Below, in pieces: positions 1 through 64,000 of a stretch of 64,000 nucleotides of DNA. Under the pieces are notes generated by a model. That model had not been told where the DNA came from. It saw only the letters and a program-made list of their open reading frames with translations, and searched no databases. The DNA is from an uncultured Actinomycetes bacterium (GTDB lineage: Bacteria > Actinomycetota > Actinomycetes > Nanopelagicales > Nanopelagicaceae). The stretch's first letter is position 1, and every line of letters begins with the position of its first letter. Both the position numbers and the translations under genes were made by a program. The stretch is taken from positions 1 to 64,000 of the forward strand of contig CAITVX010000018.1 of assembly GCA_903895995.1 (NCBI GenBank). The letters run 5' to 3'.

Positions 1-42
1 GAATTCTCACAGGGCTATCTTCTAACAAAAACTGTAAAAATG

Positions 43-79
43 AGAGAGGCGCTCACCGGGGTAGGTTGAGCGCCTCTCT
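43..79 (-). terminator. Intrinsic terminator of the Met/Gly-repeat protein gene
   Basis: A perfect 13-bp inverted repeat (43-55 with 67-79) encloses an 11-nt loop. Read on the minus strand it lies just past the stop codon at 102 and is followed by a T-rich tail (complement of 30-42), the layout of a Rho-independent terminator. Confidence 0.85.
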
Positions 80-101
80 ATAGCTAGGTTGGAAGTGCTA
101 A

Positions 102-788
102 TTAGCCTTTTGTTGGAGGTGTAACAGGAGCTGGTCCGCGACCATGTCCACCCATGCGTCCCATACCCATTCCACCGACACCAGCTTGACGTGGTGTTGC
201 GTCGACGTGTGCAGTCACACGAGTAACGGTATTCGCCTTCTGGGTTGTTGCCTGTGCTGCAGATAATTTTCCAGCAGTTACGGCTGCATCAATCTCTTTA
301 TTCTCGAGTGCAACGAGTGCATCGATAAGAGCTTGTGTCTTTGTGCCAGCGATTGTTGCAAGTGACTTTCCTGCAGTTTTTGCTGCTTGAAGAGTTGCTG
401 CATCGATCCCGAGTACAGAGAGAACTGTTGCTTGTTCTGCGGCTTGCTGTGCTGCAGTTTCAGCTCCCATGCCACCCATGCCACCCATGCCACCCATACC
501 ACCCATACCTGGACCACGAGTACCAGCTACTGGCTGTGCAGCAGAAAAGGCTGCGATGATCGCATCTTCTTGTGCTTGTGTGATGGTTGCCTTTGTGACA
601 AGTCCGTCAAGAATTCCCTTTAGTGGGTTTGCGCCCATTGCATTTGCTCCGCCAAGTGTTGGCTTTGCTGCTGCGACAGATTTAACGGTCTTAACAGATT
701 TAGTTGCTGCTGCATTTGCAACACCAAAAGATCCGACTGTTACTGCTGCAACGAGTGCACCAGCGACGAGCGATGTCTTCTTATTCAT
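102..788 (-). CDS. Secreted Met/Gly-repeat protein of unknown function
   Basis: A 228-residue protein. I chose the ATG at 788 because MNKKTSLVAGALVAAV is a good signal peptide (basic start, hydrophobic core, Ala-rich cleavage region); a longer frame reaching 827 would bury it. The middle carries a GGM repeat (MGGMGGMGGMGGMG), and a second Met/Gly-rich patch sits near the C-terminus. Two helical segments look alike (ILDGLVTKATITQAQEDAI and the stretch around IDAAVTAGKLSAAQAT); they resemble the short Asp/Gly-Leu-Thr/Ser-x-x-Gln repeats of other exported actinobacterial proteins. No catalytic motif is visible. The Met-rich patches could bind metal or be structural; this is speculation. It is transcribed away from the collagen-like gene and ends in its own terminator. 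Confidence 0.8.
   Translation of the reverse strand: MNKKTSLVAGALVAAVTVGSFGVANAAATKSVKTVKSVAAAKPTLGGANAMGANPLKGILDGLVTKATITQAQEDAIIAAFSAAQPVAGTRGPGMGGMGGMGGMGGMGAETAAQQAAEQATVLSVLGIDAATLQAAKTAGKSLATIAGTKTQALIDALVALENKEIDAAVTAGKLSAAQATTQKANTVTRVTAHVDATPRQAGVGGMGMGRMGGHGRGPAPVTPPTKG
472..507. repeat. 9-bp tandem repeat, four units
   Basis: Four adjacent 9-bp units (CCACCCATG or CCACCCATA on the plus strand) encode the Met-Gly-Gly repeat of the minus-strand gene. A related unit precedes them at 463-471. Such a run could change length by slippage while keeping the frame. Confidence 0.85.
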
Positions 789-889
789 ATATGTCCTGTC
801 CCTTGTTTGGTACCAAGATGCCCTCACATCTCGATATACGTAGATAACAGCCTCAACCTGCGCGAGTGGGTCAATAAACCTGTGATGGA

Positions 890-931
890 GATGAGAGTTG
901 CTGAGACTTTCACGAGCGTAAAACTCTCATC
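890..931. promoter_or_regulatory. Inverted repeat in the divergent intergenic region
   Basis: GATGAGAGTT (890-899) is repeated inverted at 922-931 with 22 bases between. It sits in the 255-bp gap (789-1043) between two divergent genes for secreted proteins, so it could be a shared operator or an RNA hairpin. I found no convincing -35/-10 pair for either gene in this gap. A CCCCGATCGGGG palindrome also lies just before the collagen-like gene (about 1023-1034). Confidence 0.3.
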
Positions 932-1043
932 CAAGCTATGTGTATGAAGGGTTTGCCCCCTTTTTCGCCGAATCTCGACATTTAATAATTTCTCATTCGA
1001 GGTTCACTGACCCTCACCTACACCCCGATCGGGGGACTCATCC

Positions 1044-2315
1044 ATGAAGAAGAAATCCATCATCGCTGCCTGCCTACTTTCGGCGGTGGCGATACCCAGT
1101 CTGAGTACAGAGAGTGCAAGCGCAGCAGCTACTCTCAAAAAAGCAGGACGAGTTGCAGCGCCAAGACCAAACACAATTCTTAACGGTCATGGAGCACCAT
1201 CATCTGCGATCGGAATTGAAGGTGATTTCTACATTGATGTAACGACATTGAGTTTCTATGGACCTAAAGGTCCACTGCGCTGGCCAACACCACTTTCAAT
1301 CAAAGGAACAGATGGAAAGAGTGGGACAAGTGCGAGTGGAACAACAGGTGCACAAGGATCACCCGGATCACCAGGTTCGCCCGGAACTCAAGGAACACAA
1401 GGCGTTCAAGGTGAAATGGGAGCAACAGGTCCGCAAGGAATTCAAGGACCTGCTGGTGCAAAAGGTGCGCAAGGTGATGCAGGTCCTGCAGGCCCAACAG
1501 GTCCGCAAGGATTACAGGGGCCAGCTGGTTCATCAGGAGGCGGTGGAGGTGGAACTACTGGCGCAACAGGTGCAACTGGTGCGACAGGTCCACAAGGTTT
1601 ACAAGGTGCTACTGGTGCAACTGGATCAACTGGTTTAACAGGGCCCACTGGTGCGACTGGCCCAGCAGGTGCGAAAGGTGACACAGGCTTAACTGGTCCA
1701 GCAGGTGCAACTGGTGCAACAGGAAGTACAGGACTTACTGGTCCCGCTGGTGCAACTGGAAGTGCTGGCTTAACTGGTGCGCAAGGCCTAGTGGGATTAA
1801 CAGGGCTCACTGGATTAACAGGCCTCACTGGTCCTGCAGGTGCAACAGGAAGTAGTGGAGCAGCCGGCCAAAATGGCGTTACGAAGGTTACTTATGGAAG
1901 CTTAACTTTTCCAAATATTTCTACTTCAGGCGCAGGCGCAACTGTGAACAATGGAGCGATAAACCTTGCAGCAGGAAAGGTTTATTCGATTGAAGCATTT
2001 ATTCATGGATCGCAGAACGGAGGGTTTGGATTTCAGATGATGGTTACGCCGAGAGTTAATCAGGTTGGCTCTGGAATCCCACCCGTGATGCTTATAGATT
2101 ATGTAAGAGGAGATGCAGTCAAGCGAAACGATTCATCACAATTTGAGCAAGATGCAGTTGTTCGATTACTAATTGACAATTCATTAGGAACGACGACACT
2201 CAGGGTCTCATTCGAAATTGCGATCAATGGCTCAGATCCATCAAATCCGTATGTGACTAACGGATCGTATTTTGTGGAGGAAGTTAGTCAGGCAACCGCC
2301 CAAGTCTTAAGTTAA
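1044..2315 (+). CDS. Secreted collagen-like (Gly-X-Y) protein
   Basis: A 423-residue protein. Residues 1-28 are a signal peptide ([20 protein letters not shown], then an Ala-rich cleavage region). Residues about 45-88 form a small module with [18 protein letters not shown], of a kind often found just before bacterial collagen-like tracts. Residues about 88-278 are Gly-X-Y triplets, mostly GAT, GLT, GPA and GPQ, broken once near 164-172 by a Gly run. Residues about 279-423 form a non-repetitive C-terminal domain, perhaps a trimerising head as in BclA-type proteins. There is no LPXTG signal or C-terminal membrane anchor. A surface or extracellular fibre role is inferred. Confidence 0.88.
1794..1829. 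repeat. 18-bp tandem duplication inside the collagen-like tract
   Basis: Two adjacent 18-bp units (1794-1811 and 1812-1829) differ at one base and encode consecutive GLT triplets. This points to recent growth of the Gly-X-Y tract by slippage. Confidence 0.8.
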
Positions 2316-2318
2316 AAC

Positions 2319-2392
2319 TGGAGCGGGTGACCGGGATCGAACCGGCATGGCCAGCTTGGAAGGCTGGGGCTCTACCATTGAGCTACACCCGC
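2319..2392 (-). tRNA. tRNA-Gly (UCC anticodon)
   Basis: The minus strand folds as a cloverleaf. The acceptor arm is GCGGGTG paired with CACCCGC, the D-arm begins AGCTCAATGGTAGAGC, the anticodon loop is CTTCCAA giving UCC, and the T-arm carries GGTTCGATCCC. A discriminator base and CCA are encoded. It faces the collagen-like gene, with only three bases between that gene's stop codon and this tRNA's CCA. Confidence 0.95.
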
Positions 2393-2515
2393 ATTTTCAT
2401 GCAGTTTTACTATCTTATAAGAACTTCTCCGTACTCGGGTGGGGCCAGAATTTGGCTCCTCCTTGGTACAGGGGATAGGTTACAGACTCGGTTAGGAGAA
2501 GGGAATTTCACCCCT

Positions 2516-2521
2516 TAGACT
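2516..2521 (+). promoter_or_regulatory. Candidate -10 box for tRNA-Pro
   Basis: TAGACT lies 14 bases before the mature tRNA end, which would place a start site near 2528. The same hexamer recurs before ndk, valS and rpsB in this window. The -35 match (TTAGGA, 18 bases upstream) is weak. Confidence 0.5.
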
Positions 2522-2535
2522 CCTCACTTACGCCA

Positions 2536-2611
2536 CGGGGCGTAGCGTAGTGGCTAGCGCGCCTGCTTTGGGAGCAGGAGACCGGGAGTTCGAATCTCCC
2601 CGCCCCGACCA
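2536..2611 (+). tRNA. tRNA-Pro (UGG anticodon)
   Basis: The acceptor arm CGGGGCG pairs with CGCCCCG, followed by an encoded ACCA. The anticodon arm CCTGC-TTTGGGA-GCAGG gives UGG, and the T-loop TTCGAAT is canonical. A tRNA-Pro directly ahead of tig is a familiar actinobacterial arrangement. Confidence 0.96.
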
Positions 2612-2659
2612 GCAATTATCAAGATCCGGACTTAATCGTCTAATTACCTGAGGAGATAC

Positions 2660-3943
2660 GTGAAAAGCTCTGTTACAAAAATCAATGAGACCCGTGTCAA
2701 GATTGATATCGAAGTAACTTTCGAAGAGCTTGCACCACATCTTGCAGATGCATACAAAGCAATTGGCGCATCAATCACAATTCCTGGTTTCCGTAAAGGT
2801 CACGTTCCTAATGCGATGATTGAGAAGCGCGTCGGTCGTGGAGCAATTCTTGATGAGGCAGTTAACGCTGGTCTACCTACTTTTTATACAGAAGCTGCAA
2901 AAGAGAACAAAGTTAAAGTCATCGGCCGCCCAAAGGTTGATATCAAAGAGCTCGTCGATAACGAGAAGCTCTCCTTCGAAGTTGAGGTCGATATCCGTCC
3001 AGATATCACACTCCCTGATTTTTCAAAGATCACAATCGAAGTTGATGATGTCGCTGTTGGAGATTCAGAAATCGCAGAACAAGTTGATGCACTCCGCGGA
3101 CGTTTTGGCACGCTCACCACAGTTGAGAAGCCTGCTGAAAAAGGACTCTTTGTCACTATTGATTTGATCGCATCAAAAGATGGTGTAGAACTTGATGGCG
3201 GCGTCGCTAAAGATATTTCTTACGAAGTTGGATCTGCTTCAATGATCGATGGCCTTGATGAGGCAATCACTGGTCTGAGCGCAGGCGAATCAAAGCGCTT
3301 TAATGCAACACTCGTTGGAATGCCTGATGGCGAGACTGGCGATATCGATGTCACAATCAAAGCCGTTAAGAACCGCGATCTGCCTGCATTAGATGATGCT
3401 TTCGCAAAACTTGCATCTGAGTTCGATACCCTCGATGAGCTCCGTGCAGATGTTGCAAAACGTTTAGAGCGAGTAAAGACACTTGAACAAGGCTCACATG
3501 CACGTGATCGCTTGGTAGAGAAGCTCTTTGCAGATATCACTATTCCGCTTCCGCAGAACATCATTGATGATGAAGTGAATGATCACCTTGAAAAGGAAGG
3601 CCGTCTAGAAGACGCTGCCCACCGTGCAGAAGTCGCCGAACAGACTGTTCAGTCGATTAAGCAAGAGATCCTCTTCGACACAATCGTTGATGCTGAGCAA
3701 GTCTCAGTAAACGAGAACGAACTCACTGAATATTTGATCCGCGCTTCACAGCGTTATGGCATGACACCTGATCAATTCGTTAAGGAGATCTCAGGCGCTG
3801 GCCAGATCAACTCAATGGTTGCCGAAGTCGCTCGCGCGAAGGGTCTCGCTGGAGTTCTCAGCCGAGTCACCGTGAAGACAAAATCAGGCAAGGTTGTCGA
3901 TCTCGAGGCTCTCGCTCCTAAGCAAGCAGCAGCTGTCGAGTAA
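2660..3943 (+). CDS. tig: Trigger factor, ribosome-bound chaperone
   Basis: A 427-residue trigger factor, the usual length. It binds the ribosome near the exit tunnel and shields nascent chains. The N-terminal ribosome-binding domain holds the signature GFRKGHVP at residues 43-50; an FKBP-like prolyl isomerase domain follows (about 155-240), then the helical C-terminal chaperone domain. The start is a GTG at 2660 with a strong GAGGAG ribosome site (2650-2655) at good spacing. It precedes clpP1, clpP2 and clpX, the conserved folding and degradation block. Confidence 0.97.
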   Translation: MKSSVTKINETRVKIDIEVTFEELAPHLADAYKAIGASITIPGFRKGHVPNAMIEKRVGRGAILDEAVNAGLPTFYTEAAKENKVKVIGRPKVDIKELVDNEKLSFEVEVDIRPDITLPDFSKITIEVDDVAVGDSEIAEQVDALRGRFGTLTTVEKPAEKGLFVTIDLIASKDGVELDGGVAKDISYEVGSASMIDGLDEAITGLSAGESKRFNATLVGMPDGETGDIDVTIKAVKNRDLPALDDAFAKLASEFDTLDELRADVAKRLERVKTLEQGSHARDRLVEKLFADITIPLPQNIIDDEVNDHLEKEGRLEDAAHRAEVAEQTVQSIKQEILFDTIVDAEQVSVNENELTEYLIRASQRYGMTPDQFVKEISGAGQINSMVAEVARAKGLAGVLSRVTVKTKSGKVVDLEALAPKQAAAVE

Positions 3944-4081
3944 ATCTGCCTCATAAAGTAGTTTCTGGCTCGGAAATCTCTCACGGCGAACAAGGCTGAG
4001 CCTAATTCTGCCAATTTGCGGAAGCATTTCGGGCGAAAGATTGTTAAGGTCATAACAGAGAAAGTTAGAGAGAGGTCACAA

Positions 4082-4693
4082 GTGGAACCAATTATCGCGC
4101 GCGCCGCTGCAGCACATGGCGGCTACTTAGACGATCAGGTCTATCAGCGCCTGCTTCGTGAACGCATCATCTTTATGGTCGGTCAGGTTGAAGACAATAT
4201 GGCGAATGCCATCGCAGCACAGATGCTCTTGCTCGCTGCCGAAGATCCAGTCAAAGATATTTATTTGTACATCAACTCACCTGGTGGATCAGTAACTGCC
4301 GGTATGGCGATCTATGACACGATGCAATACATCAAGAACGATGTAGCAACTGTCTCCATGGGTCTTGCTGCATCGATGGGTCAATTCCTTCTTACAGCTG
4401 GTGCTGCCGGAAAGCGTTATGCGCTTCCAAACTCACGCATCCTGATGCACCAACCACTCAGTGGTATCGGTGGAACAGCGACAGAGATCAAGATTCAGGC
4501 AGAGCAGACAATGTTCACCAAGCGTCGTATGGCAGAGTTGATTGCACATCACTCAGGTCAGACATTCGAACAGATCACACTCGATTCTGATCGCGATCGC
4601 TGGTTCACATCTGAAGAAGCTCAGAAGTATGGCCTTGTTGACCACGTCGTATCTTCGGCATCTCAGGTAGCAGGAAGCGGTGGAACAGCATGA
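4082..4693 (+). CDS. clpP1: ClpP1, ATP-dependent protease proteolytic subunit
   Basis: A serine protease subunit of 203 residues from the GTG at 4082, which follows GAGAGG at good spacing. An ATG at 4016 is in frame but would add about 22 unlike residues and has no ribosome site. The triad is visible: Ser98 in AASMGQ, His123 in LMHQP, Asp172 in [23 protein letters not shown] is a family signature. Its stop overlaps the clpP2 start by four bases, so the two subunits are translationally coupled, as expected for the hetero-tetradecameric ClpP1P2 of Actinobacteria. Confidence 0.95.
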
Positions 4694-5325
4694 ACAACTT
4701 CCCAATCGATCGCGTCCAGGAGATAACTTCTCGCTATGTTCTTCCAACAATCGAAGAGAAGACCTCTTACGGTTACAAGCGTTTAGATCCATATACAAAG
4801 CTCTTCGAAGAGCGCATTATCTTCTTGGGTCAAGGAATTGATGACACCGTTGCAAACGATGTCATGGCACAGTTATTGACACTTGAATCCATGGATCCAG
4901 ATCGCGACATCATGATGTATATCAACTCACCAGGTGGATCTTTCACCGCGTTGACTGCAATCTATGACACGATGCAATTTGTTCGTCCCGATGTTATGAC
5001 TGTCTGCCTTGGTCAAGCTGCATCAGCAGCTGCGATCTTGCTAGCAGGCGGAGCCCCAGGAAAGCGTATGGCACTTGAGCATGCACGCGTTCTGATCCAC
5101 CAGCCATACTCCGAGGGCGGCGGCCAGGCATCTGATATCGAGATTCAAGCAGCAGAGATCATGCGCATGCGCGCACTCCTTGAAGTAATGCTTGCAAAGC
5201 ACAGCAATAAGAGCGTTGAAGAAGTTTCTCGCGATATCGAACGCGACAAGATCCTCACCGCTGCTGAAGCTGTCGAGTACGGCATCATCGATCAAGTTCT
5301 TGCTTCACGAAAGATTCAGAAGTAA
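4690..5325 (+). CDS. clpP2: ClpP2, ATP-dependent protease proteolytic subunit
   Basis: The second ClpP paralogue, 211 residues, starting at the ATG that overlaps the clpP1 stop (ATGA). The triad is Ser112 (GQAASAAA), His137 (LIHQP) and Asp186 (ERDK). The N-terminus is longer than in ClpP1 ([16 protein letters not shown]), as in other actinobacterial ClpP2 proteins. It should assemble with ClpP1 and dock ClpX, encoded next after a terminator. Confidence 0.96.
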
Positions 5326-5344
5326 TTCGCCTATAAGCGAACAA

Positions 5345-5371
5345 GGGCCCGCCTAAAAAGCGGGCCTTTTT
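5345..5371 (+). terminator. Intrinsic terminator after clpP2
   Basis: GGCCCGC (5346-5352) pairs with GCGGGCC (5360-5366) around a short loop and is followed by TTTTT. It separates the tig-clpP1-clpP2 block from clpX. Confidence 0.92.
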
Positions 5372-5395
5372 CATGCGCCAAATCAATAAACAATC

Positions 5396-5401
5396 TAGGC
5401 T
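5396..5401 (+). promoter_or_regulatory. Candidate leaderless -10 box for clpX
   Basis: TAGGCT ends six bases before the clpX ATG (5408). A start site six or seven bases downstream would fall on the ATG itself, giving a leaderless mRNA, and there is no Shine-Dalgarno sequence. No good -35 is visible. Confidence 0.5.
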
Positions 5402-5407
5402 TTTCAC

Positions 5408-6709
5408 ATGACCACACGTATCGGCGAATCAGGAGACCTTCTTAAGTGCTCCTTCTGCGGAAAGACGCAGAAGCAGGTTAAGAAACTCATCGCTGGCCCT
5501 GGCGTTTATATCTGCGATGAATGTATCGATCTCTGTAATGAGATCATCATTGAAGAGCTCCAAGAGAACAATGCCCTTGGACTTACAGAAGTTCCAAAGC
5601 CACAAGAGATCTACTCATTCCTTGATCAATATGTTGTCGGACAAGATCGCGCGAAGAAATCTCTCTCAGTCGCCGTCTACAACCATTACAAGCGCGTTCA
5701 ATCTGGTGGCATCAAGAAGGAAGATGGAGTCGAACTCGCAAAGTCGAATATCTTAATTCTCGGTCCAACTGGTTGCGGCAAGACACTTCTTGCACAGACG
5801 CTCGCTCGCATGCTCAATGTTCCCTTCGCTATCGCAGATGCAACTGCACTGACCGAAGCTGGGTATGTTGGTGAAGATGTAGAGAACATTCTCCTCAAAC
5901 TTATTCAAGCTGCAGATTTCGATGTGAAGAAGGCCGAGACAGGGATCATCTATATCGATGAGATCGATAAGGTCGCTCGCAAGGCAGAGAATCCATCTAT
6001 CACTCGCGATGTATCTGGCGAAGGCGTGCAGCAAGCTCTCTTGAAGATTCTTGAAGGAACGACAGCCTCAGTTCCACCACAAGGTGGACGTAAGCACCCA
6101 CACCAAGAGTTCTTACAGATTGATACAACAAATATCCTCTTCATTGTTGGCGGAGCATTTGCTGGCCTTGAGAAACTCATCGAGAATCGCAAAGGCAAAG
6201 CTGGCGTTGGCTTCAATGCAACTCTTCAATCAGCTGCAGATAAAGAGAACCAGGATTACTTCAGTGAGGTTATGCCTGAGGATCTTCTCAAGTTTGGAAT
6301 GATTCCAGAATTTATTGGTCGCCTTCCGATTCTCACATCTGTCGAACATCTTGATCGCCCTGCTCTTATCGAAATCCTTACAGAGCCAAAGAACGCTCTG
6401 ATTAAGCAATATGAGAAGCTCTTTGACCTTGATGGCATCGAACTTGAGTTCACGCCCGAAGCTCTTGAACTCATCGCCGATCTTGCGATCAAACGCGGTA
6501 CTGGTGCGCGTGGCCTTCGCGCGATCATGGAAGAGACTCTGCTTGCTGTGATGTATGAAGTTCCATCTCGTAAAGATGTCGAACGCGTCGTGGTGACTCC
6601 AGAAGCTGTCGCTAAAGAAGCTGCTCCTACCTATATTTTGCGCGGAACTGGCCCAAAGCGTTCTAAAGCCGAGAAATCCGATAAGTCAGCTGAAGAGAAG
6701 AGCGCTTAG
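5408..6709 (+). CDS. clpX: ClpX, ATPase specificity subunit of the Clp protease
   Basis: A 433-residue AAA+ unfoldase that feeds substrates to ClpP1P2. The N-terminal zinc domain has Cys14, Cys17, Cys36 and Cys39 (CSFCGK and CDECID). Walker A is GPTGCGKT (119-126), Walker B is IIYIDEID (180-187), and VGEDVE and the C-terminal [10 protein letters not shown] (sensor 2 region) are intact. The tail after about residue 415 is charged and poorly conserved. A terminator separates it from clpP2, and it seems to have its own promoter. Confidence 0.97.
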
Positions 6710-6728
6710 CTCACTCTTGTGCGTGCCC

Positions 6729-6734
6729 TAGACT
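6729..6734 (+). promoter_or_regulatory. Candidate -10 box for valS
   Basis: TAGACT lies ten bases before the valS ATG at 6745. A start site near 6741 would leave a leader of only a few bases, and no Shine-Dalgarno sequence is seen. Confidence 0.4.
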
Positions 6735-6744
6735 TAACACTCTT

Positions 6745-9333
6745 ATGAGCGACCGTCCAGAGTTATCTGCCAGCTTTAATCCAGCTGATATCGAAGCACC
6801 GCTCTATCAAAAATGGCTGGATGCAGGTTACTTCAACGCTGATTCAAAGTCGGATAAACCCCCATTCACGATTGTTATTCCCCCTCCGAATGTGACTGGC
6901 GTTCTACATATCGGTCACGCCCTCGATCACACTCTGCAAGACATTCTCATTCGCATGAAGCGCATGAAAGGTTTTGAAGCGCTCTGGCTTCCCGGAATGG
7001 ACCACGCAGGAATCGCGACACAGAACGTTGTTGAGAAACAACTCGCCACACAAGGTTTATCGCGCCACGATCTTGGACGAGAAGCATTCGTTAAGAAAGT
7101 CTGGGAGTGGAAAGAAGAATCTGGCGGTTCCATCCTTGCGCAGATGAAGCGACTCGGTGATTCTGTTGATTGGTCTCGTGAGCGATTCACAATGGATGAA
7201 GGATTATCTCAATCTGTCTTAACAATCTTTAAGCGACTTTATGATGCGGGCCTGATCTATCGCGCAGAGCGAATCATCAACTGGTGCCCTCGCTGTTTAA
7301 CAGCGCTCTCAGATATTGAAGTTGAACACCAAGATGATGCTGGCGAATTTGTTCAAGTTACTTATGGTGAAGGCGATATGCAGATCACCGTTGCAACAAC
7401 TCGGCCAGAGACGATGCTTGGCGATGGAGCTGTTGCGGTTCACCCTGATGATCCTCGTTACAAGCACATGGTCGGCAAAGAAGTTCTCTTGCCACTCGTT
7501 AATCGCATGATTCCGATCATCGCTGATGAACTCGTAGATCCTGAATTTGGTACTGGTGCGGTTAAGGTCACTGCAGCTCATGACCCAAATGACTTTGAGA
7601 TGGGCCTTCGCCACAACGTCCCATTCATCATCATTATGGATGAACACGGTGTCATGAATGGCACTGGAACAGAATTTGATGGGATGGATCGTTTTGATGC
7701 ACGCGTAGCAGTGGTTGCTAAGCTCAAAGAGATGGGCCGCGTTCCATCAGAGAAGCGCCCATATATTCACTCTGTTGGTCACTGTTCTCGTTGCGATACG
7801 ACTGTTGAGCCAAGACTTTCCAAGCAATGGTTCGTCAAGGTTGGACTACTCGCTAAAGCAGCAGGAGACGCAGTTCGTGATGGTCGTGTAAAGATTGAAC
7901 CTGCCGAACTTGAACCTCGTTACTTTGACTGGGTCGATAATATGCACGACTGGTGTATTTCTCGCCAACTCTGGTGGGGACATCGCATTCCTGTTTACTA
8001 CGGACCAAACGATGAGATTGTTGTCTGTGGACCTGATGAAGAACCACCTGCAGGCTACACACAAGATCCAGATGTATTAGACACCTGGTTCTCATCCGCT
8101 CTCTGGCCGTTCTCAACTCTTGGTTGGCCTACGCAAAGTGATGATCTTAAGAAGTTCTATCCAACGAGCGTTCTTGTTACCGGCTACGACATCCTCTTCT
8201 TCTGGGTAGCACGCATGATGCTCTTTGGTCTCTTTGCGATGGATGGTGTTCAACCATTCCACACGATCGCACTCCACGGATTAGTTCGAGATCGTTTCGG
8301 AAAGAAGATGTCGAAATCCCGCGGCAATACAGTCGACCCTATCGAGTTTATGGATAAGTACGGTTCTGATGCTCTGCGTTTCACACTTGCACGCGGTGCT
8401 AATCCAGGAAGCGACCAAGCACTTGCAGAAGAGTGGATTGCCGGAGCGCGTAATTTTGCAACTAAATTGTGGAATGCATCTCGCTTTGCGCTGATGAATG
8501 GTGCAACCGTTGAGGGCTCACTCCCAGAATTTGATTCCCTTGATGACATTAACAAGTGGATCCTTACTCGTTTTAATGAGACTCTTGTCGAGGCAGATGC
8601 CCTTCTTGAAAAATATGAGTTCTCGAAAGCGATGGAACTCATCTATCACTTCGCTTGGGATGATCTCTGCGACTGGTACCTAGAACTTTCCAAGGCCTCA
8701 TTTGCTGCTGGGGGAGATGCTGCTGCAAAGTCAGCTCGAGTACTCGGCTATGTTCTTGATAACTTGCTTCGCTTAATGCACCCAGTAATGCCATTCATTA
8801 CCGAAGCTCTCTGGTGCAATCTCACTGGTCAAGAGACTCTTGTTACGGCCTCATGGCCACAACCTGTTGTCTCACATAAAGATGAACCCTCCAAGCGCAA
8901 TATTGCAGATATCCAGGCGATCATCACTGAGATCCGAAGGTTCCGCAGCGATCAAGGAATCAAGGGCTCTGCAAAGATCCTTGCACGTTTCACAAACCTT
9001 GGATCACTTGCATCCTACGAAGGTGCAATTCGCCATATTGTTCGATGCGATTCTGGCCAAGGAAACTTTGCCTCCAAGATTGAAGTTGGCTCCGTCACGA
9101 TTGAGTTCGATCTCTCTGGCGCAATCGATGTGAAGGCTGAACGCGCCCGTCTCACTAAAGATCTTGCACAAGCCGAGAAAGATCGTACAACCGCGAAGGT
9201 GAAGCTCGATAATGAAGGCTTCATGGCAAAGGCGCCTCTTGAAGTAGTAACCGAGATTCGCGAACGCCTCACGCAAACATCTGCTGATATTGAACGCATG
9301 AGTGCGGCACTTGCTGCGTTACCGAGCGAGTAA
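6745..9333 (+). CDS. valS: Valyl-tRNA synthetase
   Basis: A class I aminoacyl-tRNA synthetase of 862 residues that charges tRNA-Val. It has the HIGH motif (residues 55-58, within NVTGVLHIGHAL), the CP1 editing domain (about 190-330, with TTRPETMLGD), the KMSKS motif (521-525), the anticodon-binding domain, and a C-terminal coiled-coil arm rich in Lys and Glu (about 800-855). Its stop overlaps the folC start by one base (TAATG). The valS-folC order is widespread in bacteria. Confidence 0.97.
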   Translation: MSDRPELSASFNPADIEAPLYQKWLDAGYFNADSKSDKPPFTIVIPPPNVTGVLHIGHALDHTLQDILIRMKRMKGFEALWLPGMDHAGIATQNVVEKQLATQGLSRHDLGREAFVKKVWEWKEESGGSILAQMKRLGDSVDWSRERFTMDEGLSQSVLTIFKRLYDAGLIYRAERIINWCPRCLTALSDIEVEHQDDAGEFVQVTYGEGDMQITVATTRPETMLGDGAVAVHPDDPRYKHMVGKEVLLPLVNRMIPIIADELVDPEFGTGAVKVTAAHDPNDFEMGLRHNVPFIIIMDEHGVMNGTGTEFDGMDRFDARVAVVAKLKEMGRVPSEKRPYIHSVGHCSRCDTTVEPRLSKQWFVKVGLLAKAAGDAVRDGRVKIEPAELEPRYFDWVDNMHDWCISRQLWWGHRIPVYYGPNDEIVVCGPDEEPPAGYTQDPDVLDTWFSSALWPFSTLGWPTQSDDLKKFYPTSVLVTGYDILFFWVARMMLFGLFAMDGVQPFHTIALHGLVRDRFGKKMSKSRGNTVDPIEFMDKYGSDALRFTLARGANPGSDQALAEEWIAGARNFATKLWNASRFALMNGATVEGSLPEFDSLDDINKWILTRFNETLVEADALLEKYEFSKAMELIYHFAWDDLCDWYLELSKASFAAGGDAAAKSARVLGYVLDNLLRLMHPVMPFITEALWCNLTGQETLVTASWPQPVVSHKDEPSKRNIADIQAIITEIRRFRSDQGIKGSAKILARFTNLGSLASYEGAIRHIVRCDSGQGNFASKIEVGSVTIEFDLSGAIDVKAERARLTKDLAQAEKDRTTAKVKLDNEGFMAKAPLEVVTEIRERLTQTSADIERMSAALAALPSE

Positions 9334-10679
9334 TGAGTACTCCCGAAGATCTCCAAGCACTTGATATTGTCGAAGCTGCTCTCTTAAAACGTTGGCCTGA
9401 GACTCGTCTTGAGCCGTCACTCGTTCGCATTGCGGCGCTCTGCTTTGCGCTGGGGGATCCACAACTTACATATCCAACTATTCATATTGCTGGCACCAAT
9501 GGAAAGACCACAACATCACGCATGATTGATTCACTCATGCATACCCTTGGGTATCGCACTGGTCGTTTCACAAGTCCACATCTCGAATCTTTTACTGAAC
9601 GCATCTCGATCAATGGCGAACCAATCTCTCCAGAAGGAATGATCGCTGCATATAACGATATTGCTCTCTATCTAGATCTCGTTGACTCAAAACAACCTCA
9701 TCCAATCTCATTCTTCGAAGCTATCACTACGCTCGGATTCGTTGCCTTCGCAGAGTTTCCTGTTGATATCGCAATCATCGAAGCAGGCATGGGCGGTGAG
9801 TGGGATGCGACCAACGTTGTACAAAGCCAAGTCTCTGTCATTACGCCGATCGGCTTAGATCACACTGAATACCTCGGTGAGACTATTGAAGAGATTGCGC
9901 TCACTAAATCAGGCATTATCAAGCATGAAAGTCATGTTGTTTTAGCGGCTCAACCAATCGAAGCAGCGACTGTATTAACCGCAAAGATTCTTGCAGAATC
10001 AGCGATCCCTCACCGCGAAGGTGTTGAGTTCTCTGTCGGTCGCCGTGACCTTGCAGTTGGTGGACAACTTCTGACCATCAACGGTATTTATGGCGAGTAT
10101 GCAGATATCTTCTTGCCACTCTACGGGGCCCACCAGGCCAGTAATGCTGCAGTAGCTCTCGCTGCTGTCGAAGCTTTTGCTGGTGTAAAGCTAGATGAAG
10201 ATATCGTCCGACAAGCCTTCGCATCCGTTGAATCACCAGGTCGAATCGAAGTCCTTCATCGCGATCCCACTGTAATCGTCGATGCTGCTCATAACCCACA
10301 TGGAGCAAACGCTCTTGCAAAGACTCTTGCTGCTGAATTCGACTTTGAATCAATCTTTGGTGTGCTTGCTATTCTGGGGGAGAAGGATGTTCACGGCGTA
10401 CTCCTAGAACTAGAACCTGTAATTGACCGTTTGATTGTCACGCAGAATTCTTCGCCTCGCGCTCTTCCGGTAGATGAGTTATATGAAAAGGCAATCAACG
10501 TATTTGGAACTGAACGTGTATATAAAGAAGATAATTTACGATCTGCAATTACTTACGCACTAGAACAATGCACCTTGGTCAACCAAGTCAGTGAAGGCGT
10601 ATCTGCTGTTCTCATAACTGGCTCTGTTGTAACGGCCGGTGAGACTCGAGCAATCATCCGAAAGATTAAAGGCGCGTGA
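9333..10679 (+). CDS. folC: Folylpolyglutamate synthase / dihydrofolate synthase
   Basis: A 448-residue Mur-ligase-family enzyme that adds glutamate to dihydropteroate and to folates. The P-loop GTNGKT is at residues 54-59, followed by the folate-family segment with FTSPHLESFTERI and by VIVDAAHNPHGA in the C-terminal half. It is translationally coupled to valS (TAATG) and to the next gene (GTGA overlap). Confidence 0.95.
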   Translation: MSTPEDLQALDIVEAALLKRWPETRLEPSLVRIAALCFALGDPQLTYPTIHIAGTNGKTTTSRMIDSLMHTLGYRTGRFTSPHLESFTERISINGEPISPEGMIAAYNDIALYLDLVDSKQPHPISFFEAITTLGFVAFAEFPVDIAIIEAGMGGEWDATNVVQSQVSVITPIGLDHTEYLGETIEEIALTKSGIIKHESHVVLAAQPIEAATVLTAKILAESAIPHREGVEFSVGRRDLAVGGQLLTINGIYGEYADIFLPLYGAHQASNAAVALAAVEAFAGVKLDEDIVRQAFASVESPGRIEVLHRDPTVIVDAAHNPHGANALAKTLAAEFDFESIFGVLAILGEKDVHGVLLELEPVIDRLIVTQNSSPRALPVDELYEKAINVFGTERVYKEDNLRSAITYALEQCTLVNQVSEGVSAVLITGSVVTAGETRAIIRKIKGA

Positions 10680-11020
10680 GAGTTCTTGGGTCGGCGGTTA
10701 TAACGATGGAATTTTTCATCATGGGATTTGCTCTGCTGCTAGCGAAAGACCAACACAGCGCCACTGCTCTCTGGATTGGTGCCGTAATCGCGATTCTTTG
10801 TTTGCTCACTGCCGGCCTCATGAAATCGATGCGAGGGTGGTATCTGGGGTCAGTGATCCAATTAGCACTGATCGGCTATGGGGTCGTAATTCCAATGATG
10901 TACTTCATGGGGGCTCTCTTTGCGGGGCTTTGGGTCACCGCCTTCGTGATTGGCCGCAAGGGTGAGGCGATCAGGGCATCTCTGATCGCAGCGCAAGAAA
11001 AGGGTTCTGGGGCAATTTAA
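10676..11020 (+). CDS. DUF4233 family small membrane protein
   Basis: A 114-residue protein starting at GTG 10676, whose GTGA overlaps the folC stop. Hydropathy by eye gives three to four membrane segments with short loops and a charged C-terminal tail. I recognise it as DUF4233, a family of unknown function that sits between folC and ndk across Actinobacteria. Nothing in the sequence indicates a function. Confidence 0.85.
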   Translation: MRVLGSAVITMEFFIMGFALLLAKDQHSATALWIGAVIAILCLLTAGLMKSMRGWYLGSVIQLALIGYGVVIPMMYFMGALFAGLWVTAFVIGRKGEAIRASLIAAQEKGSGAI

Positions 11021-11039
11021 GGCTTCGGCAAATCCAAAG

Positions 11040-11045
11040 TAGACT
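11040..11045 (+). promoter_or_regulatory. Candidate leaderless -10 box for ndk
   Basis: TAGACT is followed by exactly six bases (GCGGCG) and then the ndk GTG start at 11052. No Shine-Dalgarno sequence is present. The geometry matches those before clpX and dxr. Confidence 0.55.
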
Positions 11046-11051
11046 GCGGCG

Positions 11052-11489
11052 GTGAGCGTAGAGAGAACCCTAATTCTGGTGAAGCCCGATGGCGTGCGCC
11101 GTAATTTAATTGGCGAAGTAATTCGTCGCGTTGAAACAAAGGGTTACAACATTGTTGCTCTCAAAATGGTTCAAGCAGATCGTTCAATTCTCGCAGTGCA
11201 TTATGCAGAGCATGAAGGCAAACCATTCTACGAACCGTTAGTTGAATTTATGATGTCAGGACCTGTCGTCGCAATTATTGCCGAAGGAAATCGCGTCATC
11301 GAAGGATTTAGAAAACTTGCCGGTGCAACAGATCCAACAGTTGCCGAGCCAGGAACAATTCGCGGCGATCTTGCACGCGATCAAGGTACAAAGGTTGTCC
11401 AAAATATTGTTCACGGTTCTGATTCACCTGAATCAGCGTCCCGTGAAATCGGGATTTGGTTCGCCGCAGATGTGAAGGGACTCGCATGA
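11052..11489 (+). CDS. ndk: Nucleoside diphosphate kinase
   Basis: A 145-residue enzyme that transfers the gamma phosphate of ATP to nucleoside diphosphates. The active-site His121 lies in the signature NIVHGSDS, and the N-terminal [17 protein letters not shown] is canonical. The GTG start follows a TAGACT box by six bases, so the mRNA is probably leaderless. Its stop overlaps the mreB start by four bases. Confidence 0.97.
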
Positions 11490-12571
11490 ACAACAGAGTA
11501 GTTACCGAAGAGGATCTCCAGAAATCTGGAAAGGCAAAGAAGCCAAGTCGCATGTCCTTTATTGGGCGTGACATGGCTGTTGACCTTGGTACCGCAAATA
11601 CACTTGTTTATGTTCGTGGTCGTGGAATCGTCCTCAACGAACCTTCTGTTGTAGCAATCAACCAAGACACTGGCGCAATCCTTGCTGTTGGTCTTGAAGC
11701 AAAGCGCATGATTGGTCGTACACCAGGAAATATCATTGCTATTCGCCCACTTAAAGATGGTGTGATCGCAGACTTTGATACAACCGAGCGCATGCTCCGT
11801 TACTTCATTCAAAAAGTTCACCGTCGTCGTTATCTCGCTAAGCCACGTATCGTGGTCTGTGTGCCATCAGGTATCACTGGCGTAGAACAGCGCGCAGTAA
11901 AAGATGCTGGCTACGCAGCTGGTGCACGCAAGGTCTACATCATCGAGGAGCCAATGGCTGCCGCGATTGGTGCAGGGCTTCCGATTCATGAGCCAACAGG
12001 CAACATGGTCGTTGATATTGGCGGAGGAACTACTGAAGTAGCAGTTATTTCACTCGGTGGAATCGTTACTGCACTCTCAATCCGCGTTGGTGGAGATGAA
12101 CTCGATCAAGCGATTATCGACTGGGTTAAGCGCGAATACTCACTACTGCTCGGAGAGCGCACAGCTGAAGAGATCAAGATGGCTATCGGTTCTGCCTACA
12201 AACTTCCTGGAGAACCTGATGCAGAAATTCGCGGTCGCGACCTTGCAACAGGACTTCCAAAGACAATTCTTGTATCTGCAGAAGATATTCGTAAAGCACT
12301 CGAAGAGCCTGTCAATCAGATTGTTAATGCAGTAAAAAGCACTCTTGATAAGTGCCCACCAGAGCTTGCATCTGATCTTATGGATCGTGGAATTGTTCTC
12401 ACCGGCGGTGGCGCGCTACTTCGTGGATTAGATGAGCGCCTACGTCAAGAGACTGGAATGCCAATTCATATCTGCGAGCGTCCGCTTCAGGCTGTTGCTG
12501 AAGGTTCAGGTAAGTGCGTTGAAGAGTTTGAAGCCTTGGAAAAGGTTTTGATCTCAGAACCACGCCGTTAA
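11486..12571 (+). CDS. mreB: MreB, actin-like rod-shape protein
   Basis: A 361-residue bacterial actin that organises lateral wall synthesis on the inner face of the membrane. The phosphate-1 loop is [11 protein letters not shown], phosphate-2 is [13 protein letters not shown], and the adenosine motif is [15 protein letters not shown] start it at the ATG at 11486, which overlaps the ndk stop (ATGA). This leaves about 22 residues before the usual MreB start; the in-frame ATG at 11552 (MSFIGRDM) is an alternative. It leads the mreB-mreC-mreD-mrdA-rodA block. Confidence 0.95.
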
Positions 12572-12585
12572 TTTAGAGGCGTTCA

Positions 12586-13548
12586 TTGGCACGCGGCGGA
12601 GGTAACCGTTCACGGTTGTTGCTCGTCATTTTGCTTGTCACTTCGCTCTTCTTTATTACTTTAGATCTTCGAGGCGTTAGCGTCACTAAGGGATCGCGAT
12701 CTGTCACTCAAAGTTTCTTAGCACCGATTCAAAAGGGAGTCTCAGATCTCTTCTCTCCAGTTGGACGCTTCTTTAGCGATGTAAAGAACTTCCCAAGTGA
12801 GAAGAATAAAGTTGCAGCACTTGCGAGTGCGAATGCCAGACTCAAAACTCAAGTTCTCGTTAATAAAGATATTCAAGGACAGCTCAATCAACTCAAAGGC
12901 GTGCTCGATTTGGCAGGGCGTGGCGGGTATCGCGTTGTTGCAGCTCGCGTTATCGGACATGGGTCATCCTCGACATTCTCACAAACTCTTACTATCGATG
13001 CAGGTTCAGCGGATGGCGTCAGAGTTGATAAGACTGTTATCTCTGAACACGGACTTGTCGGTGTCGTAAAGAGCGTTGATGCCCATTCAGCAATCGTTCT
13101 ACTCATGAGTGACCCTGCATTTAAAGTGGGCGTTCGGATCGCACGAAGCCAAAGCATCGGTGTCCTTAGCGGCACAGGTGGTAATTCATTTGCTCTACAG
13201 CTATTAGATCCAGCTGGGAACATCGTTGTTGGGGATACTTTGTTCTCGAATGGAAGCGATAGCAACACACCTTTCATCCCTGGCGTGCCAGTTGGAGTCG
13301 TTACCTCTGTAGATCATTCATCATCCACACTGACCCAAACAGCATCTGTAAAGAGCTACAGTGATTTGAATAATGTAGGCGTTGTCTCTGTTGTCATTAG
13401 TGCACCTGCCACCGCACCTAAAACAATGATCAATCCATCACCACGCGCGACTGTAATTGTTTACGTGACACCAACACCCACTCCAACTCCAACTGACTCG
13501 CCTTCAGCAACCCCAACACCTTCAGCGAGTAAGAAGGCAACGAAGTGA
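12586..13548 (+). CDS. mreC: MreC, elongasome scaffold protein
   Basis: A 320-residue protein with one N-terminal membrane helix (about residues 10-26), a coiled coil (about 62-100) and the beta-rich extracytoplasmic domain (about 105-275). The C-terminal tail is a low-complexity TPTPTPTP/Ser/Lys stretch, likely extended in the wall space. The start is a TTG at 12586; no ATG or GTG gives a better N-terminus before the helix. The GTGA at its end starts mreD. Confidence 0.92.
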   Translation: MARGGGNRSRLLLVILLVTSLFFITLDLRGVSVTKGSRSVTQSFLAPIQKGVSDLFSPVGRFFSDVKNFPSEKNKVAALASANARLKTQVLVNKDIQGQLNQLKGVLDLAGRGGYRVVAARVIGHGSSSTFSQTLTIDAGSADGVRVDKTVISEHGLVGVVKSVDAHSAIVLLMSDPAFKVGVRIARSQSIGVLSGTGGNSFALQLLDPAGNIVVGDTLFSNGSDSNTPFIPGVPVGVVTSVDHSSSTLTQTASVKSYSDLNNVGVVSVVISAPATAPKTMINPSPRATVIVYVTPTPTPTPTDSPSATPTPSASKKATK

Positions 13549-14066
13549 GTCCAATCCGCATTGCACTGAATGCGAGTCTGCTCTTTATAGCTTTCATAAT
13601 TCAAGAAGGAGTAATCTCTCGGATTCACTTACCCATAACTGGGTTCTCGCTCTATCTTGCGATTATTGTCTCCATGGTCTTACTTGAAAACCGCACGGGG
13701 GCAGTGATTCTTGGTTTTGTAGGCGGAATCATCTTGGACCTCTCTCCATCGTCCCAATCACCTTTTGGCCAGTGGGCGCTAGTGCTTACTCTCGTTGCTT
13801 ACCTAATCGCCGTAAATTCAGAGAGCATCGATGAGATCGTTAGCCGTCCTGTTGGCCTTGGCTTGTTCGTAGCTGCAGGAACTGCTCTCTCACTCGCTCT
13901 CTACTTGATACTTGGCTCCTTGCTAGGAGAGTCCAATGGATCTTTCGGTAGAGATGCAATTGTTATTGCCGGAAACTTCTTCTGGACGATGCTCTTCGCA
14001 CCATTCTTGATGCCTATCTTGATCGTGATTCGTGATGTCACAGTTGGCGCGCGCGAGAGAATATGA
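13545..14066 (+). CDS. mreD: MreD, rod-shape-determining membrane protein
   Basis: A 173-residue polytopic membrane protein with about five or six hydrophobic helices, weakly conserved but fixed in place between mreC and mrdA. It starts at GTG 13545 and overlaps both neighbours by four bases. It is thought to support MreC and PBP2 in lateral wall synthesis. Confidence 0.88.
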   Translation: MSPIRIALNASLLFIAFIIQEGVISRIHLPITGFSLYLAIIVSMVLLENRTGAVILGFVGGIILDLSPSSQSPFGQWALVLTLVAYLIAVNSESIDEIVSRPVGLGLFVAAGTALSLALYLILGSLLGESNGSFGRDAIVIAGNFFWTMLFAPFLMPILIVIRDVTVGARERI

Positions 14067-16162
14067 ATCAACGTTCTCGCCTAAGTCTGGTCATTACACA
14101 AACACTGGTGCTCTCACTCATGCTTGCACTCTTTGGACGTCTCTTCTTCCTCCAAGTGGCAAGCGGATTGAAATATCACAATGCAGCGTTAAGTATTCAA
14201 AGCCGCGACATCGTGAATCCTGCGATTCGTGGAGTTATCACCGATAGCTCTGGAATTCCGCTTGCAATGGATCGACCAAGCATGCAGATCACGGTGAATC
14301 GCAGCGCGACAGATGCTCTTGCGGATAAAGGATCTTTGGTCTTTTCAAGGCTTGCAAAACTTCTGGCGCTTAAGACTTCAGATGTTTATACGATGACGAG
14401 GCTATGTGGTGAACTTCCGGTTGGCCAACGTACTGGATGCTGGAATGGCACAAGGCAACAACCGATTCCTATAACCAAGTTTGCAACACAAGATCAAGCA
14501 CTCAAAGTGCTTGAAAATCCAACAATCTTCCCTGGTGTAGATGCAGCTGCGATTCCAATACGTAGCTACCCTGCTCTTGCAGGCGAGAATGTAGCCCATG
14601 TCTTGGGTTACACGGGCGTGGTAACAGATGCCGATCTGGCTAACTCTAATAATCGCTATTACCGGAATGAGATCGTTGGAAAATCTGGTCTCGAATTTGT
14701 TTATGATAAATATTTACGAGGAACTCCGGGTGTGAAAACGCTCATTGTCGATCGCAAGGAAGCGATCACATCTGTGGCCCAAAATACAACGTCAGTACCT
14801 GGTAATAATTTGGTGACACACCTGGATGTGCGGTTGCAGTCTGCTACTGAAGCAGCCCTCGCGAGTGCTGTGAAGAGATCTCGCTCGATGGGGTATCACG
14901 CTGATTCTGGTGCCGCAATCGTGATGGATGTAACTAATGGTGCGATCCTTGCGATGGCTTCATATCCAACATATGACCCAAATATTTGGCAGAAGGGACT
15001 GACTCCTGCTCAGGCGAAAGATCTCTTTAGCACCTCGACAGGAGTTCCTGCCCTCTCCCGTGCAATCCAGGGTGAGTACGCACCGGCTTCAACATTTAAA
15101 GCAATCTCGATAGTCGCAGCAAAAGCAGCCGGTTACGACCTCAATGCTAGGTATAGCTGTCCTGCACAACTTAAGGTCGGAAATCAGCTTTTCAGGAACT
15201 TTGAGACAAAGTCTCAAGGCACTATCAATATGACAGAAGCAATTGCAGTTTCTTGCGACACTATCTGGTACCAGATCGCTTTTGATCAATGGTTGAAAGA
15301 TGGTGGGCTCAATCCGCATTCTCCTGTGAACGATTATTTCTTTACCACTGCTCGCGGATTTGGCTTTGGAAAGAAGACCGGAATCGATCTACCTGGCGAG
15401 CTCGCAGGTCGCCTGCCCGACCGCCAGTGGAAACAGAATTATTACGATGCCAATAAAGCCTTCTTCTGCGATTATACAAAGCGGGCCCGCCCATCAGATC
15501 TCACTCCATACCTGATCGCGATTGCACATGAGAACTGTCTTGATGGAAATAAGTTGCGCGCTGGAGATGCAGTGAACTTTGCTATTGGTCAAGGCGATAC
15601 CCTGGTAACTCCTCTTCAATTAACTCAGATGTATGCGGCAGTTGCGAATGGCGGAACTCTTTGGAAACCAGAGATTGCAAAGGCAGTCTTGACACCTGAA
15701 GGAAAAGTAATAAAAACTTTTGAGCCAGTCGTAAGTGGAAAAATTCCTGCAACTGCATCAGATATCTCTTTCCTTCATGTAGCACTTAGGGCAGTTGCAA
15801 CTCGTGGCACCGCTGCCGGAGTATTTGCAAGCTTCCCGGTTGAAGTTGCAGGAAAGACTGGAACCGGTCAAGTCTTGGGCCGAAATCCAAATGGATCGTC
15901 AAAAGATGACACCTCGTGGTTTGCATCGTTCGCACCTGCCTCAGCACCTCGGTATGCCGTTGTCATGATGGTGAGCCAAGGTGGATTTGGTGCTGCTGTC
16001 TCCGCGGTTGGTGTCAAAGATATTTACTCAGCCCTTTACGGGGTTGTTGGGAATAAGATCAATCCTGCGAAAGCGATCTTCCCTGCAAGCGGCCCTGCAA
16101 CTGCGATTCCTAGAATTGATGCGAAGAATGCAAAACTTCCTGATATGGCGGTGAAGAAATGA
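14063..16162 (+). CDS. mrdA: Penicillin-binding protein 2 (elongation transpeptidase)
   Basis: A 699-residue class B PBP that cross-links peptidoglycan during elongation. It has an N-terminal membrane anchor (about 8-28), a dimerisation/pedestal domain (about 45-230), and a transpeptidase domain with STFK (nucleophile Ser343), SCD (397-399) and KTG (598-600). SXD in place of SXN is normal for the PBP2 group. It overlaps mreD and rodA by four bases each, so all elongation proteins are translated from one coupled message. Confidence 0.94.
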   Translation: MNQRSRLSLVITQTLVLSLMLALFGRLFFLQVASGLKYHNAALSIQSRDIVNPAIRGVITDSSGIPLAMDRPSMQITVNRSATDALADKGSLVFSRLAKLLALKTSDVYTMTRLCGELPVGQRTGCWNGTRQQPIPITKFATQDQALKVLENPTIFPGVDAAAIPIRSYPALAGENVAHVLGYTGVVTDADLANSNNRYYRNEIVGKSGLEFVYDKYLRGTPGVKTLIVDRKEAITSVAQNTTSVPGNNLVTHLDVRLQSATEAALASAVKRSRSMGYHADSGAAIVMDVTNGAILAMASYPTYDPNIWQKGLTPAQAKDLFSTSTGVPALSRAIQGEYAPASTFKAISIVAAKAAGYDLNARYSCPAQLKVGNQLFRNFETKSQGTINMTEAIAVSCDTIWYQIAFDQWLKDGGLNPHSPVNDYFFTTARGFGFGKKTGIDLPGELAGRLPDRQWKQNYYDANKAFFCDYTKRARPSDLTPYLIAIAHENCLDGNKLRAGDAVNFAIGQGDTLVTPLQLTQMYAAVANGGTLWKPEIAKAVLTPEGKVIKTFEPVVSGKIPATASDISFLHVALRAVATRGTAAGVFASFPVEVAGKTGTGQVLGRNPNGSSKDDTSWFASFAPASAPRYAVVMMVSQGGFGAAVSAVGVKDIYSALYGVVGNKINPAKAIFPASGPATAIPRIDAKNAKLPDMAVKK

Positions 16163-17313
16163 GTCGTTTATTAGGTGATAGCCGCCGTGCTCGAGCATTC
16201 CGCCACAACATCTCTGGCTATGACAAGCAGCTGAATTTTGCTGTTGGAGCGCTTCTACTCATTGGAACTCTGTTGGTCTGGGCCGCAACGAGACAGTGGT
16301 TCGCCTCTCAGGGACTTGATCCTGAGTACTACGTGAAACGCCACGTACTTAATATCTTGATCGGACTTTTACTCGCCTATGGAACGACGTTGGTCGATTA
16401 CCGATTGCTTCGCGCATACACACCATTTGTCTGGGGAATCGGCGTCTTAGGGTTGGTAGCTGTACTCATACCTGGCATAGGAAGCACAATTAACGGAGCT
16501 CGTTCGTGGATCTCATTTCCAGGTGGCTTCACATTGCAACCAGCAGAACTTGCAAAGATCTCTGTGATTATTGGAATGGCCATGCTGCTTGCAGAAGCGC
16601 GTGATAAAGATTCTGCTCCATCGAATTTAGATGTCGTGAAAGCTCTCGCTGTCGCTCTCGTTCCTATGTTGCTGATCATCCTTGAACCAGATCTTGGTGA
16701 GGCTTTGATTATCTCTGCTGCGGTGATTGCAATCATTGGAGTATCTGGAGCGCCGAGTCGCTGGGTTATCGGTTTACTTCTTCTAGGAATGCTCACCGGT
16801 GTTGTTGCGGTGAAGGCAGGCGTCATTCATGAGTATCAGGTGAAGCGCCTTCAATCATTTGTTGATCCATCCGCAGATCCTCAGCAGAGTGGGTATCAAC
16901 TTCGACAGTCGCGTATCACTATCGGTTCTGGTGGAATTATTGGACGCGGTCTCTTCAATGGACCACAAACAAATGGTCGCTTTGTTCCTGAACAACAGAC
17001 TGACTTCATCTTTACTGTTGCTGGTGAAGAGCTCGGATTCCTTGGATCTGGATTTATTCTCCTGCTCTTTGGGCTCTTCTTTATTCGAGCCTTTGCAATA
17101 GCAGGACGAACGACAGATGTATTTGGGCGACTGGTATGTATTGGGGTTATCGCTTGGTTCGCCTTTCAAGCCTTTGAAAATATTGGAATGACGATGGGAT
17201 TGATGCCGATGACAGGCGTACCGCTCCCATTTATGTCCTATGGAGGCTCAAGCATGTTTGCCAATTTGATCGGCCTTGGGCTCCTCCAGAGCGTGCATTT
17301 GAGATCACGCTAA
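16159..17313 (+). CDS. rodA: RodA, SEDS peptidoglycan glycosyltransferase
   Basis: A 384-residue SEDS family protein (FtsW/RodA/SpoVE) with about ten membrane helices. RodA polymerises lipid II and acts with the class B PBP encoded just upstream. Family features include the large extracytoplasmic loop ending in RFVPEQQTDFIFTVAGEELG and the C-terminal GMTMGLMPMTGVPLPFMSYG. Its place after mrdA, rather than beside ftsZ, supports RodA over FtsW. Confidence 0.95.
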   Translation: MSRLLGDSRRARAFRHNISGYDKQLNFAVGALLLIGTLLVWAATRQWFASQGLDPEYYVKRHVLNILIGLLLAYGTTLVDYRLLRAYTPFVWGIGVLGLVAVLIPGIGSTINGARSWISFPGGFTLQPAELAKISVIIGMAMLLAEARDKDSAPSNLDVVKALAVALVPMLLIILEPDLGEALIISAAVIAIIGVSGAPSRWVIGLLLLGMLTGVVAVKAGVIHEYQVKRLQSFVDPSADPQQSGYQLRQSRITIGSGGIIGRGLFNGPQTNGRFVPEQQTDFIFTVAGEELGFLGSGFILLLFGLFFIRAFAIAGRTTDVFGRLVCIGVIAWFAFQAFENIGMTMGLMPMTGVPLPFMSYGGSSMFANLIGLGLLQSVHLRSR

Positions 17314-17377
17314 CCATCTGCCATACTTTCCGTAGAGTATTTGCGCCTCACTTTCGGCCATGCCGTAAGAAACGAGA

Positions 17378-17389
17378 AGTTCGCGAACT
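17378..17389. promoter_or_regulatory. Perfect 12-bp palindrome in the rodA-rne gap
   Basis: AGTTCGCGAACT is perfectly self-complementary and lies in the 178-bp gap (17314-17491) between rodA and rne. It could be an operator. The half-sites are GTTC/GAAC in the opposite order to an actinobacterial LexA box. No terminator or strong promoter is evident in this gap. Confidence 0.3.
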
Positions 17390-17491
17390 CGAAGATTTTA
17401 GTTAATAGAGCTCACCAATTGAGTTCAAGGTATTGCTTGCAAGAGTTGATACCTCACCAGGATTGATTACAAGGATTGAGGATTTACCGTT

Positions 17492-19690
17492 ATGGCTCCA
17501 GAGCCAAAAAAGTCGCGTAAGCGCACTGTAAAAAAGGCTGCCGAGAAGAAAACTGCTGAAGTAGTTGAAGCTCCCGCGGCTAAAGCTGAGGTAACAGAGG
17601 AAGTCACCGCACCTAAGCGTGCGAAGAAAGCTGCTGCGATCCCAGTTCCATTATTCCAAGCTGCGCCTGAAGTAGTTGCGCCAAAGAAGTCTGCAAAGAA
17701 GGTCGCCGCTAAGCCTGTTGCCGAAAAGCCAGCGAGCGCTCCGGCTGAAGATTCAGATGCTTCAGAGAGTGATTCAGATTCACCTCGTCGCAATCGCAAC
17801 CGTCGCCGTGGTGGACGTGGTCGCAGTGGTGCGACCCAGAAGTCTGATGCAGATCTCACTATTGATGACTCAGATAGCGATGATAAAGATCCAGGTCATA
17901 TCTCTAACGAAGATGAAGGAAGCGATGCAGGTTCAACACATCGCCGCCGCCGTCGCCGCCGCGCAAAGGGTGAAGGCGTCACTCCAGGGGAGACTGTTGA
18001 CGAAGATGGTGTCGTAACAGTTGTTAAGGTCCGCGAACCTCGTTCAGCAGAAGATCGCCCAACTCGTACTGATCGTTCAACTCGCACCGATCGCAGCAGC
18101 CGAAATAATCGCCGCGACCGTAATGACCGTAATGATCGAGGAGGACGAGATCGTTATGATCGCGAACCACGTGAATTTACTCGCCGCCGTGGAAGCATCA
18201 TTACTGAGGCTGAATTTCTTGCTCGCCGCGAATCTGTAGATCGCGAGATGCTTGTCCGCCAGGTGGGAGATCGCACACAGATCGCCGTCCTTGAAGACAA
18301 GATCATGGTTGAGCATTACGTAAACCGTAACTCTAATATTTCTTATGTAGGAAACGTCTACCTTGGTCGCGTTCAGAATGTTCTTCCATCCATGGAAGCT
18401 GCATTCGTCGATATCGGTAAGGGACGTAACGCTGTTCTCTATGCCGGTGAAGTGAATTGGGATGCTGCTGGCTTAAGTGACAGCGCACCTCGCAAGATTG
18501 AGCATGTTCTCAAGACCGGTCAATCAGTCCTCGTTCAAGTAACGAAGGATCCAATCGGGCAGAAAGGCGCACGCCTGACAAGCCAGATCAGCTTGCCTGG
18601 TCGCTACCTTGTCTATGTTCCTGGTGGTGGAATGAGCGGAATTAGCCGTCGTCTTCCTGATCAAGAGCGCAGCCGCTTGAAATCCATCTTGAAGAATTTA
18701 ATTCCTGAAGAAGCTGGCGTCATTGTTCGTACAGCATCTGAAGGAGCATCTGAAGAAGAGCTCGAGCGCGATGTTATCCGCTTGAAATCTCAATGGGATG
18801 ATATTCAAGAGAAATCTGAGAACCCATCAACATCTTCACCTTCACTTCTCTACAGCGAACCTGACCTCACAGTTCGAGTAATTCGCGATATCTTCAATGA
18901 AGATTTCCGTCGCTTAGTTGTCCAAGGCGATCAAGCATGGGATGACATCAATAACTACCTTGGCCATATTGCTCCAGAGTTAACCACGAAGATTGAAAAG
19001 TGGACTGGCGTTCGCGATATGTTCGTTGAGAACCGTATTGAAGAGCAGCTTGCTAAAGCATTTGATCGCAAGGTCTACTTGCCTTCTGGTGGTTCTCTCG
19101 TTATCGATCGCACAGAAGCGATGATCGTTATTGACGTTAACACTGGCAAGTTCATCGGTAAAGGTGGAAACCTTGAAGAGACTGTCACAAAGAACAATAT
19201 TGAAGCTGCTGAAGAAATCGCCCGCCAACTTCGTCTTCGCGATATGGGTGGAATCATTGTGATCGACTTCATCGATATGGCTCTTGAATCAAACCGTGAT
19301 CAAGTTCTTCGTCGTCTAGTTGAGTGCCTTGGTCGCGATCGCACGAAGCATCAAGTTGCAGAAGTAACTTCTCTCGGACTTGTTCAGATGACGCGTAAGC
19401 GCGTTGGCCAAGGGTTGATTGAAGCGTTCTCAACGACATGTGAGTCATGTGGTGGCCGTGGAATTCATATTCATTCAGAGCCAGTCAAAAAGACTGCTCT
19501 CGATAAGGATATGGATCAGCGTTATGTCCCTCAGAGTTACGATGAGGATGAGAGTTCATCTTCTGAGGAATCTGAGAGCCCTGTCGCCGATATCACCGAG
19601 GTAGCTGAAGTTGTCGCCGAGGAGGCTCCAAAGCCAGCCGCCCGAAAGCGCCGTCGCGCCGTCAGCACCGGGATCATTACCCCCGAATAG
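17492..19690 (+). CDS. rne: Ribonuclease E/G family endoribonuclease
   Basis: A 732-residue enzyme for mRNA decay and rRNA/tRNA processing. Residues 1-250 are disordered: Ala/Lys-rich, then acidic Ser/Asp, then Arg/Asp repeats such as RTDRSTRTDR, likely binding RNA and partners. An S1 domain follows (about 265-350), then the catalytic core with MIVIDVNTG (544-552, Asp548) and IVIDFIDM (Asp592 and Asp595), and the zinc-link CESCGGRG. A basic KRRR tail ends it. A long N-terminal extension is typical of actinobacterial RNase E/G. GAGGA at 17478-17482 supports the ATG at 17492. Confidence 0.95.
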   Translation: MAPEPKKSRKRTVKKAAEKKTAEVVEAPAAKAEVTEEVTAPKRAKKAAAIPVPLFQAAPEVVAPKKSAKKVAAKPVAEKPASAPAEDSDASESDSDSPRRNRNRRRGGRGRSGATQKSDADLTIDDSDSDDKDPGHISNEDEGSDAGSTHRRRRRRRAKGEGVTPGETVDEDGVVTVVKVREPRSAEDRPTRTDRSTRTDRSSRNNRRDRNDRNDRGGRDRYDREPREFTRRRGSIITEAEFLARRESVDREMLVRQVGDRTQIAVLEDKIMVEHYVNRNSNISYVGNVYLGRVQNVLPSMEAAFVDIGKGRNAVLYAGEVNWDAAGLSDSAPRKIEHVLKTGQSVLVQVTKDPIGQKGARLTSQISLPGRYLVYVPGGGMSGISRRLPDQERSRLKSILKNLIPEEAGVIVRTASEGASEEELERDVIRLKSQWDDIQEKSENPSTSSPSLLYSEPDLTVRVIRDIFNEDFRRLVVQGDQAWDDINNYLGHIAPELTTKIEKWTGVRDMFVENRIEEQLAKAFDRKVYLPSGGSLVIDRTEAMIVIDVNTGKFIGKGGNLEETVTKNNIEAAEEIARQLRLRDMGGIIVIDFIDMALESNRDQVLRRLVECLGRDRTKHQVAEVTSLGLVQMTRKRVGQGLIEAFSTTCESCGGRGIHIHSEPVKKTALDKDMDQRYVPQSYDEDESSSSEESESPVADITEVAEVVAEEAPKPAARKRRRAVSTGIITPE

Positions 19691-19734
19691 TCGGCAAAAT
19701 CCAGAATTGGCCAAAATGGGGGAATTTCCTCAGT

Positions 19735-19764
19735 TTGACCTCAAGGGTCGCTAATCCGTACCCT
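19735..19764 (+). promoter_or_regulatory. Promoter of rplU-rpmA
   Basis: TTGACC (19735-19740) and TACCCT (19759-19764) are separated by 18 bases, one of the best -35/-10 pairs in the window. A start near 19771 gives a 5' leader of about 77 bases before rplU. Confidence 0.7.
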
Positions 19765-19770
19765 TACCCT

Positions 19771-19847
19771 CTGCCCGAGTGAAGCTCGGTGATCAGCACA
19801 AAGGCCTCATCAGAGGTCGCGAATTTGAATTGTAGGAAGGTGTCACT
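19771..19847 (+). ncRNA. Structured 5' leader of rplU
   Basis: Two hairpins lie between the predicted start site and the ribosome site. The first is CCGAG (19775-19779) with CTCGG (19785-19789). The second is GGCCTC (19803-19808) with GAGGTC (19813-19818) around an ATCA loop, with one G-U pair. AGGAAGG (19834-19840) follows. L21 leaders regulate their operon in some bacteria; whether this one does is inference. Confidence 0.4.
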
Positions 19848-20156
19848 GTGTACGCGATTGTTAAAGCAGGCGGCCGTCAAGAGAAGGTTGCCGTTGGCGA
19901 CACCATTACTGTCGATCGTATCGATGCAAAAATTGGCGCATCAGTATCCTTTGCCGCAGTTCTTCTTGTTGAAGGTGCAAATGTCACATCAGATCCAAAG
20001 GCCCTCGCAGGCGTAAAAGTTGCAGGCGAAGTTCTTGAAGAGACTAAGGGTCCAAAGATCGACATCCTTCGTTACAAGAACAAGACTGGCTATCGCCGTC
20101 GTCAAGGTTTCCGTTCCCAACTTACGCGTGTGAAGATCACCGCGATCAGCAAGTAG
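19848..20156 (+). CDS. rplU: 50S ribosomal protein L21
   Basis: A 102-residue large-subunit protein that contacts 23S r[21 protein letters not shown] at the N-terminus and the C-terminal [16 protein letters not shown] are family signatures. The GTG start at 19848 has a strong AGGAAGG site. It is co-transcribed with rpmA. Confidence 0.97.
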
Positions 20157-20174
20157 TAAGAGAGAAGGTGCGAT

Positions 20175-20444
20175 ATGGCAAGTAAAAAGGGTGTCTCCTC
20201 CACACGAAATGGTCGCGACTCAAATGCGCAGTATCTTGGAATTAAGCGTTTTGGTGGACAGGTTGTAAAGGCAGGCGAGATTCTCGTTCGCCAGCGTGGA
20301 ACTGTTTTTCACCCAGGTGCACAGGTTGGTATCGGCAAGGATGACACCTTGTTCGCACTAGCTGCAGGCGTTGTTGAATTCGGTCGCGCACGCGGTCGCA
20401 AGGTAGTGAACATCGTTACTAACGTTGAAGCTCCCGTCGCCTAA
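20175..20444 (+). CDS. rpmA: 50S ribosomal protein L27
   Basis: An 89-residue protein near the peptidyl transferase centre. [19 protein letters not shown] is the conserved N-terminal tail (most relatives read MAHKKG), followed by KRFGGQ and QRGTVFHPG. The start is supported by GAGAAGG upstream, and a terminator follows. Confidence 0.97.
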
Positions 20445-20460
20445 ATAGCGGATTGTATTT

Positions 20461-20492
20461 AGCGGGTCCGCGCTCTGCGGGCCCGCTTTTTT
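20461..20492 (+). terminator. Intrinsic terminator after rpmA
   Basis: An 11-bp stem (20461-20471 with 20477-20487, one G-U pair) and a five-base loop are followed by a run of T. It ends the rplU-rpmA transcript ahead of obgE. Confidence 0.93.
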
Positions 20493-20535
20493 ATTTTCAG
20501 ATTAATGAAAGATTGAGAGAAAGGAGAGGCAAAGA

Positions 20536-22005
20536 ATGGCTTCATTTGTAGATCATGTAACGCTCAATGCCTCTGCTGGCGGCGGAGGAGATGGTTGCGT
20601 CTCTATTCACCGTGAAAAGTTCGTTCCACTTGGTGGACCTGATGGCGGTAATGGTGGTCGTGGTGGAGACATCCTTCTGGTCGTTGATACCGATGTCACT
20701 ACCCTTCTTGATTTCCACCATTCACCACATCGCAAGGCCACTGGCGGACGTCCTGGTTATGGCGATTACTGCAATGGTGCACAAGGCAATGACATGATTC
20801 TTAAAGTTCCTAACGGAACTGTTGTTAAAGATTTAGCTGGAAATACTCTCGCTGATTTAGTTGGACAAGGCACACGCTTTATCGCTGCTCAAGGCGGCAA
20901 AGGCGGACTAGGAAATGCTGCACTCGCATCTACGAAGCGACGCGCACCAGGCTTTGCCCTGAAGGGGGAGCCAGGCGAAGATCGCACGCTCATCCTTGAA
21001 CTGAAGTCAGTTGCTGATATTGGTCTTATCGGATTCCCAAGTGCCGGAAAGTCTTCACTTATTGCATCGATATCTGCAGCGCGTCCAAAGATTGCTGATT
21101 ATCCATTCACAACACTTGTTCCAAATCTTGGCGTCGTTCAAGCAGGAGATACACGCTTCACTGTTGCAGATGTACCAGGACTTATTCCTGGCGCATCACA
21201 AGGTAAGGGCCTTGGCCTTGAATTCCTTCGCCACGTTGAACGTTGCGCTGCACTCGTACAAGTTTTGGATTGCGGAACGCTAGAAACCGATCGCGATCCA
21301 GTGAAAGATTTTGACATCATCGAAGCCGAACTCGCTGAGTATGGCAATGGTCTTTCAGAACGCCCACGCATTATTGCTCTGAACAAGGTCGATCTTCCAG
21401 ATGGAAAGGCGATGGCCGATATGGTCCAGCCAATTCTTGAGGCGCGTGGCTACGAGGTTTATCAGATCTCTGCTGCCGCACACATTGGCTTAACAGAGTT
21501 CAACTATGCAATGTCTCGCATTATTCAAGAAGAGCGTAAGAATGCAAAGAAGGAAGAGAAGACTCGTATCGTCTTACGTCCTATTGCAGTCAATGATGCA
21601 GGCTTTAAAGTTATTGCAAATGAAGATGGATCCTTCAGTGTTCTTGGAGAGAAGCCACTTCGCTTTGTACGTCAGACAGATTTCCATAATCCAGAGGCAG
21701 TTGGCTATCTTGCAGATCGCCTTGCAGCCCTTGGAGTTGAGAAGGAACTCTTTAAGAAGGGTGCAAAGGCTAAAGATGAAGTCCGAATCGGTTATGGCGA
21801 TGACGCTGTGATTTTTGATTGGGAGCCATCTATTGAAGCTGGTGCCGAACTTCTTGCTGGTGCACGTGGAACAGATCGCCGCCTTGAATCACCTTGGGCT
21901 GGTCGGTATGTCGAAGATGCTCTTGATCAACTCAACGATGATGAAATCTCCATGCAATGGGAGTACAACGTTGTGAATCCTAAAACCCCGGTGGTTGAGG
22001 AGTAA
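20536..22005 (+). CDS. obgE: Obg/CgtA GTPase
   Basis: A 489-residue ribosome-associated GTPase linked to 50S maturation and stress. The Gly-rich Obg fold (about 1-158, with GGRGGDI) is followed by the G domain: P-loop GFPSAGKSS (166-174), G3 DVPGLIPGA and G4 NKVD. A C-terminal OCT domain (about 345-430) and a short acidic tail follow, as in Gram-positive Obg. AAGGAGAGG precedes the ATG at 20536. It shares its strand and close spacing with proB. Confidence 0.96.
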
Positions 22006-22007
22006 GA

Positions 22008-23123
22008 ATGAATCGCATCGATGTTCAAAGCGCAAAGCGCATCGTCATCAAGGTGGGTTCATCAACTCTTACAGGTTCTGCTGGCTCTGGACTTAATTCA
22101 GAAGCTGTTGACTCACTCGTTGATACCGTCGCCAAGCTTCGTGCTGCCGGCAAAGAGGTAGTACTGGTCTCATCAGGTGCTATCGCTGCTGGTCTCTCAC
22201 CACTTGGACTATCAAGCCGCCCTAAAGATCTTGCGACTCAGCAAGCCGCCGCTTCAGTCGGTCAAGGTCGTTTAATCGCCGATTACAACCGATCTTTCTC
22301 ACGCCATTCAATCATCTCTTCGCAAGTTCTTTTAACGATCGATGATGTAGTCAGACGTTCGCACTACCAGAACGCTCAACGAACTCTCTTGAAACTTTTA
22401 CAGCTCGATGTAACACCGATTATCAATGAGAACGACTCTGTTGGGGTGCAAGAGATTCGCTTTGGAGATAACGATCGTTTAGCAGCCCTCGTTGCACATC
22501 TTGTTAATGCAGATCTACTAGTACTTGTCACTGATATCGATGGCCTTTATGACGCACCACCGACTCAAGCGCACGCAAAGCGAATCTCTGAAGTCAAAGA
22601 TGTGACTGCGATGAAAGATATCGAAATTGGTGGAGTTGGCTCTTCGGGCGTTGGATCTGGGGGAATGGTCACAAAGATAGAGGCTGCTCGTATTGCAACA
22701 GGCGCTGGCGTTGCGATGCTATTAACCACGCTTGAGCAACTCCCTGATGCACTCGCAGGCCAAGACCTTGGAACGATCTTCCATGCGATCCACGATAAGC
22801 GTCCATCTCGCCTCTTATGGCTAGCCCATGCCGCTACACCACATGGGAAATTGATTTTGGATCATGGCGCAACGACTGCCATTAAAGAGCGCGGAGTCTC
22901 GTTGCTCGCAGCCGGTGTCACTGCAGTCGAAGGTGAATTCATTGCTGGCGACACAGTCGAACTCATCTCAGAGAAAGGCGTCGTGATTGCACGTGGATTA
23001 GTTGCCTTTGATTCCACTGAAATCCCACGGATGCTCGGACGTTCTACGAAAGAGCTTGCCGCCGAGTTCGGTCCAGAGTACGAACGCGAACTCGTTCATC
23101 GCGATGATCTGGTACTGGTTTAG
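22008..23123 (+). CDS. proB: Glutamate 5-kinase
   Basis: A 371-residue enzyme for the first step of proline synthesis, phosphorylating glutamate. The amino acid kinase domain begins RIVIKVGSSTLTG and includes VSSGAIAAG and INENDSV; a C-terminal PUA domain (about 275-365) carries the long form of the family. It lies two bases after obgE and ten before proA. Confidence 0.96.
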   Translation: MNRIDVQSAKRIVIKVGSSTLTGSAGSGLNSEAVDSLVDTVAKLRAAGKEVVLVSSGAIAAGLSPLGLSSRPKDLATQQAAASVGQGRLIADYNRSFSRHSIISSQVLLTIDDVVRRSHYQNAQRTLLKLLQLDVTPIINENDSVGVQEIRFGDNDRLAALVAHLVNADLLVLVTDIDGLYDAPPTQAHAKRISEVKDVTAMKDIEIGGVGSSGVGSGGMVTKIEAARIATGAGVAMLLTTLEQLPDALAGQDLGTIFHAIHDKRPSRLLWLAHAATPHGKLILDHGATTAIKERGVSLLAAGVTAVEGEFIAGDTVELISEKGVVIARGLVAFDSTEIPRMLGRSTKELAAEFGPEYERELVHRDDLVLV

Positions 23124-23132
23124 GATTACATC

Positions 23133-24398
23133 GTGGATGCAACCCAGATTATTTCCCAAGCTGCCGAGCGGGCACGCTTGGCTAATCGCACGCTCGTAGC
23201 TGCGACCAATGATCAACGCTCTGCAGCGCTACATAAGATCGCCACAGAGTTAACTCGCCAATCAGATCGCATCCTTGCGGCCAATGCCGAAGATATGAAG
23301 CGAGCAGATGAGAGCGGCATGGCCGAATCCATGAAGGATCGACTTCTATTAACATCGAAGCGAATTGAAGGAATGGCTGATGGAGCTCGCCAAGTAGCTG
23401 ATCTCCCAGATCCACTCGGTCGCACAATCAATGCACGCAAGCTACCTAATGGGCTCGAACTCACTCAAAAATCTGTTCCATTCGGTGTTGTTGGAATGGT
23501 CTATGAAGCTCGCCCTAATGTGACAGTCGACGCAGCAGCGATCCTCCTTAAATCTGGAAACTGCGCGCTACTTCGTGGTTCTTCATCAGCATCGTCGAGT
23601 AACAAAGTCCTTGTGGCGATCATGAGAGAAGTACTTGCTACTACCTCAATTTCAGAAGATGCTATTCAATGTATTCCAGATGAGGATCGCTCGACTGTGA
23701 CTGCACTCTTGCATGCACGAGGTGAAGTTGATCTCGTGATTCCTCGCGGAAGTGCATCACTCATTCGCATGGTTGTCGATGAGGCGACCGTTCCGACAAT
23801 TGAGACTGGCGCCGGTGTCTGCCATGTCTATGTTGATGATGCTGCAGATTTAGCGAAGGCGCTACCAATTCTGATCAATTCAAAGACTGATCGCCCAAGT
23901 GTCTGTAACGCAGCTGAAACTTTGCTAGTCCATCAGAGCGTTGCAGAGAAGTTCTTGCCTACAGCACTTGAAGCACTGAGATCCCATAAGGTCATCATTC
24001 ATGCAGATGTAGCGACGCAGAAGATTGCACAAGCGAACGGTATTGCGGTTGACCTTGCAAATGAAGAAAATTGGTCAACGGAGTACAACGCACTTGAGAT
24101 TAACGTTGCAATTGTAAAAGATCTCGTTGCAGCTTCAGACCATATTCAGAGATACGGAACTAAACACACTGAAGCGATTGTGACTGAGAATGACGAGCAT
24201 GCGAGCGCCTTCATCGCGCTTTCAGATTGCGCAGCGGTCATGGTGAATGCTTCCACTCGATTTACAGATGGCGAGCAGATGGGCTTTGGCGCCGAGATTG
24301 GTATCTCAAATCAGAAGCTTCACGCCCGCGGACCTATGGGCCTTGAGCAGATGACGACCACAACCTGGATTGTTCGGGGCAACGGTCAGATCCGATAA
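23133..24398 (+). CDS. proA: Glutamate-5-semialdehyde dehydrogenase (gamma-glutamyl phosphate reductase)
   Basis: A 421-residue NADPH enzyme that reduces glutamyl phosphate to glutamate semialdehyde, the second proline step. The catalytic Cys258 lies in RPSVCNAAETLLVH, and MVYEARPNVTVDAA is a family block. The start is a GTG at 23133. It follows proB directly; proC is not in the window. Confidence 0.96.
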   Translation: MDATQIISQAAERARLANRTLVAATNDQRSAALHKIATELTRQSDRILAANAEDMKRADESGMAESMKDRLLLTSKRIEGMADGARQVADLPDPLGRTINARKLPNGLELTQKSVPFGVVGMVYEARPNVTVDAAAILLKSGNCALLRGSSSASSSNKVLVAIMREVLATTSISEDAIQCIPDEDRSTVTALLHARGEVDLVIPRGSASLIRMVVDEATVPTIETGAGVCHVYVDDAADLAKALPILINSKTDRPSVCNAAETLLVHQSVAEKFLPTALEALRSHKVIIHADVATQKIAQANGIAVDLANEENWSTEYNALEINVAIVKDLVAASDHIQRYGTKHTEAIVTENDEHASAFIALSDCAAVMVNASTRFTDGEQMGFGAEIGISNQKLHARGPMGLEQMTTTTWIVRGNGQIR

Positions 24399-24407
24399 GG
24401 TTACGAA

Positions 24408-24704
24408 ATGGCCGCTATCTCCCGTGAAGAAGTAGCGCATTTAGCGCGACTATCCCGCATCGAAATGACCGATGCCGAACTCGACCATCTTGCTTCAGAG
24501 ATGGGTCTGATTCTTGATTCGGTCTCCAAGGTTCAAGCGGTCGCAGATCAAGATATTCCTCCCACTTCACATGCGATTGCGATGCAGAATGTTATGCGTC
24601 CAGATGTTGTCGTTCCAAGCCTTACTAACGAAGAGACTCTCTCTGGAGCGCCAGCTCGTGAAGAAGATCGTTTTAAGGTGCCACAGATTTTAGGTGAAGA
24701 GTGA
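24408..24704 (+). CDS. gatC: Asp-tRNA(Asn)/Glu-tRNA(Gln) amidotransferase subunit C
   Basis: A 98-residue belt subunit that wraps GatA and Gat[20 protein letters not shown] is the family N-terminus, and the tail holds the [18 protein letters not shown] region. It overlaps gatA by four bases (GTGA). Confidence 0.95.
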
Positions 24705-26206
24705 GCAGAGAAATTATTCATCAAACTGCTGCGGAGATGTCTGCAGAGCTTGCATCAGGGAATGTGACTGCGGTCGAACTTGCGAATGCACATTTTGATC
24801 GAATATCTGCAGTCGATGGAGATATCCACGCCTTCTTGCACCTTGATCGCGAAGGCGCTCTTGCGCAAGCAGCAAGCGTTGATGCATCGCGCAAAGCAGG
24901 CGAGAAAGTTAATCCACTCGCTGGAGTTCCTCTTGCACTGAAAGATGTTTTAACTCAAAAGGGTGTGCCAACAACGTGTGGCTCAAAGATGCTTGAAGGT
25001 TGGCGTCCACCATATGACTCAACAGTTGTAACAAATCTTAAGAAGGCTGGCGTCGTTATTCTCGGTAAGACCAATATGGATGAATTTGCAATGGGTTCAT
25101 CGACAGAGAACTCTGCATATGGCACCACGCGTAACCCTTGGGATCTCTCCCGTATTCCTGGCGGCTCTGGTGGAGGATCTTCTGCCGCTCTCGCAGGTTT
25201 CGAAGCACCACTTGCTATCGGTACTGATACTGGCGGATCAATTCGCCAACCAGCTGCTGTTACCGGAACTGTAGGAGTAAAGCCTACATATGGCTCTGTA
25301 TCTCGTTATGGCCTTGTAGCTTTCTCATCTAGCCTGGATCAAGCAGGACCGTGTGCACGTACAGTCCTTGATACTGCGATGTTGCACGAAGTTATTGCTG
25401 GATACGATCCAAAGGACTCAACATCTATCAATGCTCCTGTTGGAAAGATGGTTGAAGCAGCGAAGAAACTTGATGTGAAGGGCATGAAGATTGGCGTTGT
25501 AAAAGAGCTTGCTGGTGATGGTTACCAAGCTGGTGTGACGACTCGCTTCAATGGGGCCCTTGAAGCACTTCTCTCTGCTGGTGCAGAAATTGTTGAAGTA
25601 TCTGCTCCAAGCTTTGAATATGCACTGGCTGCTTACTATCTCATTGCACCTTCAGAGGCATCATCGAACCTCGCACGCTTTGACTCAATGCGTTATGGAA
25701 TTCGTATTGGTGATGATGGCTCTCGCAGCGCTGAAGAAGTTATGAAGATGACTCGCGAAGTTGGCTTCGGCAAAGAAGTAAAACGTCGAATTATTCTCGG
25801 AACTTATGCGCTCTCATCTGGTTATTACGATGCATATTACGGATCTGCGCAGAAGGTTCGTACGCTTATCAAGCGTGACTATGAAGCAGCTTTCGCAAAG
25901 GTTGATGTACTTGTCTCACCAACGTGCCCAACAACAGCATTTAAGATCGGCGAGAAGAGCGATGATCCAGTTGCTATGTATCTCAACGATGTTTGCACAA
26001 TTCCAGTAAACCTCGCTGGCATTGGCGGAATGTCGCTCCCATGTGGCTTAGCACCTGAAGATGGCCTGCCAGTCGGGTTCCAGATCATGTCACCTGCCAT
26101 GAAGGATGAATTGATGTACCAAGTTGGTGGAACTCTTGAAGCTGCACTCCAATCTTCTTGGGGTCAGCCACTCTATGCATCTGCCCCCACTCTGGCGGTG
26201 AAGTAA
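24701..26206 (+). CDS. gatA: Asp-tRNA(Asn)/Glu-tRNA(Gln) amidotransferase subunit A
   Basis: A 501-residue amidase subunit that releases ammonia from glutamine for transamidation. The Ser-cisSer-Lys machinery is intact: Lys81 in ALKDVL, the [13 protein letters not shown] loop (Ser160, Ser161) and [12 protein letters not shown]. The GTG start overlaps gatC, and its TAA overlaps the gatB ATG by one base. The operon implies that glutaminyl- and/or asparaginyl-tRNA is made indirectly. Confidence 0.96.
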
Positions 26207-27705
26207 TGGCTCTTAATTACGATCAAGCTCTCGAGAAATATGAACCAACGCTTGGCCTTGAAGTCCACGTAGAACTCAATACCAATTCAAAGATGTTCTG
26301 CGGATGTGCAACAGAGTTTGGCGCATCACCGAATACTCAGACCTGCCCCGTCTGTCTTGGCCTACCAGGCTCACTTCCTGTAGTGAATGCGAAGGCGATT
26401 GAGTCATCAATTCGTATTGGCCTTGCACTGAACTGTTCGATCACTCCTTTTAGTCGCTTTGCTCGTAAGAACTATTTCTACCCAGATATGCCGAAGAACT
26501 TTCAGACTTCACAATATGACGAGCCAATCTGCGTTAACGGATACCTCGATGTCACCATCGATACTGATGAGGGTCCAAAGGTATATCGCGTAGATATCGA
26601 ACGCGTACACATGGAAGAGGACACAGGAAAATCTCTTCATGTTGGTGGTGCAACTGGACGTATCCATGGAGCCGAACACTCACTCCTTGATTACAACCGT
26701 GCAGGTATTCCATTAGTAGAGATCGTTACTCGCATTATTCCTGGCACAGATAAATATGCCCCAGAAGTTGCACGTGCATACGTTGCAGAACTTCGGGATA
26801 TCCTACGTTCACTTGGAGTTTCCGATGTAAAGATGGAGCAAGGCTCACTTCGCTGCGATGCGAATCTCTCTATCTCACCTCGTAATAGCGGAACTCTCGG
26901 CACTCGCTCTGAGACCAAGAATGTGAACTCACTTCGATCAGTCGAGCGAGCAGTTCGTGGTGAGATCATTCGCCAAGCAAATCGCCTTGAATCTGGTGAG
27001 CGAATCATCCAAGAGACTCGTCACTTCCAGGAAGAATCCGGTGAGACTCGTTCGGGTCGTTCAAAAGAGACTGCTGAAGATTATCGTTACTTCCCGGAGC
27101 CAGATCTCTTACCTATCGTTGCTGATCCTGCATGGGTTGAAGAACTTCGCGTCGCACTTCCAGTGAAGCCATCTATCCGTCGCAAGAAATTGCAAGAAGC
27201 CTGGGGAGTCCCCGATAAAGAGATGGCAGCGATGATTAACGCTGAACTTCTCGACACTGTTGAAGAGACTGTTGCCCTTGGTGCTGAACCTACAAAGGCT
27301 CGCAGCTGGTGGCTTGGTGAAGTATCTCGCCTTGCCAATGAGAAGTCTGTAGAGCCAACTTCGCTCATACAACCATCTGAAATCGCAGAGATCATCGCAC
27401 TTATTGCTGCAGGAGAGTTGACCGATAAGTTAGCTCGCCAAGTTGTTGAAGGCGTTATTAATGGTGAAGGTAACCCAAGCATGGTGATTGAGAAGCGTGG
27501 ACTCAAAGTTGTATCTGATGATTCATCGCTCATGGTCGCTATTGAAGCTGCGATTGCCTCACAGCCAGAGACTGCAGAAAAAGTCCGCAGTGGAAATATC
27601 CCAGCTGCTGGCGCTCTTATTGGCGCAGTCATGAAGGCGACTGGCGGACAAGCTGATGCAGCAAAGGTTCGGGAGTTATTGTTGAAACACCTAGGTCAGG
27701 CATAA
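26206..27705 (+). CDS. gatB: Asp-tRNA(Asn)/Glu-tRNA(Gln) amidotransferase subunit B
   Basis: A 499-residue subunit that activates the mischarged tRNA and receives ammonia from GatA. Family marks are [38 protein letters not shown] and the C-terminal YqeY-like tail domain (about 350-499). I start it at the ATG at 26206 (TAATG with gatA); a longer frame from 26158 only overlaps gatA with unrelated residues. Confidence 0.96.
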
Positions 27706-27723
27706 AGGGCAGAAGGAGAAAAA

Positions 27724-29409
27724 ATGAGCAGCGATAAGAAGACTCTTAAGCCACGTTCTGCACTTGTGACTGATGGATTAGAACGCGCCCCTGCACGTGG
27801 AATGTTGCGCGCTGTTGGAATGAAAGATGAAGATTTCAAGAAGCCTCAGATCGGAATCGCATCGTCTTGGAATGAGATCACTCCATGCAACCTCTCACTT
27901 GATCGCTTAGCTAAAGCATCGCGTAAAGGTGTTATCGAAGCTGGCGGATTCCCAATGCAGTTCGGAACAATCTCCGTCTCTGATGGAATCTCCATGGGCC
28001 ACGAAGGTATGCACTTCTCACTTGTCTCACGTGAAGTCATTGCTGATTCGGTTGAGACCGTTATGCAAGCAGAGCGCCTTGATGGCATGGTCACTTTTGC
28101 AGGTTGCGATAAATCTCTTCCTGGAATGATGATGGCAGCAGCGCGTATCGATGTTGCAAGCGTCTTTGTCTACGCAGGTTCCACACTTGCAGGCCAAGTT
28201 GATGGCCGCGATGTAACAATTATTGATGCCTTTGAAGCAGTCGGTGCTTGCGCACGTGGACTTATCTCTCAAGAGAAGGTCGATGAGATCGAACGTGCAA
28301 TCTGCCCAGGTGAAGGTGCATGTGGCGGTATGTATACGGCAAACACCATGGCAGCAGTGGGCGAGGCGATTGGATTATCACTCCCAGGTTCTGCATCTCC
28401 AGCAGCGGTTGATCGCCGTCGCGATGACTACGCAGTTCAATCTGGTGCAGCCGTTGTCGAACTTATTCGCAAGGGAATTACCACACGCGACATTCTCACC
28501 AAAAAAGCCTTTGAGAATGCAATCACAGTAGTGATGGCACTTGGCGGATCCACCAATGCCGTGCTTCATATTCTTGCCATCGCTAATGAAGCAGAAGTCG
28601 AATTAAACCTTGAAGATTTCCAACGAATCAGCGAGCGCACACCACTTCTTGGCGATCTCAAGCCATTTGGTAAGTACGTCATGACTGATATCGATCGCGT
28701 CGGCGGCATCCCCGTTGTTCTACGTGCTCTACTTGATGCTGGTTTCTTGCATGGAGATGTCCTCACTGTTACTGGTAAAACTATGGCTGAGAACCTTGCA
28801 GATATCGCTCCACTTGATCCAGATGGAGATGTCTTGCACGCAATTAAGAGCCCACTCTCTGCTGGTGGAGGAATAACAATTCTTGGTGGATCACTCGCTC
28901 CTGAAGGTGCGGTGTGCAAAACTGCCGGAGTTGGTGTCAATAACTTTGAAGGACCTGCTCGCGTATTTGAACGCGAACAAGCAGCGATGGAAGCTCTTGA
29001 GAATGGAACCATCCAAGCTGGCGATGTCATTGTTATTCGTTACGAAGGCCCAAAGGGTGGACCTGGAATGCGCGAGATGTTGATGATCACTGGCGCAATC
29101 AAAGGTGCTGGACTTGGTAAATCCACATTACTTCTTACAGATGGTCGCTTCTCTGGAGGATCAACTGGTCTCTGCGTTGGTCACGTTGCACCTGAAGCTG
29201 TTGACGGTGGACCGATTGCATTTGTCGAAGATGGAGATATCGTTCGCGTAGATATTGCTGCTCGTACATTAGATCTCTTGGTCGAAGAGAGTGTGATGGC
29301 AGAACGTCGTAAGCATTTCTCACCAGTGCCTCATAAATATAAGAGGGGCGTTCTCGCCAAGTATGCGAAGGTGGTTGGCAGCGCTTCACACGGCGCTGTA
29401 ACTAGCTAA
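27724..29409 (+). CDS. ilvD: Dihydroxy-acid dehydratase
   Basis: A 561-residue Fe-S enzyme that dehydrates dihydroxy acids to the keto acids of valine and isoleucine. Cluster ligand regions are [10 protein letters not shown] and [16 protein letters not shown], and [15 protein letters not shown] is a C-terminal signature. GAAGGAG precedes the ATG. It follows gatB closely but is separated from ilvB by a 254-bp regulatory region. A 17-bp sequence spanning its last codons and stop is repeated just downstream. Confidence 0.96.
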
Positions 29410-29443
29410 AGCGCCACGAGTAAAAAGCGCTGTAACTAGCTAA
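29393..29443. repeat. 17-bp direct repeat at the ilvD stop codon
   Basis: GCGCTGTAACTAGCTAA occurs at 29393-29409, ending on the ilvD stop, and again at 29427-29443. The first copy can also form a small stem (GGCGCT with AGCGCC, 29392-29415). This looks like a local duplication of the gene end. Confidence 0.85.
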
Positions 29444-29493
29444 GGTGCTAGCCCTAGGGACCCTCTCGAATAATGAGATCTGCATCTCAGGGG

Positions 29494-29522
29494 TTGACTA
29501 CCCTCGATCGGTAGGCGAGAAT
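29494..29522 (+). promoter_or_regulatory. Promoter of the ilvB leader
   Basis: TTGACT (29494-29499) and GAGAAT (29517-29522) are 17 bases apart. The -10 box ends six bases before the leader-peptide ATG, so the transcript may begin on that ATG. Confidence 0.6.
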
Positions 29523-29528
29523 TAGAGC

Positions 29529-29567
29529 ATGAAGTCATCAGTGGTGATTCGAGAGCGCGCGATCTAG
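29529..29567 (+). CDS. ilvB leader peptide (attenuator), 12 residues
   Basis: The short frame reads MKSSVVIRERAI and then stops at TAG. Three of its twelve residues (Val5, Val6, Ile7), with Ile12 at the end, are products of the pathway encoded downstream. It sits between a promoter and a terminator hairpin ahead of acetolactate synthase, the layout of transcription attenuation by ribosome stalling. It has no Shine-Dalgarno site and the ATG falls at the predicted start site, so translation would be leaderless. The function is inferred. Confidence 0.6.
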   Translation: MKSSVVIRERAI

Positions 29568-29586
29568 TCTGACTAGAACGTGCGCT
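29554..29586 (+). promoter_or_regulatory. Pause-type hairpin of the ilvB attenuator
   Basis: A 15-position stem, with one mismatch and one G-U pair, surrounds a three-base loop, with CTAGT (29564-29568) against ACTAG (29572-29576) at its tip. It covers the last codons and stop of the leader peptide, where a 1:2 pause hairpin is expected. I could not assign a convincing antiterminator pairing. Confidence 0.5.
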
Positions 29587-29617
29587 ACCCCTCAGTGGAA
29601 AAACTGAGGGGTTTCTC
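29587..29617 (+). terminator. Attenuator terminator upstream of ilvB
   Basis: ACCCCTCAGT (29587-29596) pairs with ACTGAGGGGT (29603-29612) around GGAAAA and runs into TTTCTCATTT. It lies 20 bases past the leader-peptide stop and 47 before ilvB, so it acts upstream of the structural genes. Confidence 0.85.
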
Positions 29618-29663
29618 ATTTACCGACTGATTTATAGCTGGATACTCGCGAAAGGAGTTGAAC

Positions 29664-31403
29664 ATGAGTGAAGAATTTACAGGGGCACAATCCCTCGTCA
29701 AATCTTTAGAGCATGCTGGCGTTGATGTCATGTTCGGCATCCCTGGCGGTGCGATTCTTCCTGCCTACGATCCAATCTTCGATTCAAAGATTCGCCACAT
29801 ACTTGTTCGCCATGAACAAGGAGCTGGTCATGCAGCAACTGGTTATGCGCAAGCAACAGGTCGCGTCGGAGTCTGTATCGCGACATCTGGCCCTGGTGCA
29901 ACAAACCTTGTTACCCCACTCGCAGATGCCCAGATGGACTCAGTCCCTATCGTTGCAATTACTGGCCAAGTTGCATCCGCTGCGATCGGAACAGATGCAT
30001 TCCAAGAGGCAGATATCCGTGGAATCACAATGCCGGTGACAAAGCACAACTTCCTTGTTACTGATGCTAAAGATATCGCTCGTGCAATCGCTGAGGCATT
30101 TCATATCGCAGAGACTGGCCGCCCTGGCGCAGTTCTCGTTGACATCGCAAAAGATGCGTTGCAGAACAAATCTACATTTGATTATCCATCGAATATCAAA
30201 CTAGCTGGCTATAACCCAGTTCTGAATCCAACTGCTCAGGCACTGCGTGATGCAGCTGTACTCATCACTGAATCTTCCTCACCAGTTCTCTATGTTGGCG
30301 GCGGAGTTATTAAGTCCAACTCGTATAAAGAGCTCATGGAACTTGCCGAACTTACTGGCGCTCCTGTTGTTACGACTTTGATGGCACTTGGTTCATTCCC
30401 AGATAGCCACCCACAACATCTTGGTATGCCTGGAATGCACGGAACTGTTGCTGCAGTAACTGCGCTCCAGAAGGCTGACTTACTTATCACCCTTGGTGCA
30501 CGTTTCGATGACCGCGTAACTGGAAAGCTCTCAACATTCGCACCGAATGCAAAGATCATTCACGCTGATATTGACCCTGCTGAAATTGGTAAGAACCGTA
30601 GCGTTGACGTTGCGCTCCTTGGCGATCTCAAGAACAGCATGAAGGGTCTTATCCCTGAGCTGAAGGCTGCTTACAAGAAGACTAAGCCTGATCTCACAGG
30701 CTGGTGGAAGACCGTCAACCAGTGGCGTGCTCAATATCCGCTCGGTTTCGATGAACCAACTGATGGTTCACTCTCACCTCAATATGTGATTCAACGCCTT
30801 GGACAGATCGCTGGCCCTGATGCAATCTATGTTGCAGGTGTTGGTCAACATCAGATGTGGGCATCACAATTTGTTAACTATGAGAAGCCACGTACATGGC
30901 TGAACTCAGGTGGTTTAGGAACAATGGGTTACGCAGTTCCTGCCGCAATGGGAGCAAAGGTTGGCGCTCCAGATAAGGTCGTTTGGGCGATCGATGGTGA
31001 TGGTTGCTTCCAGATGACAAACCAAGAGCTCGTTACATGTGCGCTGAACAATATTCCTATCAAGGTTGCGATCATTAATAATGAATCACTCGGAATGGTT
31101 CGCCAATGGCAGACCCTTTTCTACAACGAGCGCTATTCAAATACTGAACTTCATTCAAAGCGTATTCCTGACTTCGCGAAGCTTGGCGAGGCTATGGGTT
31201 GCGTTGGACTTCGCGCTGAGCGCAAAGAAGATGTTGATCGCGTTATCAATGAAGCGATGGCAATCAATGATCGTCCGGTCGTTGTTGATTTCTCAGTGCA
31301 CCGTGATGCGATGGTATGGCCAATGGTCGCTGCTGGTGCATCGAATGATCTCATCACCGTCGCGCACTCGATGGCGCCTGTCTGGGATTCACAGGAGCTC
31401 TAA
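29664..31403 (+). CDS. ilvB: Acetolactate synthase large subunit
   Basis: A 579-residue ThDP enzyme for the first common step of valine, leucine and isoleucine synthesis. [12 protein letters not shown] and the catalytic-Glu segment [15 protein letters not shown] are N-terminal; the ThDP/Mg motif runs from [12 protein letters not shown] to NN. I prefer the ATG at 29664, seven bases after AAAGGAG; a TTG at 29658 overlaps that ribosome site. It is preceded by an attenuator and coupled to ilvN (TAATG). Confidence 0.96.
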
Positions 31404-31906
31404 TGTCACAGAACCATACGCTCTCAGTCCTCGTTGAAAATAGCCCCGGAGTTCTTGCGCGCATTGCCTCACTCTTCTCACGTCGCGGCTACAACATCGA
31501 TTCACTCGCTGTTGGACCAACCGAGAACCCTGATATCTCGCGCATGACAATCGTCATCGATGTAGAGGGCCATGCCCTCGAACAAGTGATTGCTCAACTT
31601 GATAAGTTGATCAATGTCATCTCGATTACCGAGCTAGATCCTGTGACTTCTGTTCAACGCGAACTCTTGCTCGTCAAGGTGGCAACGACTGCAGAGAATC
31701 GCTCTCAGGTCCTTGAAACCGTTCAATTATTCCGTGCCAAGGTTGTCGACGTCGCACAAGATGCCGTAACAATTGAAGCAACCGGAAATGCCGAGAAGAT
31801 TCAGGCGCTCCTACGAGTACTTGAGCCTTATGGCATTAAGGAATTAGTCCAATCTGGTCTCGTCGCAATGGAGCGCGGACTACGACTGACTCAGAAGTTC
31901 AATTAA
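31403..31906 (+). CDS. ilvN: Acetolactate synthase small (regulatory) subunit
   Basis: A 167-residue regulatory partner of IlvB. The N-terminal ACT domain (LSVLVENSPGVLARIASLFS, about 5-80) senses branched-chain amino acids, typically valine; the C-terminal half (about 85-165) is the ALS_ss_C domain. Its start overlaps the ilvB stop by one base. Confidence 0.96.
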   Translation: MSQNHTLSVLVENSPGVLARIASLFSRRGYNIDSLAVGPTENPDISRMTIVIDVEGHALEQVIAQLDKLINVISITELDPVTSVQRELLLVKVATTAENRSQVLETVQLFRAKVVDVAQDAVTIEATGNAEKIQALLRVLEPYGIKELVQSGLVAMERGLRLTQKFN

Positions 31907-34564
<2,658 letters not shown>

Positions 34565-34565
<1 letters not shown>

Positions 34566-35605
34566 TGAGTAGATACAAACTTGCAGTCATACCTGGTGAT
34601 GGAATCGGTCCCGAGGTAGTTGCTGAAGGACTCAAAGTTCTCGATGTCATTGCCGCAAAGCATGGACTCACTTTCGAAAAGAGTGAATATGAACTCGGCG
34701 CAAAGTATTGGCACAAGACGGGGGAGACTCTCCCTGAATCAGTCATGGCAGACCTTGCTAAGGCAGATGTTATTTTGCTGGGTGCGGTGGGAGATCCAAC
34801 TGTTCCAAGTGGAGTTCTCGAGCGTGGACTTCTCTTAAAGCTGCGCTTCGCCTTCGATCACTACATTAATTTGCGCCCAACAAAGCTCTATCCAGGAATT
34901 GCATCACCACTTCGCGATCCAGGTGAGGTTGATTTCCTTGTAGTTCGCGAAGGTACCGAAGGTCCTTATATCGGTGCAGGTGGTGTTATCGGTCTTGGTA
35001 CTGCGCATGAGATCGCAACCGAGGAGAGCATTAATACTCGCCGCGGAGCAGAGCGGACTATCCGCTATGCCTTTGAGCGCGCCATGGAACGTCCCCGCAA
35101 AAAAGTCACCCTCGTTCACAAAAATAATGTTCTTACTCGCGCTGGTGGCATGTGGACTCGTGCATTCAACGAGGTTGCACAAGAGTATCCATCCATCACA
35201 ACCGATTACATCCACGTAGATGCGGCTGCAATGTTCTTCGTTACACAGCCTCACCGTTTCGATGTAGTTGTTACAGATAACCTCTTTGGTGACATCATTA
35301 CCGATATCGCTGCTGCAATCAGCGGTGGAATCGGACTTGCTGCATCAGGAAATATCAATCCAACTCGTGCATTTCCCTCAATGTTTGAACCTATCCACGG
35401 TTCAGCGCCTGATATTGCAGGTAAGCAATTAGCAGATCCAACAGCAACTATCTCGTGTGTTGCCATGATGTTGACCCATCTTGGCCATGACGCTGCTGCG
35501 GCAGATATTGCAGCTGCGGTAACGCGCGATCTAGAAACTCGTGGCACTACAAAGCGCACCACTGCCGAAGTTGGAACAGCCATCGCAGAATCTCTTAGAG
35601 GTTAA
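34565..35605 (+). CDS. leuB: 3-isopropylmalate dehydrogenase
   Basis: A 346-residue NAD-dependent decarboxylating dehydrogenase of leucine synthesis. [12 protein letters not shown] is the N-terminal signature, and [13 protein letters not shown] supplies metal-binding Asp residues. In organisms using citramalate synthase it can also act on methylmalate for isoleucine, so the nearby cimA fits. The TAATG with serA couples translation. Confidence 0.95.
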
Positions 35606-35616
35606 TCGAGGAATCT

Positions 35617-36702
35617 ATGAAGACCATACTCACTCCAAATCAGAACCCTGTTAGCGAAGCAGATCGCACGGCAAAGATCGCTGCAGGCGGCTTCGGAAAG
35701 TACTACACCGACAATATGGTGATTGCTAACTGGAGCGAGGCTGATGGATGGAGTGATGCAGTTCTACAACCTTATGGACCACTCACACTAGATCCTGCAA
35801 CTGCAGTTTTCCATTACGGACAAGAGATCTTTGAAGGCATGAAGGCCTATATGCAACCTGATGGTGGAATCAGCCTCTTCCGTCCAACTGCTAATGCAGA
35901 GCGCTTTGCTCGCAGCGCAGCACGCCTTGCATTGCCAGAGATGCCCATTAATTTCTTTGTAAATACCGTAGAAGAGCTTGTTAAGCAGGACCGTAAGTGG
36001 GTTCCTACAAATGTTGGTGAATCTCTTTATATTCGCCCTTTTATGATCGCAACTGAGGTTGGACTTGGAGTTCGTCCTACCAACCAAGCGATGTATCTAT
36101 TGATTGCTACACCTGCATCTGCATATTTCAATCCATCGAAGGCAGTAACCGTCTGGATTAGCACCGAATATGTTCGTGCTGCACCTGGTGGAACTGGCGA
36201 AGCTAAATGCGGTGGAAACTACGCAGCATCACTCGTAGCCCAGAAGCAAGCTGCCGCACAAGGATGTGATCAAGTCGTATGGCTTGATGCAACCGAACGT
36301 CGCTGGGTCGAAGAGATGGGTGGCATGAACCTTTACTTCGTTAAAGGAAGTGGTGCATCCGCAACTATCGTGACTCCAAAACTCACCGGCACATTACTTC
36401 CTGGTATTACTCGTGATTCAATTTTAAGTGTTGCTGCTGATCTTGGTTACAAGGTTGAAGAAGTAATGCTCTCTATCGATGATTGGCGCGATGGAGTTGC
36501 TAGTGGTGAAATCACCGAGATCTTTGCATGCGGAACAGCAGCTGTCGTCTCACCAATCGGTTCAGCTAAGAGCACTCATGGCACATGGACAACAGGTGAT
36601 GGCAACCCTGGTCCTATCACTGCCCAGATCCGCGAAACTCTCCTTGGAATTCAGCATGGAACTATCGAGGATAAGCACGGCTGGAATGTGCGAGTCTGCT
36701 GA
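35617..36702 (+). CDS. ilvE: Branched-chain amino acid aminotransferase
   Basis: A 361-residue fold-type IV PLP enzyme for the last step of valine, leucine and isoleucine synthesis. HYGQEIFEGMKAY and the PLP-Lys region EAKCGGNYAASL are present, and TEIFACGTAAVVSPI follows near the C-terminus. The ATG at 35617 follows GAGGAA. Its TGA overlaps the cimA ATG by one base. Confidence 0.95.
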   Translation: MKTILTPNQNPVSEADRTAKIAAGGFGKYYTDNMVIANWSEADGWSDAVLQPYGPLTLDPATAVFHYGQEIFEGMKAYMQPDGGISLFRPTANAERFARSAARLALPEMPINFFVNTVEELVKQDRKWVPTNVGESLYIRPFMIATEVGLGVRPTNQAMYLLIATPASAYFNPSKAVTVWISTEYVRAAPGGTGEAKCGGNYAASLVAQKQAAAQGCDQVVWLDATERRWVEEMGGMNLYFVKGSGASATIVTPKLTGTLLPGITRDSILSVAADLGYKVEEVMLSIDDWRDGVASGEITEIFACGTAAVVSPIGSAKSTHGTWTTGDGNPGPITAQIRETLLGIQHGTIEDKHGWNVRVC

Positions 36703-38291
36703 TGCCAGTATCCGATAACTTTCATATCTACGACACCACACTTCGTGATGGCGCACAGCAAGAAGGTCTCAATCTTTCGGTCCACGACAAGATTGCCATT
36801 GCTCGTCACTTAGATGATCTGGGTGTCGGATTTATCGAAGGTGGATGGCCCGGAGCTAATCCAAAAGATACCGAGTTCTTTGCTCAAGTTGCGAAGGAAG
36901 TGAAGTTTAAGAACTCAACTTTCGTTGCTTTTGGTGCCACTCGTCGCCCAGGCGTTAAAGCAGCAGATGATGTACTTCTGCGCGCACTCCAAGATTCACA
37001 AGCTCCAGCAGTCACCCTCGTGGCGAAGAGCCACGATCGCCATGTAGATCTCGCACTGAAGACAAACCTGGATGAGAACCTTGCGATGATCAAGGATTCG
37101 ATTGAGTTCCTTCGTGCCGGAGGACAACGTGTATTCCTCGATGCAGAGCACTTCTTTGATGGCTATAAATCCAATAAGGCATACGCGCTCGAAGTAGTTC
37201 GAACCGCTATGACTGCAGGAGCCGATGTTGTTGCACTCTGCGATACCAACGGTGGAATGCTTCCAGATGAGCTCTCACAAGTAGTCCATGACGTTCTCGG
37301 TGCATCATCTGCACGCCTTGGTATTCATTGCCACAATGACACAGGTTGTGCCGTTGCAAACTCTCTCGCTGCCATCAACGCGGGTGTGACTCACGTGCAG
37401 GGAACCTTAAATGGTTATGGTGAGCGAACTGGAAATGCTGATCTCGTCGCAATTATCGCAAACCTTGAATTGAAGAAGAATCAGAAGGTACTTCCTGAAG
37501 GTTCACTTCGTGAAGCATTCCGTATCTCACATGCAGTCGCAGAGGTTACAAATGTTGCACCATCACCTCGCCAACCATATGTAGGCGTATCTGCATTCGC
37601 ACATAAAGCAGGCTTGCATGCATCTGCGATCAAGGTTGACCCAATGCTGTATCAGCACGAAAACCCAGAATCTGTCGGAAACGACATGCGCATGCTCGTA
37701 TCTGAGATGGCTGGCCGTGCATCGATTGAATTGAAGTCACGTGAACTCGGCATCGATCTCTCTGAGAATAAAGAAGTTGTCACTCGCGTTGTAGAGCGTG
37801 TTAAAGAGATGGAATCTCGAGGATTCACCTTTGAAGCAGCAGATGCATCCTTTGAACTCTTGCTCCGCGAAGAGCTCGATGGCAAGCGCCCTCACTTCTT
37901 TACGATCGATGATTGGGCTACGACCGTTAATCGCAATGATTCTGATGAAGTCTCATCTCAAGCTACTGTCACGATCACAGCTCGCGGAGAACGTATTGTC
38001 ACAACCGGCACTGGAAATGGTCCTGTTAATGCGATCGATAATGCTCTCCGTTCTGGACTTGAGAAGTTCTATCCAGAGCTGGCAAAGCTTGAGCTCACTG
38101 ATTACAAGGTACGTATCCTTGAAGGCCGCCTTGGAACTGGCGCTGTAACTCGCGTCCTTGTTGAGACAAGTGATGGCAATGGGGAGTGGAGCACAATCGG
38201 AGTCCACGAGAATGTGATTGCCGCATCGGCGATGGCTCTTGAAGATGCAGTGACCTTTGGACTACTGCGTCAGGGACGTTTGCCAGAGTAG
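36702..38291 (+). CDS. cimA: (R)-citramalate synthase
   Basis: A 529-residue member of the isopropylmalate/citramalate/homocitrate synthase family. The TIM barrel begins YDTTLRDGAQQEG and carries the metal-binding HCHND, and a C-terminal LeuA-type regulatory domain (about 390-525) follows. The GAQQEG start and length match the CimA group, which makes citramalate from pyruvate and acetyl-CoA for isoleucine without threonine deaminase. A homocitrate or second isopropylmalate synthase role is less likely. It ends the ilvB-to-cimA run. Confidence 0.88.
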   Translation: MPVSDNFHIYDTTLRDGAQQEGLNLSVHDKIAIARHLDDLGVGFIEGGWPGANPKDTEFFAQVAKEVKFKNSTFVAFGATRRPGVKAADDVLLRALQDSQAPAVTLVAKSHDRHVDLALKTNLDENLAMIKDSIEFLRAGGQRVFLDAEHFFDGYKSNKAYALEVVRTAMTAGADVVALCDTNGGMLPDELSQVVHDVLGASSARLGIHCHNDTGCAVANSLAAINAGVTHVQGTLNGYGERTGNADLVAIIANLELKKNQKVLPEGSLREAFRISHAVAEVTNVAPSPRQPYVGVSAFAHKAGLHASAIKVDPMLYQHENPESVGNDMRMLVSEMAGRASIELKSRELGIDLSENKEVVTRVVERVKEMESRGFTFEAADASFELLLREELDGKRPHFFTIDDWATTVNRNDSDEVSSQATVTITARGERIVTTGTGNGPVNAIDNALRSGLEKFYPELAKLELTDYKVRILEGRLGTGAVTRVLVETSDGNGEWSTIGVHENVIAASAMALEDAVTFGLLRQGRLPE

Positions 38292-38294
38292 TCT
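38289..38294 (+). promoter_or_regulatory. Candidate leaderless -10 box for xerC
   Basis: TAGTCT overlaps the cimA stop codon and ends seven bases before the xerC ATG at 38302. No Shine-Dalgarno site is visible. Confidence 0.45.
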
Positions 38295-38301
38295 GACTCT
38301 T

Positions 38302-39201
38302 ATGTCAGCAGAGTTGATCGCCCCCTATGAAGAGCATCTTGCTCTGGTGCGAAATCTTGCCGATAACTCTATCAAGGGTTATGTCAGCGATCTCGAGTCA
38401 TTCCTAAAACATATTGAGACTCTCGGTATCGGTGAATTTAAAGATCTGACAATTACTCATATCCGATCATGGTTAGCCGATCTCACCGATAAGGGCGCCG
38501 TTCGTTCAACAATCGCTCGTCGTATCGTCTCAATTCGTGCCTTTACTTATTGGGCTGCGAGCCAAGGGTGGATCACCGAAGATATTGGTCAATCACTTGC
38601 AATCCCGAAGGCGCATCGAACTCTTCCTGATGTTTTAGATCTTGCTGATACCCAGATTGTTCTTGATTCGATGGCGCAGCGGGCAGGGGAAGAGCCCACT
38701 CCGATTAATCTTCGAGATCTCGCAATGATCGAAGTTCTCTATGCATCAGGTATTCGTGTCTCTGAACTCTGTGGATTGAACTCTTCAAGTATCGATCCCG
38801 CTCGAAATACTCTCCAAGTAATTGGTAAAGGCGATAAGGAGCGAGTAGTTCCACTCGGAATTCCAGCGATGCGTGCACTTCAGAATTACATCGCGCAGGG
38901 ACGCCCATTGCTGATGAATGAAAAGTCAGAGAGCGCAATATTTCTTGGTTCACGGGGTAAGCGGATAGATCAGCGCAGCGTTCGTGAGGTGGTCTATGGC
39001 GCGATGGCTGCAGTTGGATCAACGATGGGCCCACACGGATTACGTCACACCGCTGCTACCCATCTACTTGAAGGCGGCGCGGATTTGCGCACCGTTCAGG
39101 AGATCTTGGGACACTCCTCCCTAGCCACGACCCAGATTTACACACACGTTTCGCCGCAGCGGTTGCAGACGGCTTACCAGCAGGCCCACCCGCGCGCTTA
39201 A
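38302..39201 (+). CDS. xerC: Tyrosine recombinase XerC-like
   Basis: A 299-residue site-specific recombinase, probably resolving chromosome dimers at dif near the terminus. The N-terminal SAM-like core-binding domain (about 5-90) is followed by the catalytic domain with Arg in ASGIRVSEL, HGLRHTAATHLL, LGHSSLATTQIYTH and the nucleophile Tyr in YTHV. I start it at the ATG at 38302 after a TAGTCT box. Its place just upstream of rpsB, as in other Actinobacteria, marks it as the chromosomal XerC rather than a phage integrase. Confidence 0.92.
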   Translation: MSAELIAPYEEHLALVRNLADNSIKGYVSDLESFLKHIETLGIGEFKDLTITHIRSWLADLTDKGAVRSTIARRIVSIRAFTYWAASQGWITEDIGQSLAIPKAHRTLPDVLDLADTQIVLDSMAQRAGEEPTPINLRDLAMIEVLYASGIRVSELCGLNSSSIDPARNTLQVIGKGDKERVVPLGIPAMRALQNYIAQGRPLLMNEKSESAIFLGSRGKRIDQRSVREVVYGAMAAVGSTMGPHGLRHTAATHLLEGGADLRTVQEILGHSSLATTQIYTHVSPQRLQTAYQQAHPRA

Positions 39202-39392
39202 GAGAAGAAGTACCTGGATGAACTGGCAGAGCTAGGGCGAATATCAATAAGAGTCCGATTCCTGCGCTCGCTATCTCGATTCGATGAATCTCGTTTTTCA
39301 TCTCCGCACCTTCCCTGATTCGCCCCTTCTGCGCGTGGATCATGGGGGCAGGTGTGGAAAATCCAGCCCTGTGGGTCAGTTAGACTTCAACC
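39202..39392 (+). promoter_or_regulatory. xerC-rpsB gap with TAGACT box
   Basis: I see no supported gene in 39202-39380. TAGACT at 39381-39386 is a plausible -10 for rpsB, giving a start near 39393. The -35 region is poor. A minus-strand frame (39056-39301) crosses this stretch and the end of xerC but is not convincing. Confidence 0.4.
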
Positions 39393-39568
39393 AGCAGATA
39401 GCCCAGCAATGGGGGATCTGACTTCACGCATCTGACTCATGCAAATGAGTAACCATTTCGGTCGTAGCGGAAACGCTTCGTCGGTGTTCGGATGCTAGGG
39501 AACTAGCAAATTGTTAGTTCGACAACCGAGTGCATGCGCTACTGCATGCAATAAAGGAGTATGCCGTC
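39393..39568 (+). ncRNA. Hairpin-rich 5' leader of rpsB
   Basis: About 175 bases precede the rpsB start and hold a series of short hairpins. They are ACTCAT/ATGAGT with a GCAA loop (39435-39450), AGCG/CGCT with GAAA (39466-39477), GCTAG/CTAGC with GGAA (39494-39507), TTGT/ACAA (39511-39525), and TGCATGC/GCATGCA (39531-39550) ending three bases before the AAAGGAG ribosome site. Three of the loops fit GNRA. S2 is autoregulated through its leader in some bacteria; here a cis-regulatory role is inferred. Confidence 0.45.
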
Positions 39569-40384
39569 ATGGCAGTTGTAACAATGCGAGAACTCCTCGA
39601 CAGCGGAGTCCACTTCGGACACCAGACTCGTCGATGGAATCCAAAGATGAAGCGTTTTATTTTTGCAGAGCGCAATGGCATCTACATCATCGATATCCAA
39701 CAGTCACTTGGCCTTATTGATAGCGCCTATGACTTTATTAAAGACACTGTTGCAAAGGGTGGCCACATTCTCTTTGTGGGCACAAAGAAGCAAGCACATC
39801 AGCCAATCATTGAACAAGCCGCTCGCGTAGGAATGCCTTACGTTACAGAGCGCTGGCTCGGTGGAATGCTTACAAACTTCCCAACTGTGTACAAGCGTAT
39901 TCTCCGCCTCAAGGAACTTGAAGAGATGGAAAATAAGAATGACCTCCTTCTCACAAAGAAGGAACTCCTCGTTCTTCGTCGCGAGCGCGAGAAGCTCACA
40001 AAGAACCTTGAAGGTATCCGCAATATGACCAAGTTGCCTTCAGCAATTTGGGTAGTAGATACCAAGAAGGAACACCTTGCAGTGCAAGAAGCACACAAGC
40101 TCGGTATCCCAGTTGTTGCAATCTTGGATACAAACTGCGATCCAGATGAAGTTGATTACAAGATTCCAGGTAATGATGATGCAATCCGTTCAATCGGTCT
40201 GTTGACACGCGTTATCGCTGATGCAGCAGTTGCAGGTCTTGCTGCTCGTTCAGCTGCAGGCGCAGCAGTTGCTGATAAGGCACCAGCTGCAGATGCTGCA
40301 ATCGCTGAAGTTGAGAGCGCAATGATCGAAGCAGTGGCACCAGTTGCTGCATCTGAAACCACAACAGAAAAAGTAGGGGAATAA
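39569..40384 (+). CDS. rpsB: 30S ribosomal protein S2
   Basis: A 271-residue small-subunit protein. [20 protein letters not shown] is the family N-terminus. The C-terminus has an Ala-rich extension (about 225-271). The ATG at 39569 lies nine bases after AAAGGAG; an upstream ATG at 39530 falls in the leader hairpin region and is rejected. It starts the conserved order rpsB-tsf-pyrH-frr-cdsA. Confidence 0.96.
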
Positions 40385-40388
40385 TCAA

Positions 40389-41216
40389 TTGGCTTACACA
40401 GCAGAAGATGTAAAGAAGCTTCGCGAAGCAACTGCAGCAGGAATGCTTGACTGCAAGAAGGCTCTCGATGAAGCTAATGGTGATTACGATAAAGCTGTCG
40501 AGATCATCCGCGTAAAAGGCCTTAAGGGCGTTACAAAGCGTGAAGGCCGTACAACATCGAACGGTCTCGTTGTTGCACGTGCATCAGGAAATCTTGGCGT
40601 CATGCTTGAACTCAACTGCGAAACAGATTTCGTAGCTAAGGGTGAGCGTTTCCAAGAGCTTGCAGATGAACTCATTGCACACCTTGAAGCTGCAAAGGTC
40701 GGCGATCTCGCTGGATTCTTAGCTTCAAAGCTCTCAACAGGTAAGACTGTTCAAGAGCGTGTAGATGATGCCAATGCAACTCTCGGCGAGAAGATCGAGA
40801 TCCGTCGCGTTGTTGTTCTCGATGGTTCACCAGTTGCTCTCTATCTACATCGCACAAGCCCAGACCTTCCACCACAGCTTGGTGTCTTGGTTCAGCTTGC
40901 ATCAGATGCTCTTGAGGCAGGAAAAGATGTTGCGCAGCACATTGCAGCATTCGCTCCACAGTATGTTCGTCGCGAAGATATCCCAACGGATGCCATCGAG
41001 TCAGAGCGTCGTATCGCCGAAGAGACTGCCCGCGCTGAAGGAAAGCCAGAAGCATCACTCTCCAAGATCGTTGAAGGTCGCGTGACCGGATTCGTGAAGG
41101 AGGTCTCACTTCTTGAGCAGGCCTTCGCAAAGGATGCAAAAAAGACCGTCCAGCAGATCCTCGATGAAGCTAAGACTGCGGTCTCGGCGTTTCATCGTTT
41201 CAAGGTTGGACAGTAA
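40389..41216 (+). CDS. tsf: Elongation factor Ts
   Basis: A 275-residue nucleotide-exchange factor for EF-Tu. The UBA-like N-terminus has VKKLREATAAGMLDCKKAL, and GVMLELNCETDFVAK is the second signature; the C-terminal dimer domains are complete. The start is a TTG at 40389, four bases after rpsB, with GGGGAA across the rpsB stop as the ribosome site. Confidence 0.95.
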   Translation: MAYTAEDVKKLREATAAGMLDCKKALDEANGDYDKAVEIIRVKGLKGVTKREGRTTSNGLVVARASGNLGVMLELNCETDFVAKGERFQELADELIAHLEAAKVGDLAGFLASKLSTGKTVQERVDDANATLGEKIEIRRVVVLDGSPVALYLHRTSPDLPPQLGVLVQLASDALEAGKDVAQHIAAFAPQYVRREDIPTDAIESERRIAEETARAEGKPEASLSKIVEGRVTGFVKEVSLLEQAFAKDAKKTVQQILDEAKTAVSAFHRFKVGQ

Positions 41217-41228
41217 AGACATAAACTG

Positions 41229-41243
41229 GACCAATTAGGTCCC
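41229..41243 (+). promoter_or_regulatory. Small inverted repeat before pyrH
   Basis: GGACC-AATTA-GGTCC forms a 5-bp stem in the tsf-pyrH gap. TAAACT at 41222-41227 just before it could be a -10 box for pyrH. There is no T-run, so this is unlikely to be a terminator. Confidence 0.25.
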
Positions 41244-41279
41244 GTATCTAGAAGTACAGAAGTGAAAGGAGCACCCTCG

Positions 41280-42008
41280 ATGGCCCGCAGTGGTTATAAG
41301 AGAGTGCTCCTTAAACTTTCTGGCGAGGTATTTGGCGGCCAGAAAGGCATCGGTGTTGATCCCGATGTAGTTGCAGATATTGCAAAGCAGATCGCCGAAG
41401 TTGTTCGTGGTGGAACCCAGATCGCAATCGTTGTCGGTGGAGGAAATTACTTCCGCGGCGCAGAGCTACAACAACTCGGTATGGATCGCGCTCGCGCTGA
41501 CTATATGGGAATGCTCGGAACTGTGATGAACTGCCTCGCACTCCAAGATTTTCTTGAGAAGCAGGGCATTCAAACTCGAGTGCAGACTGCAATCACTATG
41601 GGCCAAGTAGCAGAGCCTTATGTGCCGCTACGCGCAATTCGCCACCTTGAAAAGGGTCGCGTTGTCATCTTCGGAGCTGGCGCAGGAATGCCATTCTTCA
41701 CAACAGATACAGTCGCTGCTCAACGCGCACTTGAAATTCATGCCAATGCACTCTTGCTAGCAAAAAGTGGCGTTGATGGTGTCTACAGCGCTGATCCTAA
41801 GAAAGATCCATCAGCGACAAAGTACGACTCTATTAGTTTTGATGATGTTCTCGCTAAATCTCTCGCTGTAGCAGATGCTGCTGCATTTAGCTTATGCCGT
41901 GAGAACAATCTTCCTATCGTTGTCTTTGATCTGAAGGACAATGGAAATATCGGTCGCGCAGTTCGTGGCGATGCGATCGGAACCCTTGTTTCATCATCCA
42001 AGAAGTAA
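41280..42008 (+). CDS. pyrH: Uridylate kinase
   Basis: A 242-residue amino-acid-kinase-fold enzyme that makes UDP from [26 protein letters not shown] and the C-terminal [14 protein letters not shown] are family marks. I start it at the ATG at 41280, eight bases after AAAGGAG. Confidence 0.96.
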
Positions 42009-42013
42009 TTTTT

Positions 42014-42019
42014 TATACT
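42014..42019 (+). promoter_or_regulatory. Candidate -10 box for frr
   Basis: TATACT, close to the bacterial consensus, lies 34 bases before the frr ATG in the AT-rich gap after pyrH. A matching -35 is not obvious. Confidence 0.4.
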
Positions 42020-42052
42020 TTATTACTGAAGCGAAAAGAGTGAGGAAATAAG

Positions 42053-42616
42053 ATGGCTGATCTCAATGAGACGCTTGTTGATGCTAGCGCCAAGATGGCG
42101 AAGGCGATCGACGTTGCTAAAGAAGATTTTGGTGCAATCCGTACAGGCCGTGCCCACCCAGGCATGTTCTCTAAGATCATGGTTGATTACTACGGCACTT
42201 TGACACCTCTCTCACAATTAGCTTCCTTCCAGGTTCCTGAAGCTCGCATGGCCCTTGTCTCTCCATACGATAAAGGCGCAATGGGGCTTATCGAACGTGC
42301 CATCCGCGAATCTGATCTTGGAGTAAATCCAGCTACTGATGGAGCGATTATTCGGGTCAACTTCCCACAACTTACTGAAGAGCGTCGCAAGGATTACATC
42401 AAAGTTGCACGTGGCAAAGCTGAAGATTCAAAGATCTCTATCCGCAATATTCGTCGCGCAGCAATGGATGCAATGGCAAAGATGGAGAAAGATGGCGATG
42501 CCGGTAAAGATGAGATCGCTCGCTACGAAAAAGATTTAGAGAAAGTCACAACAGAGCATGTGAATGAGATTGATAAGCTGCTTAAGCATAAAGAAGCAGA
42601 GTTGCTCGAAGTCTAA
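42053..42616 (+). CDS. frr: Ribosome recycling factor
   Basis: A 187-residue protein that splits post-termination ribosomes with EF-G. The family start MAKAIDVAKEDFGAIRTGRA and IRVNFPQLTEERRKDYIKVA are clear. GTGAGGA precedes the ATG. cdsA starts one base after its stop. Confidence 0.96.
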   Translation: MADLNETLVDASAKMAKAIDVAKEDFGAIRTGRAHPGMFSKIMVDYYGTLTPLSQLASFQVPEARMALVSPYDKGAMGLIERAIRESDLGVNPATDGAIIRVNFPQLTEERRKDYIKVARGKAEDSKISIRNIRRAAMDAMAKMEKDGDAGKDEIARYEKDLEKVTTEHVNEIDKLLKHKEAELLEV

Positions 42617-42617
42617 A

Positions 42618-43466
42618 ATGGATGATATTCACGCGATCAATGATGCGATCAATAAGAGAGCTGGGCGAAATCTAGGCTCATCAATTCTTGTTTCTGCGAT
42701 CATTATTGCTCTCGTCTTTGGCTCGCTCGCCGTTAGCCCCGCAATCTTTGCTGTACTTGTCACGATCGCACTGATGATCGGAATTCGCGAACTCAATCAC
42801 GCCTATCGTGCTGGCGGAGTAGTTATTCCTGACTGGATTTTGGTTGCATCTGTTCCCATCACAACCTGCGCTACCTGGTTTGGGGATATCTCACTTCTTG
42901 CCATTGCGATGGCATTTGTCACTACCAATGTCATGGTCTACTTAATGTTCTTGGATCCAGTCGACTTTGTGAAGCGATCTACCGCTGCAGTCTTTGCGAT
43001 CTTTTACATCCCATTCCTTGGTGGCTTCCTCGTACTGCTTGCACATCATGAAAATTCAGTCGCTCGTATATTTACTCTCGTTGTACTTACTAGCTGTAAT
43101 GACACCTTCGCTTATCTCTCCGGGGTTCTCTTCGGTCGTCACTACTTAGCTCCTCACATCAGCCCAAAGAAGACCTGGGAAGGTCTGATCGGATCAATCG
43201 TTGCAACAACTATCGGCGCAACTCTTGTATTTCACTTCGCACTCCATCGCAATTGGTGGCTAGGAACGATGATTGGTCTCATGGCAGTTGCGACAGCAAC
43301 CTGCGGTGATCTCATCGAATCTGCCATGAAGCGCGATCTACGCATTAAAGATATGAGTACCTTGCTCCCTGGACATGGTGGAATCCTCGATCGCCTCGAT
43401 TCCATACTCTTCACAGCTCCAACAGTCTGGGCAGTCCTTGAGCTTGTGAATCGTTACCAGTTATGA
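42618..43466 (+). CDS. cdsA: Phosphatidate cytidylyltransferase (CDP-diglyceride synthase)
   Basis: A 282-residue integral membrane enzyme that makes CDP-diacylglycerol from CTP and phosphatidate. About eight hydrophobic segments are visible, and the C-terminal signature ([12 protein letters not shown], then [12 protein letters not shown]) is intact. I chose the ATG at 42618 after the frr stop. It overlaps rlmN by four bases. Confidence 0.94.
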
Positions 43467-44587
43467 GTGATCTACCAGAGATCAAACTTGTCTTTGATGA
43501 GCCGAAGCAACGCGTAAAGCCACCGAAGCACTTCGCCGATCTCGATCCAGAAGGCCGTAAAGCGCTCGCCGTTGAACTCGGTATTCCAGCCTTTCGAGCG
43601 AAGCAAGCAGCCGTTCACTTCTTTACTCATTACAACGATGATCCAGAGACGTGGAGTGATATTCCTAAAGATCTTCGTGGAGTCATGGCAGAGAAGTTCA
43701 CTCCGAAGTTGATCACCTTGGTTCGTTCATTGTCAGCTGATGGTGGACGCACACGTAAAGATCTCTGGAAGTTGCACGATGGAGTTCTTGTTGAATCTGT
43801 ATTAATGAGTTACAGCGATCGCACCACTGTTTGTATCTCATCTCAAGCTGGCTGCGGAATGAACTGTCCTTTCTGTGCGACAGGACAAGGTGGATTAACG
43901 CGTAACCTGACAGCAGGGGAGATCACCGCTCAAGTTGTTGCGGCTGCTCGCGCATGCGATCAAGGCGAGCTACCTGGTGGACCAACCCGCCTCTCCAATG
44001 TTGTCTTTATGGGTATGGGTGAGCCAATGGCGAACTACAACCCCGTGATGCGCACAATTCGAAATATCACCGCACCTCAACCTGATGGGCTAGGGATCGG
44101 TGCACGATCAGTAACGCTCTCAACAGTTGGATTAGTAAGTGGCATTGAGAAGTTGATTGGCGAAGATATTCCCGTCACTCTTGCGATCTCACTACATACT
44201 CCCGATGATGAGCTTCGCGATACCTTGGTTCCTATCAACTCAAGATGGAATGTGAAAGAAGTTCTTGAAGCTGCTGATAAATATGCAGATAAGACGGGCC
44301 GCAGATATTCCATCGAATATGCGATGATTAAAGATATTAATGATCAAGCCTGGAGATCTGATCTCTTAGGCCGCTTGTTGAAGAACCGTAATGCACATGT
44401 AAATTTGATCCCTCTCAACCCGACTCCTGGTTCCAAGTGGACCGCATCCCGCCCGGAAGATGAAGCGGAATTTGTCAGAATTCTTGAAACTTATGGGGTT
44501 GCAGTCACCGTTCGCGATACGCGTGGGCGTGATATTGATGGCGCCTGTGGTCAATTGGCCGCCGCCGAAGTAATCTCTGAGGCATGA
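43463..44587 (+). CDS. rlmN: RlmN, dual 23S rRNA/tRNA adenine-C2 methyltransferase
   Basis: A 374-residue radical SAM enzyme that methylates A2503 of 23S rRNA and A37 of some tRNAs. The 4Fe-4S motif is CGMNCPFC, the SAM site includes [10 protein letters not shown], and the C-terminal Cys lies in [10 protein letters not shown]. It overlaps cdsA and the next gene by four bases each. Confidence 0.96.
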
Positions 44588-46011
44588 AAACTCTCTCAAA
44601 CTTCATTAACGGTAAGTCAGCGCCAGCATCATCAGGAAAGAGCTCTGATGTCATCAATCCAGCAACAGGTCAGGTCTATGCGACCGCTCCTGTTTCAGGT
44701 GCAGATGATGTAGATCGCGCGATGAAAGCTGCATCTACTGCCTTTGAAGAGTGGAGAGATTCAACTCCATCAGAACGCCAGCGAGCTCTCTTAAAAATCG
44801 CTGATGCCTTTGAATCACGTGCTGATGAACTTGTAGCGCTTGAATCCGAGAATTGCGGAAAGCCACTCTCACTTACTGCATCTGAAGAAGTCCCACCAAT
44901 GATTGATCAGATTCGATTCTTTGCAGGAGCAGCTCGCAATCTTGAAGGTCGTTCTGCGGGTGAATATATGAAGGGCATGACCTCGTTTATTAGACGCGAA
45001 CCAATTGGCGTCTGCGCACAAGTCACACCGTGGAACTACCCGATGATGATGGCTGTTTGGAAATGGGCGCCAGCGATCGCTGCTGGAAATACAGTTGTTC
45101 TCAAACCAAGTGATACAACTCCAGCAACTACTACATGGATGGCCGAAGTCATGGCCGAGTTCCTACCTGCTGGTGTATTTAACGTTGTCTGTGGCGACCG
45201 CGACACTGGTCGCGCACTTGTCGATCATGCGACACCGCAGATGGTCTCGATCACCGGCTCTGTTCGCGCAGGTATGGAAGTTGCTACCAACGCTGCAAAG
45301 GATTTAAAGAAGGTCCACCTTGAACTCGGCGGAAAGGCACCTGTTGTTGTCTTTGCAGATGCAGATCTTGCAGCAGCAGCCGAGGCAATTGCGATCGCCG
45401 GTTTCTTCAATGCTGGTCAAGATTGCACAGCAGCAACACGCGTTATGGTTGAAGCATCTGCATATGATGATTTCGTCGCACTCCTTGGTCAGCAAGCTCG
45501 TGAGAACATTGCAACCGGTGGCCCAACAGAAGATGTCTTATATGGCCCCGTGAACAATGCCAACCAATTAGCCCGAGTAAAGGGCTTTATTGAACGCACA
45601 CCTTCACATGCAAAGATCGTCGCAGGCGGCACCCAAGTTGATCGCCCAGGATATTTCTGGAACCCAACTGTTGTCGCTGGCCTTCATCAAGATGATGAGA
45701 TGATTCAGAATGAGATCTTCGGGCCAGTTATCACTATCCAGAAGTTTGTTGATGAGAAAGAGGCTGTTCGCTTCGCTAATGGCGTTGCCTATGGACTTGC
45801 ATCATCTGTTTGGACAAGTAATCACTCTCGTGCGATGCGCATGGCAAAGGCCTTCGACTTTGGATGTGTCTGGATCAATACCCACATCCCTCTTGTTGCA
45901 GAGATGCCTCACGGTGGTTTCAAGCACTCAGGTTATGGAAAAGATTTGGGTAGCTACGGCTTCGAGGATTACACACGCATCAAGCATGTTATGACCAACC
46001 TCAACGCTTAA
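44584..46011 (+). CDS. Aldehyde dehydrogenase, gamma-aminobutyraldehyde type
   Basis: A 475-residue NAD(P)-dependent aldehyde dehydrogenase. [18 protein letters not shown], the Glu region [11 protein letters not shown] and the catalytic Cys in [10 protein letters not shown] are intact. Throughout, including [20 protein letters not shown], it resembles E. coli PatD, which oxidises 4-aminobutyraldehyde from putrescine, more than general ALDHs; betaine aldehyde is an alternative substrate. Its ATGA overlap couples it to rlmN, an odd partner for a catabolic enzyme. It may link to the amine-related genes at the end of the window. Confidence 0.85.
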
Positions 46012-46041
46012 TCAGAGATCTCTTTCGCCTAAGTGAGAAGG

Positions 46042-46047
46042 TAGGCT
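46042..46047 (+). promoter_or_regulatory. Candidate leaderless -10 box for dxr
   Basis: TAGGCT is followed by exactly six bases and the dxr GTG at 46054, as in clpX and ndk. No Shine-Dalgarno site is seen. Confidence 0.5.
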
Positions 46048-46053
46048 AGCGGC

Positions 46054-47187
46054 GTGCGCGATATCGTCATTCTTGGTTCAACTGGTTCGATCGGTGTACA
46101 AGCCCTCGAATTAGTTGCTGCGAATCCAGAACTCTTCAGAGTCGTCGGCCTCAGCGCTGGATCACAAAAACTCCCACTCCTCTTTGAGCAAGCCCGGACC
46201 TTTCGAGTTCCTGTTGTAGGAACCACAGCCTCTCGAGATGCATGGGGTTCACTCGCTGATGGAGTCGCGGTCATTGATGGACCGCTCGCATCAACTGAGA
46301 TTGCTGCTATCCCTTGCGACATTGTTCTCAATGGAATCACTGGTTCGATCGGATTGGGCCCAACTCTTGCTGCCCTTGGTGCGGGAAATAAAGTCGCTTT
46401 AGCAAATAAAGAATCACTTGTTGCTGGTGGGCCACTTGTTATGGCCTTTGGCGCTGACCGGATCATCCCTGTCGACTCAGAACATTCAGCGCTCTATCAG
46501 GCTCTCTTAGCTGGCAAGCGAAGTGAGGTAAAGAAGTTCATTATTACTGCAAGCGGCGGAGCTTTCAGAGATCGTACAGATCTTACTGGAGTGACTGTTG
46601 ATGAAGCTTTGATGCATCCCACATGGTCTATGGGTCCTATGGTGACGATTAACTCTGCAACGTTGATGAATAAAGGTCTTGAAATTATTGAAGCGCACTA
46701 TCTCTTCGATATGCCATATGCACAGATTGATGCCGTTATACATCCACAATCTGTCATCCACTCGATGGTTGAATATATTGATGGGTCAACGATCGCTCAG
46801 CTCAGTCCACCAAATATGAAGGGACCTATCGGTTACGCCTTGGGCTACCCAGATCGTGTGAAGAGAGCGACAACGCCCATTGATTGGACGAGTTCGCACC
46901 AGTGGAACTTTGAAGCGATTGATACTAAAAAGTTTGGATCGATCGATCTTGCTCGCGAGGCGGGTCAGATGGGCTCAATTGCAACAGCAACTCTCAATGC
47001 GGCAAATGAAGTAGCCGTTCAATCTTTTATAGATAAACGCCTGGAATTTTCAGAGATTGTTAAGGTTGTTGCTCAATCCTTATCCCGTGTGGATAAAGGA
47101 GATCTTCGAGATTTCGCCGATGTCAGTGCTGTTGAGCAGAATGCACGCATGATCACAGCTGAATATATTGAAGAGCTCGCACAATAA
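46054..47187 (+). CDS. dxr: 1-deoxy-D-xylulose 5-phosphate reductoisomerase
   Basis: A 377-residue NADPH enzyme of the MEP isoprenoid pathway. The nucleotide loop GSTGSIGVQALELV, the catalytic region DSEHSALYQ and HPTWSMGPM are clear. It starts at GTG 46054 and is coupled to rseP by TAATG; the run dxr-rseP-ispG is conserved in Actinobacteria. Confidence 0.96.
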   Translation: MRDIVILGSTGSIGVQALELVAANPELFRVVGLSAGSQKLPLLFEQARTFRVPVVGTTASRDAWGSLADGVAVIDGPLASTEIAAIPCDIVLNGITGSIGLGPTLAALGAGNKVALANKESLVAGGPLVMAFGADRIIPVDSEHSALYQALLAGKRSEVKKFIITASGGAFRDRTDLTGVTVDEALMHPTWSMGPMVTINSATLMNKGLEIIEAHYLFDMPYAQIDAVIHPQSVIHSMVEYIDGSTIAQLSPPNMKGPIGYALGYPDRVKRATTPIDWTSSHQWNFEAIDTKKFGSIDLAREAGQMGSIATATLNAANEVAVQSFIDKRLEFSEIVKVVAQSLSRVDKGDLRDFADVSAVEQNARMITAEYIEELAQ

Positions 47188-48377
47188 TGTTAGCCATCAT
47201 CGGAGTTCTCGCCTTTATCGTCGCACTTCTCTTCTCTGTCATGCTCCACGAGCTCGGCCACTTCCTCTTCGCAAAGCACTACGGCATGAAGGTCACAGAG
47301 TTCTTCCTTGGATTTGGAAAGCGGATCTGGTCTACCACGCGCGGTGAGACAGAGTTTGGTCTGAAAGCGATTCCTGCTGGTGGATACTGTCGCATCGTAG
47401 GAATGTCTGTGCGCGAGGAGTTGCCACCTGAAGATTCCAATCGTGCCTTTTATAAAGCCTCTGTCGGCAAGCGCCTCGTCGTACTTGGCGCAGGATCTGT
47501 CCTTCATTTCGTTCTTGGTTTCTTACTTCTCTTTACCCTCTTCGCAGCTGTGGGTACTGCATCGCTGACCCCGACAGTTGATCAGGTAGCAACCTGCTAC
47601 ACAACTATTAATGGGAAGTGCCCTGCAAGCAGTCCAGTTTTACCTGCAAAGGCTGCGGGAATTCTCTCTGGCGACCGCTTCATCTCTATCAATGGAGTTC
47701 CCGTAAAGAACTGGGCGAAAGATGTACAGGTGATTCGCAATAGTCCTGGTCGCCCGATCGATCTCACCGTCTTACGCGCTGGCAAGGAGTTGAATTTTAC
47801 AATCACTCCATCCACCCAAGTTGTAAATGGAAAGACTGTCGGCGTCATTGGCGTGATCAATACTCTTGGAATGCTCCGCCAAAATCCAGCTGATTCGACT
47901 CTGCATGCATGGCAGCTTGGACGTGAACTTTTCACAAGCTCTATCACCTCACTCGCATCACTTCCCGGAAAGATTCCAGCTCTCGTGAGTGAGACCTTTG
48001 GTGGCAAAGCTCGTGATCCTCAAGGACTCGTTGGGGTAGTCGGAGTCGCACAAGCCTCTGCACAGACCGTGAGCGATAACAAACTTGCATGGAATGAGCG
48101 GATCGCGACATTTATCATGATTATCGCAAGCCTCAATATCTTCGTTGGAATCTTCAATCTCCTGCCACTTCTCCCACTTGATGGTGGCCATATGGCAGTT
48201 GCAATCGTGGATGGAATTCGCAATAGCTGGGCAAGGCTTCGCAGGCGCCAACTCCCACGTCCAGTAGATGTTGAAGCGCTCACACCCATCACGATTGTGG
48301 TCTTCGTATTCCTCGCAGCGCTCTCAATTTTGCTTCTCGCCGCTGATATTTTCAATCCTGTGCATTTTAATCTCTAA
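47187..48377 (+). CDS. rseP: RseP/site-2 type intramembrane metalloprotease
   Basis: A 396-residue membrane zinc protease. HELGH (21-25) in the first helix and LPLDGGH in a later helix supply the zinc and catalytic residues, and a PDZ domain (about 150-225) lies between. Actinobacterial relatives cleave anti-sigma factors and other membrane proteins. No substrate is encoded nearby; its placement between dxr and ispG is conserved. Confidence 0.93.
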   Translation: MLAIIGVLAFIVALLFSVMLHELGHFLFAKHYGMKVTEFFLGFGKRIWSTTRGETEFGLKAIPAGGYCRIVGMSVREELPPEDSNRAFYKASVGKRLVVLGAGSVLHFVLGFLLLFTLFAAVGTASLTPTVDQVATCYTTINGKCPASSPVLPAKAAGILSGDRFISINGVPVKNWAKDVQVIRNSPGRPIDLTVLRAGKELNFTITPSTQVVNGKTVGVIGVINTLGMLRQNPADSTLHAWQLGRELFTSSITSLASLPGKIPALVSETFGGKARDPQGLVGVVGVAQASAQTVSDNKLAWNERIATFIMIIASLNIFVGIFNLLPLLPLDGGHMAVAIVDGIRNSWARLRRRQLPRPVDVEALTPITIVVFVFLAALSILLLAADIFNPVHFNL

Positions 48378-48395
48378 TACGGCAGAATAACTCTC

Positions 48396-49547
48396 ATGGT
48401 TGATCTTGGAATTCCTTCAGCACCTCCTCCTACTCTTGCTCCACGCCGCAAGAGCAAGCAACTCAAGGTAGGTAGCGTTCTCGTCGGGGGAGATGCACCA
48501 GTAAGTGTTCAATCGATGTGTACAACCCTCACCTCTGATGTCAATGCAACTCTTCAACAGATTGCAGAACTCACAGCATCTGGTTGTCAGATTGTTCGCG
48601 TAGCTGTTCCATCACAAGATGATGCCGATGCCCTTGCGCAGATCGCAAAGAAATCACAGATTCCAGTCATTGCAGATATTCACTTCCAACCGAAATATAT
48701 CTTCGCTGCTATCGATGCTGGTTGCGCTGCAGTTCGCGTCAACCCAGGCAATATCAAACAATTTGATGACAAGGTAAAAGAGGTTGCAAAGGCTGCCGGT
48801 GATGCAGGAATTCCTATCCGAATTGGCGTGAATGCTGGATCACTCGATCCACGTCTTCTTGCAAAGTATGGAAAGGCGACACCAGAAGCGCTCGCTGAAT
48901 CTGCACTCTGGGAAGCCTCACTCTTTGAAGAGCACGGCTTTAGCGATATCAAAATCTCCGTGAAGCATCACGATCCAGTCACTATGGTGAAGGCATACCG
49001 AATTCTGGCTGCACAGTGCGACTATCCATTACACCTTGGTGTCACTGAAGCGGGACCGATCTTCCAGGGAACGATTAAATCTGCAACAGCATTTGGCATT
49101 CTTCTCGCCGAGGGAATCGGTGACACGATCCGCGTCTCACTCTCGGCACCTCCTGTTGAAGAGGTAAAGGTTGGAATCTCGATCCTTGAATCCCTCAACC
49201 TGCGTCAACGTAAACTTGAAATTGTCTCCTGCCCATCATGTGGCCGTGCTCAAGTCGATGTCTATTCATTGGCTGAGAAAGTCCAAGCAGGTTTGCAGGG
49301 CATGACAGTTCCATTGCGCGTTGCGGTCATGGGTTGCGTAGTAAATGGACCTGGTGAAGCTCGCGAAGCAGATCTCGGAGTTGCATCCGGTAATGGCAAG
49401 GGCCAGATCTTCGTTAAAGGTGAAGTTATTAAGACCGTGCCTGAGTCGATGATCGTTGAGACTTTGATCGAGGAAGCTATGCGCCTAGCAGATGAGATGG
49501 AAGCAGCCGGAGTCGCCTCGGGCGCCCCTGAAGTCTCCGTCAAGTAA
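48396..49547 (+). CDS. ispG: 4-hydroxy-3-methylbut-2-enyl diphosphate synthase
   Basis: A 383-residue Fe-S enzyme (GcpE) of the MEP pathway, converting the cyclic diphosphate to [23 protein letters not shown] is the N-terminal signature; cluster ligands lie in [10 protein letters not shown] and [12 protein letters not shown]. It follows rseP by 18 bases. There is no clear ribosome site before the ATG. Confidence 0.96.
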
Positions 49548-49561
49548 CTCATTTCATTCGG

Positions 49562-49567
49562 TAAGGT
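49562..49567 (+). promoter_or_regulatory. Candidate leaderless -10 box for proS
   Basis: TAAGGT ends six bases before the proS ATG (49574). There is no separate Shine-Dalgarno at a usable distance. Confidence 0.45.
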
Positions 49568-49573
49568 TCGACC

Positions 49574-51301
49574 ATGCTACGTATGTCGACCTTGCTCCTG
49601 CGCACTCTTCGTGATGATCCAGCTGATGCCGAGGTCGCAAGCCACCGCCTCCTTGTAAGAGCGGGCTATGTCAGGCGTATCTCTGCTGGTATCTATTCGT
49701 GGTTACCACTTGGCTATCTCACATTTCGCAATATTGAACGGGTTGTCCGTGAAGAGATGGATGCTGCAGGTTTCCAGGAAGTTCACTTCCCATCGTTACT
49801 TCCACGCGAGCCATATGAGCAGACAAATCGTTGGGAACAATACGGATCCGATCTCTTTCGCCTCAAAGATCGCAAAGATAATGATTACCTCTTAGGCCCA
49901 ACCCACGAAGAGATGTTCACCTTGATGGTGAAGGGTGAGTATTCATCCTATAAAGATCTCCCATTGTCGATCTATCAGATTCAGACAAAGTTCCGCGATG
50001 AGCCACGTCCACGTTCTGGAATTATCCGCGGCCGTGAATTTGTCATGAAAGATTCTTATTCATTCGATATAGATGACGTCGGTCTTGAGATCTCTTACCA
50101 AAAACACCGTGATGCATACGTCAAGACTTTTACACGGCTTGGACTCTCCTTCAATATTGTGTCAGCAATGGCTGGGGCAATGGGTGGATCTAAATCTGAA
50201 GAGTTCCTCGCGCCTTGCCCAACAGGTGAAGATACCTATGTACTCTGCGAAAAATGTGGCTATGCCGCAAATGTAGAGGCGATGACAACAAAAGTTGCCG
50301 CTTATTCAGGCGATGCCCCAGCAACGCTCGAAGTATTCGACTCACCAGATACACCCACGATTGATTCACTCGTCGAGCTATTGAATAAGACATTTGGCGG
50401 GGGATATACCGCCGATAAGACCTTGAAGAATGTCATGGTGATGGCAGATAAGAAAGCTATCTCTGTCTTAGTTCCTGGTGATCGTGAAGTTGATCTTAAG
50501 CGTCTTGGTGCAAACCTCTCTGGAGTTCAAGAGGTTCGACTCTTTGAAGATGAAGATTTCACGAACTTCCCTGGACTCGTGAAGGGCTATATCGGTCCGC
50601 AAGATGCAAAGAAATTTGGCATCACAATCTATGCAGATCCACGTATCGTCGCTGGCTCTCATTGGGTCACTGGTGCAAATGCAAAGGATAAGCACGCCCG
50701 CTTTGTTACCAATGGACGCGATTTCACCGTTGATGCATATATTGAAGCAGCCGAAGTGCGTGCTGGTGATCTCTGCCCGAAGTGCGATTCACCCGTAATC
50801 ATTGATCGTGCTATTGAGATCGGTCATATCTTCCAACTTGGCCGTTTATATGCGCAAGCTCTAGATCTCACTGTCTTGGATCAGAATGGCAAATCACAAG
50901 TTGTCACAATGGGATCCTATGGAATCGGTGTATCGCGCGCAGTTGCAGCAATCGCTGAGCAGACTCACGATGAGATCGGTCTTTCATGGCCACGCGAGAT
51001 TGCACCAGCAGATGTGCATATTGTCGCTACCGGTAAAGATGAGAACATTCTTGAGACTGCAGAGAAGTTAGCTGCAGATCTTGAGGCAAAGGGCCTTCGC
51101 GTCATGCTCGATGATCGTAAAGATCCAAGCGCAGGTGTGAAGTTTAAAGATGCTGAATTAATCGGGATTCCATTTATTGTGATCGTCGGTAAGGCGCTCG
51201 CTGAAGGAAAACTTGAACTTCGTATCCGCAAGAGTGGAGAGAAGTGTGAGATTAGCGCCGCATCTGCAGTCGATGAGATTTACACAGTAGTAACCGCATA
51301 A
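49574..51301 (+). CDS. proS: Prolyl-tRNA synthetase (bacterial type)
   Basis: A 575-residue class II synthetase. The N-terminus (RLLVRAGYVRRISAGIYSWL), motif 2 (FRDEPRPRSGIIRGREF) and the inserted editing domain (about 225-385) mark the bacterial-type ProS; the C-terminal anticodon domain is complete. It is coupled by TAATG to a membrane permease gene. Confidence 0.96.
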   Translation: MLRMSTLLLRTLRDDPADAEVASHRLLVRAGYVRRISAGIYSWLPLGYLTFRNIERVVREEMDAAGFQEVHFPSLLPREPYEQTNRWEQYGSDLFRLKDRKDNDYLLGPTHEEMFTLMVKGEYSSYKDLPLSIYQIQTKFRDEPRPRSGIIRGREFVMKDSYSFDIDDVGLEISYQKHRDAYVKTFTRLGLSFNIVSAMAGAMGGSKSEEFLAPCPTGEDTYVLCEKCGYAANVEAMTTKVAAYSGDAPATLEVFDSPDTPTIDSLVELLNKTFGGGYTADKTLKNVMVMADKKAISVLVPGDREVDLKRLGANLSGVQEVRLFEDEDFTNFPGLVKGYIGPQDAKKFGITIYADPRIVAGSHWVTGANAKDKHARFVTNGRDFTVDAYIEAAEVRAGDLCPKCDSPVIIDRAIEIGHIFQLGRLYAQALDLTVLDQNGKSQVVTMGSYGIGVSRAVAAIAEQTHDEIGLSWPREIAPADVHIVATGKDENILETAEKLAADLEAKGLRVMLDDRKDPSAGVKFKDAELIGIPFIVIVGKALAEGKLELRIRKSGEKCEISAASAVDEIYTVVTA

Positions 51302-52077
51302 TGACTCTCTCGCTAGGGCAGTGGATATTCCTCGCTCTTGCAGCCGGAATGGCTGGCTTTATCGATGCGATTGCTGGCGGTGGTGGACTTATCCAACTTC
51401 CCGCCCTTCTTATCGGCCTATCGAATAAACCAATACCCATGATCCTTGGAACAAATAAAGTTCCTGCGATCTTCGGGACATCTTTCTCGGCCGCCGCTTA
51501 TTTCAAACGAGTAAAGCCAGATCTACATCTGACTCTCTCAATGGCGATTCCAGCCTTTATTGGCTCCGCGAGTGGAGCACGGCTAGCCTCAGAATTTCCT
51601 AAGAGCATCTTCCGTCCTGTGATCATCGTCTTATTACTTCTCGTTGCGATCTATACATGGAAGCGCCCACAGCTCGGGATGGAAGAGAACCTCAAGTTCA
51701 CTCCTGTTGTACGTAGATTTGTTGTCGGTGGATGTGGATTTCTCATCGGTTTCTACGATGGAATCTTTGGCCCAGGGACTGGCTCATTCCTATTATTTAT
51801 TCTTGTAGGGGTCGTTGGTTATGCATTCTTGAAGGCATCAGCGACTGCCAAATTAGTCAATATCGCAACAAACTTTGCCGCGATTCTGACATTTACCTTT
51901 ACCGGACATATCTGGTGGAAGGTCGGACTTTTGCTTGCGATCGCCAATGTGACGGGCTCTATCTTTGGTGCACGGCTTGCGATTAAAGGTGGATCGCCCC
52001 TGGTCCGCAAAGTCTTCTTAATCATGACGTTTTTGCTTATCGCTAAAGTCGGTTATGATTGGATCACAATTAAATAA
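51301..52077 (+). CDS. TSUP (TauE/SafE) family permease
   Basis: A 258-residue membrane protein with seven or eight predicted helices. DAIAGGGGLIQLPALL near the N-terminus and GFYDGIFGPGTGSFL in the second half are the paired TSUP signatures. The family exports sulfite, sulfoacetate and other organosulfur anions; the substrate here is unknown. Its ATG overlaps the proS stop by one base, an unusual coupling with no evident functional link. Confidence 0.9.
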   Translation: MTLSLGQWIFLALAAGMAGFIDAIAGGGGLIQLPALLIGLSNKPIPMILGTNKVPAIFGTSFSAAAYFKRVKPDLHLTLSMAIPAFIGSASGARLASEFPKSIFRPVIIVLLLLVAIYTWKRPQLGMEENLKFTPVVRRFVVGGCGFLIGFYDGIFGPGTGSFLLFILVGVVGYAFLKASATAKLVNIATNFAAILTFTFTGHIWWKVGLLLAIANVTGSIFGARLAIKGGSPLVRKVFLIMTFLLIAKVGYDWITIK

Positions 52078-52099
52078 CTAAGGAAATAGAGGCAGGACC

Positions 52100-52567
52100 A
52101 TGACGCTACTTGAAGAGATCGCGGTAGCGATCACCCCTGCGATTGAAGCTGCAGGATGTTACTTAGAGGAAGTTACCCTCACCCCAGCCGGTAAGCGCAA
52201 AATAATGACAGTTATTGTCGATGGCGATACCAATCTCTCACTTGATCAAGTCACTGCCGTATCTAAAGAAGTCTCAGCAATAGTTGAAGTACTCCCAGCT
52301 CTTGGAGATACACCCTTTACTTTAGAAGTCACTTCACCTGGCGTAGACCGCCCTCTCACCAATCCACGTCATTGGCGTAAGAACCATGGCCGCCTCATCA
52401 ATGTCACGCTGCACGATGAGAAGAGTGTGAAGGGAAGAATCGGTGATTCAACAGAGATAGATGTTGAGATTGATTCTGTGAAGATTGCCTATGCCGCAAT
52501 CAAGCGCGCTCTCATCGAGATTGAATTTAAGTCACTTAAATCTGCCGAGAGCGAGGGTGATGAATAA
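52100..52567 (+). CDS. rimP: Ribosome maturation factor RimP
   Basis: A 155-residue protein needed for 30S assembly. The N-terminal alpha/beta domain with LEVTSPGVDRPL and the C-terminal SH3-like domain are present. GAGGCAGGA precedes the ATG. It is coupled to nusA by TAATG, the start of the conserved rimP-nusA-ylxR-infB-rbfA-truB-ribF order. Confidence 0.95.
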   Translation: MTLLEEIAVAITPAIEAAGCYLEEVTLTPAGKRKIMTVIVDGDTNLSLDQVTAVSKEVSAIVEVLPALGDTPFTLEVTSPGVDRPLTNPRHWRKNHGRLINVTLHDEKSVKGRIGDSTEIDVEIDSVKIAYAAIKRALIEIEFKSLKSAESEGDE

Positions 52568-53616
52568 TGCCAGTTGAGATGTCGGCCCTCACGGCAATTA
52601 TCGCTGAGAAGAAGATGCCATTAGAGAAATTGATCAGCCAGATCGAGAATGCGGTTGCAACGATCTACTCCGAGCAGCCTGATGCCAAGCCAGGTGGTCG
52701 CGCCGTTCTTAATCGCCAGACCGGAGATATTGTTATCTGGACTTCGATCTTCGATGAAGAAGGTATCTTCGTTGAGAGCGTGATCCATGAAATTGAAGGC
52801 TTTGAAGCCCTTGCAGATAAAGAGGCCCGCAAGACGATCAAGCAAGCGATAAGAGATGCCAATGATGCAACGATTGTTGGGGAGTTCTCGGCCAGCGTTG
52901 GAGATGTCATCTCTGGCATTGTTCAACAAGGACGCGACAAAGAAGTTATCTATGTAGATCTTGGAAAAGTTGAAGGAAAGATCCCGCCTAATGAACAAGT
53001 CCCAACAGAATCATTTAAACATGGGGATCGCATCAAGGCATTTGTTGTTGATGTTAAACAAGGGGAGAAGGGTCCTGAGATCGTTCTCTCTCGAACCCAT
53101 CCTGCACTCGTTAAGGCGCTCTTCGCACTTGAAGTCCCTGAAGTTAAAGATCGCACTGTAGAGATTGTTGGAATATCGCGCGAGCCAGGTGCTCGTACAA
53201 AGATTTCAGTTCGAACACATCGCGCTGGTGTAAGTCCAAAGGGTGCACTCATTGGACCAAGTGGAGTTCGCTCACGCGCAGTCATCGATGAACTTCAAGG
53301 CGAGAAGATTGATATCGTCGATTATTCAGATGATCCAGCCGCATATGTTGCAGCAGCACTTGCTCCAGCAAAGGTATCGAGCGTTGAGATCGTTGATCTT
53401 GAAACAAAATCTGCAAAGGTGATCGTTCCCGATTATCAACTCTCACTCGCAATTGGCGCCAATGGCCAGAACGCTCGATTAGCTGCGCGATTGACCGGTT
53501 GGAGGATCGACATTCATCCAGATAATCCTGTCGCCAGAATCGAGAAGCCAAAGCCGGTACTGGAAGAGCCTCTAGAGCAGCAAGATACGCAGGAATTACC
53601 CTCTAACCTGCAGTAG
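52567..53616 (+). CDS. nusA: Transcription termination/antitermination factor NusA
   Basis: A 349-residue RNA polymerase-binding factor. It has an N-terminal RNAP-binding domain (about 1-110), an S1 domain (about 115-190) and two KH domains (about 195-330, with PKGALIGPSGVRSRAV and AIGANGQNARLAARLTGW). It lacks the C-terminal acidic repeats of proteobacterial NusA, as is normal in Actinobacteria. A small hairpin (53606-53621) spans the stop codon. Confidence 0.95.
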   Translation: MPVEMSALTAIIAEKKMPLEKLISQIENAVATIYSEQPDAKPGGRAVLNRQTGDIVIWTSIFDEEGIFVESVIHEIEGFEALADKEARKTIKQAIRDANDATIVGEFSASVGDVISGIVQQGRDKEVIYVDLGKVEGKIPPNEQVPTESFKHGDRIKAFVVDVKQGEKGPEIVLSRTHPALVKALFALEVPEVKDRTVEIVGISREPGARTKISVRTHRAGVSPKGALIGPSGVRSRAVIDELQGEKIDIVDYSDDPAAYVAAALAPAKVSSVEIVDLETKSAKVIVPDYQLSLAIGANGQNARLAARLTGWRIDIHPDNPVARIEKPKPVLEEPLEQQDTQELPSNLQ

Positions 53617-53665
53617 CAGGTAAGGTTCTCCTACCAGTTCACTTGTGAGCCGTCTGGAGAGTTGA

Positions 53666-53914
53666 TTGCCTACCCGCAGTTGCATCGCCTGTCGCACACG
53701 AGAGTCCTGGGAAGATCTACTTCATCTAGTTTTGATCGGGGATCGGGTAACACCGGATCCTGACCATAAACTTCCTGGACGTGGGGCTTGGTTACATCCC
53801 AGATGTTTTGAGATGGCCAAGAGCCGCAGAGCATTTCTTCGAGCCTTTCCGGCGGGAAGAAATTTCCAGGAGCTTGTACTCGATGATGTAGGAAAGTATT
53901 TGACCAACTCTTAA
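53666..53914 (+). CDS. ylxR: YlxR/RnpM family RNA-binding protein
   Basis: An 82-residue protein with the family start RSCIACRTRESW and the block PGRGAWLHPRCFE. YlxR relatives bind RNA, and the Bacillus protein modulates RNase P. The start is a TTG at 53666 after GGAGAG; an upstream GTG runs into a stop. It keeps its usual place between nusA and infB. Confidence 0.9.
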   Translation: MPTRSCIACRTRESWEDLLHLVLIGDRVTPDPDHKLPGRGAWLHPRCFEMAKSRRAFLRAFPAGRNFQELVLDDVGKYLTNS

Positions 53915-53924
53915 GGAGACCAGA

Positions 53925-53979
53925 ATGGCAAGCACACAAGCATGAGCACCGCGCGCTCATGAGTAAGGCAATCATTTAG
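53925..53979 (+). other. Three chained six-codon micro-ORFs before infB
   Basis: Three tiny frames follow a strong AAGGAG (53913-53918): MASTQA (53925-53945), MSTARS (53942-53962) and MSKAII (53959-53979). Each start overlaps the previous stop as ATGA, so a ribosome loaded on the first could pass along all three. Starts two and three lie in the arms of a hairpin. Whether they are translated or regulatory is unknown. Confidence 0.35.
53941..53961 (+). promoter_or_regulatory. Hairpin in the ylxR-infB gap
   Basis: CATGAGC (53941-53947) pairs with GCTCATG (53955-53961) around a seven-base loop. There is no T-run after it, so a terminator is unlikely. Each arm contains an ATG that starts a micro-ORF. 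Confidence 0.45.
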
Positions 53980-54013
53980 GCTCCTGTTTGAACCCCAGGG
54001 CCTATGAATAATC

Positions 54014-54019
54014 TAGGTT
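54014..54019 (+). promoter_or_regulatory. Candidate -10 box for infB
   Basis: TAGGTT lies 18 bases before the infB GTG, giving a leader of roughly 12 bases that includes the GGGAAGG ribosome site (54026-54032). Confidence 0.4.
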
Positions 54020-54037
54020 CACACTGGGAAGGCAATT

Positions 54038-56764
54038 GTGGCAAAGGTCCGCGTTTACGAATTAGCTAAAGAGCTCGGTTTAGAGAGCAAAGAACTTCTC
54101 GCGAAGTTACAAGAAGTTGGCGAGTTTGTTCGTTCAGCATCATCAACAGTTGAAGCACCTGTCGTGCGTAAACTCATGGAGAAGTTCCCGGATATGAAGC
54201 CGGTTGAAGCAGCTCCAGAGAAGCCGAAGGCTGCGAAGAAGGCGGCCGCAAAGAAGGCAGCCCCTGCAGGACCATCACAGGAAGAGATCGATGCAGCTAT
54301 CGCGCAGCTCGATGAGACAACTCGTAACCAATTAGGAATTCAAGCAGGTCAATCTGCGCCGGCAGCCCCAGCTCCAGCCGCACCACGACCACCAGTGACA
54401 TCAGCACCAACTCACGATGGAGAAACACCTGCGGCAAATCCTGCTGCAACAAATAATCTTCCACGTCCCCCACGTGCTGGAAATAATCCATTCTCAACTG
54501 GCGCTGCGATGCCACGTCCACCAATGCCACGTCCACCTGCACAACGTCCACTTCGTCCAGGAGAACGTCCTGCACCAGGTGCAGCACGTCCAGGTATGGC
54601 CGGCGCACGTCCAGGTTCTGTTCGTCCAGGTTTTGCAGCACGTCCACCTGCAGGTCCAGGTTCACGTCCACCAGGATCAACTGGTGCTCCAGGTTCAACA
54701 GGTGCAGCTCGTCCGGGTGGATCTCCATATCGCCCAGGAAGCGGAGCGCCTTCATCTGGTGGCCCAGGTGGCGCCGGTGGATCTACACCACCAGCATTTG
54801 GAAATAAGGGTGGCGGTGGTCGTCATCAACGCGGCGGTACTGCTGGCGCATTCGGTAAGAATGGCGGCAGAGGTAAGAGCGCTCGTAAATCAAAGAAGGC
54901 TTTGCGTGAAGAGTTCGACAATATGGCGGCACCATCTCTAGGTGGAGCGGTACTTCCACGTGGAAATGGCGAGTCAACAATTCGTCTTCGCAGAGGTTCA
55001 TCACTGATGGACTTTGCCGAGAAGATCAATGCAGATCCAGCAGCGCTAGTTTCAGCGCTCTTCCACTTAGGTGAGATGGTTACTGCAACTCAATCTGTTG
55101 ATGAAGATACCTTCACAATTCTTGGTAATGAACTTGGATTCAAAATTCAAGTTGTTAGCCCAGAAGATGAAGATCGCGAACTCCTTGAAGAGTTTGATAT
55201 CGACCTTGATCAAGAGCTCGAAGATATCTCCGAAGAAGATCTCGTTGTGCGCTCGCCAATCATCACCGTTATGGGTCACGTTGACCACGGTAAGACCAGG
55301 CTCCTTGATGCGATTCGATCTACTGAGGTTGTTAAGACTGAAGCAGGCGGAATCACACAGCACATTGGTGCATATCAGATCCACCATGTTCACGATGGCG
55401 TTGAGCGTGCCATTACATTTATTGATACGCCAGGTCACGAAGCCTTCACAGCGATGCGTGCTCGTGGCGCAAAGGTCACAGATATCGCGATCTTGGTAGT
55501 TGCTGCAGATGACGGTGTAATGCCTCAGACAATTGAAGCGCTTAACCACGCTCAAGCAGCAGATGTTCCCATCGTTGTTGCGGTGAACAAGGTCGATAAA
55601 GAAGGCGCGAACCCAGATAAGGTCCGCCAACAGTTGACCGAATACAACTTAATTGCAGAGGAATATGGCGGAGATACGATCTTCGTAAACGTCTCAGCAA
55701 AGTCAGGTGAAGGAATCTCTGCACTTATTGATTCAGTTCTCTTAACAGCTGATGCTGCACTCGATCTTCGCGCAGTTGCTGCCGATGTTGCTCGCGGCGT
55801 AGCTATTGAAGCTAACCTCGATAAGGGCCGTGGCCCAGTAGCAACAGTGCTTGTACAGCGTGGAACTCTTCATGTTGGCGATGCAATCGTTGCTGGCGGA
55901 TCCTATGGTCGCGTTCGTGCGATGTTGGATGAGAATGGCGATAGCGTTGAAGAAGCTGGTCCATCACGCCCAGTTCAGGTACTTGGATTCACATCTGTTC
56001 CAGGTGCTGGAGATACATTCATCGTCGCTGAAGATGACCGTACTGCTCGTCAGATCGCTGAGAAGCGTCAACTTGCAACGCGTAACGCACTCCTTGCTAA
56101 GACTCGTAAGAAGGTCTCACTTGAAGACTTCATGGAGCAATCAAAGGTCAGCACACTCAACCTCATCATTAAAGGTGACGTATCTGGTTCTGTTGAAGCT
56201 CTCGAAGATGCACTTCTACAACTCGATGTTGGCGCCGAAGTTGATCTTCGCGTTATTCACCGTGGTGTTGGTGCTATTACAAAGAACGACGTCACTCTCG
56301 CATCTGCATCAACTGCAGTGATCATCGGCTTCAACGTTAAGCCAGAACCTCAGACAGCGGTATTCGCTGATCAAGAGGGTGTTGAAGTGAAGTTCTACAC
56401 CGTTATCTATCAGGCAATCGAAGAGATCGAAGCATCACTTAAGGGTCTTCTCAAGCCTGAGTACGAAGAGATCATCACTGGTAATGCTGAAGTTCGCGAC
56501 ATCTTCAAATCTTCCAAGGTTGGAAATATCGCTGGATCGATGGTTCTGGATGGAACAATCAAGCGCAACGCAAAGGCTCGTACCTTGCGCGCTGGAGTTG
56601 TCCATACCGAGAACCTTCAGATCGACTCACTTCGTCGATTCAAGGATGATGCCAATGAAGTCCGTGAAGGATTCGAGTGCGGTATCGGACTTGGTTCATT
56701 CAAGGAGCTTGAGGTTGGCGATGTAATTCAGACCTTTGAGATTCGTGAGAAGAAGCGCGCATAA
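54038..56764 (+). CDS. infB: Translation initiation factor IF-2
   Basis: A 908-residue GTPase that brings fMet-tRNA to the 30S subunit. The N-terminal IF2 domain ([19 protein letters not shown]) is followed by a long disordered Ala/Pro, then Pro/Arg/Gly-rich linker (about 55-290). G1 is GHVDHGKT (413-420), G3 is DTPGHEAF and G4 is NKVDK; domains II, III and IV complete the C-terminal half. The GTG start at 54038 has GGGAAGG five bases upstream. The long low-complexity linker is usual in Actinobacteria. Confidence 0.97.
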
Positions 56765-56766
56765 CA

Positions 56767-57183
56767 ATGGCATCTAATCGCGCGCTAAAGGTTGCAGATC
56801 GCATTAAAGAGGTGGTCGCACAAGCACTTGAGACACGGGTAAAAGATCCGCGCCTTGGCTTTGTGACGATCACCGATGTGCGAGTAACTGGCGACCTTCA
56901 ACAAGCATCAGTCTTCTATACGGTATTTGGGGATGAAGATGCCCAATCCGGAACTGCTGCGGCACTTGCATCATCTAAAGGTTTAATCCGTGGTGAAGTT
57001 GGCAAATCACTTGGACTTCGTATCGTCCCATCGATTGAATTCTTCGCTGATGGTCTGCAAGAACAAGCTTCTGCCATGAATGATCTGATGAGCCAGGTTC
57101 GTAAGGCTGATGAAGAGCTTGCGAAGCTTCGCGAAAATGCGAAACCCATTGGTGACGCAAACCCATATAAGACTCACGAGTAA
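56767..57183 (+). CDS. rbfA: Ribosome-binding factor A
   Basis: A 138-residue KH-like 30S maturation factor. The start RALKVADRIKEVVAQALE and the block RLGFVTITDVRVTGDLQQA are family features. It lies two bases after infB and 12 before truB. Confidence 0.95.
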   Translation: MASNRALKVADRIKEVVAQALETRVKDPRLGFVTITDVRVTGDLQQASVFYTVFGDEDAQSGTAAALASSKGLIRGEVGKSLGLRIVPSIEFFADGLQEQASAMNDLMSQVRKADEELAKLRENAKPIGDANPYKTHE

Positions 57184-57195
57184 GCCACCACAGCG

Positions 57196-58050
57196 ATGAA
57201 CGGATTCCTCCTTGTTGATAAGGCAAGTGGAATGACTTCTCATGATGTTGTTGCAAAGGCTCGCAAGAAGTGTGGGACTAAGCGAGTTGGCCATGCAGGA
57301 ACTTTGGATCCAATGGCTACTGGAGTTCTCGTACTCGGCATAGGAAATGCAACAAAACTTCTGCAATATGTTGTCGATGGAAAGAAACGCTACGAAGCGA
57401 CGATCAAACTTGGTATTTCGACCCACACAGATGACCGTGAAGGTGAAGTGCTTTCTACAGCAGATACTTCTGGCTTAACTGATGAACGTATTCGCACTCA
57501 GCTGGGGAAAAATGTTGGAACAATCATGCAGCGACCAAGCTCTGTCTCTGCAATCAAGATTGACGGAAAACGTGCTCATGAAAGAGTTCGCTCTGGTGAG
57601 GTTGTTGAGATCCCAGCGCGTGAAGTAACTATCTTCTCAATCGATATTAAAGCGATTAGGGGGAGCGAAGTTGATATTGATGTCACATGCTCGGCCGGAA
57701 CCTATATTCGTGCAATTGCTCGTGACTTAGGTGAAGCACTTGGAGTGGGTGGACACCTGACTTCACTTCACAGAACTTTGGTCTCACCCTTCGCAATCGA
57801 TGAATGCTCAGATCTTGAATCTGCGCAGGTTCTACCTACGGCAGAAGGTATTTCGCGCATGATGCCAACACGGTCACTGACGAGTGAAGAGCTTATTGAG
57901 ATTGGTTTTGGACGCACGATCACATCGAGTGAGAGCGATGGAGTGGTTGCAGCCCTTGGTCTTGATGGCTCCTTCGCGGCCTTGCTTGAGAACCGCGATT
58001 TTGCGGGCAAACGCTTGGCGACACCGACCCTTGTGGCCGTGAAAGAATAA
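57196..58050 (+). CDS. truB: tRNA pseudouridine(55) synthase
   Basis: A 284-residue enzyme that makes pseudouridine 55 in the T-loop of tRNAs. The catalytic Asp lies in HAGTLDPMATGVL, and KRYEATIKLG and CSAGTYIRAIARDLG are conserved blocks. It is followed four bases later by ribF. Confidence 0.95.
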   Translation: MNGFLLVDKASGMTSHDVVAKARKKCGTKRVGHAGTLDPMATGVLVLGIGNATKLLQYVVDGKKRYEATIKLGISTHTDDREGEVLSTADTSGLTDERIRTQLGKNVGTIMQRPSSVSAIKIDGKRAHERVRSGEVVEIPAREVTIFSIDIKAIRGSEVDIDVTCSAGTYIRAIARDLGEALGVGGHLTSLHRTLVSPFAIDECSDLESAQVLPTAEGISRMMPTRSLTSEELIEIGFGRTITSSESDGVVAALGLDGSFAALLENRDFAGKRLATPTLVAVKE

Positions 58051-58054
58051 GCGA

Positions 58055-58927
58055 ATGAGATCAGTGGCAATCGGAATCTTCGATGGGGTTCACGCTGGCC
58101 ATCAAGAGATCATCGCAGAAGCTGCAAAGCACGGTGATGTCACAGTACTTACCTTTGATCCACATCCAACTTCTATCTTTGCTCCAGAGCGCACTCCACC
58201 TATGTTGGTGCCGCTTGCAGATCGCATTGCTCTCTTAAAGCAAGCCGGTGCCGTAGATGTTGTCGTACTCGCTTTCACCAAGGAGTTCGCGAGCCTTACT
58301 CCAGCGGAATTCATTGATGAGATTCTTATCGACCAACTTCATGCATCGCATGTGACAGTCGGTGAGAACTTCACCTTTGGCCACAAAGCTGCAGGAAACG
58401 TTGAAACCTTGAAGAACTCAGGCAAGAGCTTCGGCGTGAGCTCTGTTGCACTGGCTGAGAACCGAGGCTCGGCAATATCGTCATCACGTATTCGCACTCT
58501 GATCATTGATGGGGATATAGAGCGCGCAAATGAGTTACTTACTCGACGTTTCTATCTTCGCGGTCCAGTTGTTCATGGAGAAAAGCGTGGGCGAACCATT
58601 GGTTACCCCACTGCAAATATTGGATTAAAAGAAAATGCAACGATTCCTGCAGATGGAGTTTATGCAGGGTGGCTTGAAGTCGGTGCCAATCGTTGGCCTG
58701 CAGCAATTTCAATTGGAACAAACCCAACATTCCCAGGCGTGCGTGGCCGACAAGTTGAAGCCTATGCACTTGATCAAACAGGGTTGGATTTATATGACCA
58801 AGAGGCAAAGCTTGAATTTGGATGGCGCCTGCGTGACACACTTAAATTTGATGGACTCGATCCATTATTAGTACAGATGAAGAAAGATTGTGATCAAGCC
58901 CGCTTACTAACAAAGGAAAACTCATGA
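58055..58927 (+). CDS. ribF: Bifunctional riboflavin kinase / FAD synthetase
   Basis: A 290-residue enzyme that makes FMN and then FAD. The nucleotidyltransferase half has GIFDGVHAGHQEI and the ISSSRIR motif; the kinase half has GRTIGYPTANI. The N-terminus is compact, beginning directly at the first strand. There is no FMN riboswitch, since the gene sits four bases from truB. It overlaps the next gene by four bases (ATGA). Confidence 0.95.
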   Translation: MRSVAIGIFDGVHAGHQEIIAEAAKHGDVTVLTFDPHPTSIFAPERTPPMLVPLADRIALLKQAGAVDVVVLAFTKEFASLTPAEFIDEILIDQLHASHVTVGENFTFGHKAAGNVETLKNSGKSFGVSSVALAENRGSAISSSRIRTLIIDGDIERANELLTRRFYLRGPVVHGEKRGRTIGYPTANIGLKENATIPADGVYAGWLEVGANRWPAAISIGTNPTFPGVRGRQVEAYALDQTGLDLYDQEAKLEFGWRLRDTLKFDGLDPLLVQMKKDCDQARLLTKENS

Positions 58928-59535
58928 GCACCCAGGCACAAAAAGTAGATATGTGGTTTGACCCGGCTTGTCCTTTCGCATGGATCACCTCGCGCTGGTT
59001 ACTTGAAGCATCGAAGGTCCGCGATATTGACGTTACCTGGAACATTATGAGTCTTGCCTATCTCAATAAAGATCGTGAAGTTGATGCCGCTCATGCAGAA
59101 GCTTTTGCAAAGTCATGGGGCACTGTTCGCCTTGTTGCTGCCGTAACAGAGAAGCACGGCAATGCTGCGGTGATCGCTCTTTACAACGCTCTCGGCGATC
59201 GCATCCATCTTAAGAAAGAGAAGATGAGTGATGACCTACTTGCAGCAGCGCTTGCTGATGCAGGACTTCCTGCAGATCTATTAGCTGATGCAGCAGAAGA
59301 ATCGTGGAATCTTCCGATGATTGCTAGCCATGAGCGAGCAATCTCAATGGTTGGAAACGATGTAGGTACTCCTGTTGTTGCGATCGGTGATGCAGCCTTC
59401 TTTGGCCCAGTTATCTCCCCAGCTCCCAAGGGTGAAGAGGCAGGCAAGCTCTGGGATGGCTTTGTGCTCTGTGTTCAGACTCCGGGATTCTTCGAGTTAA
59501 AGCGCGCTCGCAAGGTCGGACCACTCTTTAATTAA
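58924..59535 (+). CDS. DsbA-fold protein, Rv2466c-like nitroreductase homologue
   Basis: A 203-residue cytoplasmic protein with a thioredoxin/DsbA fold. It resembles the mycothiol-dependent nitroreductase Rv2466c of Mycobacterium along its whole length: FDPACPFAWITSRWLLE at the N-terminus, DVGTPVVAIGDAAFFGPV and the final FFELKR segment. The mycobacterial active site is CPWC; here it is CPFA (Cys16 kept, Ala19 in place of the second Cys). A single-thiol mechanism, perhaps with a low-molecular-weight thiol, is inferred. It is coupled to ribF, which could supply flavin; that link is speculative. Confidence 0.85.
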   Translation: MSTQAQKVDMWFDPACPFAWITSRWLLEASKVRDIDVTWNIMSLAYLNKDREVDAAHAEAFAKSWGTVRLVAAVTEKHGNAAVIALYNALGDRIHLKKEKMSDDLLAAALADAGLPADLLADAAEESWNLPMIASHERAISMVGNDVGTPVVAIGDAAFFGPVISPAPKGEEAGKLWDGFVLCVQTPGFFELKRARKVGPLFN

Positions 59536-59640
59536 TTAAATCTCCCTGCGAAACTCCCCATAGATCCCTTACAAATTGAGCGATCAGTCTGCACAATAGA
59601 TCCATTCGATTCCTCACCCGAGGAAGGATGTGGAGAAAAA

Positions 59641-61083
59641 ATGGCTGGTAAATCTCTCGTTAAGAATCTCAATGTGTGGGAAGCAATTGGAATCTCAGTT
59701 GCCCTCATGGCGCCTTCCATGGCGGCCAATATCAATCCGCAAGGAAGCGTTGGACACTCTGGACGCGCAGTTCCTCTCTCATTTGGAATCGCAACAATCG
59801 GAGTACTCCTCATCGCCTACGGGTTTGTGAGACTCTGTCAGTACTTTAATCACGCAGGTAGCGTCTATGGATTCGTTGGAGCCACTACAGGTGCTCGCAG
59901 CGGAGTTGTCGCTGGTTGGGGATTGCTCGGTACATATACATTTTATGGTTGCGTAACATCTATGGCTGCTGGCATCTTTGGTGCTGACTTCCTCAACAAG
60001 CTTGGTGTCTGGAAGAACCAACCAACATGGTCAGCATTCCTTATTGGCGCAGTTGCACTAGTACTTGGATACTGGCTCGCGGTAGTTCCTGCTCGTAACG
60101 GAACTCGCATGCTCTTAACTTTTGAAGGCGTGACCGTTGTCTTGATTCTGATTACAACAGTAATTGTCTTTATCAAGCTCGCTACTGGACATGCACCTAA
60201 CGGAAACCATGTGGATTGGTCAGTATTCTCAATTCCAAAGAGCGCTGGTTTTAACGGAGTATTCGTTGGAGCAGTATTTGGATTCCTTTCATTCGCTGGC
60301 TTTGAAGTATCTTCAACACTTGGCGAAGAGACAAATAATCCGCGCAAAGATATCTCTCGTGCAATGCTCGGTACTGCAATCTTTGGTGGTTTCTACTTTG
60401 TTATCGTTACAGCTGTCGAGGTAATGGGATTCGGAACTAATGATGCTGGTATCAAGGCATTCGGAAGTTCAGGATCGTTGATGGGTGATCTCGGTACTAG
60501 CTTTATCGGTTCATGGATCGGCACAATGATCTCACTCGGTGCTTGCGTCTCTGCATTCGGTTGCTTGCTCGCATGCTTGGTAGGCGGATCACGTCTCTCC
60601 TTTGCGATGGCGCGCGATGCAGGTAATACTCACTTGAGTGCTATTGGCGAAAAGAACGGTACCCCAGTCAATGCAACACGCATCATGACTCTTGCTGTCC
60701 TCTTTATTGTTGTCGTCTGGCACCTCGTATGGAACAAGCAAGCCTTCGATATCTTCGCAGGCTCTGGAGTTATCGGAACCTTGATCCTCTTGGTCGTATA
60801 TCTCATGGTGACCGTTGGAGCGATTCGCTTCATCTTCTTCGGTTCAACGAAGAGAGCCCCAGCTTGGGAGATCATCATTCCTATCTTGGGTATCGGCATG
60901 CTTGGAATTACTGTGTGGGAGAACATCCACCCATGGCCAACCGCCTGGGCATCTCGCGCACTTCCAATCGCAGCTGCTATCTGGCTCGTCGCAGGCATCG
61001 CATTTATCGCAGCGAAGCCAGCTCTTGCCAACAAGATGGGCGAAAAACTTCGCAACGACGAGAACCTTTCGGCGGCGCGCTAG
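59641..61083 (+). CDS. APC superfamily amino acid/amine permease
   Basis: A 480-residue transporter with about twelve membrane helices. The first helix region NVWEAIGISVALMAPSMAAN and the segment FLSFAGFEVSSTLGEETNNP are typical of the APC family of cation- or proton-coupled amino acid and amine importers. GGAG precedes the ATG at 59641. The substrate cannot be read from sequence; the following cyclase, GS-like and amidohydrolase genes suggest an amine or amide. The 105-bp gap before it holds no clear promoter. Confidence 0.88.
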   Translation: MAGKSLVKNLNVWEAIGISVALMAPSMAANINPQGSVGHSGRAVPLSFGIATIGVLLIAYGFVRLCQYFNHAGSVYGFVGATTGARSGVVAGWGLLGTYTFYGCVTSMAAGIFGADFLNKLGVWKNQPTWSAFLIGAVALVLGYWLAVVPARNGTRMLLTFEGVTVVLILITTVIVFIKLATGHAPNGNHVDWSVFSIPKSAGFNGVFVGAVFGFLSFAGFEVSSTLGEETNNPRKDISRAMLGTAIFGGFYFVIVTAVEVMGFGTNDAGIKAFGSSGSLMGDLGTSFIGSWIGTMISLGACVSAFGCLLACLVGGSRLSFAMARDAGNTHLSAIGEKNGTPVNATRIMTLAVLFIVVVWHLVWNKQAFDIFAGSGVIGTLILLVVYLMVTVGAIRFIFFGSTKRAPAWEIIIPILGIGMLGITVWENIHPWPTAWASRALPIAAAIWLVAGIAFIAAKPALANKMGEKLRNDENLSAAR

Positions 61084-61089
61084 TTTCAG

Positions 61090-61095
61090 TACGAT
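61090..61095 (+). promoter_or_regulatory. Candidate leaderless -10 box for the cyclase operon
   Basis: TACGAT ends six bases before the cyclase ATG at 61102. The intervening AGGAAT could be a weak ribosome site instead, so this is less secure than the boxes before ndk or dxr. Confidence 0.35.
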
Positions 61096-61101
61096 AGGAA
61101 T

Positions 61102-61797
61102 ATGTTAAATAATGCAAAGGTCATTGATCTAACTATTCCTTTAAGTTCAGATGTCGTCATGTGGCCAGGGGCTCCAGCTTTTGAAGCGGAGACCCTGGTC
61201 ACTGTCGCACATGATGGGTATTACGCAAGACGAGTCTCTTTCTTCGAACACACTGGCACACATTTTGATGCGCCGTGTCATTTCATTGATGGCGCAAAAA
61301 CAGTGGACAAGATCCCAGCATCTGAATTAGTTCGCCAAGCGGTGGTTATAGATATCTCACAGCGTATTGGTAGCGATCCAGATGGTGAACTCTTAATGTC
61401 AGATGTTCAATCTTTTGAAGCAGCTCACGGTCAGATTCCTCAGAGCGCAGCGATATTGCTTCGCACTGGTTGGGAAGAGTTCAACCATGACTCACTCCGC
61501 TATGCGGGCAAGCCAGGAGATCTTCGATTCCCAGGCTTTGGTGTAGAAGCATCAAAGTTCTTAGTTGAGAAGCGTGGCGCAGTCGCATTTGGTACAGATA
61601 CTTTAGGAATTGATACTGGCGCAGCGACCTCTTTCCCAGTTCACTCGCAAGTAACTCATCCAGCTGGTCTATGGCACTTAGAGAATCTTCAAAACTTGTC
61701 GAAGTTGCCAGCACTTGGTGCATGGATTGTCGTAGGCGTTCTTCCACTCGTCGGTGGATCTGGAAGCCCTGCGCGAGTTATTGCGCTCATTCCATAA
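61102..61797 (+). CDS. Cyclase family protein (kynurenine formamidase-like metal hydrolase)
   Basis: A 231-residue member of the putative cyclase family (PF04199). IDLTIPLSSDVVMWPGAP at the start and the metal-binding HTGTHFDAPCHF are the defining motifs; ILLRTGWEEF and GTDTLGIDTG follow. Members hydrolyse N-formylkynurenine, isatin and other cyclic or acylic amides. No tryptophan-catabolism gene is nearby, so the substrate is open. It starts a three-gene run with the GS-like and amidohydrolase genes. Confidence 0.88.
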   Translation: MLNNAKVIDLTIPLSSDVVMWPGAPAFEAETLVTVAHDGYYARRVSFFEHTGTHFDAPCHFIDGAKTVDKIPASELVRQAVVIDISQRIGSDPDGELLMSDVQSFEAAHGQIPQSAAILLRTGWEEFNHDSLRYAGKPGDLRFPGFGVEASKFLVEKRGAVAFGTDTLGIDTGAATSFPVHSQVTHPAGLWHLENLQNLSKLPALGAWIVVGVLPLVGGSGSPARVIALIP

Positions 61798-61798
61798 T

Positions 61799-63055
61799 AT
61801 GGCTGCTCCTCTCACATTTCTTGCGACATGTGATCTCGTTGCACTTGTACGCGGTAGATCGCTAGAAACTCCAGCAGCTAATGGATCAACCGTTGGTTGG
61901 GTTCCGGCAGATTTAGCCCTCTCAAGCTTTGGTGCAATATGGGATGAGAATCCATTTGGTTCACTCGGTGATCTCAGATTACGACCAGTACCTGGAGCTT
62001 CCTATCAGATGCCGAAAAAAGATGGCGCTGGGGCAATGACGCTTCTTCTTGCCCAGCAAGTTCTTCCAGATGGGAGCACGTGGGTCAATGATCCAAGAGC
62101 TTTTGCGATGGATGCTTTAGAAGAGCTTAAATCTGAATTCGGAATTGAACTCACTGCATCTTTTGAACACGAATTTATATTGCATGGTGCGGCTTATGAT
62201 GGCTCGGCCTTTGGTCTTGATGCACTTCGAGCAGTCGAACCTTTTGGTTCCGAGCTTGTTCACTTGTTACGTGAGAATGGTTTAGAACCGGAAAATTGGC
62301 TTGCAGAGTATGGAGTCAATCAATTTGAAATCACACTTGGTGCAACCGATGCCCTCAAGGCTGCCGATCATGCAGTCGTACTCCGCGAATTTGTTCGCGA
62401 TCTTGCACGCATTCATGGCCTTCGAGCATCCTTCACTCCGCTTGCAAACCCAGAGAGCGTTGGCAATGGTGTGCATGTACACCTCTCGCTCTCAAAGAAT
62501 GGCAAGCCAATTACTTATGACCCTGCATCGCCAGGAAATCTCAGTGTCACAGCATCCAAGGCCTTCAATGGAATCTTGAAGCATGCTGCAGCACTTCTAC
62601 CTTTTACTGCGCCTTCGCAGATCTCGTTCTTGCGTTTACAGCCACATCGCTGGAGCTCAGGAGGTGCCTTTATTGCAGTTCAAGATCGTGAAGCGCTCCT
62701 TCGAATCTGTCCGGTAAATACAAGTGGTGCTTCCCCTGCCGAGAAGACTTTTAATGTTGAGTTCAGAGCTGCAGATGCCACCGCTAATCCATGGATTGTC
62801 ATGGGGGTCTTGGCCAGAGCGCTGATCTCAGGTCTTCGAGATGATCGCGGGATTGTACATATTGGCGCAACAGATGAGCCACTACCGCGCTCACTTACTG
62901 AAGCGATAGCATCCCTACATCAAGACCCCGAAGTTATGAGCTGGTTCCCCAAAGAGTTGTTAGATACCCATCTTGGAATTCGATCTGTTGAAGCAGCTGC
63001 GCTAGAGAACCTCTCTGATGCACAGAAATGTGAAAGGTACTTAAATGTCTACTAA
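61799..63055 (+). CDS. Glutamine-synthetase-like amine ligase (FluG/PuuA type)
   Basis: A 418-residue protein with the GS catalytic fold. SFEHEFIL (metal-binding Glu pair), NQFEITLG, GNGVHVHLSLS, LRLQPHRWSSGGA and NVEFRAADATANPW are GS active-site blocks. The N-terminal beta-grasp domain is short (CDLVALVRGRSLE), as in FluG- and gamma-glutamylamine-synthetase-type enzymes rather than housekeeping GlnA; the adenylylation Tyr region is absent. The start at ATG 61799, one base after the cyclase stop, is preferred to an ATG inside the cyclase gene. It probably joins glutamate to an amine; the substrate is unknown. Confidence 0.87.
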   Translation: MAAPLTFLATCDLVALVRGRSLETPAANGSTVGWVPADLALSSFGAIWDENPFGSLGDLRLRPVPGASYQMPKKDGAGAMTLLLAQQVLPDGSTWVNDPRAFAMDALEELKSEFGIELTASFEHEFILHGAAYDGSAFGLDALRAVEPFGSELVHLLRENGLEPENWLAEYGVNQFEITLGATDALKAADHAVVLREFVRDLARIHGLRASFTPLANPESVGNGVHVHLSLSKNGKPITYDPASPGNLSVTASKAFNGILKHAAALLPFTAPSQISFLRLQPHRWSSGGAFIAVQDREALLRICPVNTSGASPAEKTFNVEFRAADATANPWIVMGVLARALISGLRDDRGIVHIGATDEPLPRSLTEAIASLHQDPEVMSWFPKELLDTHLGIRSVEAAALENLSDAQKCERYLNVY

Positions 63056-64000
63056 TAACTCATCACATTTGGGCCCAGCGAGTGAGTATCTCGCAGAGCT
63101 CTCACTTGTAGATCACCATGTACACGGAGTGGTGCGAGATAACCCGACTGCAGAAGCATTCTCTAACATGATTACCGAATCCGATCGCACTCCCAAGTCG
63201 ATAGAAGTAGCACTTAACTCTCAAGTTGGTTTTGCAGTCAGGCGATGGGCAGCGCCTCTTATCGGAGCGCCTGCTCATATATCTGCTGATGATTACTTCA
63301 AACATAGAATTTCAGTAGGAAGTGAGTTTGTGAACTCAACCTTACTCAAGGCCGCCAACATCCGACATTACTTCCTCGAGACTGGTTATCGCGGAGATGA
63401 GATCCATGGCGTCGAAGGTATGCGCGCTGTTACTGGATCAACGGTGAGTGAGATTATCCGCATTGAATCAGTTGCCGAAGCCCTTGCAAGGTCTGGCTCT
63501 TCAGCTGCAACCTTTGCAGCAGATTTTGTGAACGCACTCGCTACTGCTTCAAAGAATGCTATCGGTTTAAAGTCAATCGTCGCCTATCGAATCGGGTTAG
63601 ATTTCGATCCAACTCGGCCAACTGCCAAAGAAGTTGAAGCTGCGGCAGGTCGTTGGTTGAAAGAGGTGGAGACCACTGGCATCGCACGTGTTGCAGATCC
63701 AGTATTGATTCGCTTCCTCATTTGGACTGGTGCAGATCTTCGTCTGCCCTTCCAATTCCATATTGGTTATGGCGACCCAGACCTTAACCTGCATAAGTGT
63801 GATCCGCTCTTAATGACAGATCTCATTCGCGCATTCGAGAAGTTAGAGATTCCAATACTGCTACTCCATACATATCCTTACCAGCGCAATGCTGGTTACC
63901 TCGCTCAGATGTTTAATAATGTCTACCTCGATGTTGGCCTTGCCATCAACTACTCGGGTGCTCGCTCTGGTGCGATTATTGCCGAGACACTGGAGCTCGC
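63045..64000 (+). CDS. Amidohydrolase, FluG N-terminal type (partial, runs off the window)
   Basis: An open frame from ATG 63045 to the window edge (318 codons so far). It overlaps the GS-like gene by 11 bases. VDHHVHGVV near residue 24 is the metal-binding HxH, and PFQFHIGYGDPDLNLH and LLHTYPYQRNAGYLAQMF are later metal and active-site blocks of the amidohydrolase-2 group. Fungal FluG fuses this domain to a GS-like domain; here they are separate coupled genes. Its C-terminus lies outside the window. Confidence 0.85.
   Translation, partial: MSTNNSSHLGPASEYLAELSLVDHHVHGVVRDNPTAEAFSNMITESDRTPKSIEVALNSQVGFAVRRWAAPLIGAPAHISADDYFKHRISVGSEFVNSTLLKAANIRHYFLETGYRGDEIHGVEGMRAVTGSTVSEIIRIESVAEALARSGSSAATFAADFVNALATASKNAIGLKSIVAYRIGLDFDPTRPTAKEVEAAAGRWLKEVETTGIARVADPVLIRFLIWTGADLRLPFQFHIGYGDPDLNLHKCDPLLMTDLIRAFEKLEIPILLLHTYPYQRNAGYLAQMFNNVYLDVGLAINYSGARSGAIIAETLEL

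Follow-up and report, generated by a model that had tools for sequence, protein, structure and literature searches.

Attenuators of the enterobacterial ilvB/ilvG, trp and his type combine ribosome stalling at control codons with an intrinsic terminator. In actinobacteria, leader peptides have been described in front of ilvB, and several of these begin at or close to the 5′ end of the message. In Corynebacterium glutamicum, the IlvL start lies one nucleotide from the ATG (PMC11857589, citing Morbach et al.), and Morbach et al. refer in their title to a leader peptide formed in the absence of a ribosome binding site. Mutational analysis in the same species identified the hairpin at 36–78 as an antiterminator with 3 nt in common with the base of the terminator, and expression fell by 80% when the leader ATG was lost (PMC11857589). 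Transcription of the C. diphtheriae ilvB leader peptide likewise starts at the ATG (PMC5784534), and the ilvL of Streptomyces lividans, MRTRILVLGKRVG, is transcribed leaderless (PMC8079986). In S. coelicolor, changing candidate codons upstream of ilvB left regulation unaffected (PMC1262725), so control-codon logic should not be assumed in every actinobacterium. The role of a hairpin next to a terminator has also been viewed differently, with one study proposing that adjacent hairpins promote, and do not oppose, termination (PMC8355165).

Here, we describe the region in front of ilvB in a 64,000-nt stretch of DNA (the window). It is part of a genome of 1.36 Mb (G000:C18), and the closest relatives of its ilvB come from Nanopelagicales. 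These are acI-like freshwater actinobacteria with genomes of roughly 1–2 Mb. Among the top literature matches, no paper linked Nanopelagicales with attenuation or leader peptides, although such a case may already have been described elsewhere.

The ilvB leader region and its promoter

The genes ilvD, ilvB, ilvN, ilvC, serA, leuB and ilvE follow in this order on one strand, the plus strand to which all window coordinates below refer, and all score above the NCBIfam cut-offs. The attenuator sits in the 255-nt gap between ilvD (27724–29409) and ilvB. The first controlled gene, ilvB (29664–31403; NF005860 and TIGR00118), encodes the large subunit of acetolactate synthase and has its own Shine–Dalgarno sequence, AGGAG (29653–29657), in front of the ATG at 29664. 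It is followed by ilvN for the small subunit (31403–31906; TIGR00119), ilvC for ketol-acid reductoisomerase (31940–32974; TIGR00465), and then serA, leuB and ilvE (TIGR01327, NF002898 and TIGR01123), which reach to 36702. As a separate observation, the 3′ end of ilvD, including its stop codon, is duplicated once, the copies being spaced by 34 nt, in three related species whose sequences differ (window 29393–29448, L002:1211–1270 and L005:1209–1260).

The promoter in this gap comprises a −35 box, TTGACT (29494–29499; TTGAC in 46 of 46 loci, with the search pattern TTGA[CA]), a 17-nt spacer, and a −10 box, GAGAAT (29517–29522), recognized from the sequence and from relatives. A leader frame of 12 codons, MKSSVVIRERAI (29529–29567), contains the adjacent putative control codons Val-Val-Ile (GTG GTG ATT; 29541–29549). 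Frames rich in branched-chain amino acid (BCAA) codons occur in all relatives, and a run of at least two Val, Ile or Leu codons in nearly all leaders. The stop codon of the frame falls inside the 5′ arm of a candidate antiterminating hairpin, H1 (29554–29586), in which an outer helix pairs 29554–29561 with 29579–29586 and an inner helix pairs 29563–29567 with 29573–29577. Flush with H1 stands an intrinsic terminator stem-loop of 10 pairs, T (29587–29612), whose stem ends in GGGGT and runs into the T-rich tail TTCTCATTT (29613–29621), as in relatives. Folding of 29529–29625 gave −46.1 kcal/mol, compared with −24.4 in dinucleotide shuffles (z = −6.8; 0 of 200). An earlier note on this DNA had read the same elements from the letters, namely TTGACT, 17 bases and GAGAAT, the −10 box ending six bases ahead of the ATG, a 12-residue frame with adjacent Val-Val-Ile codons, a hairpin over its stop, and a terminator before ilvB; all of them are present, and both stems appear in the computed fold. 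The tail deserves a remark of its own. In the window and in relatives it keeps the pattern TTTC-N-CATTT or TTTTT-N-CATT, with no plain T run, and this may be a lineage-specific pause or termination feature.

To judge where the message begins, we relied on the spacing between promoter and frame. A −10 box that ends 6 nt before the ATG places the expected start at the A of the ATG (29529), and no Shine–Dalgarno 4-mer precedes the leader ATG in the window. The distance from the first T of TTGAC to the A of the ATG was 35 nt in 35 loci and 36 nt in 11, together all 46 Nanopelagicales loci whose upstream DNA was long enough, in a search that accepted 32–38 nt; a few of these loci represent one genome in two collections (e.g., L014/L052 and L024/L042), making the independent count slightly lower. 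The analysis covered 1.35 Mb of the genome, nearly its full length, and its first 646 kb served for both the leaderless statistics and the terminator scan. Among 571 long ORFs with their candidate ATGs in these 646 kb, TANNNT ended exactly 6 nt before the ATG in 87 cases and 7 nt before it in 27, whereas each other distance accounted for about 7. By this spacing, around 100 of the 571 ORFs look leaderless. The Streptomyces loci that we fetched carry the frame MRTRILVLG(K/Q)RVG with an identical promoter-to-ATG geometry; because they share the S. lividans IlvL frame and spacing, they act as a positive control for the use of spacing as a sign of leaderlessness.

A leaderless leader frame is strongly supported by these comparisons and has a high likelihood. 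The apparently leaderless leader peptide of the earlier note is thereby supported, with the 5′ end deduced from the constant 35–36-nt spacing and the genome-wide peak at 6–7 nt. Its opinion that leaderless sensing would be unusual as a mechanism finds no support in view of that same peak and the published C. glutamicum, C. diphtheriae and S. lividans cases: a −10 box 6–7 nt ahead of the ATG is a common way for genes to start in this genome. Transcription could instead begin farther upstream, for example by readthrough from ilvD, giving a leadered message that carries the frame. Since ilvD, on the same strand, ends no more than 120 nt upstream, some readthrough is possible; an SD-like 4-mer is also found at −14 to −4 in 15 of 46 loci, including a GGAG that overlaps the −10 box in L044 (TGGAGAAT). 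However, the −10-to-ATG spacing is invariant across loci with unrelated spacers, and the genome-wide TANNNT peak and the absence of such a 4-mer from the window leader also speak against a leadered frame, which we regard as highly improbable.

The promoter may be subject to control of its own. Two overlapping inverted repeats, TCTCGAATAATGAGA (29464–29478) and TGAGATCTGCATCTCA (29474–29489), end 4 nt before the −35 box. One or both of these operator-like repeats, with the patterns TCTCR-N5-YGAGA and TGAGAN-N4-NTCTCA, were present in 42 of 46 Nanopelagicales loci, against a shuffle rate of 0.0016. Elsewhere in this genome, leuC and a divergently oriented IclR-family gene are separated by a region with a 15-bp palindrome of the same type, TCTCGCATTCCGAGA (L136:6642–6656). 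This gene is the only IclR_C match in the genome and has the synteny of ndgR/ltbR; the published motif for comparison is KTYCRSMWYSYGRRM. The pattern suggests NdgR/LtbR-like promoter control in addition to attenuation.

Conservation of the leader across the family

The upstream regions of ilvB in relatives contain the same parts in the same order. A covariance model of H1 and T (R1) matched 133 of 151 family genomes, nearly always in a single copy, and weakly matched 22 of 118 genomes of the class, with three of the class-level matches (G043, G047 and G049) located directly 5′ of ilvB. In a structure-guided alignment with 47 distinct rows (A3), 15 of the 23 base pairs of H1 and T showed changes on both sides, comprising 10 of the 13 pairs of H1 and 5 of the 10 pairs of T. 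There were 37 double-change cells compared with 8.8 in shuffled data, and none of 500 shuffles reached 37. Since A3 was fitted to the model, it leans towards the model; 93.8% of its cells are paired, and this value fell to 23–49% when the partners were slid by 1–3 columns. A3 was used in place of a MAFFT alignment (A1), which misplaced short-stem terminators and gave only modest covariation, and a further alignment (A2) was left out because it contained antisense hits. In two leaders (L037 and L043), an Arg codon, CGC, has become Leu CTC and its pairing partner in H1 has changed in step, so that H1 pairing was kept at the expense of the peptide tail.

We found no second set of promoter, leaderless short frame and intrinsic terminator on either strand of 646 kb of the genome itself. 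A search of this genome for TTGAC-(20-22)-A...T-6-ATG gave chance-level matches only, with a pattern that excludes the window's −10 box as aligned. Rfam yielded no match at gathering score in the window, and 29450–29680 gave chance matches only, at E up to 10; a riboswitch or other curated RNA was ruled out on this basis. Likewise, a chance origin was ruled out by the single site in 646 kb, the matches in 133 of 151 genomes and the covariation. The earlier note had made its case depend on the frame and both stems being kept in relatives, and they are conserved family-wide. The element is a real, standing feature of the family.

Ribosome position, H1 and the terminator

Which part of the leader is held in place relative to H1 can be read from 35 distinct leaders. 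H1 starts 7 nt past the last control codon in 23 of them and 3–8 nt past it in all 35. The standard deviation of the distance to the H1 start was 1.3 nt from the last BCAA codon, 6.0 nt from the stop codon and 15.0 nt from the ATG; H1 was sought downstream of the last BCAA codon, and for most leaders a broader search gave the same picture. The shortest frame has 9 residues and the longest 29, and the position of the stop codon varies between 15 nt within H1 and 4 nt ahead of it. The remainder of the peptide and its length vary, but the BCAA codons are retained as a run. The leaders of L044, L045, L046 and L053 stop right after the control codons (among them MSTTFVVVI, MFTTVVVVI and MSKALVVVVI, each directly followed by the stop codon), which places the stop ahead of H1; they are natural variants in which stop and H1 are uncoupled.

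In line with established toeprint geometry, we took the ribosome footprint to extend as far as 14 nt past the first P-site base. For the window, this means that a ribosome starved at Val5 reaches leader nt 24 and leaves H1 (nt 26–58) whole, one at Val6 frays two H1 pairs, and one past Ile7 reaches nt 33 and so covers precisely nt 26–33, the 5′ strand of the outer helix. Such behaviour is expected of a switch that the ribosome sets through H1.

We think it likely that the region is a ribosome-mediated transcription attenuator of ilvBNC, with a sensor peptide read from a leaderless message and H1 serving as an antiterminator that is flush with T without sharing pairs with it. RNA polymerase would start at the A of the leader ATG, as the conserved spacing indicates, and a 70S ribosome would load on the 5′-terminal AUG, as in known leaderless initiation in Actinobacteria. 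With too little charged Val or Ile tRNA available, it would stall at GTG-GTG-ATT with its footprint ending at or just inside the H1 base, and H1 would form. A ribosome beyond the last control codon would cover the outer helix of H1 (29554–29561), leaving T to fold and transcription to stop before ilvB. The direction of this response follows from physiology: ilvB is needed when Val or Ile is short, so H1 should antagonize T. The ribosome-stalling layout that the earlier note proposed gains support from the conservation of codons, H1, T and spacing through the family.

How H1 could act on T is suggested by their junction. The distance from the 3′ end of H1 to the first base of T was −3 to +1 nt in 35 of 35 leaders, with 0 in 20 and an overlap of 1–3 nt in 14, and in a wider folding frame the gap was 0–1 nt in 32 of 36. 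In the window's genus, H1 and T share no base pair and coexist without conflict in nearest-neighbour folding, and the argument for a block is therefore a steric one. For termination, the lowest pairs of the stem have to close within the RNA exit channel. The strand leaving the 5′ base of T would be a rigid duplex without a linker, and the channel could hardly hold both; H1 may therefore exclude T by space, probably by preventing T from zipping its basal pairs in the exit channel. In some relatives, a true H1/T overlap of 1–3 nt would aid this exclusion. A more specific proposal, in which an antiterminating hairpin shares no base pair with its terminator, the two exclude each other by space, and a leaderless ribosome reads a fixed codon–hairpin ruler, is offered tentatively, as a possibility that is open to real doubt.

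Other readings of H1 have to be weighed against abutment. In a classical enterobacterial-type switch, H1 would be the 1:2 pause and anti-antiterminator hairpin, and a separate 2:3 antiterminator, formed by the 3′ arm of H1 or the leader with the 5′ arm of T, would arise on stalling. The parts list is the same, with control codons, a hairpin over the stop and a terminator, and weak pairings can be drawn in single species, such as a 3-bp GAG:CUC extension in L010 or a 4-bp CUAC:GUGG hairpin of about −2.2 kcal/mol in the window. However, no alternative pairing recurs between species, and neither masked folding at several ribosome positions nor a duplex test against shuffled arms found a 2:3-type antiterminator. 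With the ribosome at the first control codon, the leader paired with the 5′ arm of T at a mean of −3.25 kcal/mol, compared with −5.01 for shuffled arms (35 distinct leaders), and the free leader paired with the 3′ arm at −4.21, compared with −6.47 (duplex scoring, 35 leaders), while T itself averages about −16 kcal/mol. We consider a classical switch quite improbable. With no leader pairing to the arms of T that beats shuffles, abutment or overlap at the edge is the probable means by which H1 opposes T. The earlier note had found the antiterminator pairing not obvious, which still holds, and it was reasonable to suggest a possible departure from the enterobacterial mechanism, given the lack of a 2:3-type antiterminator in these searches and a geometry that fits a hairpin abutting the terminator base. 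Pairing of the H1 loop with the 3′ arm of T, as proposed for ilvB-II, was rejected, with no loop complement seen by eye in the window's genus and a negative 3′-arm duplex test.

Alternatively, H1 could act only as a pause and synchronization hairpin, with ribosome position alone deciding the outcome, or H1 and T could form a tandem terminator, with the operator-like repeats at the promoter exerting most of the regulation. In favour of such readings, the H1 base would lie about 11 nt behind the polymerase while the 5′ arm of T is made. Promoter control is consistent with the conserved repeat abutting the promoter and with the S. coelicolor codon changes that had no effect (PMC1262725), and a tandem terminator with hairpin clusters proposed, in the same study as above, to terminate (PMC8355165). 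Yet these readings leave unexplained why the distance from the last codon to H1 is constant (SD 1.3, vs. 6.0 for the stop codon) and why the BCAA run persists in peptides that otherwise change in sequence and length, and they seem unlikely to us. There is also counter-evidence to H1 as the antiterminator of a ribosome-mediated switch: a bare two-hairpin model without a ribosome predicts H1 by default and hence high expression, whereas loss of the leader ATG in C. glutamicum lowers expression. Coupling effects or a different 5′ region could explain this discrepancy.

Comparison with described attenuators

The window attenuator belongs to the known actinobacterial ilvB leader-peptide attenuators, and a response to branched-chain amino acids is predicted from its sequence. 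By the type criteria of Seliverstov 2005, a run of Ile, Val or Leu codons stands in a short frame 5′ of ilvB in the window and in all Nanopelagicales loci with data, and an intrinsic terminator with a U-rich tail lies between this frame and ilvB. Ribosome-mediated ilvB attenuation with a leaderless sensor would thus extend to the Nanopelagicales. The many natural variants in this order offer clean comparative evidence on the role of the upstream hairpin, which was left open in Streptomyces and is debated in Corynebacterium. The fixed codon–H1 distance, the drifting stop codon and the flush H1–T junction make the question testable.

Enterobacterial attenuators differ in having a leader with a Shine–Dalgarno sequence and a 2:3 antiterminator that shares terminator bases, neither of which was found in the window. 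Mycobacterium ilvB1NC resembles the window in its BCAA-coding upstream frame (LVVI), its terminator, and the ribosome stalling and antiterminator proposed for it; unlike here, the proposal invokes switching between terminator and antiterminator. Streptomyces ilvL, upstream of ilvBHC, has a leaderless frame with Ile, Leu and Val codons, as is highly likely here, and shares the terminator before ilvB and the promoter-to-ATG geometry; however, its leader is longer, and in the fetched loci the hairpin mostly stands 6–10 nt off the terminator and is not flush with it.

A close likeness is to Corynebacterium ilvBNC (IlvL; the ilvB-II motif), which has a leaderless or nearly leaderless BCAA-rich frame, comparable to the one predicted here, together with a hairpin ending at the terminator base, an intrinsic terminator and the same start of the operon. 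By arithmetic on the published positions, the Corynebacterium antiterminator starts 10 nt past the last Val codon, compared with 7 nt in the window, and it overlaps the terminator base by 3 nt, whereas the window's genus shows an overlap of 0 and the family a junction ranging from −3 to +1. The leader sequence differs, and an extra 5′ anti-antiterminator hairpin has been proposed for Corynebacterium; in the window, no such hairpin over the start codon appears in the minimum-energy fold, in which the first 14 nt are unpaired. The form in the window can be read as the C. glutamicum arrangement in which the shared edge has shrunk to nothing and the additional 5′ hairpin is missing.
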